Shown: in pieces, positions 1 through 64,000 of the stretch
How the letters are laid out: each line of letters starts with the position of its first letter
Position numbering within the stretch: position 1 is the stretch's first letter
Origin: an uncultured Pelagibacteraceae bacterium
Lineage (GTDB): Bacteria > Pseudomonadota > Alphaproteobacteria > Pelagibacterales > Pelagibacteraceae
NCBI GenBank assembly: GCA_902560075.1
Contig: CACEKE010000004.1
Coordinates: 41,001-105,000, forward strand
Reading direction: 5' to 3'
DNA length: 64,000 bases
Notes under the pieces: generated by a model
Seen by the model: the letters and a program-made list of their open reading frames with translations, nothing else
Databases searched by the model: none
Told to the model about the DNA's origin: nothing
Made by a program: the position numbers and the translations under genes

Positions 1-635
1 TCTAGTTGAGCTTGGTTTATTTGTTGAGTCCCAGTATATAGTCCGGTTGTATCTCCTAAGCCTATCGTGTTAGCTGTAGCAAATAATCTAAAAAAATTAT
101 TCTGTTTAACAACTTTATTTCTATCCAAAAGAGTAAAATTTCCATCACTTTCTAGAATTCTTTGCAGGACAAACATAACATCACTTCTGCCTGCATCGTA
201 TTCGTCAAAAATTAATGCAACCGGGTTTTGATAAGACCATGGAAGTATACCTTCTTTAAATTCGGTTATCTGTTTTCCATCCTTAAGTGTAATTGCATCC
301 TTTCCTATAAGATCAATTCTGCTGATATGGGAGTCTAAATTTATTCTAATACATGGCCAATTTAATCTTGCAGCTACTTGAGTGATATGTGTGCTTTTTC
401 CAGTTCCGTGATAACCGTGCACTATAACTTTTTTATTGTGTGAAAAACCGTTTAAAATTGCTAAAGTTGTATCTCTATCAAATACATAATCTTTATCTAT
501 TTCGGGAACTAATTCATTTTTTTCTGAAAAAGCATTTACCTCAAGATCTGTATCAATACCAAATGTTTGTTTAATTGATATTTTAATGTCAGGTTCTTTT
601 TTAAGATTTTCAATCAAGTTTTTTCCTATAAGCAT
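1..635 (-). CDS. cobS: CobS-like AAA+ ATPase (cobaltochelatase CobS family), C-terminus cut by window edge
   Basis: Manual reverse-strand translation MLIGKNLIENLKKEPDIKISIKQTFGIDTDL...VIVHGYHGTGKSTHITQVAARLNWPCIRINLDSHISRIDLIGKDAI...ALIFDEYDAGRSDVMFVLQRILESDG; Walker A GYHGTGKST, Walker B LIFDE. Missing from ORF track because it is incomplete. Confidence 0.9.
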   Translation of the reverse strand, partial: MLIGKNLIENLKKEPDIKISIKQTFGIDTDLEVNAFSEKNELVPEIDKDYVFDRDTTLAILNGFSHNKKVIVHGYHGTGKSTHITQVAARLNWPCIRINLDSHISRIDLIGKDAITLKDGKQITEFKEGILPWSYQNPVALIFDEYDAGRSDVMFVLQRILESDGNFTLLDRNKVVKQNNFFRLFATANTIGLGDTTGLYTGTQQINQAQL

Positions 636-1134
636 TTTTTAATTGAGTATAAGCTAGTGTTATGACTTTAAGCTTATCCTCAAAAATTTTATTACCTGAA
701 TTCATATCAGGGTGAAATTTTTTGACAAGTTTTTTAAATCTTTTATTTATACTATCCCATTTTACTCCAACATTAAGACCTAAAATTTTAAAAGACTTTA
801 GGTCATTTTGATTAAATCTAAATTGTCTCATGTTGTCTAAACTTGGGTCAACTTCTTTATCTCTTCCCTCATTTTTAAGAGCATTGTTCCACAATACTTT
901 AAAAAAATTATCTGATGAGCTGAAACTTTGGGTTGGTTTATGCCAAGTAAGATCAGATTTAATAAAGTCAAATATCTGTTGGTCATCCATACCTCTAAAA
1001 TAATTCCAATTTTTATTAAACTCTCTAATATGTTCTAAGCATAATAGCCTATATTTTCTGCTATTATCTCTCTCAACTGGAGCTTTGTACTCACCAAGTT
1101 TATTACAGCTATTCCAATCACAGATATTTTTCAT
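610..1134 (-). CDS. DnaJ-domain protein with C-terminal J domain
   Basis: C-terminal J domain with HPD (KKLVKKFHPDMNSG); adjacent to cobS and bolA as in other Alphaproteobacteria. Confidence 0.85.
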   Translation of the reverse strand: MKNICDWNSCNKLGEYKAPVERDNSRKYRLLCLEHIREFNKNWNYFRGMDDQQIFDFIKSDLTWHKPTQSFSSSDNFFKVLWNNALKNEGRDKEVDPSLDNMRQFRFNQNDLKSFKILGLNVGVKWDSINKRFKKLVKKFHPDMNSGNKIFEDKLKVITLAYTQLKNAYRKKLD

Positions 1135-1154
1135 ATATAATAAGTTTATATAAT

Positions 1155-1415
1155 ATGGATATAAATCAACTTTCTGAAATAGTAAAAAAAAAAATAAAAA
1201 AAGGCATTGAAGTACAAAAAATAATCATAGAAGACAAAACATATTTACATATAAACCATGCTGGACATGATAAAAAAAAATTTCATATCAAAATTTCAAT
1301 TGAATCAAATTATCTCAACAAAATAGATAGAATTAAAAGATCAAAAATAGTTTATAATTTGATAAGTAATGAATTAAAAAACTATATACATTCTATCCAA
1401 CTAGATATTATTTAA
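1155..1415 (+). CDS. BolA/IbaG family protein
   Basis: 86 aa with BolA-like core (HINHAGHDKKKFHIKISIES...NKIDRIKRSKIVYNLI); next to the J-domain gene. Confidence 0.8.
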   Translation: MDINQLSEIVKKKIKKGIEVQKIIIEDKTYLHINHAGHDKKKFHIKISIESNYLNKIDRIKRSKIVYNLISNELKNYIHSIQLDII

Positions 1416-2513
1416 GTTCTCGTATAAAAATTTTTTTATTTTTTTTTGATCATATGAATTCTCTATTGAAGCTTTTCCAATTCTACTTAATAAAATCAAA
1501 TTAATTTTTGAATTATTATTTTTTTTATCGTTCTTCATAAAACTTATTAATTTATTAATATCTGTTAATTTAAAAAACTTGTTGAGTCTTAATTTAAAGT
1601 TTAAATTTAATATATTTTGATTAATTCTTTTAAAATCATTTAAAGATAATTTTTTTTCTATTAAACTGAATAAAATTGCAGTTTTTATTCCAAGCATTAC
1701 TCCTTCTCCATGGTTTAATATTTTTTTATAACCGCAAGCAGCTTCATAAGCGTGACCGAATGTATGACCAAGATTTAGTATCATTCTTAAATCTTTCTCT
1801 TTTTCATCTTTTTGAACAATGCTTCTCTTGATTTTACAACTTTCTAAAATTGCTTTTTCTAGAACATTTTTTTTTAACGATATAATTTTCTTATAAAATT
1901 TCTCTAAAAAAAGGAAGTTTTGTTTACTATATATTAAACTATGCTTAAATATTTCCGCATATCCACAAATTAATTCTTTTTTACTTAAAGACTTAAGATA
2001 AGTTGTGTCTGATATAACAAGATTAGGTTGATAAAATGAACCTATTAAATTTTTACCATAAATCTCGTGATTGATTCCCGTTTTACCACCTATGCTCGCA
2101 TCTACTTGAGCTAGTAAAGTTGTTGGGATATTTACAAATTTAATTCCTCTCTTGTAAATACTAGATACGAACCCTGATAAATCTCCAGTGATCCCACCGC
2201 CCAATGCAATAATACAGTCTTGTCTAGTAAAGTTATTTTTTAATAATTTCCTAATTATTTTGTTAACTGTATTAAAGCTTTTAGATTTTTCATTTGAGAC
2301 AAATTTATAAACAAATACATTTTTTTTTTTTAATTTTAATTTTATTTTTGAAATCTCTTTCAATTTAATTTTCGAGTCGTATATTATTAATACTTTATTA
2401 AAAAAAATTTTTTCATTATCAAGAATTGTTTTGATTTTATTCGAAAGATTTGTTCCAATATAAATAGAATATTTATTTGATGAAGTTTGAATTTTTAATC
2501 TATTGTGTCTCAT
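1401..2513 (-). CDS. aroB: 3-dehydroquinate synthase
   Basis: LGGGITGDLSGFVSSIYKRGIKFVNIPTTLLAQVDASIGGKTGINH; NLGHTFGHA. Confidence 0.95.
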   Translation of the reverse strand: MRHNRLKIQTSSNKYSIYIGTNLSNKIKTILDNEKIFFNKVLIIYDSKIKLKEISKIKLKLKKKNVFVYKFVSNEKSKSFNTVNKIIRKLLKNNFTRQDCIIALGGGITGDLSGFVSSIYKRGIKFVNIPTTLLAQVDASIGGKTGINHEIYGKNLIGSFYQPNLVISDTTYLKSLSKKELICGYAEIFKHSLIYSKQNFLFLEKFYKKIISLKKNVLEKAILESCKIKRSIVQKDEKEKDLRMILNLGHTFGHAYEAACGYKKILNHGEGVMLGIKTAILFSLIEKKLSLNDFKRINQNILNLNFKLRLNKFFKLTDINKLISFMKNDKKNNNSKINLILLSRIGKASIENSYDQKKIKKFLYENLNNI

Positions 2514-3012
2514 ATTTTTTTATTATCTTATCAGCAATCTCTTTTTTGTTTAAATTTTCGCAGAAAATTCTGTGATCAGCTTGTTTATAATGCTTATATC
2601 TACTACCAATCATATCTTTCAAATCTATCTTTGACAAATGTGTTGCCAAGGGTCTTTTATCATTATTAAATATTCTTTTTATAATAGTATCATCCTTCCA
2701 ATCTAACCAAAAAGTGATGCATTTTATTTGAATTTTTTTTCTTAAATTTAATTTTAAAAATCCACCACCACCCAAAGATATTACTTGATTATCTAAATTT
2801 ATAGATTTTAAAATTATTTTTTCCTCTAATTTTCTAAAGTATTCTTCACCTTCAATCTCAAATATTTTTTTGATTGAAATTTCCTCGTATTTTTCTATTT
2901 CAGAATCAGTATCAATAAACTCAAAATCTAATTTTTTTGATATTATATTACCAATTGTCGATTTTCCCGATCCCATCATACCGACTAAAACTAGATTTTT
3001 TTTCATTTTCAT
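2500..3012 (-). CDS. aroK: shikimate kinase
   Basis: LVGMMGSGKSTIGNIISKKL P-loop; the track ORF starts at 3090 but internal Met (3012 or 3006) fits better and avoids overlap with the divergent gene. Confidence 0.93.
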   Translation of the reverse strand: MKMKKNLVLVGMMGSGKSTIGNIISKKLDFEFIDTDSEIEKYEEISIKKIFEIEGEEYFRKLEEKIILKSINLDNQVISLGGGGFLKLNLRKKIQIKCITFWLDWKDDTIIKRIFNNDKRPLATHLSKIDLKDMIGSRYKHYKQADHRIFCENLNKKEIADKIIKKYETQ

Positions 3013-3068
3013 AATCTTCTGTATTGAAAAAACACAAATTTGTCTTAATTTGAAAATATTTAATTTAT

Positions 3069-3254
3069 ATGCAATTTCAAAAAAAAACAAGAGCTGGCAA
3101 CATAAGTGTGTTTGGAAAAATTTTTATCAAAATTATTCTTGTTTTAGCAGTTTTATATATAGCAGTGATTTTAGTAGATAAAATTGATTTTCCGTCTCCA
3201 AATAAGGTAATAGAAAAAAAAATACCAAATGAAAATTTTAAAGTCGTTAAATAG
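3069..3254 (+). CDS. small single-TM protein of unknown function
   Basis: 61 aa with one hydrophobic segment (IFIKIILVLAVLYIAVILV); overlaps the next ORF by 26 nt. Confidence 0.6.
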   Translation: MQFQKKTRAGNISVFGKIFIKIILVLAVLYIAVILVDKIDFPSPNKVIEKKIPNENFKVVK

Positions 3255-4971
3255 AATTTTTTTATTATTATTTTTTGTCTTATTGTTCAATGTAAGTTCA
3301 TTTTCTAATGAACCAGTCGATATTTGGAATTTAGAAAATAATATTGAAGAAAATCCCGATCTAGATGTTCAGCCTATGGAACAAGACGAAATAATAATAA
3401 ATGAAACAATATCAAAAAATAAAAATGATGATGATATTTTAAATTTTGAAAATTTAGAAAATCCAAAAACCTCTTTAGTTGGATTGTACGATCCTCAAGA
3501 AAATAATTTGACAATTGATATGTGGAAATATTCCGATTCTGATCAAGTAAAAAATTTAATAAAAAAAATCGAGAAAATTAATCTATCAGATGATGCTATT
3601 GAAATTTTAAATGTGGCTTTATTGACTAATGCTTACCCTCCAAAAAACTTAGATGAAAATCAGGAATTTACGAACTTCAAAATTAATTATCTTATCAAAA
3701 GACAGAATACAAAATTAATCAAAAGTTTTTTACTAAAAAATGAAACAACAGAAAATAATAAAGTTGTTAAATTTTACTTGGATTACTATCTTAAAAATGG
3801 AAATCTTGACGAGTCCTGTAAACTTTTAAGTCAATTAGAATTAAAATCTACAAATAACTATGTCGATAAATTCAAAATTTATTGTTTAATTAAATTGAAA
3901 AAAAATGAAGAAGCACAAATTTACTTTGATCTAAAAAAAGAACAAGGTTTTAAGGATAAATTTTTTGAGTCAAAATTTAATTACCTTATGGGTTACAGTG
4001 ACAAAAGTATTGAGGAAATTTCAGAAAAAAGTGTTCTGGATTTTCATCTTTCACATGTAACATCAGAAAATTTTAACTACACAGCTAATGAAAAAACACC
4101 AAAATTTATCTGGAAATATCTTTCATCAAATAATCTTTTAGAAAATATAAAAGAAATTGACCTGGAAGATGCAAAAAAAATTATTACATTGGAGAAAGCA
4201 ACTCACGAAAAAAATTATTCAGAAAAAGAGCTTTTACAACTTTATAAAAGATTTGAATTTAGTTTATCCCAGTTATTAGATGCAAATAACCTTTACAATA
4301 AATTACCAAATTTTCAAGCGAGAGCAATTTTATACCAAAGACTTCTATTGACTGATGAACCAATTAATAAAGTTAACCTTGCAATGAAAATGAAAAGCTT
4401 ATTTAAAAAAGACAATATAGAAAATGCATTTGTCATAGAATTATCTAATATTTTAAAGGAAATTGAATTTGATGATATTTCTTCAAGCCAAACAACATTT
4501 TATGAAAAAAATATTATAAGTGAAAAAAAAATACGAAAAACGTACAATATAAACAATAAAATAATTCATCAATCAAAGTTAATAGATTATTTTGTTAAAG
4601 ATTATAGTATTGATAAAGCCACTAAGGATACAAATGATATATTAAAGAAAGTTAAAGCAAATAAAAATTACATTTTTTCAAACAAAGATAAAATAATGTT
4701 AGACTCTTTAATTTATGATGGTGTGGATATTAAAAAAAAATATGCAAATTTATATGAAAGAAACCCTAACATCCCTACTGATTTACAAGTGTATATAAAT
4801 AATGAAGATGTAGGAATGATATTGCTTAGATTAGTTGAAATTATTGGGGAAGATAACATTGAAGATTTGGGTACTGAAACATTGTACTTCATAACTACAA
4901 CTTTAAATGAGATTAACCTTGATAAATTACGCAACGACATTTTGATAAAAATTTTACCTTTGAAAGTCTAG
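3229..4971 (+). CDS. secreted/periplasmic protein of unknown function, 580 aa
   Basis: N-terminal signal-like segment (IFLLLFFVLLFNVSSFSN), then a long low-complexity and helix-rich chain. Confidence 0.75.
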   Translation: MKILKSLNRIFLLLFFVLLFNVSSFSNEPVDIWNLENNIEENPDLDVQPMEQDEIIINETISKNKNDDDILNFENLENPKTSLVGLYDPQENNLTIDMWKYSDSDQVKNLIKKIEKINLSDDAIEILNVALLTNAYPPKNLDENQEFTNFKINYLIKRQNTKLIKSFLLKNETTENNKVVKFYLDYYLKNGNLDESCKLLSQLELKSTNNYVDKFKIYCLIKLKKNEEAQIYFDLKKEQGFKDKFFESKFNYLMGYSDKSIEEISEKSVLDFHLSHVTSENFNYTANEKTPKFIWKYLSSNNLLENIKEIDLEDAKKIITLEKATHEKNYSEKELLQLYKRFEFSLSQLLDANNLYNKLPNFQARAILYQRLLLTDEPINKVNLAMKMKSLFKKDNIENAFVIELSNILKEIEFDDISSSQTTFYEKNIISEKKIRKTYNINNKIIHQSKLIDYFVKDYSIDKATKDTNDILKKVKANKNYIFSNKDKIMLDSLIYDGVDIKKKYANLYERNPNIPTDLQVYINNEDVGMILLRLVEIIGEDNIEDLGTETLYFITTTLNEINLDKLRNDILIKILPLKV

Positions 4972-4977
4972 ATATAT

Positions 4978-5502
4978 ATGTCAATCAAAGAAATTATTAC
5001 TGTACCCGACCCTATTCTAAAGCAAATATCTTCACCAATAGAAAAAATTAACGTAAATGAAAAAAAGCTAATAAAAGATCTAAAAGATACTATGTATGAT
5101 GCTAATGGGATAGGTTTAGCAGCAATACAAATAGGCATTCCTAAAAGAATAGTCATAGTAGACGTATCAAAAAAAGATGAAAAAAGAGAAGTTCATTGTC
5201 TAATTAATCCAAAAATTAAAAAGTTTAGTGACGTTAGATCTACATATGAGGAAGGATGTTTGTCTATACCAAATACTTTTATACAAATAGAGAGACCGAA
5301 AGAAATTGAAATAGAATATATTGATGAAAATGGTAAAAAAAATAATATGCAATGTAGCGGACTTTTGTCCACATGTATTCAACATGAGGTTCAGCATTGT
5401 GACGGTATTTTAATAATCGATTATTTATCAAAACTTAAAAAAGATTTAGTTATAAAAAAAATTTCAAAAGAAATTTCAAATAATAGTAAAATAATAGTTT
5501 AA
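4978..5502 (+). CDS. def: peptide deformylase
   Basis: GIGLAAIQIG, EGCLSIP, QHEVQHCDG motifs; followed by fmt. Confidence 0.95.
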   Translation: MSIKEIITVPDPILKQISSPIEKINVNEKKLIKDLKDTMYDANGIGLAAIQIGIPKRIVIVDVSKKDEKREVHCLINPKIKKFSDVRSTYEEGCLSIPNTFIQIERPKEIEIEYIDENGKKNNMQCSGLLSTCIQHEVQHCDGILIIDYLSKLKKDLVIKKISKEISNNSKIIV

Positions 5503-6419
5503 TGCATAAAATAATTTTCTTAGGTACTCCGAAATTTGCAGTACCGATCTTAGATAGAATAATTGAAAATAAATTAGAAATAATATGTGTATTTACTCAG
5601 CCACCAAAAAAATCAAATAGAGGTCAAAAAATTTTGAATTCACCAGTGCATAATTATGCAGAAAAATTTAATTTAAAAATTAAAACTCCAGAAAATATAA
5701 AAAAAGAGGAAAATTTTATAAAAACTGCTGAATTTGATTTAGGTATAGTTGTTGCCTATGGTCAAATTATTCCTGAATCAATATTAAAAAGCTGTAAATA
5801 CGGATTTATTAACATTCATGCATCTTTGTTGCCAAAATATAGAGGGGCAGCACCTATTCAACGCTCGTTGATTAACCTCGAAAAATTTACTGGGATTAGT
5901 TTTATGAAATTAAATAATATTTTGGACAGTGGTCCTATTTGCAATCAATATAAAATCCCGATTGATAAAACCGATAATAGCGAAACATTATCAAAAAAAT
6001 TAAGTGAACTAAGCGCAGATAAAATTATACAAAATATTAAATTAATACTTTCAAATAAAGCAACATTTGTGGATCAGATGCATAATGAAGCTAGTTATGC
6101 TGAAAAAATAAGCAAAAAAGAGGGAAAAATTAATTGGAATGAAAGTGCACAAAATATTCTAGGCAAAATAAATGGTCTTTTTCCATATCCTGGTGCTTGG
6201 TTTGAATTTAAAAAGGAAAGATATAAAATTGTTAAATCTGAACTATCTGAGTTAACGGGAGAACCAGGAGAAGTTTTAGATGATTTATTAACAGTAGGTT
6301 GTGGAAAAAATTCGATTAAAATATTAGAAATTCAAAAACAAGGGAAAAAAGTTCAAAATACAAGTAGTTTTATTTTAGGTAATAAAATTAAAAAAGGGGT
6401 GTCACTCAAGCATGAATAG
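5502..6419 (+). CDS. fmt: methionyl-tRNA formyltransferase
   Basis: NIHASLLPKYRGAAPIQRSL motif; def-fmt-truA order. Confidence 0.96.
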   Translation: MHKIIFLGTPKFAVPILDRIIENKLEIICVFTQPPKKSNRGQKILNSPVHNYAEKFNLKIKTPENIKKEENFIKTAEFDLGIVVAYGQIIPESILKSCKYGFINIHASLLPKYRGAAPIQRSLINLEKFTGISFMKLNNILDSGPICNQYKIPIDKTDNSETLSKKLSELSADKIIQNIKLILSNKATFVDQMHNEASYAEKISKKEGKINWNESAQNILGKINGLFPYPGAWFEFKKERYKIVKSELSELTGEPGEVLDDLLTVGCGKNSIKILEIQKQGKKVQNTSSFILGNKIKKGVSLKHE

Positions 6420-7155
6420 ATATCAAATATTATTGGAATATGTTGGATCAAAGTATGTCGGATGGCAGTCTCAAAAAAATGGTAGATCAATTCAAAATAC
6501 TGTTCAATTATATTTATCAAAATTATTAAAAAAAAAAATTGTTATCTACGGAGCTGGAAGAACAGATGCCGGGGTACATGCAATTGAGCAATCAGCACAT
6601 TTTAATTATAAAGAAAAATTAATTAATATTCCAAAATTAATTAAATCTTTAAACTTTTTTTTAAATAAAAAAGAAATTTCTATATTAATCATAAAAAAAA
6701 AAAATATAAATTTTCACGCTAGACATAGTGCAAAAGAAAGAACTTACAATTATTTAATAAGAAATGGTATATCTCAATCAGTAATTAATATGAAACGTGA
6801 ATGGCACTTAATTAAAAATTTAGATATTGGTATAATGAAAAAAGGTGCAAAAAAATTTCTTGGAACACATGATTTTTCCACATATAGATCCTCAAGTTGT
6901 GATGCCACAAATCCAATCAAAACAATTAAAAAGTTTACAATAAAAAAAAAAAATAAAACTTTAATATCTATTGACATTGTTTCAAAATCTTTCTTAAGGA
7001 GTCAAGTCAGATCGATGGTTGGTTGTCTTAAATACCTTGGTGAAAAAAAATGGACATTAAAGAAATTCGAAAAAGTTTTTAAATCAAAAAACAGAAAACT
7101 TTGTGCTCCACTTGCTCCACCTCATGGTCTTTATTTAAAAAAAATTACTTACTAG
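6412..7155 (+). CDS. truA: tRNA pseudouridine synthase A
   Basis: GAGRTDAGVHA motif. Confidence 0.96.
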   Translation: MNRYQILLEYVGSKYVGWQSQKNGRSIQNTVQLYLSKLLKKKIVIYGAGRTDAGVHAIEQSAHFNYKEKLINIPKLIKSLNFFLNKKEISILIIKKKNINFHARHSAKERTYNYLIRNGISQSVINMKREWHLIKNLDIGIMKKGAKKFLGTHDFSTYRSSSCDATNPIKTIKKFTIKKKNKTLISIDIVSKSFLRSQVRSMVGCLKYLGEKKWTLKKFEKVFKSKNRKLCAPLAPPHGLYLKKITY

Positions 7156-7609
7156 TTTTTTTTCTAAACTTTTTATTAATTCTCCACCTAGAGCCTTCAC
7201 GGACTATATACCCACAACAATTCCTAGCTCCACACTTACAAGGAAATTGTTTATAATCTTCATCATAACCAAATCCATAGTCATATGATAATTCCTCACC
7301 CTTTTTTATATCTTTTATTGATGAAATCCATAATTTTAGTCCTTTGCCATCAACCTCACAATTCGGATCACATGAGTGATTAATAAGTCTAGCAGTGTTA
7401 TGGGAAAAATCTCCATCTAAATCATATCTATCATTTAAATTGTAAAGATAAATTGCTTTATTATTATCGAATTTTGGATTTCTCTCTGTTTCTTTTTTTG
7501 TAATTATTTTTCCAACGTAATTAATAATCCTTGTGCCCTTTTTAATATCTTTATTAGCAAATAAACCTTTATTATTAATTTTTGAGTAACCAATTTTATA
7601 TAATTTCAT
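7145..7609 (-). CDS. SET-domain lysine methyltransferase-like protein with post-SET motif
   Basis: RLINHSCDPNCEV, KKGEELSYDYGFGY, post-SET CKCGARNCCGYI. Confidence 0.92.
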   Translation of the reverse strand: MKLYKIGYSKINNKGLFANKDIKKGTRIINYVGKIITKKETERNPKFDNNKAIYLYNLNDRYDLDGDFSHNTARLINHSCDPNCEVDGKGLKLWISSIKDIKKGEELSYDYGFGYDEDYKQFPCKCGARNCCGYIVREGSRWRINKKFRKKTSK

Positions 7610-7611
7610 AA

Positions 7612-8535
7612 TTAGTATTTTTCGGACAGTGCTATTACATGATTATATGCGCTTTCAGCAAGTGCGTTAAGGTCATACCCACCTTCTAAAACAGATAGAA
7701 CCTTTCCTTTCGTAAATTTATTAGTAGCTCTTAAAGTCCTTTTAGTAATTTCATAAAAATCTTTAGATGATAATTCAAATTGTGCCAAAGGATCATCCTT
7801 ATGTGCATCGAAACCAGCTGAAAAAATAAGAAAGTCTGGCTTATACTCAATTAATCTATCAATAACCCTATCATAGGCATTAAAATATTTTTCTGAATTT
7901 GTGCCTGCTGGTAGAGGAATATTTAGTGAATTGTTAAATTTACCTCTATCATTCTCAGTACCTCCACCAGGATAGAAAGGGTACTGGTGGGTTGATATAT
8001 ATAGAGAGTTTTTGTTGTCATAGAGCACGTTATAATTTCCATTTCCCCAATGAACATCAAAATCCACACAAGCAATTCGCTTGTAATTATATTTGTTAAT
8101 CAAATAGTTTGTTGCAATGCCAGCATTTGATAAACAGCAAAAGCCCATAGCTTTATTTTTTTCTGCATGATGTCCCGGAGGCCTTACCACGCAAAATGCG
8201 TTCTTGAATTTCTTATTATGTATTCCGTCTATTGCTTTTATTGTAGAACCGGCAGCGTCAAATACTGCCTCTCTGCTCCCTGGAGATACAACAGTATCCC
8301 CGTCAAGGAAGTTAATTCCTTTTTTTGGAAAAGAGTTTTTTAAATTTTTAATGTAATCCTCAGTATGAGTAAGAGTTAATATTTTTTCAGGAACTACATC
8401 AGGTTTTTCCCATATCAAATCTTTCTTTTTTTTTAAAACATTTATTATTGAGTCTACTCTTTTGGGTTGTTCAGGATGACCATCTCCAGTTAAATGTTTT
8501 TCAGATGTATCTGATGTAACTATTGCAGTTTTCAC
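7612..8535 (-). CDS. histone deacetylase superfamily (acetylpolyamine/acetoin-utilization type) amidohydrolase
   Basis: RPPGHHAEKNKAMGFC, CVDFDVHWGNG, SAGFDAHKDDPL, LEGGYD. Confidence 0.92.
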   Translation of the reverse strand: MKTAIVTSDTSEKHLTGDGHPEQPKRVDSIINVLKKKKDLIWEKPDVVPEKILTLTHTEDYIKNLKNSFPKKGINFLDGDTVVSPGSREAVFDAAGSTIKAIDGIHNKKFKNAFCVVRPPGHHAEKNKAMGFCCLSNAGIATNYLINKYNYKRIACVDFDVHWGNGNYNVLYDNKNSLYISTHQYPFYPGGGTENDRGKFNNSLNIPLPAGTNSEKYFNAYDRVIDRLIEYKPDFLIFSAGFDAHKDDPLAQFELSSKDFYEITKRTLRATNKFTKGKVLSVLEGGYDLNALAESAYNHVIALSEKY

Positions 8536-9689
8536 GAAAAATAATTTTCTAAAATTTCTTTATGAATTTTTGTCAGAGTTTTTAAATCTCTCACTTTAAT
8601 ATTTTCATCTATTTGATGCATACTAGCACCTACCAAACCAAACTCTAAACAAGGAGAGATCTTTCTAATAAATCTTGCATCAGATGTGCCACCAGAGGTA
8701 GATAATTTCGTATTTACCTTTGTATTTTTTTTTATGATATTTTTTATCATATAAGTAGTTTTGTTTGGCTTAGTAATGAATGACTCACCAGATATCATAT
8801 ATTCTATTTTAAATTTGCATTTGTATTTTTTACAAATTTTTCTTAAATAAATATTTATTTTTTTTTTTAATTTATTAGAGCTATGTCTGTCGTTGAATCT
8901 TATATTAAATGTAGCATATGCATCTCCTGGAATTACATTATCTGCGCTGTTGTCCACACTAATTTTAGTTACTTCTAAATTTGAAGGTTGAAAATTTTTT
9001 GAGCCATTATCAAGTCTTAATTGTTTTAAGTTTTTTAAAATATCTACAATGCAAGTTGATGGATTTACCGCTTTATGACTATAAGCGACGTGTCCCATTT
9101 TACCAAAAATACTCAAATAACCTGTTATCGAACCCCTTCTACCAATTTTAATCATTTCACCCATACGGGATGGGTTTGTGGGCTCTCCAACTAAACAAAA
9201 GTTAATTTTTTCTTTTTTTTTCTTTAGATACTCAACAACTTTTTTAGTTCCGTTAATGGCTATACCTTCCTCATCCCCAGTAATTAAGAGACTTATAGAA
9301 CCTTTAAATTTTTTATTTTTGTAAACAAAATCACTAACAGCAGCAATAAAGGATGCAACTGATGATTTCATATCACTAGCACCTCTCCCTATTAACCTTC
9401 CATTTTTAATTGTTGGTTTGAAAGGATGGGAAGACCAATTTCTTAAATTACCAGGAGGAACGACATCTACATGTCCTGCATAACAAAAATTTGGACTTTT
9501 TGTTCCTAGTCTAGCGTAAATGTTTTTAACTGATGTATTATTAGCGTGTTTAAACTCAAGAATTTTAGTTTTAAATCCGATTGATTTTAGTTTTTTTTCT
9601 AAAAATTTCATTATTCCTGCATCTACAGGTGTTACTGTTGGAAATTTAATTAGCTCTTTTGCTAATTGTAAATCATTAAAGATTTTCAT
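8532..9689 (-). CDS. dapE: succinyl-diaminopimelate desuccinylase
   Basis: YAGHVDVVPPG, GRGASDMKSS, TGDEEG; next to dapD. Confidence 0.95.
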   Translation of the reverse strand: MKIFNDLQLAKELIKFPTVTPVDAGIMKFLEKKLKSIGFKTKILEFKHANNTSVKNIYARLGTKSPNFCYAGHVDVVPPGNLRNWSSHPFKPTIKNGRLIGRGASDMKSSVASFIAAVSDFVYKNKKFKGSISLLITGDEEGIAINGTKKVVEYLKKKKEKINFCLVGEPTNPSRMGEMIKIGRRGSITGYLSIFGKMGHVAYSHKAVNPSTCIVDILKNLKQLRLDNGSKNFQPSNLEVTKISVDNSADNVIPGDAYATFNIRFNDRHSSNKLKKKINIYLRKICKKYKCKFKIEYMISGESFITKPNKTTYMIKNIIKKNTKVNTKLSTSGGTSDARFIRKISPCLEFGLVGASMHQIDENIKVRDLKTLTKIHKEILENYFS

Positions 9690-9690
9690 C

Positions 9691-10515
9691 TTAATCCCTC
9701 AAAAGATCATTTAAACTAGTTTTTGATCTAGTTTTTTCATCAACCGTCTTAATGATTACTACGCAGTACAAATTCGGTCCGCCTGGTTCTTTAGAGGGTA
9801 ATGAACCTGGAACTACAACACTTCCAGCTGGTACTTCACCAGAGGTAATCTCTCCCGTTTTTCTAGAAACTATTTTAGTGCTCTTACCGATGTAACAACC
9901 CATTGAAACTACGCTACCTTTTCTTACAATGACACCCTCAACTATTTCTGAAAGAGCCCCTATAAAACAATTATCCTCAATAATAGTAGGCTTAGAACCA
10001 ATCGGTTCTAATATACCTCCTAAACCGCAACCTGCAGACAAATGACAGTTTGCTCCAAGTCTAGCAGCCGAACCAATTCTAGCTCCAGTGTCAACCATTG
10101 AATTTTCTCCACAGTATCCACCTACGTTAATAAATGAGTTTGGCATTATGACAGCACCCTTTCCAATAAAAGAACCGTTTCGCACCACACAATTTGGCAC
10201 CATTCTGAAACCAGCTTTAGCAAATTCTTTTTCAGTCCACCCAGCTGTTTTACCTGGTAAGTGACTAAAGTCATTCCATGCATTGTACGGTCCTCCAATA
10301 ATTTTTCTATCATTAACTCTAAAAGAAAGAAGTATTCCTTTTTGGATCCAATCATTTATTTTCCAGTCATTACCATTAGGCTCAGCTACAGTTATTTTAC
10401 CCTCATTTAATAAATGGATTGTCTCATTAATCGCGTCAATTATTGATTTATCAGATCTTTTGTTGATCTGATCTTTAATTTTCCAAGCTTCATTAATTAT
10501 TTCTTCAATAGACAT
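9691..10515 (-). CDS. dapD: 2,3,4,5-tetrahydropyridine-2,6-dicarboxylate N-succinyltransferase
   Basis: Hexapeptide-repeat enzyme with GGYCGENSMVDTGARIGS...CHLSAGCGLGGILEP. Confidence 0.96.
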   Translation of the reverse strand: MSIEEIINEAWKIKDQINKRSDKSIIDAINETIHLLNEGKITVAEPNGNDWKINDWIQKGILLSFRVNDRKIIGGPYNAWNDFSHLPGKTAGWTEKEFAKAGFRMVPNCVVRNGSFIGKGAVIMPNSFINVGGYCGENSMVDTGARIGSAARLGANCHLSAGCGLGGILEPIGSKPTIIEDNCFIGALSEIVEGVIVRKGSVVSMGCYIGKSTKIVSRKTGEITSGEVPAGSVVVPGSLPSKEPGGPNLYCVVIIKTVDEKTRSKTSLNDLLRD

Positions 10516-10517
10516 TT

Positions 10518-11189
10518 TTAATTACTTTTTAATAACCTTAATTCTTTTAAAAATAAAGATAGATTTTCAATTTTATAGTCAATGTAATCCTTATCAGACT
10601 CCATTTTCCCCCACTCCTCATTATTTATTAACCAAACAGTCGTACAACCCCTTTTTTTACCTATAGATAAATTTTTTGCAATATCCTCTACATATATTGT
10701 TTCTCTTGGATCTAAATCAAATTTTTCTGTCATCAGATCAAAAGCCCTAGGTTCTGGCTTTGGTTGATATTCTGCGTCTGTAATATCAAATATATTTTCA
10801 AACAAGTCTTCTATACCCAAATGGCTCAATACGTTTTTTGCATGATCTATGCTACCATTTGTAAAAATAAGTTTTCGCATATCTAAATTTTCCAATTCAT
10901 TTCTTAGAACTAAATCTTTCTTCATAAATGAAAGATCTATATCATGTACATATTTTAAAAACTCTTTAGGCGGAATATCGTGATGAATCATTAATCCATT
11001 CAGAGAAGTATTATATTTATAGAAATAATTTGTTTGGAGTTCTTTAGCTTTTTTCAGATCGACATTAAGTTTTTCAGATATATATTTAGTCATTAATTTA
11101 GAAACCTGACCAAACACAGACTCTAGATCTTGATATACTGTTCCATCTAGATCTAATAAAAGATTTTTCTTATTTATCAAATTATTCAT
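10518..11189 (-). CDS. HAD-family pyrimidine 5'-nucleotidase-like protein
   Basis: LLLDLDGTVYQ; FTNGSIDHA; ETIYVEDIAKNL. Confidence 0.85.
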   Translation of the reverse strand: MNNLINKKNLLLDLDGTVYQDLESVFGQVSKLMTKYISEKLNVDLKKAKELQTNYFYKYNTSLNGLMIHHDIPPKEFLKYVHDIDLSFMKKDLVLRNELENLDMRKLIFTNGSIDHAKNVLSHLGIEDLFENIFDITDAEYQPKPEPRAFDLMTEKFDLDPRETIYVEDIAKNLSIGKKRGCTTVWLINNEEWGKMESDKDYIDYKIENLSLFLKELRLLKSN

Positions 11190-12049
11190 TTTCTTATCAA
11201 AGTCCCAGAACCCTTATCTGAAAATATTTCAAATAAAATAGAGTGTTTTTTTCTACCATCAATTATAGCAACAGCTGTAACTCCGTTGTTGACAGCATCT
11301 AAGCATGTATTAATTTTTGGAATCATGCCTTCGGTGATAGTTTTATCGTCTATCATCTCCATGATTTTAGAGGATGATATTTCTTCAATTAAAATTTTAT
11401 CTTTGTTAAGCACACCCTCTACATTCGTCATCAATAGTAACCTTCTCGATTTAAGAGATTTAGCTATCGCTCCAGCAGCAGTATCACCATTAATGTTATA
11501 AGTTTTATTATCAGATCCTAATCCTAGAGGGGATATTATAGGTATTAAATCGTTCTTTATTTTATCAATTATAATCTCATCATTAATTTTATGTGGTATC
11601 CCAACGAAACCTAATTCTTTAGATTCAGGTATAATTTTTAAAACATTATTTTCTTTTGTATTCATGGATATACTTTTACTTCCTATATTTTTTAATGAGG
11701 AAACAATATCTTCATTAAATTCAATAAGAACTTTTTCTACGATATTTATAATTTTTTCATCAGTAACCCTTAAGCCTCTGACAAATTTAGAATTTATATT
11801 TGATTTGTCTAATTCTCTTTTTATTCTTGGCCCACCTCCATGCACAACAACGACTGATAAACCTAGCTTTTGTAATATAGATAGGTCACTAATGAAGTTA
11901 TTAAATATTTGTCTATCGATGAAAACATTACCACCATACTTAATTGTGATTATTTCATCTTTATATTTTTCTATATACTTTGAAACTTCATCAATATTTG
12001 GACCGTTTTTAGGAAGAATTTTTATTAATTCCTCTTTACTAATGCTCAT
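11186..12049 (-). CDS. argB: acetylglutamate kinase
   Basis: TIKYGGNVF, VVHGGGPRIKRELDK, NINGDTAAGAIA. Confidence 0.95.
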   Translation of the reverse strand: MSISKEELIKILPKNGPNIDEVSKYIEKYKDEIITIKYGGNVFIDRQIFNNFISDLSILQKLGLSVVVVHGGGPRIKRELDKSNINSKFVRGLRVTDEKIINIVEKVLIEFNEDIVSSLKNIGSKSISMNTKENNVLKIIPESKELGFVGIPHKINDEIIIDKIKNDLIPIISPLGLGSDNKTYNINGDTAAGAIAKSLKSRRLLLMTNVEGVLNKDKILIEEISSSKIMEMIDDKTITEGMIPKINTCLDAVNNGVTAVAIIDGRKKHSILFEIFSDKGSGTLIRK

Positions 12050-12053
12050 TAAT

Positions 12054-13775
12054 TTAACTTTTAACTTTTATATTTCTATTTATTATATATTGCTGAATTA
12101 TAGTGAGTAAATTTGTGCAAACCCAGTAGAGAATTAACCCAGCAGCAAATGGTGCAAGAATAACTGTCAAAAACAAAGGCATTAACATAAATATTTTCTT
12201 TTGCATTTTCTGCATTTCATCTGATCCAGAAGGTTGTGGTGAGAGCTTCATCTGAAGCCACATAGAACTGCCCATTAGAACGGGAAGCAGGCCAATTTCT
12301 AAAAAAGTTGGAACGCTGTAAGGCAATAATCCAAATAGATTAAAAATAGTCAAAGGGTCCTTAGCGCTTAAATCTTGCCAAACCCAAACCCACGGAGAAT
12401 GTCTCATGGCAAGATCGAGCAATAACAATTTATATAATGAAAAAAAAATCGGAATCTGAATCAATATGGGAAAGCACGAGCTCGCAGGATTTACTCCGTT
12501 GACTTTATATAACTTCATCATTTCTCTTTGAAGCTGCTGTTTGTCATCTTTAAATCTTGTTTTTAAATTTTCAATTTCCGGGCCTAGGCTCTTCATTTTA
12601 CCCATCGATTTCATAGAATATTGGTTTAATGGAAAAAATACTACTCTTACAAGGATAGTTAATAATATGATTGCATAGCCATAGTTTCCTGTAAAGTTGA
12701 AGAAATAACTTAGTATTTTATGCATAGGCACAATTATGAAATAAAGGACTCCGTAATTAACTATAAGGTCTAATTTTTCAATTTTTAGGTCGTCTTTATA
12801 TTTATTAATTTGTTTTATTTCTTTAGCACCTATTAAGCTTTTTACGCTATGTTCAATTAAAGTATTAGGACGGGCCTCATACCCTTTTAAATCAATATAA
12901 CTGGCCCTATACTTATTTTTATAATCTAAATCGAATCTAAAATTTCTACCTTGTTCTGGTATTATAGATGTCATCCAATATTTGTCTCCTTGGATTAAAA
13001 CTCCTGTAGAACCCTCTGTAGAAAATTTATTTTCCTCTACATCGTCATAATCAACTTCTTCAATATTTTCACCAGTAATAAATGTATAACCTTCATGCAG
13101 AATATAAAAATCAGTTAAGTCACTAGGTAGGCTATTACGATTAATTCTAGCAAAGGGATAAACTTTAAATGTATCTTGCGATTTATTTATAAGTGTTTGT
13201 TTGATACTGAACAAATATTTTTCGTCAATTGAAATTAATCTTTCAAATCTTATACCTGAGTCGTTTTCATAATAGATTTTAACTGGGTTACTTGGAGTTA
13301 GTTTCTTTGTGCCATCAATTTTCCAAATTGTATTTGAGTTTGGTGTTTCAATATTTGCTCTAGTAGCCCATCCGGTATTAAAAGTATAACCGTCACTTGT
13401 TGATGCCGGATTAAGCAATTGTATTTTTTCATTACTTTTAAGTGTTTTATTGTAGGCTTTTAATTCTAAATCATCGATAGCTCCACCTAACAAAGAAATT
13501 GAACCTTTAATAAAACTATTTTCGAAGATAATTCGATTATCTTTTTTAAGCGCATCTTCTCTAGTAACAGCCTTAACCTCTATTTTTTCATCAATTATTG
13601 GAGCATCTGTATTTTGATTAATTTCATTTTTACCCTTTTCATTTATTTTATTTAATTCTTCTTGTGTTGGTGCAAAAAAGAGGCCGTATAAAACAATAAC
13701 GGCAGCAGATAAAGTTATAGCAGCTATAATATTCTTAAGATCCACTATTTTTTTCCTCCTCAATTGGACTGTCAA
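12054..13775 (-). CDS. yidC: membrane protein insertase YidC
   Basis: C-terminal YidC/Oxa1 domain (RVVFFPLNQYSMKSMGKMKSL...LYWVCTNLLTIIQQYIINR); the start may be GTG at 13745 rather than 13775. Confidence 0.96.
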   Translation of the reverse strand: MTVQLRRKKIVDLKNIIAAITLSAAVIVLYGLFFAPTQEELNKINEKGKNEINQNTDAPIIDEKIEVKAVTREDALKKDNRIIFENSFIKGSISLLGGAIDDLELKAYNKTLKSNEKIQLLNPASTSDGYTFNTGWATRANIETPNSNTIWKIDGTKKLTPSNPVKIYYENDSGIRFERLISIDEKYLFSIKQTLINKSQDTFKVYPFARINRNSLPSDLTDFYILHEGYTFITGENIEEVDYDDVEENKFSTEGSTGVLIQGDKYWMTSIIPEQGRNFRFDLDYKNKYRASYIDLKGYEARPNTLIEHSVKSLIGAKEIKQINKYKDDLKIEKLDLIVNYGVLYFIIVPMHKILSYFFNFTGNYGYAIILLTILVRVVFFPLNQYSMKSMGKMKSLGPEIENLKTRFKDDKQQLQREMMKLYKVNGVNPASSCFPILIQIPIFFSLYKLLLLDLAMRHSPWVWVWQDLSAKDPLTIFNLFGLLPYSVPTFLEIGLLPVLMGSSMWLQMKLSPQPSGSDEMQKMQKKIFMLMPLFLTVILAPFAAGLILYWVCTNLLTIIQQYIINRNIKVKS

Positions 13776-13983
13776 AGCCTCCAGTGTTAAACCATGGATT
13801 ACATTTTAAAATCCTGAGAAAAGTTTTATAAGTTGCTTTTATAAAATTATAATTGATATAACACTTTAAAGCATAGGTGCTACACGATGGCTCAAATTTA
13901 CAGGAGTTATAAAAAAAAGGACTTAAGAAAAATTTATAAATTTTTATTAATAATATGAATGGGTAATTTATTATAATATTCAT
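13735..13983 (-). CDS. yidD: membrane protein insertion efficiency factor YidD
   Basis: KFEPSCSTYALKCY...GGFDSP; between rnpA and yidC. Confidence 0.95.
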   Translation of the reverse strand: MNIIINYPFILLIKIYKFFLSPFFYNSCKFEPSCSTYALKCYINYNFIKATYKTFLRILKCNPWFNTGGFDSPIEEEKNSGS

Positions 13984-14321
13984 TATTTTATCTTATCAAT
14001 ATCTCTAATTATTTGTTCTTTGATTAATTTAAACTCACCATCAAATACATTTTTTTTTGCAATAAATATATAAGAATATTTTAAATTTATGTTAATTTTT
14101 TTGTATGCTTCTAAAGCAATAGATCTTAACCTACGCTTAATTTTATTTCTAAAAACGGCATTACCTAATTTTTTCTTGGCGATTATCGAATATATAAATT
14201 TATTTTTATCATTTATAGTTAATTTTTTGTAATAGATAGTTACAAACTTGTTTAGTATTTTCTTTCCACTAAGAACAGTTTTAAAATCCTCATTTTTAGA
14301 TAGACTCAATACTTTTGGCAT
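13983..14321 (-). CDS. rnpA: ribonuclease P protein component
   Basis: KKLGNAVFRNKIKRRLRSIALE; rpmH-rnpA-yidD-yidC order. Confidence 0.95.
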   Translation of the reverse strand: MPKVLSLSKNEDFKTVLSGKKILNKFVTIYYKKLTINDKNKFIYSIIAKKKLGNAVFRNKIKRRLRSIALEAYKKININLKYSYIFIAKKNVFDGEFKLIKEQIIRDIDKIK

Positions 14322-14455
14322 TAAACACTAAGTTTTTTTCTACCTTTTTTCCTTCTATTACGTAAAACTTTTTGCCTTTTTTTTGTAGCCATTCTAGACC
14401 TGAACCCGTGCTTGCGAGCCCTTTTTTTCCGAGATGGTTGCCACGTTCTTTTCAT
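14321..14455 (-). CDS. rpmH: 50S ribosomal protein L34 (44 aa, not in supplied ORF track)
   Basis: Manual translation [44 protein letters not shown]; stop overlaps the rnpA start. Confidence 0.97.
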
Positions 14456-14529
14456 AAAGGTTATTCTTAAAATCGATCTTATAGAAAATAAAAGTATATA
14501 AGTACAGTTTTTTTTAATAAATTAATTAA

Positions 14530-15249
14530 ATGATTACTGAAAAAAAAGTCAAAATCACGCTTGCATTAGTATATTTGCTATTGATTACCGCTTTTTTGTG
14601 GTTTTTGTTTACAAATTTTTCCATTAATGACTTTACAAGTTATGAAATTATAAAATCGAATAGAGATACTCTAAACAACTTAAAAAATATTAATATTTTT
14701 TTTTCTATATCAGTATTTTTACTTATTTCAATAATATGGATTCTCTTACTCGGTTTCGGTTCCCCTTTGTTTTTAATTGGTGGTTTTATTTTTGGAAAAT
14801 GGGTTGGAACAATTGTTATTTTAATTGGAATAACAACTGGATCAACTTTACTGTACATTTTCGCCAAATTTTTAGTAAGAGATTATATATTTAATAAATT
14901 TTCTCAAAAATTTAGTTATTTGACTGAAAAATTTAAAAAAAATGAACTAATTTATTTTATTATTTTTAGGGCTGTTGGTGGAATACCATTTTTTATACAA
15001 AATTTGCTACCTATATTATTTAACATAAAAATTAAAAATTATTTAATAGGAACATTTTTAGGAATGGCAATTCAGGTTTTTATTGGTGTATCACTAGGTG
15101 CTGGAATAGATAAACTAATTGATGAAAATGAAAATATGCCCTCAATATTTGATGTGATTTTGATGCCTGATATATATTTACCTGTAATTGGAATTATAGG
15201 TATATTTGTTTGTGCATTTTATTTCAGGAAAAGTTTTTTTAAAAATTAA
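14530..15249 (+). CDS. TVP38/TMEM64 (VTT/DedA-like) membrane protein
   Basis: LGFGSPLFLIGGFIFGKWVGT...FRAVGGIPFFIQNLLPILFNI. Confidence 0.85.
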   Translation: MITEKKVKITLALVYLLLITAFLWFLFTNFSINDFTSYEIIKSNRDTLNNLKNINIFFSISVFLLISIIWILLLGFGSPLFLIGGFIFGKWVGTIVILIGITTGSTLLYIFAKFLVRDYIFNKFSQKFSYLTEKFKKNELIYFIIFRAVGGIPFFIQNLLPILFNIKIKNYLIGTFLGMAIQVFIGVSLGAGIDKLIDENENMPSIFDVILMPDIYLPVIGIIGIFVCAFYFRKSFFKN

Positions 15250-15253
15250 TTTT

Positions 15254-15327
15254 TGGTGCCCCGACCCAGAATTGAACTGGAGACTGATCCTTACCATGGA
15301 TCTGTTATACCATTTAACTATCAGGGC
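15254..15327 (-). tRNA. tRNA-Thr (anticodon GGU)
   Basis: Reverse strand GCCCTGA-TA-GTTA..TAAC-A-GATCC-ATGGTAA-GGATC-AGTC-TCCAG-TTCAATT-CTGGG-TCGGGGC-A-CCA; all four stems fold; CCA encoded. Confidence 0.95.
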
Positions 15328-15429
15328 CAAAATTATGTTATTTATTAAAGACTAGTGTATAAATGTAAATTTGACAAATTATTGACTTAATTTTTCTTTA
15401 ATGACATATATATTAAAATAAATGCTATT

Positions 15430-15630
15430 ATGGGTATTCACTATACATATGGTGCCAATCGAGGCGCAAAAAAAATGGAGAAGCAAGCTAAAAAAGAAAA
15501 AAAACTTGCAGAACGTAGAGCAAAAAAACAAGCAAAATCTGGCATAGCTGAAAAGCCAGAAAAAGAAAATACAATACCTTTAGATACTGTAATTACCTTA
15601 GATCATTTAACAAATCCAGATAAGAAGTAG
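15430..15630 (+). CDS. small Lys-rich protein of unknown function (66 aa)
   Basis: MGIHYTYGANRGAKKMEKQAKKEKKLAERRAKKQAKSG...; intact ORF. Confidence 0.7.
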   Translation: MGIHYTYGANRGAKKMEKQAKKEKKLAERRAKKQAKSGIAEKPEKENTIPLDTVITLDHLTNPDKK

Positions 15631-15636
15631 AAAATA

Positions 15637-15753
15637 ATGTTTAAAAGAAAGAAAGCATCTAAGCTTGATTTGAAAAATGCGTTACGGAAAAATTTAAGAA
15701 AAAGAAAATTATTTAAAAAAAAACAGACTCAAAATAATGATTCTAAACGATAA
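15637..15753 (+). CDS. very small, highly basic protein (38 aa, not in ORF track)
   Basis: ATG..TAA: MFKRKKASKLDLKNALRKNLRKRKLFKKKQTQNNDSKR*; 17 of 38 residues are K/R; overlaps dcd start by 17 nt. Confidence 0.5.
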   Translation: MFKRKKASKLDLKNALRKNLRKRKLFKKKQTQNNDSKR

Positions 15754-16288
15754 GCAAATAAAAAGATTAGCTGAAGAACAAGAAATGATTAGTCCATTTG
15801 TTGGAGAAAGTGTTTCTAGAGGTATTAGTCATGGGCTTAACTCATTTGGATATGATCTTCGTTGTGGGTCAGAATTCAAAATTTTTACAAATATAAATGG
15901 AGCTACTGCTGATCCAAAAAATTTTAGTGAAGACAATTTTATTACAGTAAAAAACGAAGATTCTATTTTAATACCTCCAAATTCTTTTGCACTTGCCTCT
16001 AGTCTTGAATATTTCAAAATGCCAAGAAATGTTACAGGTCTTGTAACAGCAAAATCTACATATGCTAGATGTGGCTTAGGCGTTCCACCAACAGTACTAG
16101 AAGCAGGGTGGGAAGGTGTATTAGTTTGCGAATTTTCAAATCATACAAGTAATTCTATAAGATTATATGCAAATGCAGGTGCAGCTCAAATTTTGTTTTT
16201 TCAAGGTGATCCACCAGACGTTTCTTACTCTGACAGAAAAGGAAAATATCAATTTCAGCAAGGCATAACTTTAGCAAAGTCAAAATAA
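15737..16288 (+). CDS. dcd: dCTP deaminase
   Basis: SAKSTYARCGL, PTVLEAGWEGVLVCEFSN. Confidence 0.95.
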   Translation: MILNDKQIKRLAEEQEMISPFVGESVSRGISHGLNSFGYDLRCGSEFKIFTNINGATADPKNFSEDNFITVKNEDSILIPPNSFALASSLEYFKMPRNVTGLVTAKSTYARCGLGVPPTVLEAGWEGVLVCEFSNHTSNSIRLYANAGAAQILFFQGDPPDVSYSDRKGKYQFQQGITLAKSK

Positions 16289-17554
16289 ATGAAAAAATAT
16301 ATTATCAAAGGTCCCACTAATAGTATTAGTGGAACTGTCAATATTAATGGTGCTAAAAACTCTTGCTTACCATTAATGGCAGCATCAATATTATTTAAAG
16401 ATAAAGTAATTTTAAAAAACGTACCTTTAGTAAAAGACGTAATAACAATGAAAAATCTGTTAATTTCATTAGGTTCAAAGGTAGAAATTTTAAAAAAAAA
16501 TAAGATGATTATAAAAAATAGTAAACCGCATAAACGGAGAGTTCCTTACAAATTAGTTTCTACTATGCGTGCTGGGGTTTTAACTATGGGATCACTATTA
16601 GGCAGATATCAAAAAAAAAAAATTTATGTTGCTAAAGGCGGTGGATGTAGTTTAGGAATTCGTGACATCAATTATCATTTGTCAGGATTTGAAAGTTTAG
16701 CCGCAGAACACCGTTTAGAAAAAGGTTATGTTAGAATCTATTCAAAAAATGGACTTGTAGGAGGTAGCTATAAATTTCCTAAGGTTTCTGTTACGGGTAC
16801 TTCAAATTTGATAATGGCTGCAGTTTTATCTAGAGGAACTCATATAATCAGAAATATTTCCATCGAGCCAGAAGTTATTGACTTAATTACATTCTTAAAT
16901 AATTCCGGATCTAAAATAAAATTTATTGGAAAAAGAAGTGTTAAAATTTTAGGGGTAACGGAATTAAAAAAAGGAGAACATACTATAATAGGTGATAGGA
17001 TAGAAGCTTTTAGCTATTTATGTGTTGGTGCAATTACAAAAGGTAATGTTTTAGTCAAAAAAATAAATCCAAAATTTTTATCGACTGAAATTGAAGTTTT
17101 AAAAAAAATGGGTTGTAAGGTTAAAACAGGAAGGGATTATATTTTTATCAAATCAAAAAAAAAACATTTTCCAATAAAAGTAAAAACAGCTCCTTATCCA
17201 AATTTTGCGACTGACAATATGCCTTCTTTACTTGCAGTTCTAACAAAAGTTCCTGGCAAAAGTCATATTGAGGAAACAATATTTTCAAATCGTTTTATGG
17301 CCGTGCCTGAGCTAGCTCGAATGGGGGCAAATATAAAAGTTAAAAATAACAAGGCAGTTATAATTGGATGTAAAAATTTAATTGGTGCGGATTGTATTTC
17401 TTCTGATTTAAGAACAACTTTTTCTATTATATTAGGTGCCATTGCTGCTAAAGGATCCTCTAATATAAATCGGGTTTATCACGGTGAAAGAGGGCTATTT
17501 AACTTAGTTGGAAAACTAAAAAAGTTAGGGGTGGTAATTAAGTCTGATAATTAA
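16289..17554 (+). CDS. murA: UDP-N-acetylglucosamine 1-carboxyvinyltransferase
   Basis: NINGAKNSCLPLMAA; GGGCSLG; DRIEAFSYLCVGAIT; FATDNMPSLLAVL. Confidence 0.96.
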   Translation: MKKYIIKGPTNSISGTVNINGAKNSCLPLMAASILFKDKVILKNVPLVKDVITMKNLLISLGSKVEILKKNKMIIKNSKPHKRRVPYKLVSTMRAGVLTMGSLLGRYQKKKIYVAKGGGCSLGIRDINYHLSGFESLAAEHRLEKGYVRIYSKNGLVGGSYKFPKVSVTGTSNLIMAAVLSRGTHIIRNISIEPEVIDLITFLNNSGSKIKFIGKRSVKILGVTELKKGEHTIIGDRIEAFSYLCVGAITKGNVLVKKINPKFLSTEIEVLKKMGCKVKTGRDYIFIKSKKKHFPIKVKTAPYPNFATDNMPSLLAVLTKVPGKSHIEETIFSNRFMAVPELARMGANIKVKNNKAVIIGCKNLIGADCISSDLRTTFSIILGAIAAKGSSNINRVYHGERGLFNLVGKLKKLGVVIKSDN

Positions 17555-17953
17555 ATGATAAATAAGTTTTATAAAAAAGTTATTGCTCAAAGACCAGAGG
17601 ATTTAAGCATCATCTCGGCTCTATGTTCTCAGGCTAAAGTAAAACAATCAGATATAAAGTATTTAAAAAATAACAAAGTATTCATATTAACTATAGAAAG
17701 AACAAATAAAGAAAGTGATATAAAAACAGAAAAAATAGGCAGTGTGATTAAGTTCGACTTTGTAGATAATTGTAAATCTAAAAATATTAATCAAAGTGAT
17801 CCTGAAAATATCCTAGAGTTATTTTCAATAAATATTTTTAAGAAAAACGACAATTTTGAAATTCTACTATTATTTTTAAATAACGGCGTTATAACTTTGT
17901 CAACAGAAGTAGTAGAAGTTACAATGGAGGACATAAAAAAAATAGATGATTAA
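17555..17953 (+). CDS. DUF2948 family protein
   Basis: Position between murA and hisD plus pattern KVIAQRPEDLSIISALCSQAKVKQSDI. Confidence 0.75.
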   Translation: MINKFYKKVIAQRPEDLSIISALCSQAKVKQSDIKYLKNNKVFILTIERTNKESDIKTEKIGSVIKFDFVDNCKSKNINQSDPENILELFSINIFKKNDNFEILLLFLNNGVITLSTEVVEVTMEDIKKIDD

Positions 17954-19202
17954 ATTTTTTAATTTTAAAAAAACTAATAATTTTAAAGCATTAGAAAAAT
18001 TTCTTGAAAAAAGAAGAATAGGTAAAAATGTTGATACGTCTATTGTAACGAAAATATTAAATGATGTTAAAAAAAATAAAAACAGAGCTGTCTTAAAATA
18101 CGAAAAAAAATTTAGTAATAATAAAATACTTAATCCAACAAAAGCCGAAATTACAAAATCAATCAAATCTTTGGATCCTAAAGTAAAAAAAGCTATAGAT
18201 ATAGCTTTTGATAGAATTTATAAATTCCATAATTTGCAAAAAAATAAAAATATTAAATATATTGATAGATATAAAAATAAAATTGAGCATGTATATGTAC
18301 CTTTAAATTCTATAGGTATTTATGTGCCTGCAAATTTGCCGTCTACTTTAATGATGAATGCAATCCCGGCAAAAATTTCTCAAGTAAAAAATATTGTTTT
18401 GGCAAATCCAAGATATAATGGAAAGCTAAATGCAGCAGTAATGTATGTAGCAAAAAAATGTAAAATAAATCATATAATCAGTGTAGGTGGCGCACAAGCT
18501 ATTGGAAGTTTAGCTTATATACAAAAAGTTGATAAAATTTTTGGTCCAGGTAGTGACTACGTGGCAAGAGCCAAACGTGAAGTGTTTGGTGATGTCGGTA
18601 TAGAGGGTATGATTGCTGGTCCATCTGAGATTACAGTGGTAGCCGATAATATATCTGACACAAATAAAGTAATTACCTCTATGGCAGCTCAGTCAGAACA
18701 CGGAATTAACTCACAAAGCATATTAATTTCGAAAAATATTAAACTTATTAATTCAGTTAAAAAAAAAATTAAGATTTTGGTAAACAATGTTCCAAGAAGC
18801 AAAATAGTGAAAAGGTCTTTAAAAAAAAATGGTTTGTTAATTTTGGTTAAAGATAAGCAGCAAATTACTAAAATTATAAATATGATAAGTCCAGAACATT
18901 TAGAGTTACTTTCAAAAGATTATAGAAATTTGTTAGACAAGATATATAATGTTGGATCTATTGGACTGGGCCAATATAGTCCCGTTGCAGCGAGTGATTA
19001 TAATGTTGGTACAAACCACACTTTAGGTACTTTAGGATCTGCTAAATTTGCATCTGGTTTGAATTTGAGTGATTTCTATAAAAAAATTAGTCGATTTACC
19101 CTTAGCAAAAAAGGTATTGAAGTTATTGGCAAGCAAGCTATAACTCTTGCCGAATATGAAAACTTACACGTTCATGCACTTAGTATTAAGTCAAGATTTT
19201 AA
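17946..19202 (+). CDS. hisD: histidinol dehydrogenase
   Basis: VPLNSIGIYVPANLPSTLMMNAIPAKISQVKNIVLANP; GPGSDYVARAKREVFGDVGIEGMIAGPSEI; AAQSEHG. Confidence 0.97.
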   Translation: MIKFFNFKKTNNFKALEKFLEKRRIGKNVDTSIVTKILNDVKKNKNRAVLKYEKKFSNNKILNPTKAEITKSIKSLDPKVKKAIDIAFDRIYKFHNLQKNKNIKYIDRYKNKIEHVYVPLNSIGIYVPANLPSTLMMNAIPAKISQVKNIVLANPRYNGKLNAAVMYVAKKCKINHIISVGGAQAIGSLAYIQKVDKIFGPGSDYVARAKREVFGDVGIEGMIAGPSEITVVADNISDTNKVITSMAAQSEHGINSQSILISKNIKLINSVKKKIKILVNNVPRSKIVKRSLKKNGLLILVKDKQQITKIINMISPEHLELLSKDYRNLLDKIYNVGSIGLGQYSPVAASDYNVGTNHTLGTLGSAKFASGLNLSDFYKKISRFTLSKKGIEVIGKQAITLAEYENLHVHALSIKSRF

Positions 19203-19217
19203 ATCATTAATATTTTA

Positions 19218-19436
19218 ATGGCTAAAGAAAATACATTAGAGTTTTCTGGTGAAGTTGTAGAATTATTAAAAAATGCAATGTTTAAGGTACGCCTTTCTAA
19301 TGGGCATACAATTTTGTGCCATAGTGCGGGGCGCATTCGTAAGAACAGGATTCGTATATTACAGGGTGACTCAGTGAAAGTTTCTGTTAGTCCCTATGAT
19401 TTACAAAGAGGAATTATCATATATAGAGGACAATGA
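19218..19436 (+). CDS. infA: translation initiation factor IF-1
   Basis: 72 aa: [72 protein letters not shown]. Confidence 0.97.
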
Positions 19437-19451
19437 TAATTCATATTTATT

Positions 19452-19525
19452 GCCTTGGTAGCTCAGGTGGTAGAGCAGAGCCCTGAAAAGGCTTGTGTCG
19501 GTGGTTCGAGTCCGCCCCAAGGCAC
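19452..19525 (+). tRNA. tRNA-Phe (anticodon GAA)
   Basis: GCCTTGG-TA-GCTC..GAGC-A-GAGCC-CTGAAAA-GGCTT-...-GGTGG-TTCGAGT-CCGCC-CCAAGGC-A; followed by CCT, so CCA is not encoded. Confidence 0.96.
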
Positions 19526-19567
19526 CTTATATAAATAAACGTGTTACATCTTAAAGCTTGCATTAAA

Positions 19568-19611
19568 ATTAGAAATCTAATAACAATTTGCAAATTAAAC
19601 TTATGTTTAAT
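19568..19611 (+). promoter_or_regulatory. two tandem hairpins in the cspA 5' leader
   Basis: ATTAG-aaat-CTAAT (19568-19581) and ATTAAAC-ttat-GTTTAAT (19594-19611), upstream of AAGAAAGAG and the ATG at 19639. Confidence 0.35.
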
Positions 19612-19638
19612 CAACAAATAAGAAAGAGTAAATAAGTT

Positions 19639-19851
19639 ATGAGTACATTAAAAGGTAAAGTTAAGTGGTTCAACGGAAAAAAAGGCTACGGATTCATAGA
19701 GCGTGAGGATGGTGAGAAGGATTGCTTCGTTCATGCGAGTCAAGTTCGTGAAGCTGGTCTAAAATTTTTGAATGAAGGCGATGCATTAGAATTCGAAATA
19801 GAATCTGGTGAGAAGGGCCCGTCGGCGATAAACCTAAAAAAGGTTTCTTAA
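19639..19851 (+). CDS. cspA: cold-shock domain protein
   Basis: [32 protein letters not shown]. Confidence 0.95.
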
Positions 19852-19869
19852 TAAAATTTTTCGAAAATT

Positions 19870-19912
19870 GTATAGGGGTAATATAGTTTTATTACTATAT
19901 TTATTCCTATAC
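19870..19912 (+). other. long hairpin downstream of cspA (about 17 bp stem, one bulge, 8-nt loop)
   Basis: GTATAGGGGTAATATAG-ttttatta-CTATATtTATTCCTATAC, with two G·U pairs; no U-tract follows. Confidence 0.55.
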
Positions 19913-20075
19913 ATGAACTATTGCATTTATTAAAAAAAATGCTAATTAATTGTCCATGATTAAAAAAATTAAAAATTCTTATTCAATTTACAGACATTTC
20001 CACCATGGCTGCATAGCCATTATTTAATCATTTTAAAATTTAAATTTAAGAACAATTAGTATAAAACAAAGAAAG

Positions 20076-20150
20076 GCACGGGTAGCTCAATTTGGTTAGA
20101 GCAGTGGCTTGTGGAGCCAAAGGTTGAGAGTTCAAGTCTCTCCCCGTGTA
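20076..20150 (+). tRNA. tRNA-His (anticodon GUG), G1·U72 and A73
   Basis: GCACGGG-TA-GCTC..GAGC-...-TTGTGGA-...-GAGAG-TTCAAGT-CTCTC-CCCGTGT-A; CCA not encoded; possible 27-43 G/A mismatch in the anticodon stem. Confidence 0.93.
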
Positions 20151-20158
20151 CGCCCAAA

Positions 20159-21550
20159 ATGAAAGAAAAAAAAAAATTAATAGCAAGTTTACCTAATGGT
20201 TTCCAAGATAGCTGGGAAAGTTCTCTTTTTTTAAAAAAAAAATTAATTAAAATAATTGAACAAAACTTTATTAAATTCGGTTTTAGTCCTCTTGAAACAA
20301 GTCCAATGGAATTTAGTTCTATGATAGGAAATTCATTAGCTGAGGATGAGCAGAATTTAATGTCAGATATTTATACATTTAGTGAAGATGGTGCTGATAT
20401 TTCTCTTATTTATGATCTTTCTATGCCACTCGCCCGATTTTATAGTCAAAATTACTTGAATTTACCAAATCCGTATAAAAGATTCCAGATTGGAAGAGTA
20501 TTTAGACGCGAGAAGCCCGGAAATGGTAGGTATAAATCTTTTGAGCAATGTGATTGTGATATAATCGGAAAATTTGATGTTAAACAAGCAAACGCTGAAT
20601 TAATAAATATTGTCGCGAGTACTTTGATAGATTGTGGATTAGATTCATCTGACTTTGTAATAGGCGTAAGTAATCGAAAGATAATGCAGGGATTATTGAG
20701 TCAGCTCAACATAGTTGATGAAATACAAAAAAAGAGAGTTTTAAGGGCAATAGATAAATTAGATAAACCTGGTTTTGGTCTTCAGGGGGTTGAGGAATTG
20801 TTAAAGAAAGAAAGAAAAGATGAAAGTGGCGCAATAACTAAAGGAGCTAATTTAAATGATTTCCAAGCAAATGAGATTATAGAATTCCTTCAAATTAAAG
20901 ATTTTAATGAAATTTCAAAAAAAATTAATAATCCATTAACTAAAGAAGGAATTATTGAGATGGAGGACTTATTTAATATTTTAAGTTATGGAAATTATAA
21001 AAGCCTGGTAAAATTTGATCCTTCAAAAATTCGTGGACTCGATATCTATACAGGATTCACTTTAGAAACTAACTTAAACTTTAAAGTTAAGAATGCTAAA
21101 GGCAAGGTTGTTGAGCCAGGATCAATTTGTAGTGGAGGTGAATACTTAGTGACAAAATTTAAAGGTGATCCATTCTTAGGTTCTGGAATTTCAATTGGAA
21201 TTACACGTTTAGTTTGGTGTTTGTCTCAAAAAATAAAAAATGAAATAGATGAAAATAAACCCGTTCTTGTTTGCGTAATGGATGAAAAATTTTTAGATAA
21301 ATATTATGCATTATTGAATAAATTGAGAAATAATGGGATTAATTCTGAAATATTTTTAGAAAGTAACAAAAAGCTATCAAAACAATTAGAATATGCAAAT
21401 CGCAAAGATTTAAAATTAGCGATCATTTGTGGAGAGAATGAGTTCAAAGACAATACTATTACTATTAAAAATCTTAAAGGCCTGAAGGGCAGCAATCAAT
21501 CTACAGTTTTAAAAGATGATTTAATTGATGAAATCAAAAAACTTATATAA
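20159..21550 (+). CDS. hisS: histidyl-tRNA synthetase
   Basis: Class II aaRS with VFRREKPGNGRYKSFEQCDCDIIG; MKEKKKLIASLPNGFQDSW start preferred; the track start at 20111 lies inside tRNA-His. Confidence 0.94.
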   Translation: MKEKKKLIASLPNGFQDSWESSLFLKKKLIKIIEQNFIKFGFSPLETSPMEFSSMIGNSLAEDEQNLMSDIYTFSEDGADISLIYDLSMPLARFYSQNYLNLPNPYKRFQIGRVFRREKPGNGRYKSFEQCDCDIIGKFDVKQANAELINIVASTLIDCGLDSSDFVIGVSNRKIMQGLLSQLNIVDEIQKKRVLRAIDKLDKPGFGLQGVEELLKKERKDESGAITKGANLNDFQANEIIEFLQIKDFNEISKKINNPLTKEGIIEMEDLFNILSYGNYKSLVKFDPSKIRGLDIYTGFTLETNLNFKVKNAKGKVVEPGSICSGGEYLVTKFKGDPFLGSGISIGITRLVWCLSQKIKNEIDENKPVLVCVMDEKFLDKYYALLNKLRNNGINSEIFLESNKKLSKQLEYANRKDLKLAIICGENEFKDNTITIKNLKGLKGSNQSTVLKDDLIDEIKKLI

Positions 21551-22544
21551 TCAGATAACAAACTTTATCAAATCAAAAAATTATAAAGAACTATCATTAA
21601 ATCCTGTGATAGATTTAAAATATATACGTAACGAAAAACTAAAAAAATATCTTTTTACATTTAAGGATAATAAAACTAATAAAACTTTCGCATTAAGACC
21701 AGATTTAAGTTTAATGAGCCTAATAGAGTTTTCAAAATCTAAAATTTCAAAAAAAACAAAAATTTATTATTCCGGGGATTCCTTTAGAAAAAATCAAAAA
21801 ATGAATACCCAAATAGGTTTTGAAATTTATAATTACAATAAACAAAAAGATGAAAAAGAAATTATTTTAAATTCTGCAAAAATTTATCAAAAAGTTATAG
21901 GGGTAAATGGAAATTTAAAAATTGGAAATGCTCAATTATTTCAAGCTGTTTTGAAACAACTTAAGTTAGCTAAAAGGTGGCAAGATAGATTAATCTCATT
22001 GAGACAGAACAAAAAATATTTTAATGAAATATTAAAAAGGCTTGAAACTAATAAAGATATAGATGAAAACGAATTTCAATTAGACAAAAAAATGTACATC
22101 AATCTTAAAAAAATTAATCAAAATGAAATTATTGCAAATAGAACTGTAAGAGACATATTAAAACGCTTTGAACAAAAAATATATATTCAGCCAAGACCAG
22201 AAAACGGAAAAAAATGTGTAAAAGTTATCAGAGAATTTTTGAAAATTAAATGTCCTATAAAAAAAGCTCCTGTTGTATTATCGAAATTTTTTACAAAGAA
22301 TAATTTAAATATAAAAATTTCACAGGATTATTTTCCAATTAAAATTAACAAAATAGGGAAATTAAAAATTTATTTTAATAGTTCTGAGATGCCTGAAGTT
22401 GATATTTATAGTGGATTTGTTTTCTCAATCAGACCTAGATCAAAAAAAATAAAAAGATCTATCGTAGGAGGTTCTTACAATTCTTTGAGTAGTTCTTTGG
22501 GTTTAAGAAAAATAAATGCATGTGGTGCAGCAATTAATTTATGA
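21525..22544 (+). CDS. hisZ: ATP phosphoribosyltransferase regulatory subunit (HisRS-like paralogue)
   Basis: HisRS-like core (FALRPDLSLMSLIEF...KIYYSGDSFRKN), between hisS and hisG; 'MPEVDIYSGFVFS'. Confidence 0.85.
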   Translation: MMKSKNLYNQITNFIKSKNYKELSLNPVIDLKYIRNEKLKKYLFTFKDNKTNKTFALRPDLSLMSLIEFSKSKISKKTKIYYSGDSFRKNQKMNTQIGFEIYNYNKQKDEKEIILNSAKIYQKVIGVNGNLKIGNAQLFQAVLKQLKLAKRWQDRLISLRQNKKYFNEILKRLETNKDIDENEFQLDKKMYINLKKINQNEIIANRTVRDILKRFEQKIYIQPRPENGKKCVKVIREFLKIKCPIKKAPVVLSKFFTKNNLNIKISQDYFPIKINKIGKLKIYFNSSEMPEVDIYSGFVFSIRPRSKKIKRSIVGGSYNSLSSSLGLRKINACGAAINL

Positions 22545-23227
22545 AAAAACAGATAGTAATTAGTTTAGTTAGCAAAGGCAGGCTCAGATCTGATACCCTG
22601 AAATTATTTAAAAAGAAAAAATTAAATATTAAGTCAAAAGGGGAAAGAGATCTTATAGGATATATAAAGTATAAAAATACTCTAATTAAGTGTTTATTTC
22701 TTCACGCTCGAGAGTGCATAGACTCCTTAGCAAATGGAACTGCTGATATAGCTATATCTGGAAAAGATTTATTATTCAATTCAGAGCGAGAGATTCAAAA
22801 AAAAATTAAAGTTTATAAAGATTTAAATTTTGGACATGCTTCATTATCAATTTTTTGCATGAATACATGGATTGACTGTCAAACTATGCTAGATGTTTCA
22901 GAGATAGCCTCAGACATGTTAAAAAAAAATAGACAACCAATGAAATGCTCTACTAAATACAGAAAGCTGGTAGAGAATTTTTTAGAGGAAAAAAATGTCA
23001 AAAATGTAGAGGTGATAGACTCGAAGGGCGCAACCGAAGTAATGGCAAGAATTAATCAATGCAGTCTTGTAGCCGACATATCTAGCACTGGTAAAACAGC
23101 TAAAGATAATGGATTAAAAAAAATTAAGGATGGTCTCATACTGAACTCAACTGCAGCTTTACTTGTGTCGAAAAAATCAGCAAAAAACAGTTATGTCTCG
23201 AGTTTTTTACGTTTACTTTCTAAGTAA
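22541..23227 (+). CDS. hisG: ATP phosphoribosyltransferase (short form)
   Basis: VISLVSKGRLRSDTL; NGTADIAISGKDLL; VEVIDSKGATEVMARINQCSLVADISSTGKT. Confidence 0.93.
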   Translation: MKKQIVISLVSKGRLRSDTLKLFKKKKLNIKSKGERDLIGYIKYKNTLIKCLFLHARECIDSLANGTADIAISGKDLLFNSEREIQKKIKVYKDLNFGHASLSIFCMNTWIDCQTMLDVSEIASDMLKKNRQPMKCSTKYRKLVENFLEEKNVKNVEVIDSKGATEVMARINQCSLVADISSTGKTAKDNGLKKIKDGLILNSTAALLVSKKSAKNSYVSSFLRLLSK

Positions 23228-23341
23228 ATCTTTCCAATATTTTAGTATGATTTTAATCACATCGATATTTTTGAATATTACGTAAGCCAGTATGACAATA
23301 CTTATAAATGATATGAATTTTAAAAATAAAAATATATCCAT
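23213..23341 (-). CDS. candidate 42-aa single-TM microprotein (not in ORF track)
   Basis: Reverse translation MDIFLFLKFISFISIVILAYVIFKNIDVIKIILKYWKDLLRK*; no clear Shine-Dalgarno. Confidence 0.3.
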   Translation of the reverse strand: MDIFLFLKFISFISIVILAYVIFKNIDVIKIILKYWKDLLRK

Positions 23342-23377
23342 AACGATTATTTTATTTAGTATATATATAATTTAAAA

Positions 23378-24067
23378 ATGAAGTGGAACACAAAATTTAA
23401 TTATCCAAAATCTTCAAGGTCAAATGAAGATGGAATGAGAAAGTATTTATCAGGTGATGAGAAGTACCCAAGTGTCACAAGTATATTAAGTTTAACAAAA
23501 TCAGAAGAAGACAAAGCATCTTTGGAGTTATGGAAACAAAGAGTAGGGTATAAAGAGGCAAATAGGATTAAAAATGATGCATCTAGAAGAGGAACATCTC
23601 TTCATTCTTATATTGAGGATTATTTGAGAGGTAGGGTAAATGAAAGTTTTTTCGAAAGTAATGAGCAGCACAAAAATATGGCTAAGGTCATCATTGAAAA
23701 CGGCATCAAAGGTAAGCTAGAAGAAATTTATGGGATGGAGGCAACTCTCATTAATACAAGGGATAAATATGCTGGTACCGCAGACTTAATAGGAATTTAT
23801 AGAGGAAATTTGACCATTCTTGACTTTAAACAAGCGAATAGACCAAAGAAAGCTGATTATATCCAAGATTATTTTTTACAACTTGGAGCTTATACATTAG
23901 CCCATAATATTGTTTACAAAACAAATATTTCATCAGGAGTTATTCTGTTATGCACAGTCGATAACTTATTTCAGGATTTCATAATTGAAGGTTCTGAATT
24001 ACTAATGTATCAAAATTTATTTCTAGGCAGATTAAAAATATTTAATGACCTTAAAAATTCAGCTTGA
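23378..24067 (+). CDS. PD-(D/E)XK exonuclease, MGME1/phage-exonuclease-like
   Basis: YAGTADLIGIYRGNLTILDFKQANRPKKADYIQDYFLQLGAYTLAHN (GxxD...DxK...QxxAY pattern); RRGTSLHSYIEDYL. Confidence 0.75.
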   Translation: MKWNTKFNYPKSSRSNEDGMRKYLSGDEKYPSVTSILSLTKSEEDKASLELWKQRVGYKEANRIKNDASRRGTSLHSYIEDYLRGRVNESFFESNEQHKNMAKVIIENGIKGKLEEIYGMEATLINTRDKYAGTADLIGIYRGNLTILDFKQANRPKKADYIQDYFLQLGAYTLAHNIVYKTNISSGVILLCTVDNLFQDFIIEGSELLMYQNLFLGRLKIFNDLKNSA

Positions 24068-24187
24068 CATTAAAATTTAGTTAATTAAAAGAGTTATATT
24101 AACTTAATGCTAATTGTTTATATGCGAATAGTTAAGTTCCTTAAAAACTTCAAATATTCACCAAAACAATGCTAAAAAAAGGTAAAC

Positions 24188-25618
24188 ATGAATCTAGGTA
24201 TATGGGATGTGGAAAGCTCCTCGGCCTCTACAGACTTCGGAAGTATAATTGAGATAGGAGGAATATTAGTTGATGAAAACTTCAAAGAGAAAGATAGATT
24301 CAATCTAAGATGCAGATTACCTGAGGGCGAAATACCTCAAGCAATGGCATTAATAGTCAATAAAACAAGTATTAAGCAGCTTACACAAGGAAATTTAAGT
24401 CACTATCAAATGTTGGGAGAAATAGAAAAAATTTTTAAACGATGGACTCCTTGCTGCTTTATTGGCTGGAGCAATATAGGATTCGACGACGAAATGTTAA
24501 GAAAAGAATTTTTTAAGGGAATTCGATATCCATATATTACCAATGCCTCACCTAATAAGCGTCACGATGGTATTAACATTGCGAGAGCAGCCTATGCTGT
24601 AGATCAAAATGTACTTGAGACAGAAATAAATGAAAAAAATAACCCAGTGTTTAAGTTAGCATCTTTAAGTAAAATGAACGGGTTCGACTCAACAGGAGCT
24701 CACTCAGCATTATTTGATGCAAGCTTAACTGTAAAAGTTCTTGGTTTGATAAAAAGAAAACAACCCGATACATGGAATGAGTTTTTGAGAACTTCTAATA
24801 AAATAGAGACTGAAACAATTATAAAAAAAGAGAATATCATTACCCTTAATGAATATTTTTATGGTCGATCCAGATTATTTCTTGTGAGTCCACTTCATCC
24901 AAAATACTGCACACATCCAATTTATCAATGGGGCCAGGCGGTTGACTTAAAAGTTGATATAGAGCCTTTGTTAAAAATGTCAGTAAGCGAACTAAAAGCA
25001 GAAATGAAGAAAACTCCTAAATTCTTAAGAACTATAAGATCAAATAAAGCTCCAATAATTCTTGATAAAAAATATGGCATGCAAGCAGAACCTTATAATG
25101 CAATGGATTTAGAACTAATTAACAAAAGATCTAAAATGGTTAAGGAAAATGAAGCTTTTTCTCAAAAAATATTAACAGCTTTAAGAGAAATTGCAGAAGA
25201 TAAAGAACAATCAAAAAATCAAGAGGATATATATGCTGAGGAAAGTATTTATACAAAATTCACATCAAATAAAGATACAGCCTTATTTCCTGCCTGGCAT
25301 TCAGCAGATTGGAAGGATAAACTTAGCCTACTGTCAAAATTTGAGGATGAAAGGTTGCATGGTTTTGGTAAGAAAATTATTTTTCAAGAAGCTCCAGAAG
25401 TCTTACCTCAAGACATAAGAAAAAAAATAGAGCAAGGTATTGCAAAGAGAATATTAAGCACTGGTAAAGAAAAATGGTGGACAGTCTCTGCTTGTTTTAC
25501 TGAAATTGATACTTTGAGAGATAAATATTCAGATCAAAATGATGTGGAAAAACTAAAATTTTTAGATGAATTAAATGATCATGTTATGTCAATACAAAAA
25601 AAATACGAAAATGTTTAA
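24188..25618 (+). CDS. sbcB: exodeoxyribonuclease I (DEDDh)
   Basis: IWDVESSS...SIIEIGGILVDENF, GWSNIGFDDEMLRKEFF, GAHSALFDASLTVKVLGLIKRKQP plus ExoI C-terminal region. Confidence 0.88.
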   Translation: MNLGIWDVESSSASTDFGSIIEIGGILVDENFKEKDRFNLRCRLPEGEIPQAMALIVNKTSIKQLTQGNLSHYQMLGEIEKIFKRWTPCCFIGWSNIGFDDEMLRKEFFKGIRYPYITNASPNKRHDGINIARAAYAVDQNVLETEINEKNNPVFKLASLSKMNGFDSTGAHSALFDASLTVKVLGLIKRKQPDTWNEFLRTSNKIETETIIKKENIITLNEYFYGRSRLFLVSPLHPKYCTHPIYQWGQAVDLKVDIEPLLKMSVSELKAEMKKTPKFLRTIRSNKAPIILDKKYGMQAEPYNAMDLELINKRSKMVKENEAFSQKILTALREIAEDKEQSKNQEDIYAEESIYTKFTSNKDTALFPAWHSADWKDKLSLLSKFEDERLHGFGKKIIFQEAPEVLPQDIRKKIEQGIAKRILSTGKEKWWTVSACFTEIDTLRDKYSDQNDVEKLKFLDELNDHVMSIQKKYENV

Positions 25619-25684
25619 TGTGGATAATATTAAAATATTAAAATTATATATTGATTATAAATTAAATTTTTATATATAAGAATT

Positions 25685-25999
25685 ATGCCTACAGTAAAAT
25701 CTACAGATGAAACTTTTGAAAAAATGATCAAGGACAATAAAGTTGTTGTTACCGATTTTTGGGCATCTTGGTGCAATCCATGTTTAATGATTGCTCCACA
25801 TCTTGAGGCAATTTCTGATGAAATGAAAGAAGTTGTTGTAGCCAAACATAACATTGACGAAGAACCAAATACTCCAACTAAGTTTGGAGTTAGAGGCATT
25901 CCCACAATGCTCCTTTTTAAAGATGGAGAATTAGCAAGTACAAAAGTTGGAGCTACTACAAAATCTAATATTCAAGATTGGATTAAAGAAAATCTTTAA
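25685..25999 (+). CDS. trxA: thioredoxin with WCNPC active site
   Basis: VVTDFWASWCNPCLMIAPHLE...VRGIPTMLLFKDGE. Confidence 0.9.
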   Translation: MPTVKSTDETFEKMIKDNKVVVTDFWASWCNPCLMIAPHLEAISDEMKEVVVAKHNIDEEPNTPTKFGVRGIPTMLLFKDGELASTKVGATTKSNIQDWIKENL

Positions 26000-27261
26000 T
26001 TTAAACTCAATACTTCACCAGCTAAATATAAAGATCCTGTTATTAATAAAACATCCCCCTCTTTTAATTTTATGGATTTAATTGCCTCTAATATATTAGG
26101 TTGATATTTTACGTTTGGTAAATCCTTAAATTTTTTCATTAAATCTTTTCCACTTATCGAATTCGGTTGATTTGGAATATCTACAGTTGTTAAAGATGAA
26201 ATATTTTTAAAATAACTGATATATTTTTCATGATGTTTGTTTGCCATCATTCCAACAACTATATGCTTGTTACAATTTAAGCTTTGAAGATAATCATTTA
26301 AAGACCTACTGCCATTTTCGTTATGGCTACCATCGATAATTAACCTGTTGTTTTTAACTAATTCTTTTAACTTACCTGATTTTATCTCTTGAAGTCTAGC
26401 TAAGGACGTTAGGTTTGTTATTCCACTTCTAATATCTGCTTCTGTAATATCAAACTTTAGATTTCTCAGAGTAGATATTGCAGTTGATATATTTTCTAAC
26501 TGAAATTGGCCAAGTAGATTTGGCATTGGTAATTTTAATTTACCAAATTTATCCCTATAATGAAAATAGTCATTCTCATTAATTAAAAAGCTATAATCAT
26601 CATTAAAATAAATTTTATTAGAATTATTTTTTGAAATTACCTGTTTTATACACTCCATAATTTCATCCGTGCTTTGTTTTGCAACAATAATATTTGATTT
26701 TAATAATGAAGAAGTTTTTTCAAATATGATTTTTTCAATAGTTCTCTCATTCTCAGGTAGCCAGTCCAAGTGATCTAAGCTAATTGAGGTTATGATACTA
26801 GCAATATTCTTTTCTAATACGTTAGTAGCATCAAACCTGTGGAATAACCCAGATTCTATAAGATTAATATTATCAGGAAATTTAGAAGCTCTGTAAAAAT
26901 AACAGGCAGTTAGTATTTCAAAATATGTTATTTGTTTATTATCATTTATACTTTCAACTTCTTCAAATAAATCTGCCAATTCTTCATCATTAATTTCTTT
27001 ATTATCAAAAATAAACCTCTCATTTATTTTTAAAATATGAGGGCTTGTATAAACATTACATTTTATGTTTGCTGATTTTAAAATTGAGAAAATTGCATTT
27101 ATTGTGCTGTTCTTTCCATTAGTACCTACTACAGTAATAGCTTTAATTTTATTTTGTGGATTTCCAAGTTTGTGTAGGAGATTTTTAATACGAACTAGAC
27201 TAAGATCAATTTCTTTAGGATGCAGCTTTTGTAATCTGCTCAATATTTTCTGAAGTTTCAT
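25996..27261 (-). CDS. folC: folylpolyglutamate/dihydrofolate synthase
   Basis: LHPKEIDLSLVRIKNLLHKLGNPQ; VVGTNGKNSTINAI; trpA-accD-folC order. Confidence 0.93.
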   Translation of the reverse strand: MKLQKILSRLQKLHPKEIDLSLVRIKNLLHKLGNPQNKIKAITVVGTNGKNSTINAIFSILKSANIKCNVYTSPHILKINERFIFDNKEINDEELADLFEEVESINDNKQITYFEILTACYFYRASKFPDNINLIESGLFHRFDATNVLEKNIASIITSISLDHLDWLPENERTIEKIIFEKTSSLLKSNIIVAKQSTDEIMECIKQVISKNNSNKIYFNDDYSFLINENDYFHYRDKFGKLKLPMPNLLGQFQLENISTAISTLRNLKFDITEADIRSGITNLTSLARLQEIKSGKLKELVKNNRLIIDGSHNENGSRSLNDYLQSLNCNKHIVVGMMANKHHEKYISYFKNISSLTTVDIPNQPNSISGKDLMKKFKDLPNVKYQPNILEAIKSIKLKEGDVLLITGSLYLAGEVLSLN

Positions 27262-28156
27262 TATTTGCTGTTAAATTTACCTCAGTATTTTTGTTAAGCA
27301 ATATAGATAATATATTACCAATCTCTGATGCTAAATCTCTTCTATGTATTACTTTATCAATAAACCCATGTTTTTCTAAAAATTCGACAGTTTGAAAGTC
27401 ACTAGGTAATTCTTGTTTCACAGTTGCTTGTACAACTCTACGACCAGCAAAAGCACAAAGTGCACCTGACTCTCCAAATATAACATCGGCTGTCATTCCA
27501 TAACTTGCTGAAATTCCTCCAGCACAAGGATCTACAATACAAACTATGTAAGGCAATTTAGATTTTTTAAGTTCATTAATTGCAATTGTTGTTTTGCCCA
27601 TCCCTGCTGTGAGACTAACTGCAGAAGTCATCATCCTCATTCCTCCACCACTACAAAAATTTACAAAAGGAATTTTATTATCTATTGCATTTTGGACGGC
27701 ATAAACTATTGCCTCCGATTCCGCTATAGATACAGAGCCTCCTAAAAATTCAAAATTTGATGCAGCAGCTATTACCTCAATGTTGTTTATTTTTCCTTTA
27801 GCCACAATTATTGCGCAGTCCTGTCCAGTTTTTTTCTTTGCATCTGCTAGCCTATTTTTATACGGTTTTACATCCTCCCATTTTAAAGGGTTTTCATCTC
27901 CAGGTATTGGAGTTTTTATAATTTCGTAATTATCTTTACCAAAAAAAATATTAAACCTTTGCAAACAGTTTATTCTGTGATGCTTTCCACAAGCATTACA
28001 AACCCAAAAATTATCTTCCAAATCTTTTTTTAATATCGGGCCAGTACAACAGCTAGTCCAATCTGAGTTCTCAACTTCTTCTTTAGTTGGGAATTTTTTT
28101 TTAAAATTTATTTTAATTCTTTGACCTAAATATTTAATTTTTTTTATCCAATTCAT
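27215..28156 (-). CDS. accD: acetyl-CoA carboxylase carboxyltransferase subunit beta
   Basis: LGGSVSIAESEAIVYA...FVNFCSGGGMRMMTSAVSLTAGMGKT...DPCAGGISASYGM. Confidence 0.95.
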   Translation of the reverse strand: MNWIKKIKYLGQRIKINFKKKFPTKEEVENSDWTSCCTGPILKKDLEDNFWVCNACGKHHRINCLQRFNIFFGKDNYEIIKTPIPGDENPLKWEDVKPYKNRLADAKKKTGQDCAIIVAKGKINNIEVIAAASNFEFLGGSVSIAESEAIVYAVQNAIDNKIPFVNFCSGGGMRMMTSAVSLTAGMGKTTIAINELKKSKLPYIVCIVDPCAGGISASYGMTADVIFGESGALCAFAGRRVVQATVKQELPSDFQTVEFLEKHGFIDKVIHRRDLASEIGNILSILLNKNTEVNLTANNETSENIEQITKAAS

Positions 28157-28953
28157 GTTGTTTTTTTCTTTAAATTTTTTACTAATCTACTTACATTTGT
28201 GACAGGATTTTGTCTATTGTTTAAACTTCTAGTAATTTCTTTACAAATTGCACTACCTACAACCAATCCATCTGCCGATTTAAGTTTTCCAATTGTTTTT
28301 TCGGTGATTCCAAATCCAATCACAGTCTGTTTTTTTGGATCTATTTTTTTGATTTTATTATAATTTTTAAGTATTTCTTTGGGTGTCACTTTTAATTTAC
28401 CTCCTGTAGTACTCAACATTGAGATAAAATAATTCATTTGATGAGAGTCTTTAATTATTTTCTTAAGCCTTGTATCGGTGGTTGTTGGTGATAATAGCTG
28501 AATAAAATAAATTGATTTACTTTTGCATTTTTTAGCAAAATTTTTATTTTCTGGCCAAGGCAAATCTACGACTATCAATCCATTAACGCCAGAGGCTTTA
28601 CACTTGTTTATATAATTGTTCTCACCATACTGAAAAATCATATTGTAATAACCCATTAATATTACGGGTTTATTTTTGCGTGATTTTTTAAATTTTTTAA
28701 TAATATTAAAAATATCATTAATTTTAATTCCATTTTTTATAGCTCTATATGCGCTGGTTTGAATTTGGCTACCATCTGCAACTGGAGTATTATGCGGAAC
28801 CCCAACTTCTAGAATATCAACATTTTCAGATATTGATTTTAGAATGTTTAAGGATTGTTTTTTTGATCCATCACCTGCAACAGTGTATGTTAACAAAGCT
28901 GGCCTTTTTTCTTTTTTAGCTATTTTAAATGCAGCACTAATTGGATTTAACAT
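28153..28953 (-). CDS. trpA: tryptophan synthase alpha subunit
   Basis: DILEVGVPHNTPVADGSQIQ; VIGFGITEKTIGKLKSADGLVVGSAI. Confidence 0.95.
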   Translation of the reverse strand: MLNPISAAFKIAKKEKRPALLTYTVAGDGSKKQSLNILKSISENVDILEVGVPHNTPVADGSQIQTSAYRAIKNGIKINDIFNIIKKFKKSRKNKPVILMGYYNMIFQYGENNYINKCKASGVNGLIVVDLPWPENKNFAKKCKSKSIYFIQLLSPTTTDTRLKKIIKDSHQMNYFISMLSTTGGKLKVTPKEILKNYNKIKKIDPKKQTVIGFGITEKTIGKLKSADGLVVGSAICKEITRSLNNRQNPVTNVSRLVKNLKKKTT

Positions 28954-30181
28954 ATTTTATTCCTAACCTTTGCTCTAAAATTTTCTTATCTTTGTAAGCA
29001 TCCCCACAGCTATTAACGACTACTATCGTATCCTTGCTAAATTTTTTTGATTCAACTATTGCAACAAAGAATGCATGGCTCGGTTCTAAAGAGGGCCTTA
29101 ATTTTTCAAATTTTGTTACTAACTTGTATGCTTTTAGTGCATCCTCATCGCTTGCTGATGTGTATCTAGCCCTCTTTGTGTCTTTTAAAAAACAATGCAG
29201 CGGAGAAATTCCAGGGTAATCCAAACCAGCTGAGATAGATTCTGTTTCTTCTATTTGTCCATCTGAGTTTTGATTAACGTATTGAGCTGCACCATGAAGA
29301 ATTCCAATTTTAGAACCATAAGTTAAAGGCGCTGCATGTTTTTTACTTTTTGCAGGTCCTCCAGCTTCTACGCCAATAAATTCACACTGTTTTTTATCAT
29401 AATCCATAAACTCATTCCAAAACCCAAAACTTGAACTTCCACCTCCTACACAATTGTAAAGTTTAAGTTTTTTTGGAATTGATCCAAACTCTTCAATTAA
29501 TTGAACTTTAAGTTCTCTCGAAATTTGACTAGTGCTCCAACCGCAAATTCTAACAAAAACTGCTGGTCCTACCGTACTACCCACACACATGGCAGTTGTA
29601 TCACAGTTAGCAACCCAGAACCTCATACACTCTGAAACAGCATCCACAAGCGTTTGGCTTCCTGAATAAACTGGAACTACCTCGGCACCATTTTTTTTCA
29701 TCGCTTTTACATTTGGTTGTTGTCTTGCAATATCTTTTGCACCCATAAAGATTTTACATTTAAGACCAAACTTTTTTGCGGCCATACTTAACATTTTACC
29801 CGCATACCCTGCGCCAGTGTCTCCACAAATAACTTTTTTACCAGAGCGTTTTGCAAGTAAACAATGGACCGTTGCGTTGTAAATCTTGTGTGCCCCACCG
29901 TTTGCGTCCGAGACAACTTTAGAATAAATTTGAGCTCCACCTACATGCTTTGTTAAATTTTCTAATTTTATGAATCTGGTAGGAGTACCTATCCAATTTT
30001 TGAAATATTTATCCCTTTCAGCAATGAATTTTTTGTCTTCTTTGAGATTATTAAAGAGAATTTCTAAATCTTCGATTGGTTTTTTTAACGTTTCGGGAAC
30101 AAAATTTCCACCAAACTTACCTCCCCAAAAACCTAGTTTATTTCCTTGATCAATTACTGGAATTCTCTTTTTAAGTTTCAT
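28937..30181 (-). CDS. trpB: tryptophan synthase beta subunit
   Basis: GGAQIYSKVVSDANGGAHKI... GDTGAGYAGKM; NCVGGGSSSFGFW; EPSHAF. Confidence 0.95.
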   Translation of the reverse strand: MKLKKRIPVIDQGNKLGFWGGKFGGNFVPETLKKPIEDLEILFNNLKEDKKFIAERDKYFKNWIGTPTRFIKLENLTKHVGGAQIYSKVVSDANGGAHKIYNATVHCLLAKRSGKKVICGDTGAGYAGKMLSMAAKKFGLKCKIFMGAKDIARQQPNVKAMKKNGAEVVPVYSGSQTLVDAVSECMRFWVANCDTTAMCVGSTVGPAVFVRICGWSTSQISRELKVQLIEEFGSIPKKLKLYNCVGGGSSSFGFWNEFMDYDKKQCEFIGVEAGGPAKSKKHAAPLTYGSKIGILHGAAQYVNQNSDGQIEETESISAGLDYPGISPLHCFLKDTKRARYTSASDEDALKAYKLVTKFEKLRPSLEPSHAFFVAIVESKKFSKDTIVVVNSCGDAYKDKKILEQRLGIKYVKSN

Positions 30182-30795
30182 ATTTTTTTAAATAAATTTA
30201 ACAATTTATTAATTTTATTTATATCTTTTTTTCCATTTTTATCTTCAATTGCTCCACTAAGGTCAATTATGAAGTCTTTATCTCTAAATTTTGGAATATC
30301 ATCTATTTGTATATTTCCTGCAATCATTTTATTTAATTTATGAGGCACTTCATCTAGTAGGCTATGATCAAAACTTTCAGATTTATGGTAACCCTTTGAG
30401 TCAAATAGAATTATATCTGAGATATTTAGGTAGTCTTTATATTTAATCACATCATTTTTACCTGAAACAGTAATTGCGCTAATTATTTTGATTTTATATT
30501 TTAATTTAATTTCTTTAGTTCTTTCAGAACTAACGTCGTATAATTGGTAATAATCAAAATTTAAATTTTTAATTTTCTCTAAGATTTTATCATCTGGATT
30601 TACAAGAACAGATACAAAGCTTACATTTTTTTTATCTATGTTAATTAAATTTTTTAGTTTTTCATATTCAATAAATCTTTTACTTTTTTCGTAATTAGTT
30701 ATGAAACCAATCATAGTAGGTCTTTGATTGTGATTTAAGATATAACTTAAAGTTTCAGGATCTGAGACACCACAAATCTTTAATCCTTTAATCAT
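30178..30795 (-). CDS. trpF: phosphoribosylanthranilate isomerase
   Basis: LKICGVSDPE; position upstream of trpB. Confidence 0.88.
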   Translation of the reverse strand: MIKGLKICGVSDPETLSYILNHNQRPTMIGFITNYEKSKRFIEYEKLKNLINIDKKNVSFVSVLVNPDDKILEKIKNLNFDYYQLYDVSSERTKEIKLKYKIKIISAITVSGKNDVIKYKDYLNISDIILFDSKGYHKSESFDHSLLDEVPHKLNKMIAGNIQIDDIPKFRDKDFIIDLSGAIEDKNGKKDINKINKLLNLFKKI

Positions 30796-31463
30796 CGATT
30801 TAAGTGATCAATTAATTTTTTAATATTTTTTTTGATATTACCTTCGGTTATGTCTCTACCTATCACAAGCCAATTAGCACCATTTGCAATGGCTTGTTTC
30901 GGGGTCAAAATTCTCTTTTGATCATTTTTTTTTGAGTTAAATCTTATGCCAGGTGTTATTATTTCTTTTTTAAATACTTTTTTTACCAATTTTACCTCTT
31001 GTGCACTACAAACAATTGCATCAAGTTTTGCTTTGCTTGCCAATCTTGCCTGATGAAGAACTAATTTTTTAACATCTTTGTCAAATCCAATCTCCTTTAA
31101 AGCCTTATTGTTCAAAGAGGTTAATATCGTTACACCTATCAATTTAATTTTACCTGAAGCTTTTTTTGCAGCTTTAAGAGCTTCTAAACCTGAGCTTATA
31201 TGTATTGTTAAATAATTAACTTTTAAATCTTTAATTGCATTAATCGCTGATGTGCAAGTATTAGGTATGTCATGAAGTTTTAGGTCAGCAAAAATTGTCT
31301 TATTTCTGATTTTTGATAGATAAGCTCTGCCATTTTTAGAATTTAAAAATTCTAGACCAAATTTATAGCCAATTTTTATTCTGGAATTCTTAGTTTTACT
31401 AATAATTTCCTTAATTTTTTTTGTGCTCGTGGTATCGCAAGCTATAAAAATTTTACTTTTCAT
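30792..31463 (-). CDS. pyrF: orotidine 5'-phosphate decarboxylase
   Basis: KIGYKFGLEF; TIFADLKLHDIPNT; TPGIRF; WLVIGRDIT. Confidence 0.93.
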   Translation of the reverse strand: MKSKIFIACDTTSTKKIKEIISKTKNSRIKIGYKFGLEFLNSKNGRAYLSKIRNKTIFADLKLHDIPNTCTSAINAIKDLKVNYLTIHISSGLEALKAAKKASGKIKLIGVTILTSLNNKALKEIGFDKDVKKLVLHQARLASKAKLDAIVCSAQEVKLVKKVFKKEIITPGIRFNSKKNDQKRILTPKQAIANGANWLVIGRDITEGNIKKNIKKLIDHLNR

Positions 31464-31740
31464 TAATTTCTTTTTGCCATTTCTTTGAAATTTTAAATTT
31501 AATTAATTTTCTATCAGGAACAAATACTTTCTGATTATTTCTTGGGTCTCTAGCATACCTTGCTTTAAAAGATTTTGCCTCAAAAATCATGGTATCTCTT
31601 AACTCAACTCTTTCATTATTTTTTAAAGAGTTTTTTATATTTTCTAAAATAATTTCAATTACCTTTGAGAGATCTTTTTTTAAAAAATTTGGAAAGTTTA
31701 TGGATAATTGTTTTAAAATGTCTGACTTATTCTTTGACAA
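31453..31740 (-). CDS. ihfB: integration host factor beta / HU-family DNA-binding protein
   Basis: ERVELRDTMIFEAKSFKARYARDPRNNQKVFVPDRKLIKFKISK; downstream of rpsA. Confidence 0.9.
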   Translation of the reverse strand: MSKNKSDILKQLSINFPNFLKKDLSKVIEIILENIKNSLKNNERVELRDTMIFEAKSFKARYARDPRNNQKVFVPDRKLIKFKISKKWQKEINEK

Positions 31741-31745
31741 TATTT

Positions 31746-33470
31746 TTATTTTTTGTTCTTATCTTTTTTACTCAACTTATCTGATAAACTTGCAAATGGT
31801 AAAGATTTACCCGATGATAAATCGCCGTAATTCTTTATTGCAATCTCATTATTTATTTCTTCTACTCTTTTAATACTTAATGAAACTTTCCTTTTCTCTA
31901 ATGAGATTTCAGTTATTGCGCAATCGATAACATCAGATACCGTAAAACGCTCTGCTCTCGCATCTGCATTTTCTATGGCTATTTGGTTTTTTTTAATAAA
32001 AATTTCCAATTCTGACCCTTCAGGTTTAACTATTAACCCTTTTTTGTCTACAGAAATTACTCTCGTTGTAACAATATCGTCAATCTTTTTTCCATCCCAA
32101 AAGCTCATTGGATCTTGTTCTAAAGCTTTTTTGCTAACCAATATTTTGCTGTTTTCAACAGATATATCTACAATCTTAACTTTAAGTTTATCTCCTTTTT
32201 TATAATTTTGTAACTGCTCCTTAAAATTTCCAGTCCAACTTAATTGATTTTGGTGTAAAAATGCATCTAAATTTACCTCTGGAAGTTTGACTAACAATCC
32301 ACTCTCATTTTTATCAACTACTGTAACTTCTATTGAAGTATCAGATCCGAATTTATTTTTAACTAATTCATACGGATTTGCTTGAGTAAGTTTATGAGAT
32401 ATAGAAATTCTTTGGTTATCCTTATCAATTGAAATTATTTGTGCTTTAATTTTTTGACCAACTTTAAAATAATTTTTTGGAAATGGATTTTTCTCAGTCC
32501 ATGATATTTGAGATTGATGTAACAAAGCTACTAATGAGTCCTCAAGTTCACAAAATAACCCGTAAGCAAGTACTTTCTTTACTACAACTTCATAGTTTTC
32601 CCCCACTTTATAGTTATTTATATTGTCGAAAGGATTTTTTAAAAGTGCTTTAATACTTACACCAATTTGAAGTTTCTTTTCATCTTTACTAATTACTTCA
32701 ACAGGTATTTTTTGTCCGACCTCAAACATATCATTTAAATTCTCAATTCTTTGATAACTACAGCAAGATGAGTGACACAACGCATCTATTTCACCATTTA
32801 TTTCAAAAAACAAACCCCAATCTGTTATACTTTTCACTACAGCATCATCTACACGATCTCCTAGGTTATATTTATCAAATTTTTGTTTCTGATCTCCTTT
32901 TTTATTTTCACTTATTAGTTCTCTCCTTGAACAGCATAAATTTGCTCTTTTTCTATCAGCTTGAATAATTTTGACTTCCATTTCAGAATTTATAACATTA
33001 GCACTTTCTTTACTTGGTCTTGATGAAAGTTGAGATGCTGGCATAAATAATAAATGTTTTGTCTCAATTTCCTCACATACAAAGCCACCTTTTATTTTAT
33101 TTTTAATTTTAATTTTGATTACTTCATTATTTTCGTACTTCTTAAGAAGAGTTTCCCATCCCTCAATTTTTTTTGCTTTAGAAGCGGAAACAACAATTTC
33201 ACCAGTTCTTGATTCTAGATTTTCGACTACAATTTTTAACTTTGATCCCTCTTTTAATTTATCTAAGAGATTAATTTCTTTTATCTCATTTATATCAATC
33301 GCTGGTTCAGATTTTAATTGATCTAAATGTACCCAGCAATATTTCTGAGAAATTTTTGTAACTGTAGCTTCGTAAATTTTACCTTCTTCTATTTTCGTTT
33401 TGGATTGATTACTTAATAAGTTTGCAAACTCTTTATCTTTAGCTGATGTAATTTCTTTATATATTTCCAT
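31746..33470 (-). CDS. rpsA: 30S ribosomal protein S1
   Basis: Multiple S1 repeats (DRVDDAVVKSITDWGLFFEINGEIDALCHSS...); rpsA-ihfB order. Confidence 0.96.
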   Translation of the reverse strand: MEIYKEITSAKDKEFANLLSNQSKTKIEEGKIYEATVTKISQKYCWVHLDQLKSEPAIDINEIKEINLLDKLKEGSKLKIVVENLESRTGEIVVSASKAKKIEGWETLLKKYENNEVIKIKIKNKIKGGFVCEEIETKHLLFMPASQLSSRPSKESANVINSEMEVKIIQADRKRANLCCSRRELISENKKGDQKQKFDKYNLGDRVDDAVVKSITDWGLFFEINGEIDALCHSSCCSYQRIENLNDMFEVGQKIPVEVISKDEKKLQIGVSIKALLKNPFDNINNYKVGENYEVVVKKVLAYGLFCELEDSLVALLHQSQISWTEKNPFPKNYFKVGQKIKAQIISIDKDNQRISISHKLTQANPYELVKNKFGSDTSIEVTVVDKNESGLLVKLPEVNLDAFLHQNQLSWTGNFKEQLQNYKKGDKLKVKIVDISVENSKILVSKKALEQDPMSFWDGKKIDDIVTTRVISVDKKGLIVKPEGSELEIFIKKNQIAIENADARAERFTVSDVIDCAITEISLEKRKVSLSIKRVEEINNEIAIKNYGDLSSGKSLPFASLSDKLSKKDKNKK

Positions 33471-33527
33471 TCTTTTATTAATAAATAATTTTTAAAAAAT
33501 TCTTTTATTTAAAATTTAGTTATTAAT

Positions 33528-33543
33528 CAAGATATGAATCTTG
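33528..33543 (-). promoter_or_regulatory. small hairpin in the aroA-rpsA gap (rpsA leader)
   Basis: CAAGAT-tcat-ATCTTG on the minus strand, 57 nt upstream of the rpsA start. Confidence 0.3.
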
Positions 33544-33572
33544 TAATTTCATATTATTTTTATAATATTTTC

Positions 33573-34919
33573 TCAGTTTGTGTGTGTATTATCAATTTTT
33601 GCCCCTAATTTTTTTAATAAATTTAGAAAATTAGGAAATGAAGAGTCGACCGAATTTTTATCATATATTTTAAAATTTCCTCCTAAAGTGAGAGCGGCCA
33701 CACATGACATCATAAATACTCTGTGGTCCTTTAAAAAATTTTTAATTATAACTTTCTTTTTTATTTTAAGATTTGGATTTCCATAAATTTTTAGACTATC
33801 AAATTTTTCGTCTATCTTTATTCCAATAGATTTTAAAAATTTTGCAGCCATCTTTAATCTATCACTTTCCTTTTGCCTAAGTTCACTAATGCCATTAAAT
33901 TTCGAAATACCTTTGGCTTTTGCACATACTAAAAAAATTATTAAAAATTCATCTATGGATTTAGTATTTAATGATTTGGGACAATTTATACCAATTAAAT
34001 TCTTACTACTTGTAACAGAAATATCAGCTACTTTTTCTCCCTTATAATTTTTAATATTAGAAATTTTTATTTTAGCTCTCATTTTTTTCAATATTTCAAT
34101 TATACCAATTCTTGATTTGTTGTAGTTTATATTTTTCATCTTAAGTCTCGATTTATTTGCTAAAATGGTCAAAGCTATAAAAAATGCAGCTGAACTGATA
34201 TCTCCAGGAATATTATAATTAAAACCTCTGTAATTTGTTTTACCATTTACTTTAATAATCTCATAACCATTAGATCTTTTAATCTTCAGGGGTATTTTTA
34301 AACAATTTTTAAACATTAGTTCTGTATGGTTTCTCGATATTTTTGATTTAACAATAGTTTGTCCTGGAGTATTTAGTGATGCTAATAATATAGAACTTTT
34401 AACTTGCGCACTTCCTTTATCTTCTTTATAAAAAATTGGTCTTAAGTACTTTGAACCTTTAATAGTTATTGGCAGTTTATTTTTATTAGTTTTAATATTA
34501 ATACCAAATAGTTCTAACGGTTTTACCACTCTAGAAAAATCTCTTTTTGACAGACTTGAGTCTCCAGTTACTTTAACATTAGTAATGTTTCCAGCTAAAG
34601 CACCACACAAAAGACGTGCAAATGTGCCTGAATTACCTGCATCTAAATTTACATTATTATTATGTCTAAAACCACTTAATCCAACACCGTTTATTTCGTA
34701 ACAACTCTTCCTTTTTAAGATTTCAACACCAAGTTTTCTCATTGAAACTATTGCGCTAATAACGTCGTCTGACTCTAACAAATTGTATGCTTTGGATTTT
34801 CCTATAGCTTGTGAGGCCAACAAAACCCACCTGATAGATAAAGATTTGTCGCCTGGAACATTTAAGATTTTATTAAAGCTCGGAATCAGAGAGTTTATTG
34901 ACAAATAATTTTTCATCAA
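33573..34919 (-). CDS. aroA: 3-phosphoshikimate 1-carboxyvinyltransferase (EPSP synthase)
   Basis: PGDKSLSIRWVLLAS; LDAGNSGTFARLLCG; RQKESDRLKMAA. Confidence 0.95.
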   Translation of the reverse strand: MMKNYLSINSLIPSFNKILNVPGDKSLSIRWVLLASQAIGKSKAYNLLESDDVISAIVSMRKLGVEILKRKSCYEINGVGLSGFRHNNNVNLDAGNSGTFARLLCGALAGNITNVKVTGDSSLSKRDFSRVVKPLELFGINIKTNKNKLPITIKGSKYLRPIFYKEDKGSAQVKSSILLASLNTPGQTIVKSKISRNHTELMFKNCLKIPLKIKRSNGYEIIKVNGKTNYRGFNYNIPGDISSAAFFIALTILANKSRLKMKNINYNKSRIGIIEILKKMRAKIKISNIKNYKGEKVADISVTSSKNLIGINCPKSLNTKSIDEFLIIFLVCAKAKGISKFNGISELRQKESDRLKMAAKFLKSIGIKIDEKFDSLKIYGNPNLKIKKKVIIKNFLKDHRVFMMSCVAALTLGGNFKIYDKNSVDSSFPNFLNLLKKLGAKIDNTHTN

Positions 34920-34921
34920 AA

Positions 34922-35701
34922 TTAATTAATATTAAAAGTTTCTCCAAAGTAAAAACTTTTAGCTTGTTCATTATTAATTAAATCTTTTGGGGTTCCCTGG
35001 GCAATTATTTTTTTATTTGCCAAAACCACAGCACGGTCTGATATTTTTAATAAATCTCTAGCTGCGTGATCAGATATTACGCAACACCTATTTATATCTT
35101 CAGTTTGCAGATTTACTATAGTTTCCTGAAGATAATTTGTTGACATTAAATCTAGTCCCTGGAATGGCTCGTCCATTAAAACTATTTTTGGATTTGATAA
35201 CAAAGCCATAGCGATGGAAACCCGCTTCTTTTGCCCGCCAGAAAGGTGTTTGGCCTTAATATTTTTTACTGCATCAAGTTCAAACTTAGCAATCATTTTT
35301 TCCACTTTAAAATTTCTATCTTTTTTTTCTTTAATTACCAAGTCCGCTATTGCATTAAGGTTCTGATAACAAGTTAGGTCAGAAAAAATCCCCCCCGACT
35401 GCGGAACAATACTAACGCCAAAATCTAAAGCTCTTTTATAAATTGGCAAATTAGTTACTTTTTTTTTATTTATAAAAACCTCACCATAATCAGGATTTAA
35501 TAGTCCAATTATTATGTTGAATATTGTGGATTTACCCACACCATTTGGTCCAAGTAATCCACAAATTTCTCCCTCTCTTATAGTAAGGGAAATATTATCT
35601 AGAATTTGTCTTTTATTAAAAGATAAAGAGATATTTTTAAGCTCAATTTTAGGTCTTTCCTCCTTAAATTTAGTTATATAAAATTTTTTAACTAAGCCCA
35701 T
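34922..35701 (-). CDS. lptB: LPS export ABC transporter ATPase
   Basis: LLGPNGVGKSTIFNIIIGLLNPDYGEV; HLSGGQKKRVSIAMAL; LMDEPFQGLD. Confidence 0.94.
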   Translation of the reverse strand: MGLVKKFYITKFKEERPKIELKNISLSFNKRQILDNISLTIREGEICGLLGPNGVGKSTIFNIIIGLLNPDYGEVFINKKKVTNLPIYKRALDFGVSIVPQSGGIFSDLTCYQNLNAIADLVIKEKKDRNFKVEKMIAKFELDAVKNIKAKHLSGGQKKRVSIAMALLSNPKIVLMDEPFQGLDLMSTNYLQETIVNLQTEDINRCCVISDHAARDLLKISDRAVVLANKKIIAQGTPKDLINNEQAKSFYFGETFNIN

Positions 35702-35702
35702 T

Positions 35703-36314
35703 TTATTTATATATAATTTTTACTTTTTCTGTATTTTCATACATATTTATACTTACGTTTTTAGTCAATATATCAAAATCAATTTTATCAGCTTTTAGTT
35801 GAATATCATTGTCGTATATTTCTTTTATATTATAAAGACTTACAAAATTATTGTTATACATCATGTCAAGATTTTCTGATAAAATTTTTATGTCCTCATG
35901 TGTAATAATAACATTACCGTAAAACTTTGTATCAAACTTATTTTTATTGTGCATTGCATAATCAGATTTTATCAAAATCGGAGATTTTTTTTTTAAAATA
36001 ATTTTTGCTGAAACGTCTATAAGTTTAATTAATTCATCGTTTTTTGAGGATAGTTCTGCTGATTTAGAATTAATTAAATATTCATTACCCATTGAGTCAA
36101 ATGATTTATATTTTAAATTGCTTATCAAATTTTTTTCTTTTTCATCAGAATTACTTTTTTCTTCAGATTGACTAATTGATATATTTTCACTTTTAATGTT
36201 AATTTCGCTTTCGTCTTGAACAAAAGTCTTATTTTTGAAAAAACGCTCATAAACTAAATAAGTAGAAAATATACAAACAATCACAAGTAATATTTGTAAA
36301 TAAGATTTTCTCAT
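35703..36314 (-). CDS. lptC: LptC-like LPS export protein
   Basis: N-terminal TM plus beta-rich region (NLKYKSFDSMGNEYLINSKSAEL...); between kdsD and lptB. Confidence 0.75.
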   Translation of the reverse strand: MRKSYLQILLVIVCIFSTYLVYERFFKNKTFVQDESEINIKSENISISQSEEKSNSDEKEKNLISNLKYKSFDSMGNEYLINSKSAELSSKNDELIKLIDVSAKIILKKKSPILIKSDYAMHNKNKFDTKFYGNVIITHEDIKILSENLDMMYNNNFVSLYNIKEIYDNDIQLKADKIDFDILTKNVSINMYENTEKVKIIYK

Positions 36315-37286
36315 TTATTGAATATTTGCATTTAGGATATGATGAATGTGCAGAATACCTATTGTTTTTTTTTTATTTTTATTTTTGTGAACACATAAGC
36401 TAGTTATTTTATTTTCAGACATTATTGAGAGACTTTTTGCAGCAAGCGTATCCTTATTGACACTAAGAGGATTCTTTGTCATAACGTCTTTCACTTTTAA
36501 ATTCAAAATATTCTTGTTATATTGATTAGCTCTTCTTAATTGCCCATCCGTTATAATTCCTGTTGTTAATTTATTTTTATTAATTGCAATTAATACACCT
36601 AGTTTTTTTTTTGTAATTAAATCAATAGCTGCTTTCATATTTTTAGTTTCATCAATAAAAGGAACACCATTTTTTGATATCATTAGATCTTCTGCTGTTT
36701 TAAGCTGATTTCCAATACTTCCATGAGGATGTAGCAACTTGTAGTGTTTCTTACTAAACTTTTTTTTATTTAAAGCTGCAATAGCAAGACAATCTCCTAT
36801 AGCAATTTGCTCTGTAGTGCTACTAGTTGGCACAATGCTTAAACCCGCTTCTTTAACTTCCGGTATTAATAATTTAATGTCAGATGCTTTATATAAAAGA
36901 GAATTTTTTTTTGAGGTTATGCCTATCAAGTTAATTTTATTTCTATTTGCATATTGAATAACTGGTTTTAATTCTTCTGTTTTTCCAGAATTACTGATTA
37001 TTATTAAGACGTCTTTTCTAGTGATGCTTCCTAAATCTCCGTGAGAACACTCATTAGCATTTATAGAAAATGCTGCACAACCAACTGAAGACATAGTGCT
37101 ACTTACCTTTGATGCTATTAAATAGCTTTTACCAACACCACAAACTATAACTTTGGATTTGCAATTTACTATTGCGTTAACTGCATCTTCAAAAGTTTTA
37201 TTTATTGACTTCTTTAATTTCTTTAATGCTAAAATTTCTAATTCTAAAACACCTTTAGCTATATTTCTTAAATTACTACTTTTCAT
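36315..37286 (-). CDS. kdsD: arabinose 5-phosphate isomerase (KpsF/GutQ family) with CBS domains
   Basis: VCGVGKSYLIASKVSSTMSSVG; HGDLGSITRKDVLIIISNSGKTEEL. Confidence 0.93.
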   Translation of the reverse strand: MKSSNLRNIAKGVLELEILALKKLKKSINKTFEDAVNAIVNCKSKVIVCGVGKSYLIASKVSSTMSSVGCAAFSINANECSHGDLGSITRKDVLIIISNSGKTEELKPVIQYANRNKINLIGITSKKNSLLYKASDIKLLIPEVKEAGLSIVPTSSTTEQIAIGDCLAIAALNKKKFSKKHYKLLHPHGSIGNQLKTAEDLMISKNGVPFIDETKNMKAAIDLITKKKLGVLIAINKNKLTTGIITDGQLRRANQYNKNILNLKVKDVMTKNPLSVNKDTLAAKSLSIMSENKITSLCVHKNKNKKKTIGILHIHHILNANIQ

Positions 37287-37901
37287 TTAATGTTCAAATA
37301 TTGAAATTTTAAATCCTTTTATCTCCATGTCTACTAAAGTTGGAATCATTTTTACACATTTATTATAAAGAGTTAATCTATTTTCTCGCTCTAACATTTT
37401 TATTAATCTATCTTTTATTTGAAATAAATATTGAGTATCTTGGGCAGCATAATTAATTTGTTTTTCAGAAAGATCTGGATTTCCCCAATCACTTTGTTGT
37501 TCCTTTTTAGAAATATCTTTTCCACATATCTCTTTTACTAGCTCTTTATATCCATGATATTGACTTGCTGTTCTTGCTATCTTAGAGGCAAGCTTAGTAC
37601 AAAATATTTTTTTAGGTTCAGCATTCAAATGATATTTTAACCATAAAAGATCTTGCCTCGCATAGTGCATAATAAATTCCGTATCGGAACCTGATAAAAA
37701 TCTTGTTAGATTGGGAGCTTCGTAAGTTTCTCTATTTAATTTTACTAAATAAAAATTATTATTTTTTAGACCTATTTGTACAAGAGTTAAAGGATCTCTT
37801 CCTAAAACAAGACCTAAGGCCTCATTATCTAATGCAACTACTTTTTCTCCTGACAAATCTAAATCTGATGGCAGGTCATTATTATATATTTTGATATTCA
37901 T
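37287..37901 (-). CDS. rnd: RNase D-like 3'-5' exonuclease (single-domain)
   Basis: DEDD-type: VVALDNEALGL...HYARQDLLWLKYHL...QINYAAQDTQYL. Confidence 0.85.
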   Translation of the reverse strand: MNIKIYNNDLPSDLDLSGEKVVALDNEALGLVLGRDPLTLVQIGLKNNNFYLVKLNRETYEAPNLTRFLSGSDTEFIMHYARQDLLWLKYHLNAEPKKIFCTKLASKIARTASQYHGYKELVKEICGKDISKKEQQSDWGNPDLSEKQINYAAQDTQYLFQIKDRLIKMLERENRLTLYNKCVKMIPTLVDMEIKGFKISIFEH

Positions 37902-37944
37902 TTTTTAGTTATATATATAAATACAAAACAATATTGTCTAATAA

Positions 37945-38901
37945 ATGCTTAAAAAAAAAATATTAATATTTGGATCAACTGGGCAAATTGGAAGGCACCT
38001 GATAAGAAAACTAACAAAAAACAATTATAAAGTAATTTGTCAGACTAGAAACCTGCATAAAGCTATTTTTTTAAAAACTAGTGGATCAATAGGATATATT
38101 GATATCAAAGAGACTAAAATATTTGATTATGAAAAAGTTAGCGAGCTAGTCGATAATACAGATATAGTTATTAATTTAATTGGAATATTATTTGAAAGCG
38201 GAAAAATAAATACATTTGAAAAAATACACACTTTATTCCCAAAATTTTTGTCTGAGATATGCAAGAAGAAAAATAAACATTTGATACATATTTCATCTCT
38301 TGGGGTAGAAAATGCTAGCGATTCAAAATACGCTGCTTCTAAAGCCAAGGGAGAAAACAAAATTTTTGAAAATTTGCCCTCTGCAACTATACTAAAACCA
38401 TCTATAGTTTATTCAGTGAACGACTCCTTTACCACAAGATTTATGAGTTTATTAAATTTCTTTCCAATATTTCCATTATACTATGGAGGTAAAACCAAAT
38501 TTGCGCCTATTCATGCCTCAGATTTAACAGACATAATTTTTCACGTAATTGAAAATAATATAAAAGGAAAAAAAATCGAAACTGTAGGCCCAAAAAATTT
38601 AACATTTTTAGAGATTTTAAATACTTTGTGTAAATGCATAAATAAAAAAAGAGTGTTCTTGCCTTTGCCTCTTTTTCTCGCTAAATTTTCAGCAAAAATT
38701 TTGGAAAAAATGCCAAATCCTCTTTTAACAGTTGATCAATTAAATTTACTAAAATATGATAATATTAGCTCCAAAAATAATTTGAATAATTTTGATTTAG
38801 GATATCCTAGCAAAATAAATTTTGAAGAGGGCGTTATGAAGTATGCTTATAACTGGAGAGAAGGTGGCCAATTTTCAGTCAAGGATTTTAAAAAAAGTTA
38901 G
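37945..38901 (+). CDS. NAD-dependent epimerase/dehydratase (NDUFA9-like)
   Basis: ILIFGSTGQIGRHLIRKL; HISSLGVENASDSKYAASKAKGE. Confidence 0.85.
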   Translation: MLKKKILIFGSTGQIGRHLIRKLTKNNYKVICQTRNLHKAIFLKTSGSIGYIDIKETKIFDYEKVSELVDNTDIVINLIGILFESGKINTFEKIHTLFPKFLSEICKKKNKHLIHISSLGVENASDSKYAASKAKGENKIFENLPSATILKPSIVYSVNDSFTTRFMSLLNFFPIFPLYYGGKTKFAPIHASDLTDIIFHVIENNIKGKKIETVGPKNLTFLEILNTLCKCINKKRVFLPLPLFLAKFSAKILEKMPNPLLTVDQLNLLKYDNISSKNNLNNFDLGYPSKINFEEGVMKYAYNWREGGQFSVKDFKKS

Positions 38902-38907
38902 GTATTT

Positions 38908-39153
38908 ATGTTAGCAAATATTATTTATGTAGTCGTAGCATTTATTTTAATTTTTGTTTTATATTTAGCAGTCAAAGCTATAACTAGAGGTGTAGAAGCT
39001 AAAAGTGAATTGTCTAAAGAGAAAGAGGAAAGCGATACTCGTGAGATAAAACAAGATCTTTCAATTGAAATTTCTAAATTAAAAAAAATGCTCGATGATG
39101 GAGTGATTACTCAGGAGGAATTTAAAAAGGCAAAAGACAAAATTTTAAAATAG
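38908..39153 (+). CDS. SHOCT-domain small membrane protein
   Basis: N-terminal TM; C-terminal EISKLKKMLDDGVITQEEFKKAKDKIL. Confidence 0.75.
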   Translation: MLANIIYVVVAFILIFVLYLAVKAITRGVEAKSELSKEKEESDTREIKQDLSIEISKLKKMLDDGVITQEEFKKAKDKILK

Positions 39154-39158
39154 TTTTA

Positions 39159-39656
39159 TCAAGCCGACTTAATTTTCTTTTCAATAAACTTTGGAACCTC
39201 GTCTTTTTCAAGGACATCCTCTTTTTTTCCTTTAGGTTGGAAAATAATCATAAGGTGAAGAGGGCAATAGGAAAATTTCTCTACATTTTTCCTGCCACAA
39301 AAAGAAGAGCCCTCCTCATCAGGATGACCTTCCATGTATTTGCATGTGTTTTCATTTAGTTCTTCTAATTGTAAGTTTTTAGCAGGTTCAAAATTTTTAT
39401 CCAATAGAAGAGATTGAAATTTAAATTTTCTGCCTCGTTTTATTTTATGTGAGTTATTTAGATTTGAATTATTTTTTAAATTGTTTGAGGTAATTGCTGT
39501 TCTTGTTTTAATTTTAGCACTTAAATTTAAACGGTGTGCTTTACCAATCACTGCATTTCTACTTACGCCGCCAATTATTTCAGCAATTTGACTTGCAGTT
39601 TTACCCTTACCCCATAAATCTTTTAATATATTAACTTTTTCTTCAGTCCAGCTCAT
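39159..39656 (-). CDS. gcrA: GcrA cell-cycle regulator
   Basis: MSWTEEKVNILKDLWGKGKTASQIAEIIGGVSRNAVIGKAHRLNL...CKYMEGHPDEEGSSFCGR. Confidence 0.95.
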   Translation of the reverse strand: MSWTEEKVNILKDLWGKGKTASQIAEIIGGVSRNAVIGKAHRLNLSAKIKTRTAITSNNLKNNSNLNNSHKIKRGRKFKFQSLLLDKNFEPAKNLQLEELNENTCKYMEGHPDEEGSSFCGRKNVEKFSYCPLHLMIIFQPKGKKEDVLEKDEVPKFIEKKIKSA

Positions 39657-39773
39657 AAGTCTATATAAGGTATATTAGTTATTAATATAAACAATATATA
39701 GTTATTATTAATTAGCAATAATAACAAGCAAATTTTTTAATTTATTAACACTTTTTATCATTTATAGAAAAGT

Positions 39774-40583
39774 ATGAGTGAAATTAATAATAAATACAAA
39801 ATAGGAGTGAGAAGGTTTAACATTAATTGGATAGGAATTAAGTCATTAGTTTTAAAAGAAAATTTAAGATTTTTATCCGTAGCTGGCCAAACCATTGTCG
39901 GACCAATAATAACAGCAATTTTATTTTTGACAGTTATAAATTTAGCAATTGGTGACAGTAGATCAGATGTATTAGGAGTTGTATTTATTAATTTTTTAGC
40001 TCCGGGTTTGATTGCAATGCAATTTATATCTCAATCATTTGCTCACTCTTCATCATCAATTCTAATGGGTAAAGTAATGGGCAATATTGTAGATTTAATA
40101 GGTGCGCCTTTGTCTTCAGCAGAAGTAACTTTGTCAATTATTTCTGCATCAATAACAAGGGCAATAATAATAACTTTCCTATCAATTATTATTTTTACAA
40201 TATTTATTGATATAAAAATTGAATACCCATTTCTCCTTATCATATATGTTATTTTGTGTTCATTTATTTTAGGTGCAGCAGGTATTTGTGCTGGACTTTG
40301 GGCTGATAAATTTGACAATATGGCTACTATTACTAATTTTGTAATCGTTCCTTTGTCTTTTTTATCTGGTACTTTTTATTCAGTTAGTGAATTACCAAGT
40401 ATTCTTAAGACATTAAGTTATTATAATCCATTTTTTTATATGATAGATGGTTTCCGTTTTGCTTTTATTGGACAATCTGATGGTTCAATTAAGATTGGTT
40501 TATGTTATTTGACAATTTTAGCCTTAATGGTTTGGCTGATATCCTACTTGCTTTATAAAAAAGGCTATAAAATAAAATCTTAA
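39774..40583 (+). CDS. ABC-2 type transporter permease
   Basis: NFLAPGLIAMQFISQSF...FVIVPLSFLSGTFYSVSELP...NPFFYMIDGFR; no ATPase gene adjacent. Confidence 0.88.
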   Translation: MSEINNKYKIGVRRFNINWIGIKSLVLKENLRFLSVAGQTIVGPIITAILFLTVINLAIGDSRSDVLGVVFINFLAPGLIAMQFISQSFAHSSSSILMGKVMGNIVDLIGAPLSSAEVTLSIISASITRAIIITFLSIIIFTIFIDIKIEYPFLLIIYVILCSFILGAAGICAGLWADKFDNMATITNFVIVPLSFLSGTFYSVSELPSILKTLSYYNPFFYMIDGFRFAFIGQSDGSIKIGLCYLTILALMVWLISYLLYKKGYKIKS

Positions 40584-40585
40584 TC

Positions 40586-41752
40586 ATGAGTTATTTAGCC
40601 AAAACATACAATAGAAAAAATATTGCTTTTAAATATGGAAAAGGAAGCTATCTCTATGCAACAAATGGAAAAAAATATCTCGATTTTGTGAGCGGTATAG
40701 CTGTAAATTCTTTAGGCCATTCTCACCCAAAATTAGTAGATGCTCTTAAAAAACAATCAAAAAAACTTTGGCATGTTTCTAATGCATTTCAAATTCCAGA
40801 GGGAGAGAAGTTAGCCAAAAAACTTTGTAAAAAAACATTTGCTCATTCTGTAATATTTCAGAATAGTGGAGCTGAGGCTACTGAGGCTGCCATCAAAGTT
40901 GCTAGAAGATATTTTTACTCTATTGGTAAACCAAAAAAAAATCAAATTTTATGTGTAAAAAATTCTTTTCATGGCAGAACAATTGCTGCAATTTTTGCAA
41001 GTGGATCAAAAAAAATGACAGAAGGATTTGGTCCAAAACTACCTGGTTTTAATACATTTATATTTGGAAATCATGAGGCTTTAAAAAAAAAAATTAATAA
41101 AAATACAGCCGCAATTATGGTTGAGCCAATTATGGGGGAAGGTGGTATTAAAGAAATTCCTGACTGGTGTCTCAAGGAATTAAGAAAGTTATGTGATAAG
41201 AAAAAAATATTATTAATTCTTGATGAAGTACAGTGTGGAATTTCTCGATCTGGTGATTTTTTTGCTTTTGAAAAATCTAAAATAAAACCTGATATTGTTC
41301 CAATTGCAAAGGGAATTGGAGGCGGATTTCCAATTGGTGCAGTTTTAATGAATAAAAAAGTTGCTTCAGGCATGACACCAGGTACTCATGGATCTACTTT
41401 TGGAGGAAATCCTTTGGCTATGGTTGTTGGAAATGCTGTAATGGACATAGTGTCTAACAGAAAGTTTTTAAACAATGTGAAAAATTTATCAAAATATTTT
41501 TTATCAAAACTAAATAAATTAAAAGATAGATACCCAAATATTATAAGAGAAATCAGAGGCAGAGGTTTATTGATTGGTTTACAACTTCAAAAAGATCAGT
41601 CAAAGTTTATAGAGAAATTAATGGATAATGGATTGTTAACTATTAGAGCGTCAGAAAATGTAATTCGAATTTTACCTCCTTTAAATGTTAAAAAAACAGA
41701 ATTAAATCGAGCATTAAAAATTATAAACAATGTATGTAAAAATTTTAGCTAA
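40586..41752 (+). CDS. argD: acetylornithine aminotransferase
   Basis: NSGAEATEAAIKVARRY; LILDEVQCGISRSGDFFAFE; GSTFGGNPLA. Confidence 0.95.
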   Translation: MSYLAKTYNRKNIAFKYGKGSYLYATNGKKYLDFVSGIAVNSLGHSHPKLVDALKKQSKKLWHVSNAFQIPEGEKLAKKLCKKTFAHSVIFQNSGAEATEAAIKVARRYFYSIGKPKKNQILCVKNSFHGRTIAAIFASGSKKMTEGFGPKLPGFNTFIFGNHEALKKKINKNTAAIMVEPIMGEGGIKEIPDWCLKELRKLCDKKKILLILDEVQCGISRSGDFFAFEKSKIKPDIVPIAKGIGGGFPIGAVLMNKKVASGMTPGTHGSTFGGNPLAMVVGNAVMDIVSNRKFLNNVKNLSKYFLSKLNKLKDRYPNIIREIRGRGLLIGLQLQKDQSKFIEKLMDNGLLTIRASENVIRILPPLNVKKTELNRALKIINNVCKNFS

Positions 41753-42682
41753 ATGAAACATTTTATAAATTTACAAGATATTCCAGCAAAAGATCTGAGA
41801 AAAATTTTAATTGATGCAAAAAAAAGAAAGACTCTTAGAAAAAGATTAAACAATCTAGACGTGGACCCAGGATCGCCATTAAAAGGAAATTTATTAATTC
41901 AAATGTTTGAAAAGTCTAGTCTACGAACAAGATTAAGTTTTTATCTAGCAATTAAGCAATTAGGCGGTAGTACTTTAACTTTAAGACCAGATGAATTACA
42001 CTTAGCAAAAGGAGGAGAAAGTATAGCCGATACCGCAAAAATTTTGTCAAATTTTGGAAATGCTTTTATGCTTAGAACAGATAATGAAACAAAATTAAAT
42101 GAATTCAAAAAATATTTGTCAATTCCTATTATAAATGGGTTAAGTCCGTCGTCCCATCCAACTCAAATTTTATCTGATATTTTTACTGTTGAAGAAATAA
42201 AAAAAAGAAAAATATCGAAATTAAATATATCTTGGATCGGAGACTCCAATAATGTATTAAATTCTTTGATTGCGGCGTCAATAAAATTTTCATTTAAGCT
42301 AAAAATTGGTTGTCCAAAAAATTACCAACCGAACAAAAATATTATGAAATACATAAAAAGAAATATGAGTAAAGTTCATATTTATAATGATCCAAAAAAA
42401 GCAGCTAAAGATGCTGACGTAATTTTTTCAGATAAAGTAATATCAATGAATGATAAGGTTAATAAAAAAAAAAAGTTAAAACATTTTAAAAAATTTAAAA
42501 TTGATAAAAAACTCTTAAGTTTTGCTAAAAAAGATTGCGTTTTTTTGCACTGCTTGCCAAGGGGAAAAGAGGTAGATGAGGAGATATTCTCTAGTCGTAA
42601 GTCAAAAGTTTGGCAACAAGCACAAAATAGAATACATGTTCAAAAGTCTATATTGCTATATTGTCTTAATAAATTAAGGTAG
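41753..42682 (+). CDS. argF: ornithine carbamoyltransferase
   Basis: MFEKSSLRTRLSF; HPTQILSDIFT; FLHCLPRGKEVDEEIF. Confidence 0.95.
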   Translation: MKHFINLQDIPAKDLRKILIDAKKRKTLRKRLNNLDVDPGSPLKGNLLIQMFEKSSLRTRLSFYLAIKQLGGSTLTLRPDELHLAKGGESIADTAKILSNFGNAFMLRTDNETKLNEFKKYLSIPIINGLSPSSHPTQILSDIFTVEEIKKRKISKLNISWIGDSNNVLNSLIAASIKFSFKLKIGCPKNYQPNKNIMKYIKRNMSKVHIYNDPKKAAKDADVIFSDKVISMNDKVNKKKKLKHFKKFKIDKKLLSFAKKDCVFLHCLPRGKEVDEEIFSSRKSKVWQQAQNRIHVQKSILLYCLNKLR

Positions 42683-43189
42683 CGGTAATGGTTGATCTGA
42701 ACTTTCGTTCATATACAAAATAACGCTTGATCTATCTTTTTCATCTTTTAATCCTGCAAAACCCATTTTATTTCCTTTTATCCATGTTGCGGGTTTAAGA
42801 AGGAATCCATTTAGCTCTGCAAATGACCATGTCTTTCCATGATTTATCAAAGCTTTAGAATAATTATAATCAGATAACTCTCCTGATTTTCTCTGCATTA
42901 CTGACCAAAGTGCTGGACCTATTTTGTTTTTTCCACCTTGCTTAATACTATGACAGGCTGCACATTTTTTAAAAACTTTTTTTCCATGTTCTACATCACC
43001 AAGTGAAACAAAAGATGCTAAATCAAACACTTTTTCTGATGTAGCTGCCTTTTCTTTTTCGATTACTTCAACTTTATATGCAACGACATTTTCATCTGTT
43101 TTGAATATAAAATTACTCAATTTAGCAATCCCAAATACGACCAAAACTACCAAAAATATTGAAGTGATTATTTTTTGAAATTCATACAT
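42674..43189 (-). CDS. membrane-anchored cytochrome c
   Basis: N-terminal TM; CAACHSIKQGGKNKIGPALW haem site. Confidence 0.92.
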   Translation of the reverse strand: MYEFQKIITSIFLVVLVVFGIAKLSNFIFKTDENVVAYKVEVIEKEKAATSEKVFDLASFVSLGDVEHGKKVFKKCAACHSIKQGGKNKIGPALWSVMQRKSGELSDYNYSKALINHGKTWSFAELNGFLLKPATWIKGNKMGFAGLKDEKDRSSVILYMNESSDQPLPLP

Positions 43190-43253
43190 ATTAATATAAT
43201 AATTCGTATAACATTAATTTTGTCAAAAAAACAAAATTTTTAATATTTTTTTT

Positions 43254-43270
43254 TGCGTCTGAAAGACGCA
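43254..43270 (+). promoter_or_regulatory. perfect GC-containing hairpin in the kdsB 5' leader
   Basis: TGCGTCT-gaa-AGACGCA, 15 nt before the kdsB ATG (43286). Confidence 0.5.
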
Positions 43271-43285
43271 TAATTATAAAACAAT

Positions 43286-44038
43286 ATGCCAAAAGTAGTT
43301 ATTTTAATACCTTCAAGATACTCAGCAAGTAGATTGCCTGGAAAACCTCTCTTAAAGGTAAAAGGTATTCCATTGATAGCTCACGTTTACAAAAAAGCTA
43401 AAGAAACTAAAATAAGACAAGTTTATGTGGTCACAGGTGACATAAAAATATTAAAAGCCTTAAAAAAATTTAAAAATAATTGCATTATAACAAAAAATAA
43501 GCATAGAACAGGCACTGATAGAATTTATGAAGGGGCAAAGAGGTTAAAGTTAAATAATGATGACTATGTGGTAAATCTTCAAGGTGATGAGCCTTTAATT
43601 TCAGTTAAAGATATAAATAGACTTATTAAAGTAACAACTAGGAAAAAATTAAAAATTGGAACTTTAGCATGTCAAATTAATGATAATAAAACAAGAAAAA
43701 AATTTAATGACAAAAATATAGTAAAAGTTAAAACCTACAAAAAAATAAATAATAAAACATTCTCAGAGGCAAAGAATTTTTTTAGAATTTCAAAAAAAGA
43801 TAACAATAAATATTGTTACCAACACATAGGAATTTATATATATAAATTTGAGATACTTAAGTTATTTGTCTCACTAAAACAAACTTTACGAGAAAAAAAA
43901 TTAAAACTTGAACAATTAAGGGCTTTAGATAATCAAATTCCAATACATGTTGTCTTAGCCGAGACAAAACCAATGGGCATAGATACAAAGGCTGATTTTG
44001 TAAAATTTAAAAAAATATTGGAAAGAAATAATTTTTAG
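43286..44038 (+). CDS. kdsB: 3-deoxy-manno-octulosonate cytidylyltransferase
   Basis: ILIPSRYSASRLPGKPLL; HRTGTDRIYEGAK; VNLQGDEPLI. Confidence 0.94.
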   Translation: MPKVVILIPSRYSASRLPGKPLLKVKGIPLIAHVYKKAKETKIRQVYVVTGDIKILKALKKFKNNCIITKNKHRTGTDRIYEGAKRLKLNNDDYVVNLQGDEPLISVKDINRLIKVTTRKKLKIGTLACQINDNKTRKKFNDKNIVKVKTYKKINNKTFSEAKNFFRISKKDNNKYCYQHIGIYIYKFEILKLFVSLKQTLREKKLKLEQLRALDNQIPIHVVLAETKPMGIDTKADFVKFKKILERNNF

Positions 44039-44051
44039 AATATAAGATGCT

Positions 44052-44885
44052 ATGAAATTTGCTTACCAAGGAATTCCGGGATCATACAGTGAAAGTTGTA
44101 TAAAAGAAAATTATCCAGATTGTGAAAAAACTATATCTTGCAGAACCTTTCAGGATGCCTTTGAACTAGCAAAAAATAATAATAATGTAAAAGCTTTGGT
44201 TCCAGAGCAAAATCAATTGATTGGCTCAATAAATATTGAAACACTTATATTAAAATACAGACTTAATATTGTTGCAGAACATTTTTTTAAAATTAATCAC
44301 AGTCTTCTAGGTATCCCTGGCACACAATTAAAAGATATTAAAAACGTTTATTCGCATACAGCAGCACTAAGCCAAACTAATTCATTTATAAGAGAAAATA
44401 ATTTTACTGAAAATGTTATGGCAGATACCGCTGGAAGTGCAGCTTATGTTGCTAAACAAAATGATAAGTCTAAAGCTGCTATAGCATCCTTGCACAGTGC
44501 AGAAATATATGGATTAGAGGTTATAAGCTCAAAAATTCAAGATGAGGATGAAAATTATACAAGATTTTTAGTTTTTCAAAAAGATGTTACTCAACCAAAT
44601 TTTAGTGAAAAAGAAAAATATATTACTTCATTTTTGTTCAAATTAAAAAATAAGCCATCTGCACTCTTTCAATCTTTAACTGGAATGAGTTTAAGGCAAG
44701 TTGATATGACTAAATTACAATCTTTCCCAGAAAAAGGAACTTTTTCATCATATTTCTTTTTTTGTGAGGTTCAGGGTCATATTGTTGAAGAAAAAATTTC
44801 AGGTGCTTTGAGTGACTTAGAATTGCATTGTTCCGAGTTTCAATTGTTAGGTGTGTTTAAACAATCATCTTTTAGAAATAGGTGA
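44052..44885 (+). CDS. pheA: prephenate dehydratase
   Basis: FAYQGIPGSYSE; DTAGSAAYVA; ENYTRFLVF; ACT-like C-terminus. Confidence 0.93.
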   Translation: MKFAYQGIPGSYSESCIKENYPDCEKTISCRTFQDAFELAKNNNNVKALVPEQNQLIGSINIETLILKYRLNIVAEHFFKINHSLLGIPGTQLKDIKNVYSHTAALSQTNSFIRENNFTENVMADTAGSAAYVAKQNDKSKAAIASLHSAEIYGLEVISSKIQDEDENYTRFLVFQKDVTQPNFSEKEKYITSFLFKLKNKPSALFQSLTGMSLRQVDMTKLQSFPEKGTFSSYFFFCEVQGHIVEEKISGALSDLELHCSEFQLLGVFKQSSFRNR

Positions 44886-44922
44886 AATATTATAAATTAT
44901 TTTTTATTAAAATAATTACTGA

Positions 44923-44928
44923 TATAAT
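44923..44928 (+). promoter_or_regulatory. -10 element (TATAAT) for ffs
   Basis: TATAAT then 6 nt to the GGG start of SRP RNA. Confidence 0.65.
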
Positions 44929-44934
44929 ATTTAT

Positions 44935-45018
44935 GGGTCAATCAGGTGGATATACGGTCAATCCTGCCAGGTTCGAAAGAAAGCAACAGTAACCAGTATT
45001 TTTCAGGTTGATTGGCCC
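44935..45018 (+). ncRNA. ffs: 4.5S signal recognition particle RNA (small SRP RNA)
   Basis: GGGTCAATCAGG ... CAGGTTGATTGGCCC long stem with the conserved apical part CCTGCCAGGTTCGAAAGAAAGCAACAGTAACCAG; upstream of dnaX. Confidence 0.93.
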
Positions 45019-45027
45019 TGATAATTT

Positions 45028-46665
45028 ATGAATGAATCAAAAGTTTTAGCTTTGAAATACCGACCTAAAAAATTAAATGATTTGATAGGTCAAGACATTG
45101 TAGCAAAAACCATATTTAACTCTATTAAAAATCAAAAAATCCCAAATGCTTATTTGTTTCACGGAATACGAGGAACAGGTAAAACATCAATTGCTCGTAT
45201 TATTGCAAAAAGTCTTAATTGCGAAAATGGAATAGAAAAATTATGTGAGAAAAATTTTTGTAGCAATTGTGAAGCTATTTCAAATTCAAATCATTTAGAT
45301 GTTATAGAGCAAGATTGTGCAACAGCAACCGGAATAGATTCTGTCAGAGATTTAATTGAATTTTGCCGATATCCACCAACACAAGGCAAATTTAAGGTAT
45401 TAATACTAGATGAGATACAGGCAATGTCTAAGGCAGGTGCACAGTCCTTATTAAAAATATTGGAGGAACCACCTAAATATGTTCGATTTATATTTTGTAC
45501 AACCGAAATTAAAAAAATTTTAGTAACTTTACTATCTAGATGTTCTAGGTTTGATTTAAAAAGAGTTAGATCAAATATTATGTTCGATCATATCAAAAAA
45601 ATAACTATGATTGAAAAAGGAAAGATATCGGATGAAGCTTTACAATTAATATGTAAGTGTTCCGAGGGTAGTGTTAGAGATGCGTTGTCATTACTCGACA
45701 GAGCTCTAATGAACTCAAGTGAAGAAGTTATGAATTTAAATTCGGCTCAAAAAATTTTTGGTCATTTTGATAAAACTCTTATAATAGAATTATTAGAAAA
45801 TATATTAAATGGTGATGAAAAAAAAGCATTAGAATTATATAAATTAATTTATGACGTTGGAATTGAACCGAATATATTTCTCAATGATTTCTTAGAAATA
45901 ATTTACTATTTAAAAAATATAGATTTTATAAATTTGGAAGGTAATAGCTTTGATTTGAACGACAAAGAATATAAAAAATTAAAAGATCTAAGTTCTAAAA
46001 TTGATAATAAAACAGCTCTTTTATTTTGGCAATTTACAGTAAAAACTTTAGAAGAAATAAATCTTGTATCTAGCCAACATATTGCAATTGAGATGTTTAT
46101 AATCAGATTGTTATATTTAAAAGAAATTAGGAATACTAACAATAAGGATAGTCTTAAGAGTGATAAATTTGAGAAGGAACAAAGTTTTAACTTAAAAAAA
46201 CCTATTGAAAATAAAAATAATAATGAACTAATTAATCAATTAAAAAACATCTCTCAAAGTGAAGAACCTCAAGTCAATATAGATAATAAAAAAATTGAAG
46301 ATATAAATTCGTTTAATGATTTAATTAAGGTCTGTGCTAAAAAAAAGGAGATGAGTTTAAAATTTGAATTAGAAACAAACGTAAATTTAGTAAGTTTTGA
46401 AAAAAATAGAATTGAAATATCCTTCAACGAAAATCTAAAAAAAGATTTTGTAAAACTTCTCTCTGCAAAATTGTATGAATGGACTAATAGTAGATGGATT
46501 ATTATGTTTTCTAAAAATATAGGTGAAAAATCTATTAAAGAAAATAAAGAAACTGCTAAAAAAAATGAAATAGATGATTTTAAAAAAACAAAAGAATATG
46601 AAAAAATTCAAAGTGTATTTAAAGACTCAAAACTAACAAATGTAGAAAAAGATAATAATGAATGA
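45028..46665 (+). CDS. dnaX: DNA polymerase III subunit tau (gamma/tau)
   Basis: LALKYRPKKLNDLIGQD; FHGIRGTGKTSIARIIAKSLNC; CNNC-type Zn site; LILDEIQAMSK. Confidence 0.95.
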   Translation: MNESKVLALKYRPKKLNDLIGQDIVAKTIFNSIKNQKIPNAYLFHGIRGTGKTSIARIIAKSLNCENGIEKLCEKNFCSNCEAISNSNHLDVIEQDCATATGIDSVRDLIEFCRYPPTQGKFKVLILDEIQAMSKAGAQSLLKILEEPPKYVRFIFCTTEIKKILVTLLSRCSRFDLKRVRSNIMFDHIKKITMIEKGKISDEALQLICKCSEGSVRDALSLLDRALMNSSEEVMNLNSAQKIFGHFDKTLIIELLENILNGDEKKALELYKLIYDVGIEPNIFLNDFLEIIYYLKNIDFINLEGNSFDLNDKEYKKLKDLSSKIDNKTALLFWQFTVKTLEEINLVSSQHIAIEMFIIRLLYLKEIRNTNNKDSLKSDKFEKEQSFNLKKPIENKNNNELINQLKNISQSEEPQVNIDNKKIEDINSFNDLIKVCAKKKEMSLKFELETNVNLVSFEKNRIEISFNENLKKDFVKLLSAKLYEWTNSRWIIMFSKNIGEKSIKENKETAKKNEIDDFKKTKEYEKIQSVFKDSKLTNVEKDNNE

Positions 46666-46975
46666 TTTCAGTAAAATTTTAAATAAAGCAAAAGAATTAG
46701 AAACTAATATGAAAGAGAGCAGAGAGAAAATTAAGAAAATTACTGCCGAAGGAGTTTCTGGAGGTGGAAATGTTAAAATTACACTTAATGGTGATAATGA
46801 AATCGTTGAAATCAAAATTTCAAAAGAAATTTATAATGAAAATTTAAATATTCTTGAGGATCTTATAAAAGCAGCACATAATAATGCTAAAGCTTCTTTA
46901 AAAAGTAAAACAGAGGAAGAAATATCTAAATTAACAGGTGGCCTTGGAATACCTGGTTTTAAATGGCCAATTTAA
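46658..46975 (+). CDS. ybaB: YbaB/EbfC nucleoid-associated protein
   Basis: Between dnaX and recR; AEGVSGGGNVKITLNGDNEIVEIKI. Confidence 0.9.
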   Translation: MNDFSKILNKAKELETNMKESREKIKKITAEGVSGGGNVKITLNGDNEIVEIKISKEIYNENLNILEDLIKAAHNNAKASLKSKTEEEISKLTGGLGIPGFKWPI

Positions 46976-46976
46976 G

Positions 46977-47579
46977 ATGGAGAATATTCCTGAAATTGAA
47001 GAGCTGATTAAACTAATTTCTAAATTACCAGGATTAGGACCTAAATCTGCCAGAAGAATAATTCTTAAACTTATTAATAATAAGGAGGATTTACATAAAC
47101 CAATGGTAAATTCTATGGCAAATGTGTTTAAAAATATTATCAGATGCAATAAATGTGGAAGCATAAAGTCAATAAATGCAGCCTGTCAGAATTGTGAGAA
47201 AAAAAATAATAAATCAAACAAAATTTGTATTGTTGAAACAATTTCTGATCAATGGTCAATTGAAAATTCAAATGTATTTGATGGTTATTTTCATATTTTA
47301 GGTGGAAATATTTCTTCTACAAGTAATAACAAAAAAGAATTTATGATAGAAAGTTTGATTGAGAGAATTAAACTTCTTGATATTGAAGAAGTGATTATAG
47401 CTACAAGTGTGACTGTTGATGGTCAAACTACAGCGTACTACATACAGGATAGTTTAAAAAGTTCTAATGTTAAAATATCTAAACTTGCACAAGGAATACC
47501 TATCGGAGGAGAATTGGAAAATCTTGACGATGGTACGTTAGTTTCTGCTTTCAAAAACAGAAAAAATATAAATATTTAA
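46977..47579 (+). CDS. recR: recombination protein RecR
   Basis: LISKLPGLGPKSARRI; CNKCGSI...CQNC Zn finger; Toprim region; start at internal Met avoids ybaB overlap. Confidence 0.95.
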   Translation: MENIPEIEELIKLISKLPGLGPKSARRIILKLINNKEDLHKPMVNSMANVFKNIIRCNKCGSIKSINAACQNCEKKNNKSNKICIVETISDQWSIENSNVFDGYFHILGGNISSTSNNKKEFMIESLIERIKLLDIEEVIIATSVTVDGQTTAYYIQDSLKSSNVKISKLAQGIPIGGELENLDDGTLVSAFKNRKNINI

Positions 47580-49726
47580 TTTTTTTTAATTAATCTATTT
47601 AAATGTAAAAGAGGTTCAGTGTAACCAGAGGGTTGAGCTTTGCCTTGAAATATTAATTCACAAGCAGTTTTAAAAGCTATAGATTTATCGTAATTTGGAA
47701 ACATATTTTGATAATTCTTATCTTTAATATTTTGCTTATCGACAATTTTTGCCATCTTTTTCATGATTTCAAGTACCTGTTTTCTGCTACATATTCCATG
47801 ATGCAACCAATTAGCAATAAGTTGCGAGGATATTCTCAGAGTAGCTCTATCCTCCATTAAAAAAACACCATTAATGTCAGGAACTTTTGAACAACCTATG
47901 CCTTGGTCGATCCATCTAACAACGTAACCTAGTATGCTCTGAGCACAATTAGCAATTTCGTTCCTAATTTCTTCTATTTTCCATCTTTTTTCGTTAGCGT
48001 AAGGAATTTTAAGTAGATCTTTTTGTCTAATTTTTTTTCTTTTTTTTAATTCAAGTTGCTTCTTAAAAATATCGATTTCGTGGTAGTGTAAAGCGTGCAG
48101 AGCTGCAGCCGTAGGCGATGGAACCCATGCACAATTGGCTCCAGCATTTAGATGATTAATTTTTTCGATCATCATTTTATTCATATTATCTGGTTCCGCA
48201 AACATACCCTTGCCTATTTGTGCAATACCCATAAATCCACATTTTAAACCTATATCAACATTATTGTTTTCGTAAGCTTTAATCCAATCTGCATTTTTCA
48301 TATCTGCTTTTTTAATCATTGGTCCAAATTCCATTGAGGTATGTATCTCGTCACCAGTTCGATCTAAAAAACCTGTATTAATAAAAAAAACTCTATCTTT
48401 TAATTCTCTAATACATTCCTTTAGATTTAATGATGTTCGTCTTTCTTCATCCATAATCCCACATTTAATAGTATTTTTTTTCAATCTTAAAACCTTTTCA
48501 ACTTTTTCAAAAATCAAGTTAGTAAAAGAGCATTCCTCAGGACCATGTTGTTTTGGTTTAACTATCATTATAGACCCCGTTCTCGAATTTTTTTTTAGTT
48601 TAAGGTCGTGCATGGAGCATAATGATGTTACAAATGCATCTAGTATGCCCTCTGGAATTTCAGATCCATCTTTAAGTAGAATACATGGATTAGTCATTAA
48701 ATGACCAACGTTTCTATTCAGCAGAAGTGCCCTTCCGTGGAGTTTGGATAACGATCCATCTTTTTTTACAAATTTTCTATCTGGATTTAATTTTCTGATA
48801 TAAGTTTTACCTTTTTTTTCAAATTTAGATTTTAAATCACCTTTCATTAGCCCTAACCAATTTTTATAACCATTAATTTTATCTTCAGCATCAACTCCAG
48901 CGACAGAATCTTCGTGGTCACAAATAGTCGTTATAGCAGCCTCAACTATTATGTCTGATATTCCAGCCGGATCACTTTTGGCACTAAATGCTGATGGATT
49001 AATGATTATTTCAACATGTAAATTATTATTTTTTAAAATTATAGCAGACGGTTTCTCCTTAGCACCTCTATAACCTATAAATTTATCGGGTTCCTTTAAT
49101 TGATCTTTAAATTTGTAGGTATCTAAATATAAATCTTTGTTTATTATTTTGATTTCAGTTACATCTTTCCAGCTTTTTTTTGTCAAAGTAAAATATTTAT
49201 CCAAAAACTTTTTTGAATATTTAATTACCTCTAATCCTCTTTCAGGATCGTATCTTTCACTAGCAGATTCTTCAGTCTGTATGACGTCAGTTCCATACAA
49301 ACTATCATATAACGATTGATATCTAGCATTTACCGCATTTAAAGCGTATCTTGAGTTGCTGATAGGCACTACGAGTTGAGGCCCAGGTATATTTGAAATT
49401 TCCTCGTCTAAATTTTTTGTTTTAATTTTAAAATCGGGCCCTTCCTTTTTTAAATATCCAATCTTTTTTAAAAAAGTCTCATATCCGTCTAAATCAAAAG
49501 TATTTTTATTATTATTTAAATGCCATCTATCGATTTCCAATTGTAACTTTCTTCTATCATCTAATAATTTTTTGTTTATCGGAACTAAAATCTCTAAAGA
49601 GCTACTCAGACCTCTCCAAAATTGATTAGAAGATATTCCGCTATTAGGTAAAGCTTCATTATTTATGAAGTCATATAGATTTTTTGAAACTGATAGATTG
49701 CTTACTTTTAAATACTCCTCGGACAA
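47576..49726 (-). CDS. glcB: malate synthase G
   Basis: ALNAVNARYQSLYDSLYGTD; DRTGDEIHTSMEFGPM; GANCAWVPSPTAAALHALHYH; TTG start codon. Confidence 0.95.
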   Translation of the reverse strand: MSEEYLKVSNLSVSKNLYDFINNEALPNSGISSNQFWRGLSSSLEILVPINKKLLDDRRKLQLEIDRWHLNNNKNTFDLDGYETFLKKIGYLKKEGPDFKIKTKNLDEEISNIPGPQLVVPISNSRYALNAVNARYQSLYDSLYGTDVIQTEESASERYDPERGLEVIKYSKKFLDKYFTLTKKSWKDVTEIKIINKDLYLDTYKFKDQLKEPDKFIGYRGAKEKPSAIILKNNNLHVEIIINPSAFSAKSDPAGISDIIVEAAITTICDHEDSVAGVDAEDKINGYKNWLGLMKGDLKSKFEKKGKTYIRKLNPDRKFVKKDGSLSKLHGRALLLNRNVGHLMTNPCILLKDGSEIPEGILDAFVTSLCSMHDLKLKKNSRTGSIMIVKPKQHGPEECSFTNLIFEKVEKVLRLKKNTIKCGIMDEERRTSLNLKECIRELKDRVFFINTGFLDRTGDEIHTSMEFGPMIKKADMKNADWIKAYENNNVDIGLKCGFMGIAQIGKGMFAEPDNMNKMMIEKINHLNAGANCAWVPSPTAAALHALHYHEIDIFKKQLELKKRKKIRQKDLLKIPYANEKRWKIEEIRNEIANCAQSILGYVVRWIDQGIGCSKVPDINGVFLMEDRATLRISSQLIANWLHHGICSRKQVLEIMKKMAKIVDKQNIKDKNYQNMFPNYDKSIAFKTACELIFQGKAQPSGYTEPLLHLNRLIKKN

Positions 49727-49814
49727 ATTTTATACCTTTCTTCTTGTTCTTACTCAAAATAAAGATTTTATTGACATTTTATTGCCTTTTTTGATTATAA
49801 TAAACCATATTTTT

Positions 49815-50912
49815 ATGAAAAATTATTTAAATTTTGAAACAGAAATCAAAGAAATAGAAAATGAACTTGATAAACTTAAAGATCCTTTTAATTCCGAGGG
49901 ATTATCACAAGTTAATACAGATAAAATTTTAATACTTGAAAAAGACCTTGATAAAAAATTAAAAAAAATTTATTCAAACCTAAATCCATGGCAAACTACA
50001 CTTGTTGCAAGACATGAAGATAGGCCTAAAGCCAAATTCTTTTTAGAAAATATATTTGAAGATTTTATACAATTATCTGGAGATAGATTTTACGGTGAGG
50101 ATAAATCTTTAATTTCGGGTTTTGCAAGATTTGAGGGAAAATCAGTATTAATACTAGGTCAAGAGAAAGGAGAAGATCTTGATACAAGAATTGAAAGAAA
50201 CTTTGGGATGATGAGACCTGAGGGATATCGAAAAAATATCAGATTGATGAAGCTAGCTGAAAAATTTAATATTCCAGTAATTTCTTTTATAGATACTCCA
50301 GGAGCATATCCAGGTGTTGGTGCAGAGGAGAGAGGACAAGCTGAGGCTATCGCTCGATCAATTGAGACTTGTATGGAGCTTACAGTTCCAAACATTTCAA
50401 TTATCATAGGGGAGGGTGGTTCTGGAGGAGCCATTGCTTTGGCCTCATCAAATAAAGTTGTTATGTTAGAAAATGCCATTTACTCTGTTATATCCCCAGA
50501 GGGCTGTGCAACAATATTATGGCGCGACCCTTCTAAGACATTGGAAGCTTCTGAAGCAATGAAATTAACATCTTCAGATCTGTTAAAATTAAATATTATA
50601 GACGAAATAATAGCTGAACCAGTTGGAGGAGCTCATAGAAATAGGGAAGAGATACTGAGAAATGTAAAAGAATCAATTTCAAAGAACCTAAATTTATTTG
50701 CAAACATGAGTCCGGATGAGATCCTTAATCACAGAAAAAATAAATTTTTATCAATAGGAAGAAACGATGGTTTTAAAGAAACGAGTAACCCTGATAGTCT
50801 CATAAGTAAAAAATCAGCACCATTAAAATTAAAAGAAAGAATAATTAAAAATAAGAATATAATAATTGTTGTAGTTGTTTTATTACTTATTTTAACAGTA
50901 TTTATATTATAA
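49815..50912 (+). CDS. accA: acetyl-CoA carboxylase carboxyltransferase subunit alpha with C-terminal TM-like tail
   Basis: LNFETEIKEIENELDKL start; GDRFYGEDKSLISGFARF; FIDTPGAYPGVGAEERGQAEAIA; SVISPEGCATILWRD; ends NIIIVVVVLLLILTVFIL*. Track start 49665 would overlap glcB. Confidence 0.95.
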   Translation: MKNYLNFETEIKEIENELDKLKDPFNSEGLSQVNTDKILILEKDLDKKLKKIYSNLNPWQTTLVARHEDRPKAKFFLENIFEDFIQLSGDRFYGEDKSLISGFARFEGKSVLILGQEKGEDLDTRIERNFGMMRPEGYRKNIRLMKLAEKFNIPVISFIDTPGAYPGVGAEERGQAEAIARSIETCMELTVPNISIIIGEGGSGGAIALASSNKVVMLENAIYSVISPEGCATILWRDPSKTLEASEAMKLTSSDLLKLNIIDEIIAEPVGGAHRNREEILRNVKESISKNLNLFANMSPDEILNHRKNKFLSIGRNDGFKETSNPDSLISKKSAPLKLKERIIKNKNIIIVVVVLLLILTVFIL

Positions 50913-53432
50913 AGATCCACAACAATGTTTATATTTCTTGCCTGACCCACAAAAACACGGTTCATTTCTACCTATTTTTTTTCCTATAAATTTTGGATCA
51001 ATTTTTTTTTCGTTGGATTTTTTTTGATTATTATTATCTTGTATTATGGATATATTGGCTATTATTGTTACAAAATCAGTTTTTAATTTTTCTAATAAGT
51101 TTTCAAACAAACTAAAAGCCTCTTTCTTATACTCAATTAAAGGATCTCTATTTCCATATGATCTTAGTCCTATAACATGCCTTAATTGTTCGAGATATTG
51201 AATATGCATTTTCCAATTTTGATCTATAACTTGTAAAAAGAATTTCTTTTCTACTTCTTCATAGTTTTTTTTTCCGATTAATTTTATTCTCTCATCTTTA
51301 ATAGAAATATATTTATTTTTAATTTGTTCCAAAAATTCGCTATCAGATTTTTTTACTAATTCTGAAAATTCGTCTTCATTAAAAATTCTTCCGTAAATTT
51401 TTATAAACTTGTTCTTAAAAATATTATTTTTTGGATTTATCAAGTATTTTTGTTTTTCCTTTATTAAATCTTGATTTATTTCATCAATAAAATCATCAGT
51501 AAAATTAAAACCATCTTTATCCAAGATTATTTTTCTTCTCTGTTCAAATATAACTTGCCTTTGATCATTAAGAACATTATCAAATTTTAGTAATGTTTTT
51601 CTTATATCAAAGTTTCTAGACTCGACTTTTTGTTGAGCCCTTTCCAAAGCTTTATTTATCCATGGATGATCAATGCTTTCACCATCTTTTAAACCAAGCT
51701 TTTCAAGCATTTTATTCATTGAGTCTGATCCAAATATTCTCATTAAATCATCATCGAGACTGACATAAAATATTGAGCTGCCCTCATCACCTTGTCTACC
51801 AGATCTTCCTCTTGCTTGATTATCCACCCTTCTACTTTCCATTCTTTCTGTCCCGATAATATAGAGGCCCCCTAATTTCTTAATTTCGTTTTTTTGCTCA
51901 CTTCTATCGTTTTTCCCTCCAAGTTTAATATCTACTCCCCTTCCTGATATACTCGTCGTAATAATTATTGATCCCATTCTTCCTGCATTTGCAATTATAT
52001 CCGCCTCTCTCTCGTGATTCTTGGCATTCAAAACTAAATGTTCAATATTATTTTTTTTTAATAAATCAGAGTAATGTTCACTTTTATTAACACTCGAGGT
52101 AAAAACTAATATTGGTTGTCCTTTCTTATTAATTTCAATGATATGCTTAATTATTGAACTATCTTTTTCATTTTGAGATCTGAAGATTTGATCATTCATA
52201 TCTTTTCTTATCATTTTCTTATTTGTAGGAATAGAAACTACACTTAAATTGTAAATTTCAAAAAACTCTTCTGACTCGGTTGCTGCAGTTCCCGTACAGC
52301 CACATAACTTTTTATATAACTTAAAATAATTCTGATAGGTAATAGAAGCCAAAGTTTGGTTTTCAGATTGGACATCTAAACCTTCTTTAGCCTCTAAACT
52401 TTGATGTAATCCATCTCCAAATCTTCTTCCAGGAAGTTGACGACCAGTTTGTTCATCTATGATTATAATTTGTTTATCTTTAATAATATAATCTTTTCCA
52501 TTTACAAAAAGATGATTTGCTTTTAAAGCTTGGTTAACATAATGAACTAAACTAATATTTTCAGGATCATAAAAATTATTATTTTTTAAAACACCTGCAT
52601 TTGAAAATATATTCTCAATTCTATCTACACCTTTATCAGTCAATAAAACATTTTTATCTTTTTCATCAATTTCAAAATCACCAATATTTAATTTTTTCAC
52701 AAGTTTATTTACTGTAGTATACTGGCTAGCCTTATCTTCTGATTGTCCACTTATTATTAAAGGGGTTCTAGCTTCGTCAATTAGACATGAATCTATTTCA
52801 TCTACAATCGCATAATAATGCCCTCTTTGAACCATTGTTTCAGAAGAAAATTTCATATTATCTCTTAGGTAGTCAAAACCGAGTTCACTATTTGTAGCAT
52901 ACGTAATGTCACAATTATAATTTTTACGTCTTTCTTCATCTGATTGTCCTGAGTTTATATAGCCACAAGTCATACCTAAATAATTAAAAATCTTACCCAT
53001 ATTTTCACAGTCTCTTTTAGCTAAATAATCATTAACCGTAACCACATGAACTCCCTTTTTATTTAATGCATTTAAATATGCTGCCAATGCTATTGTTAGG
53101 GTTTTTCCTTCACCGGTTTTCATTTCCGCTATTTTTGCGTCATTTAATACAACTCCCCCAACAATCTGAACATCAAAATGTCTTTCATTAAATATTCTTT
53201 TTGAGCTTTCTCTGACTAATGCATAAGCTACCGGGAGTATCTCATTAAGTGATTTACCATTACTTAGTTGTTTTATTAACTTTTCTGTTTTATCTTTAAA
53301 CTGATTTTGACTTAGAACTGAAATTTCTTTTTCTAAGCTATTTACTTTAAGAACAATTTTATCAATTTTATCTAATTCCTTTTGATTATTAGACCTTATA
53401 AACTTAGATAAAAATTTTATTGGATTTATCAT
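50907..53432 (-). CDS. secA: preprotein translocase ATPase SecA
   Basis: MKTGEGKTLTIALAAYLNAL; VDEIDSCLIDEARTPLIISG; C-terminal SEC-C IGRNEPCFCGSGKKYKHCCG. Confidence 0.97.
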   Translation of the reverse strand: MINPIKFLSKFIRSNNQKELDKIDKIVLKVNSLEKEISVLSQNQFKDKTEKLIKQLSNGKSLNEILPVAYALVRESSKRIFNERHFDVQIVGGVVLNDAKIAEMKTGEGKTLTIALAAYLNALNKKGVHVVTVNDYLAKRDCENMGKIFNYLGMTCGYINSGQSDEERRKNYNCDITYATNSELGFDYLRDNMKFSSETMVQRGHYYAIVDEIDSCLIDEARTPLIISGQSEDKASQYTTVNKLVKKLNIGDFEIDEKDKNVLLTDKGVDRIENIFSNAGVLKNNNFYDPENISLVHYVNQALKANHLFVNGKDYIIKDKQIIIIDEQTGRQLPGRRFGDGLHQSLEAKEGLDVQSENQTLASITYQNYFKLYKKLCGCTGTAATESEEFFEIYNLSVVSIPTNKKMIRKDMNDQIFRSQNEKDSSIIKHIIEINKKGQPILVFTSSVNKSEHYSDLLKKNNIEHLVLNAKNHEREADIIANAGRMGSIIITTSISGRGVDIKLGGKNDRSEQKNEIKKLGGLYIIGTERMESRRVDNQARGRSGRQGDEGSSIFYVSLDDDLMRIFGSDSMNKMLEKLGLKDGESIDHPWINKALERAQQKVESRNFDIRKTLLKFDNVLNDQRQVIFEQRRKIILDKDGFNFTDDFIDEINQDLIKEKQKYLINPKNNIFKNKFIKIYGRIFNEDEFSELVKKSDSEFLEQIKNKYISIKDERIKLIGKKNYEEVEKKFFLQVIDQNWKMHIQYLEQLRHVIGLRSYGNRDPLIEYKKEAFSLFENLLEKLKTDFVTIIANISIIQDNNNQKKSNEKKIDPKFIGKKIGRNEPCFCGSGKKYKHCCGSL

Positions 53433-53502
53433 TATTTAATAATTTGATGTATAATTATTCCTCACTATTTAATATAGTAATTAACAGAAAAAATTAAATA
53501 GT

Positions 53503-54804
53503 ATGGCAATAAAGATAAGTAATTTCTTTAATTATCAAAATAATAACTCTAAAATCGGAGATTTTCAGGATTTAGAGCATATAGATGGAGTCTCAATTTC
53601 AGCTACAAGTGCCAATCTATATAACATTAAGAGAGACGATGTGGTTATGTTCTATTTTAGAAAAGGCGCTTCATATGCATCTGTATACACCCAATCAAAA
53701 ATTGTTTCAGAAAATATTAAATGGAATCAAAAAATTAAAACAAAAAAAATTAGAGGCATAATTATTAATGCTAGAAATGCAAATGCATTCACAGGAATTG
53801 AGGGTTTTAATAGCTTAAAAGTTATAGCTGAAAATTTAGCGGACGGACTTAGCATTAAACAAAAAAGTGATGAAGAGCAACCAGTAAGAATTAAACCAAA
53901 TGAAATACTATTCGCTTGCACAGGGACTATTGGTGAGCCTTTTCCTCAAAAAAAAATCGTTGAGTGCATACCATCTCTTTTGAAAAATTTAAAATATACA
54001 CAAAATAAATATCTTTGGATAAAAGCATCAATGGGTATTTTGACCACTGATACGAAACCAAAAATGGCTATGAATGAATGCAAAATTGGAAATACGAATG
54101 TAAAAATATACGGAATAGCGAAAGGCTCAGGTATGATCTATCCAAACATGGCCACAACTTTAGGATTCATTTTTACTGATGCAAAGCTATCATCATCAAT
54201 ATTAAAAAAAATATTGAAAAAGGGAATTACTAATTCATTTAATGCTATTTCCTGTGATGGAGACACAAGTACCAACGATATGGTTTCTATTTTTGCAACT
54301 GGCGAAGCAAAAAATTCAGAGATAAAAAATGTTAATGACCAGAAATTAAATGAATTTCAAAAAAAAGTTGATGATGTAATGCTAAATCTAGCAAAAAGTG
54401 TTGTTGCAGACGGTGAAGGAGCTTCAAAATTTATAACTATATCAGTTATGAATTGCAAGAATGACGAAGATGCAAAAAAAATTGCATTCTCAATTGCTAA
54501 TTCGCCTTTAGTAAAAACAGCGATTAATGGTGAGGATCCAAATTGGGGAAGGATTATAATGGCAGTAGGCAAGACAAATGCAAAGTTAAATTTAAAAAAA
54601 CTAAAATTAATGCTTGGTAATATTAAAATAATTGACAATGGTGAATTATATTCAAAATACAACGAAGTAGAAGCAGCAGAATATATGAAAAATGAAAAAA
54701 TAGACATCTTTATTGATTTAAACATGGGAAATAAAAATTTTACTGGATATACAATGGATTTAAGTAAAGAATATATTAATATTAATTCTGATTATAGATC
54801 ATAA
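53503..54804 (+). CDS. argJ: bifunctional glutamate N-acetyltransferase/amino-acid acetyltransferase
   Basis: NARNANAFTG; GSGMIYPNMATTLGFIFTDA; SCDGDTSTND; INGEDPNWGRI. Confidence 0.95.
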   Translation: MAIKISNFFNYQNNNSKIGDFQDLEHIDGVSISATSANLYNIKRDDVVMFYFRKGASYASVYTQSKIVSENIKWNQKIKTKKIRGIIINARNANAFTGIEGFNSLKVIAENLADGLSIKQKSDEEQPVRIKPNEILFACTGTIGEPFPQKKIVECIPSLLKNLKYTQNKYLWIKASMGILTTDTKPKMAMNECKIGNTNVKIYGIAKGSGMIYPNMATTLGFIFTDAKLSSSILKKILKKGITNSFNAISCDGDTSTNDMVSIFATGEAKNSEIKNVNDQKLNEFQKKVDDVMLNLAKSVVADGEGASKFITISVMNCKNDEDAKKIAFSIANSPLVKTAINGEDPNWGRIIMAVGKTNAKLNLKKLKLMLGNIKIIDNGELYSKYNEVEAAEYMKNEKIDIFIDLNMGNKNFTGYTMDLSKEYININSDYRS

Positions 54805-54842
54805 ATTATTGAAATTTCTAAATTAAATACTAAATAATAATT

Positions 54843-55268
54843 ATGATAAAGTATAAATTACAATGTAAGAAATGTTCTAAAACTTTTGATAGTTGGTTTA
54901 GTTCATCTAAAGAATTTGAAAGGATTAAAAAGTTAAAATTACTAAATTGTAACTATTGTAAGTCAAAAAATATAGATAAAACTTTAATGGCACCCAATTT
55001 AAAATCAACAAACAGAAATGAATTAAGCATTAATGAAAATAATATTAAAGAATTGAAAAAGCAAATTCGAGTCTATCAAAATTTTATAAAAAAAAATTTT
55101 AAGTTTGTAGGAGATAGCTTTGCTTATGAGGCAAGATCTATTCACTATTCTAACAAAAAAGGTGGAAAAGGAATCTTTGGTAGAGCAAAAATAGAAGATA
55201 TTAGAGAATTAAAAGAGGAAGGAATTAATACGCAAGTTTTACCTTGGTTTGAAGATAAAGAGAATTAA
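54843..55268 (+). CDS. DUF1178 family protein
   Basis: MIKYKLQCKKCSKTFDSWFSSSKEFERI...CNYCKSKNIDKTLMAPNL. Confidence 0.88.
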   Translation: MIKYKLQCKKCSKTFDSWFSSSKEFERIKKLKLLNCNYCKSKNIDKTLMAPNLKSTNRNELSINENNIKELKKQIRVYQNFIKKNFKFVGDSFAYEARSIHYSNKKGGKGIFGRAKIEDIRELKEEGINTQVLPWFEDKEN

Positions 55269-56005
55269 GTCTTTATAAAATTAGAAATATAATTTACAGA
55301 GCTATCTTTGCTCAATTTCCAATTATTTAGGAATAGGTCCAGTTTAACACCATCTAATTTATTAAATCTCAAAGAGTTTTGTCTTGCTATCTTTTTTAAT
55401 TTATCAGGTTTTACAAATTTTTCCCAATCATGGGTTCCTATTGGCAACCATTTCAAAATATATTCAGCACCTATTATTGCAAAAAGGTATGATTTTAATG
55501 TTTTGTTGATTGTTGCCACATACATTAAACCATTTTTTTTCAAAAATTTAGAAGTCTGATTTAAAAATAAATTTAGATCTTGTACATGTTCAACGATCTC
55601 CATATTTAATATAACATCAAATTTAATTTTTGATTTAAAATCTTCAGGGGTTGTACATAAATACTTAATTTTTAAATCACCTTTTTGTAAATGTTTCTTT
55701 GCAACTTCAATGTTATTTTTAGAGGCATCTATTCCTACTACTTTCGCACCGAGTCTTGATAGGGGTTCAGTTAATAGCCCTCCACCACAACCAACATCAA
55801 GTATGTTTAATCCCTTCAAAGGTTTAATTTTTTTATTAATTTTAAAATGAGAGATTGTATTTTCTATTATATATTTAACTCTGATTGGGTTAAATTTATG
55901 CAATGGCATAAATTTTCCATTTGGATCCCACCATTCTTCTGACATTCTGGAAAATTTATCAATTTCTTCTTTTATTACTGTTGAATTCCTCATTCTTGTT
56001 GACAT
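55265..56005 (-). CDS. ubiG: ubiquinone biosynthesis O-methyltransferase
   Basis: WWDPNGKFMPLHKFNPIRVKYI; ILDVGCGGGLLTEPLSRLGA; GTHDWEKFVKPDKL. Confidence 0.95.
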   Translation of the reverse strand: MSTRMRNSTVIKEEIDKFSRMSEEWWDPNGKFMPLHKFNPIRVKYIIENTISHFKINKKIKPLKGLNILDVGCGGGLLTEPLSRLGAKVVGIDASKNNIEVAKKHLQKGDLKIKYLCTTPEDFKSKIKFDVILNMEIVEHVQDLNLFLNQTSKFLKKNGLMYVATINKTLKSYLFAIIGAEYILKWLPIGTHDWEKFVKPDKLKKIARQNSLRFNKLDGVKLDLFLNNWKLSKDSSVNYISNFIKT

Positions 56006-56059
56006 AATAATCTAGATGTATTTTATGAGATTATTTAGAGTTAAATGTAAATTTTATCA

Positions 56060-57271
56060 ATGAAAATCGTCGTTTTAAAATTTGGTGGTACATCAGTTGG
56101 CACAATAGATCGAATAAAAAAAGTTGCCAATATCATTGGTACATATAAAAAAAAAGGTTATCATGTAGTTGTAGTATCTTCTGCCATGAGTGGATATACG
56201 AATGATTTAATAAGAAAATCTGAAAAAGTAGCTGAAAATTTCAAAAAAACCGAGTACGATACTTTAGTGTCCGTCGGTGAGCAAATTTCATGCTCTTTAA
56301 TAGCCGGTAGGCTAAATCATATTGGTCATTTTTCAAAATCTATGATGGGTTGGCAGATTCCCATTTATACAGATGATAATTACAGCAACGCAAAAATTAA
56401 AAGTGTAAACACTTCGAAAATAAAAAAATATTTAAAACAAGGTTGTATACCAATTATAGCAGGTTTTCAGGGTATAGACAAAAATGAGAGGATCACCACA
56501 CTTGGCAGAGGTGGATCAGATTACTCAGCGATTGTTATAGCAAAATACCTAAAAGCCATCAAATGCATAATATATACAGACGTTATCGGAGTAATGACCA
56601 CTGATCCTAAAGTTTATAAGAGAGCTAGAAAAATTAGAGTAATTTCATATGAAGAAATGCTTGAAATGTCATCATTAGGATCGAAAGTCATGCAATCTAA
56701 TTCTGTTCAGGATGCAAGATTAAGTAGAATTGATGTAAACGTAAAATCATCTTTTGTTAAAAATGCTGGTACACTAATAACTAAGCGAAATAATATAATT
56801 AATCATAAAGTGATAACAGGAATTTCTGTAACAAAAAATGATGCTAAAATTACGCTTGTCGGGGTTGTTGATAGACCTGGAGTTGCTGCATCAATATTTA
56901 AACCATTATCTGATAATAATGTAAACGTTGACATGGTTGTTCAAAATATTTCTGCAGATGGTCATAAAACAGATATTACATTTACTATTAATTCAAAAGA
57001 TTTAAATAAAACTCAAAAATTAATAAAAAATAATAAAAGAATAAAATTCAAAAAAACAATCTTTGACCAAAGTGTGTCCAAAGTTTCAATAATTGGTGTT
57101 GGTATGATTACAACTCCTGGAGTTACTTTTAGAATGTTCCAAGCTTTAAGTAGAAAAAATATTAATATTTTAGCAATTTCAACATCTGAAATTAAGATAT
57201 CTGTACTAATAAATAGAAAAAATGTGATAAAAGCAGTTGCCACTCTCCATAAAGAATTTAAACTTGATTGA
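56060..57271 (+). CDS. lysC: aspartate kinase
   Basis: VVLKFGGTSVGT; TTLGRGGSDYSAI; C-terminal ACT domains. Confidence 0.95.
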   Translation: MKIVVLKFGGTSVGTIDRIKKVANIIGTYKKKGYHVVVVSSAMSGYTNDLIRKSEKVAENFKKTEYDTLVSVGEQISCSLIAGRLNHIGHFSKSMMGWQIPIYTDDNYSNAKIKSVNTSKIKKYLKQGCIPIIAGFQGIDKNERITTLGRGGSDYSAIVIAKYLKAIKCIIYTDVIGVMTTDPKVYKRARKIRVISYEEMLEMSSLGSKVMQSNSVQDARLSRIDVNVKSSFVKNAGTLITKRNNIINHKVITGISVTKNDAKITLVGVVDRPGVAASIFKPLSDNNVNVDMVVQNISADGHKTDITFTINSKDLNKTQKLIKNNKRIKFKKTIFDQSVSKVSIIGVGMITTPGVTFRMFQALSRKNINILAISTSEIKISVLINRKNVIKAVATLHKEFKLD

Positions 57272-57274
57272 TTA

Positions 57275-58369
57275 ATGAATATTAGACCTTTCAGAGACAT
57301 AAAAAGAAAAAAAACTAAAGAGATAAAAGTTGGTGATGTTTATATTGGTAATAATAATCCTATAAGCGTTCAATCTATGACCAATACTTTAACAACTGAT
57401 ATTAAATCAACCTTGAAACAGATTGATTTAATTGCAAATGAAGGAGGAGACTTAGTAAGAGTATCAGTGCCTGATGAGAATAGTTCTCTAGCATTAAAAG
57501 ATATATGCAAACATTCTCAAGTCCCTATAATAGCCGATATTCATTATCACTATAGAAGAGCTTTAGAGGCCGCAGATAATGGAGCAAAATGTTTAAGAAT
57601 TAACCCTGGTAATATTGGTGATCAAAAAAAAATTAAAGAAGTTATATCTGCAGCAAAAAATAATGATTGTGCAATACGAGTTGGAGTTAATGCGGGTTCA
57701 TTAGAGGAAGATTTGCTAAACAAGTACAAAGAACCATGTCCTGAAGCTTTAGTTGAAAGTGCAATGAGAAATATAAGTTTTTTAGAAGATGAGGATTTTT
57801 TTAATTTTAAAATTAGCGTTAAATCATCGGATGTTTTTTTAGCTATCGCTGCTTATAAACAATTATCAGATAAGGTAGACTATCCTTTGCATTTAGGAAT
57901 CACGGAGTCAGGCAGTTATATACCAGGTAGCATTAAGTCTTCAATTGGAATAGGTTCGTTACTTTTAGATGGTATTGGTGATACAATTAGAGTCTCACTT
58001 TCTGATGATCCCGTTAAAGAGATAAAAATTGCAAATGAAATATTAAAATCACTAAATTTAAGAAATAAAGGCGTAAAAATCATTTCCTGCCCATCATGTG
58101 CTAGACAAGGGTTTGACGTAATTGAAACGGTAAAAATTTTGGAAGAAAAACTCTCACATATTAAAAAGCCAATTACATTATCTATTATTGGATGTGTAGT
58201 AAATGGACCTGGTGAGGCATCCCAGACCGACATTGGTGTAACAGGGGGTGGTAAAGATAGTAATATGCTATACATACATGGGGTACAAAATAGAAAAATT
58301 TCTAACAAAAATATAATTTCTGAAATAGTAAATTTAGTTGAAAAAAAAGTCTTAGAATTAGAAAAATAA
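57275..58369 (+). CDS. ispG: 4-hydroxy-3-methylbut-2-en-1-yl diphosphate synthase
   Basis: [67 protein letters not shown]. Confidence 0.96.
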
Positions 58370-58372
58370 TCC

Positions 58373-59446
58373 ATGATACCTTTAAAAAAAATTAGAGAGA
58401 TTATCTCTCAGCATAATGAAATAGAGCAAAGTTTGTCCTCTGGGACAATAAATAAAAAAGATTTTGCTAAGAAATCTAAAGAATATTCTGATCTAAATGA
58501 AATTATCAAAAGCGCGAAAGAATATGAAAATTTTGATGCAATTAAAAGCGATTTAGAAATAATAATAAATGATAATAAAAATGAGCCTGATATTAAAAAT
58601 CTTGCAAAAAACGAATTATCAGATCTTATTGAAAAAAATATAGTTAACGAAAAAAAGCTAAAATTATTTCTTTTACCAAAAGATGAAGCAGACACAAAAA
58701 ATGCAATCTTAGAAATAAGGGCTGGCACAGGAGGATTAGAGGCAAGTCTTTTCGCTGGAGATCTATTTAAAATGTACGAAAAAGTTTGCAATAAAAAAAA
58801 ATGGAATTTAGAAATAATTAGTATCTCAAAAAGTGAAGCTGGGGGTTTAAAAGAGGTAATAGCTGTAATAAAAGGCAAAAATATTTATTCTTCATTGAAA
58901 TATGAAAGTGGCGTTCATAGAGTTCAAAGAGTTCCAGATACCGAGACTCAAGGCAGAATACACACGTCTGCAGCAACTGTAGCTGTTTTGCCGGAGGCAG
59001 AGGATTTTGATGTTAAGTTAGAAGATAAAGATTTAAGAATCGATGTTTTTAGGAGCAGCGGCCCAGGTGGACAAAGCGTAAATACGACAGATAGTGCAGT
59101 AAGAATCACACACATTCCCTCAGGAATAGTTGTAAGTCAACAAGACGAGAAATCTCAAATTAGAAATAAAGAAAAAGGCCTTAAAATTCTTAGATCAAGA
59201 ATATATGAATTTGAAAGACAAAAAAGGGAAAACGAAAGATCTAAAGATAGAAAAAATAAAATTGGTTCCGGAGATAGATCTGAAAGAATTAGAACCTATA
59301 ATTTTCCACAAGGAAGAGTTACAGATCATAGAATAAATTTAACACTTCATAAATTAGAGGAATTTATGCAAGGTGAGATTTTTGAAGAAATGAATGAAAC
59401 TTTGCTTTTACGTGCTCAAGAAAATGAATTAGAAGAGTTGAGCTGA
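58373..59446 (+). CDS. prfA: peptide chain release factor 1
   Basis: [45 protein letters not shown]. Confidence 0.96.
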
Positions 59447-60288
59447 TGAATTCTATTGAATTAATTAGAATAGGAACAAAAATTTTACAGAAAAGTTCAA
59501 AAATTAGTGCTGGATTAGATAGTGAACTAATATTATCAAATATATTAAAAACAACACGTGAAAAATTGATTATTCATCCTAAAAAAAATATTAATAAAAT
59601 CTTAGAAAATAAATTTAACTCCGACATAAAAGCAAGAAAGTTGAACAAACCAATAGCTTACATACTGGGATATAAAGAATTTTGGAAACAAAAGTTCGTT
59701 ACTGACAATAATGTGCTTATTCCAAGACCAGATACTGAGCTAATTGTAGAAAATGTCATAAAAAATTTTAAAAAAAAAGAGAGTAAAAATGTTCTAGATA
59801 TTGGTACTGGATCAGGATGTATAATATTAAGCATTCTATCAGAGAGAAAAAAATTTAAAGGTATCGGAATTGATACAAGCAAACACGCTATAAATGTTGC
59901 AAAAATCAATGCAAAAATGCAACAGTTTGGAAATAGAATAAGATTTATCAATACTGATATTGACAATTTTTTTTCATGCAAATATGATTTAATTGTTTCA
60001 AATCCTCCATATATTAAAAAAAGTAAGTTGAGCAGTTTGATAGAGGATATTAGAAATTTTGAGCCAAAGCTGGCACTTGATGGAGGTCCAGATGGTTTTT
60101 CAACGATTTTAAAAGTTATTGTAAAAAGTTCAAAACTGTTAAAAAAAAAAGGTATGTTATTTATAGAAATTGATAATACACAAGTAATAAAAACTAAAGA
60201 AATGCTTAAGAAATATAAATTCTTTACAAAAGATGTATGTAAAGATCTAAGCGGTAATAATAGATGTATAATTGCTATTAAACTTTAA
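59446..60288 (+). CDS. prmC: release factor glutamine methyltransferase
   Basis: VLDIGTGSGCIILSIL; LIVSNPPYIKKS. Confidence 0.95.
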   Translation: MNSIELIRIGTKILQKSSKISAGLDSELILSNILKTTREKLIIHPKKNINKILENKFNSDIKARKLNKPIAYILGYKEFWKQKFVTDNNVLIPRPDTELIVENVIKNFKKKESKNVLDIGTGSGCIILSILSERKKFKGIGIDTSKHAINVAKINAKMQQFGNRIRFINTDIDNFFSCKYDLIVSNPPYIKKSKLSSLIEDIRNFEPKLALDGGPDGFSTILKVIVKSSKLLKKKGMLFIEIDNTQVIKTKEMLKKYKFFTKDVCKDLSGNNRCIIAIKL

Positions 60289-60291
60289 AAC

Positions 60292-60627
60292 ATGAAAAAT
60301 TTCAAAAATTTTAGAAGAAGCAAAAATAGAAATAATATTAGAAGCTTTAAAAGTAATACTGCAACTAAATTTAATGGAGATTTTAATGTGTCTGGGGAAT
60401 TTAAAAGAAAAAAAATTTCAAAAAATATAAACCCCTCAAAACTAATTGAGAAATATACTGAACTTGCAAAAGAAGCTTTATCAAACGGAGATAAAATACT
60501 ATCTGAAAATTATTATCAACACGCTGATCATTTTACAAGAATTTATGAAAAACAGAATCAAATAAATTCTGAAAAAAATATTGAAAACTACAAAGAAACA
60601 AGTCTTGCTGAAAAAAAATTAATTTAA
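60292..60627 (+). CDS. DUF4167 family protein
   Basis: Basic N-terminus; KYTELAKEALSNGDKILSENYYQHADHFTRI; after prmC. Confidence 0.85.
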   Translation: MKNFKNFRRSKNRNNIRSFKSNTATKFNGDFNVSGEFKRKKISKNINPSKLIEKYTELAKEALSNGDKILSENYYQHADHFTRIYEKQNQINSEKNIENYKETSLAEKKLI

Positions 60628-60649
60628 TTCTAAATTGATAAAATTTAAT

Positions 60650-61981
60650 TTAACTTGTCCTATCAATAAGTTCTGACTTTAATACATTGGTTTTTATTTT
60701 AATGATTTCAAATTCTTTTCTTTGTTTCCCTTGTAAAGTCTTACCCGAAGGTAGTTTTAATTTTTGTGAGTTTACTTTTCGACCATTCTCTATCACTTCA
60801 TAATGTAAATGTGGTCCAGTCGACATACCTGTCGAGCCAACATAGCCAATTGTTTGACCTTGTTTAACTCTAGTGCCTTTTTTTATACCTCTGCCAAATT
60901 TAGATAAATGCGCATACACAGTTGAGTAAACAGAATTATGTTTTATTTTAACACAGTTTCCCCCTCCACCACACCAAGATGCTTTAGTTACTACACCATC
61001 ACCAGATGCCATAATTGGAGTACCCATCGGTGCTGCAAAATCAGTTCCAGTGTGCATTTTTGTAAAACCAAGAATTGGATGTTTTCTTTTACCAAAACTT
61101 GAGGATAGTCTGGCACCATTTATGGGAGTTTTCATTAAAGTTTTTTTTATACTTTGTCCTCTTTCGTCAAAGTGATCATTGATTTGGTCACTTTTAAAAA
61201 AATACAAAGGGTATTCTTTACCCTGTAATATTAAATTAGCGTATATTATATTCCCGGTTTCTATTACCTCATTGTCATCATTAAAAAAATTTTCGTAAAT
61301 TATTTGAAACATATCATTTTTCCAAATATCCCTTTGAAAGTCTACTTGAAATCCATAAATTCTAGCAAATTCAACAACTAGTGACGGAGGTATTTTCTCT
61401 TTTATCGCACTTGAATAGAGACTGTTTTTAATTACAGACTCTTTATATTCAAAATCTTTTCTCAAATTTTTCTCAACTTTTGTTACAGCAAATTTATCTT
61501 TTAAATAATCCCTTTTAAAAATAATATTGGTTGTTTTGCTTATTGCGAAATCTATTTCAATTACTTTGATAGGTTCTTTTTTGTCAATTTGAAAACTAAT
61601 TATTTCGTTTTCAAATATCTTGTTAATTTTTTTATTATTTACAATATTTTTTAGAACAATTTTTTTTTCTTTATTAGGTATTTCTAAATTATTTAAGATT
61701 TTTTCAAGACTATCTCCCTCATTAACTTTATAATTTATTATTTGATATCTTGGGGTGAGATTTTCAACAAAGGTTTCTAAGGTCTTGTTAAGGTATGTAT
61801 TTTTTAATACTTTTTCAAAGTATAAAACCTCATTTTTCTTGTATGAATTATAGAAATTAAAAATTATCAATAAAAAAGCTAAAGATATAATTACTATAAA
61901 CAAATGAGTATAAACTTTGAAAGTTTTGTTAATTAGTTGTAAATTCATATAAAAATGTTGATTTATATGGCTTTTTACCAT
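60650..61981 (-). CDS. M23-family metallopeptidase (membrane-anchored LysM/OapA-like)
   Basis: N-terminal TM; HTGTDFAAPMGTPIMASGDGVV; VYAHLSKFGRGIKKGTRVKQGQTIGYVGSTGMSTGPHLHYEV. Confidence 0.92.
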   Translation of the reverse strand: MVKSHINQHFYMNLQLINKTFKVYTHLFIVIISLAFLLIIFNFYNSYKKNEVLYFEKVLKNTYLNKTLETFVENLTPRYQIINYKVNEGDSLEKILNNLEIPNKEKKIVLKNIVNNKKINKIFENEIISFQIDKKEPIKVIEIDFAISKTTNIIFKRDYLKDKFAVTKVEKNLRKDFEYKESVIKNSLYSSAIKEKIPPSLVVEFARIYGFQVDFQRDIWKNDMFQIIYENFFNDDNEVIETGNIIYANLILQGKEYPLYFFKSDQINDHFDERGQSIKKTLMKTPINGARLSSSFGKRKHPILGFTKMHTGTDFAAPMGTPIMASGDGVVTKASWCGGGGNCVKIKHNSVYSTVYAHLSKFGRGIKKGTRVKQGQTIGYVGSTGMSTGPHLHYEVIENGRKVNSQKLKLPSGKTLQGKQRKEFEIIKIKTNVLKSELIDRTS

Positions 61982-62001
61982 ATTTTTTTAAATCTAATAG
62001 C

Positions 62002-62029
62002 TTGATTTCCTAAAATTTTAGCATATAAG
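62002..62029 (+). promoter_or_regulatory. candidate rRNA operon promoter
   Basis: TTGATT-16 nt-TATAAG upstream of the 16S leader. Confidence 0.4.
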
Positions 62030-62104
62030 CGTCACACTCAGCCTATATTGAAGCTGTTATTATTAGGTTTTTAACCTAATTAGCTATTTTTTTTGTTTAA
62101 ATTT

Positions 62105-62128
62105 GAGAAGAGAAGTGTGGACGGTTAA
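62105..62128 (+). other. 5' arm of pre-16S processing stem
   Basis: GAGAAGAGAAGTGTGGACGGTTAA pairs with 63740-63763. Confidence 0.7.
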
Positions 62129-62213
62129 GGTTACCAAAATTTGTCGTACATACTTCTAAACACATAAGTATTATTCTTAGTACTTATGATGAAGCTAGTG
62201 TGCGCCGTTTTTA

Positions 62214-63689
<1,476 letters not shown>

Positions 63690-63739
63690 AAGGATGATTA
63701 AAAAAATTTTTTTTAATCTAAATAATAAACAGGATAATG

Positions 63740-63763
63740 TTGACCGTCCTCATTTCTCTTTTC
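63740..63763 (+). other. 3' arm of pre-16S processing stem
   Basis: TTGACCGTCCTCATTTCTCTTTTC pairs with 62105-62128. Confidence 0.7.
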
Positions 63764-63791
63764 AATAATGTTACTCTTGGTCTCTAAATAC

Positions 63792-63868
63792 GGGCCGGTA
63801 GCTCAGTTGGTTAGAGCACACCCTTGATAAGGGTGGGGTCGAAAGTTCGAGTCTTTCTCGGCCCACCA
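63792..63868 (+). tRNA. tRNA-Ile (anticodon GAU)
   Basis: GGGCCGG...CACCCTTGATAAGGGTG...CGGCCCACCA; CCA encoded; in 16S-23S spacer position. Confidence 0.97.
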
Positions 63869-63882
63869 TATTAATTTTCTTG

Positions 63883-63958
63883 GGGGGATTAGCTCAGCTG
63901 GGAGAGCGCCTGATTTGCATTCAGGAGGTCAGCGGTTCGATCCCGCTATCCTCCACCA
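63883..63958 (+). tRNA. tRNA-Ala (anticodon UGC)
   Basis: GGGGGATTAGCTC...CCTGATTTGCATTCAGG...ATCCTCCACCA; CCA encoded. Confidence 0.97.
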
Positions 63959-64000
63959 TAAGTAACTTAGTTATTAAATTTGTAAATATATTTAAATTAT

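Follow-up and report, generated by a model that had tools for sequence, protein, structure and literature searches.

The window analysed here, a 64-kb stretch of DNA (64,000 nucleotides) whose first letter is position 1, comes from a SAR11 bacterium of the family Pelagibacteraceae. Its histidine locus runs from a cold-shock gene through a short histidine-rich reading frame and a hairpin into the gene for tRNA-His, which is followed directly by hisS, hisZ and hisG:

19639-19851, + strand: cspA-like cold-shock gene, the upstream neighbour (ORF, Pfam PF00313, synteny)
19907-19912, + strand: CTATAC, weak candidate -10 element ahead of the leader ORF (13/37 representatives)
19923-19942, + strand: AT-rich inverted repeat GCATTT...AAATGC before the leader ORF (read from the sequence; appears in the fold)
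19956-20027, + strand: leader ORF encoding MIKKIKNSYSIYRHFHHGCIAII and a stop, with His codons at 19995, 20001 and 20004 (conservation, codon variation)
20005-20020, + strand: terminator-like hairpin ATGGCT-GCAT-AGCCAT, whose 5' end falls within the last His codon (fold, conservation)
20021-20034, + strand: T-rich rather than all-T tail past the hairpin (read from the sequence; conserved ATTTAATCATTTTA in relatives)
20060-20065, + strand: TATAAA, probable -10 box adjoining the tRNA (-10-like hexamer in relatives)
20076-20150, + strand: tRNA-His (GUG) with G1-U72 and A73, CCA not encoded (ARAGORN, Rfam)
20151-20158, + strand: spacer CGCCCAAA from the tRNA discriminator to the hisS ATG (read from the sequence)
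20159-21550, + strand: hisS, histidyl-tRNA synthetase (HisRS) without a His residue (TIGR00442, 296 bits)
21528-22544, + strand: hisZ, overlapping the hisS end (PF13393; NF008953/TIGR00443 matches below cut-off)
22541-23227, + strand: hisG, ATP phosphoribosyltransferase, overlapping the hisZ end (PF01634)

The gene order hisD-infA-cspA-hisS-hisZ-hisG is kept in 95 of 110 loci. Read from the ATG at 20159, HisRS is 463 aa long, matches TIGR00442 above its cut-off and aligns at its N-terminus with relatives sharing the same start position; the HisRS of the nearest named record is 99% identical to it. Its motif 2 loop, the place of a Gly in the derived alphaproteobacterial HisRS, reads KPGNGRY when taken straight from the sequence. 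The tRNA gene is placed at 20076-20150 by Rfam (65.5 bits) and at 20076-20151 by ARAGORN, and is the single tRNA-His copy found in the window's genome. A search for a second tRNA-His elsewhere in two other genomes found none.

An earlier note on this DNA described a tRNA-His ending at A73 (20150) and separated from the hisS ATG (20159-20161) by an 8-nt gap with neither a terminator nor a Shine-Dalgarno (SD) sequence, together with a TATAAA at 20060-20065 upstream of the tRNA. All of this is borne out by the sequence, with CGCCCAAA filling 20151-20158, and the layout is of the tRNA-punctuation type, the tRNA abutting the hisS frame with no terminator between them. The same arrangement is found throughout the family, with tRNA-His directly upstream of hisS in 105 of 105 loci, a sample in which some loci are one genome fetched twice and which a limit of 93% HisRS identity reduces to 37 representatives. 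The junction is also present in a member of another genus of the family (L172). The spacing in close relatives, whose lack of conservation the note would take as refuting its reading, is largely constant, with 3-6 nt from CCA to ATG in 95/105 loci, and departs from this in six, where it is 26-29 nt, a departure that tells in part against the note. This subgroup lies near the window (L002, L034, L035, L037, L038, L039) and some of its members carry a small hairpin in the gap. Four of the 105 loci, including the window, do not encode CCA, and their ATG lies 8-15 nt past A73. In the window, tRNA-His no longer has an encoded CCA and reads ACGCCCA where relatives read ACCA. CCA is encoded by 25 of the 28 tRNAs called for this genome and is likewise missing from its tRNA-Phe and tRNA-Leu(GAG). 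An apparent loss of tRNA-His where ARAGORN missed it was ruled out, since a covariance model recovers the gene (50.6 bits).

In the sister family hisS has no tRNA abutting it. In three of its genomes tRNA-His lies 1.4 kb upstream of hisS, past a transporter gene on the opposite strand. The 28 loci scanned from further families of the class have no tRNA-His within 1.5 kb upstream of hisS (0/28), and adjacency as a general alphaproteobacterial trait was rejected on these loci. Judged from sequence comparison, the junction is ancient.

Two details that had drawn attention to the junction proved to carry little weight. The missing SD sequence is real but uninformative, since an SD core precedes only 4/61 window genes (2/61 in the control); the 16S tail in this genome still holds CCTCC. 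The absence is thus normal for this genome and was rejected as a special feature of hisS. A GTG in frame with hisS does lie at the anticodon, as the note stated, but is attributable to chance, as the frame relation is divided 22/8/7 among the 37 representatives, with 8/37 in frame, and the anticodon GTG was rejected as a hisS start because its frame is not conserved.

Short gaps between a tRNA and a start codon are also common in these genomes. A tRNA lies within 8 nt of an ATG for 5/28 tRNAs in the window's genome and for 6/26 and 6/30 in two other genomes of the genus (the 6/26 takes in the His junction that ARAGORN misses), against 0/27 in a sister-family genome (Fisher p about 0.01). The tRNAs standing 3-8 nt before an ATG (G000 L124, L133, L134, L136; G029 L142, L146, L156, L157, L162) include those paired with genes for a CCA-adding enzyme (Gln), acyl-CoA synthetase (Leu), NDUS4 (Pro), a GIY-YIG protein (Glu) and pterin dehydratase (Gly), all named by Pfam, and a Leu/trigger factor pair whose partner was named by sequence. 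On these counts the flush tRNA/ORF junction is a habit of the family and a wider SAR11 trait that by itself indicates no dedicated mechanism; what sets tRNA-His/hisS apart is that tRNA and synthetase are cognates, together with the elements found upstream. The counts would suit an explanation by compaction only, in which spacers have been pared down around a constitutive tRNA-His/hisS transcript and the short gap has no regulatory meaning. We consider this unlikely, as it leaves unexplained the conserved His-codon leader ORF with its hairpin, as well as a HisRS free of histidine.

An upstream ORF with at least two His codons near its end is present in 105/105 loci and 37/37 representatives. 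The 94 unique leader peptides contain 11.6% His, and those of relatives end in ...THRHHFHAGCKLAI, ...RGVHAHFHAG or ...STHRVCFHSL. The last His codon is kept across 84 unique sequence windows, with entropies of 0, 0 and 0.56 at its three positions, and this restriction of variation to the third base is a coding signature. At least three His within six residues occur in 85/105 leaders versus 89/5909 control ORFs (1.5%) from the same loci, a comparison that ignores relatedness and whose dereplicated figure is 26/37. In the other genus of the family (L172), MKNIVLNHTHHHTHAKHGLGN precedes the flush tRNA-His-hisS, and in the sister family a similar leader stands before hisS without the tRNA in 5/5 genomes (peptides MFKFKHHHYHI, MHHHYHI and MIIKHHHSHI). 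A comparable leader was not found in other class members except for one weak match, and the Rfam His leader covariance model gave no match to the region even at E up to 10. On the simplest history, the leader dates back at least to the origin of the order, and tRNA-His came in between it and hisS in the family of the window. The leader ORF very likely senses charged tRNA-His.

The hairpin at 20005-20020 is the sole terminator-like site of the window's region (mean of 0.1 in shuffles). In 37/37 representatives, versus 4/740 simple mononucleotide shuffles, a hairpin holding three or more G-C pairs starts no more than 15 nt from the last His codon. The stems differ by lineage yet stay complementary (GCTGGC/GCTAGC, ATGGCT/AGCCAT, ATAGCC/GGCTAT), and strong hairpins are predicted in both sister-family regions folded (z -2.8 and -3.4). 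A consensus fold of 10 sequences shows this one hairpin and no antiterminator; its alignment shifts the window by one register, which makes the covariation count uninformative.

The reading favoured here, to which we give a probability of roughly 0.6, is that a leader-peptide attenuator sensing charged tRNA-His controls a single operon, tRNA-His-hisS-hisZ-hisG. The layout of the locus and its conservation stand firmly on the sequences. When His-tRNA(His) is scarce, a ribosome translating the leader would stall at the His codons and cover the 5' arm of the hairpin, allowing the polymerase to continue into tRNA-His and hisS. With ample His-tRNA(His), the hairpin would form and transcription would end before the tRNA. 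As no antiterminator was found, the ribosome would need to mask the hairpin directly. The coupling of tRNA-His and synthetase supply that the earlier note had proposed from the tight gap gains support from the leader ORF, the hairpin and the histidine-free HisRS, but not from the gap itself, which belongs to the wider SAR11 trait.

The proposed attenuator resembles that of the E. coli hisL type: in both, histidine genes are preceded by a short ORF in which His codons cluster and by a hairpin immediately after it. It differs in that no antiterminator was found, the T tail is weaker, Rfam gives no match, and the unit controlled would be tRNA-His, hisS, hisZ and hisG. The pheM leader of E. coli pheST is an attenuator by which a tRNA synthetase is controlled in response to its own amino acid; in SAR11, by comparison, the gene for the cognate tRNA would itself be downstream of the attenuator. 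The parts are of known kinds, and what is new is the tRNA gene inside the unit proposed to be controlled. We know of no bacterial tRNA gene under a leader-peptide attenuator. Leader peptides reported as convergent precede hisS*/hisZ in Bacillus (Naville and Gautheret 2010, PMC2965389), and these also place a His-codon ORF before a gene of the hisS/hisZ family; they belong to another phylum, and the accessible text of that report mentions no tRNA gene in the controlled unit.

Where transcription begins bears on how much of the operon the attenuator could control. Nearly every locus has a -10-like hexamer, in most cases TATAAA or GATAAA, 14-21 bp ahead of tRNA G1, and most close pairs differ less in the TATAAA segment than in the DNA immediately preceding it. 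A sigma-70 consensus scan found no good -35 for the TATAAA at 20060, nor any promoter at CTATAC 19907-19912, a hexamer located 169-178 nt upstream of the tRNA in those representatives that have it. The TATAAA adjoining the tRNA probably supplies a basal transcript. Attenuation of the tRNA gene at the level of transcription is likely, and a TATAAA promoter past the hairpin could bypass the attenuator and free tRNA-His and hisS from its control. Carried to its end, this becomes split control, in which leader and hairpin terminate a separate upstream transcript (as an attenuator or as an insulator for cspA) and tRNA-His and hisS are expressed mainly from TATAAA, unattenuated. The near-universal hexamer and the conservation around it speak for such a division. 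It is nevertheless quite improbable, because the His-codon leader would then regulate nothing, the sister-family leader stands directly before hisS, and TATAAA is without a good -35.

That hisS is carried on the tRNA-His transcript, as the earlier note argued, is strongly supported by the family-wide junction and by replacements of the tRNA body during which the TATAAA segment and the hisS start stay in place. The tRNA-His bodies (20076-20150 and L001-L110) fall into eight types below 80% identity, for which the HisRS tree requires no fewer than 12 changes, and one pair of loci (L013 and L016) shares 95% identity in hisS and 88% in the promoter segment but 64% in the tRNA. For a hisS transcription start within the tRNA gene itself, which would lengthen the leader independently of tRNA processing, no supporting evidence was found, and it is extremely improbable, since bodies have been replaced many times between fixed flanks and an internal promoter could hardly persist through eight such types.

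Under the attenuator reading, RNase P and a 3' nuclease would excise the tRNA from the transcript, leaving a hisS leader of about 4-8 nt, a length that fits a genome hardly using SD sequences. RNase E is the likely 3' nuclease because no RNase Z was found: 21 genomes, some incomplete, hold no match over cut-off, and a weak 256-aa match (L201) was rejected because other MBL families score far better. RNase E was found in 12/13 genomes, while RNase PH was not found over cut-off in the genus genomes (G000-G012) and was over cut-off in 3/4 sister genomes; exonucleases of the RNase D type and RNase J were found as well. Incomplete genomes limit what can be claimed about absent RNases. Cleavage by RNase E near CCA|AAAA|AUG appears the likeliest release of the tRNA, and a near-leaderless hisS mRNA is its plausible outcome. 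Animal mitochondria show a similar punctuation, where the tRNA abuts the next frame and excision would give an almost leaderless message, although in SAR11 the layout is found at some tRNAs only and excision is predicted.

If the tRNA stayed uncut, it might itself regulate, with HisRS binding the tRNA-His joined to its own mRNA and blocking the AUG, much as threonyl-tRNA synthetase acts on the tRNA-like thrS operator. The acceptor end lies 4-8 nt from the AUG, which is predicted to be single-stranded beside the folded tRNA, and the anticodon GUG, G1-U72 and A73 are kept in all 29 unique tRNA-His. These identities are required for charging anyway, the 26-29 nt subgroup holds the ATG well away from the tRNA, and nothing indicates a sufficiently long-lived precursor; such regulation is very unlikely. 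The A73 of all 29 SAR11 tRNA-His, and hence the lack of a G-1:C73 pair, agrees with the derived alphaproteobacterial tRNA-His, in which A73 replaces C73 in 7/8 SAR11 strains (Amrine et al. 2014, PMC3937112); the adjacency, the leader and the tRNA replacement do not figure in the accessible part of that account. A Pelagibacter RNA survey (PMC2704228) does not mention hisS or histidine, and a search for literature on SAR11 tRNA-His together with hisS found nothing further.

The composition of HisRS adds a further feature to the locus. Across 105 loci there is no His in 48,658 tblastn-aligned residues, and none in 2,183 residues of sister-family HisRS (5/5 genomes); a single His in one full-length translation sits in an aberrant C-terminal tail. 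By comparison, His makes up 1.43% of residues in window genes, 1.56% in hisD and 1.51% in cspA, while HisZ (0.68%) and HisG (0.60%) are below average and the window's own HisZ contains none. A histidine-free HisRS could still be made during histidine shortage. HisRS of related alphaproteobacteria hold 0-4 His and those of other alphaproteobacteria mostly 4-8, suggesting that depletion began earlier and became complete in the SAR11 order. The depletion is, on these counts, partly common to relatives without the leader, a point against the attenuator reading. Another window gene (14530-15246, 239 aa) also lacks histidine, which could be chance.

SAR11 bacteria are among the most abundant organisms and are thought to have few regulators. 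If the attenuator reading is true, the level of charged tRNA-His would set the expression of the gene for that tRNA, of the cognate synthetase and of the entry into histidine synthesis, a very compact form of regulation, and the cutting and SD-free translation of tRNA-joined messages would become testable at this locus. The fuller scheme is put forward tentatively, at a little short of even odds: the tRNA gene would be the attenuator's first product, low His-tRNA would raise tRNA-His, hisS and hisZ-hisG together, excision would yield a near-leaderless hisS message, and the tRNA gene would have joined, within the order, the attenuator that stands straight before hisS in the sister family.

The source of the replaced tRNA-His bodies was sought among genomes and viral contigs, and no donor was found in those searched. 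One rare type occurs in 1/199 genus genomes searched. A phage origin was rejected, as three tRNA 3' patterns had no exact match in 2.9 million viral contigs and phage records gave generic tRNA similarity only; remoulding from another tRNA of two genomes was likewise rejected, no other isotype exceeding 0.74 identity. The tRNA-Phe gene (19452-19526, near infA/cspA) is also mosaic, with seven types and 12 changes on the HisRS tree.

The elbow of tRNA-His is variable as well. G18 and U55 are treated in reviews as conserved tRNA positions. Among the 29 unique tRNA-His, 18 have G18 with U55, 11 have A18 (D-loop) with G55 (T-loop), including those of L005, L010, L013, L032 and L036, and none is mixed; positions 54-58 vary between U-A, A-U and G-G. 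The state changes at least eight times on the HisRS tree, and A18-G55 is also present in the tRNA-Phe and tRNA-Val(GAC) of one genome (G029; L153, L160).
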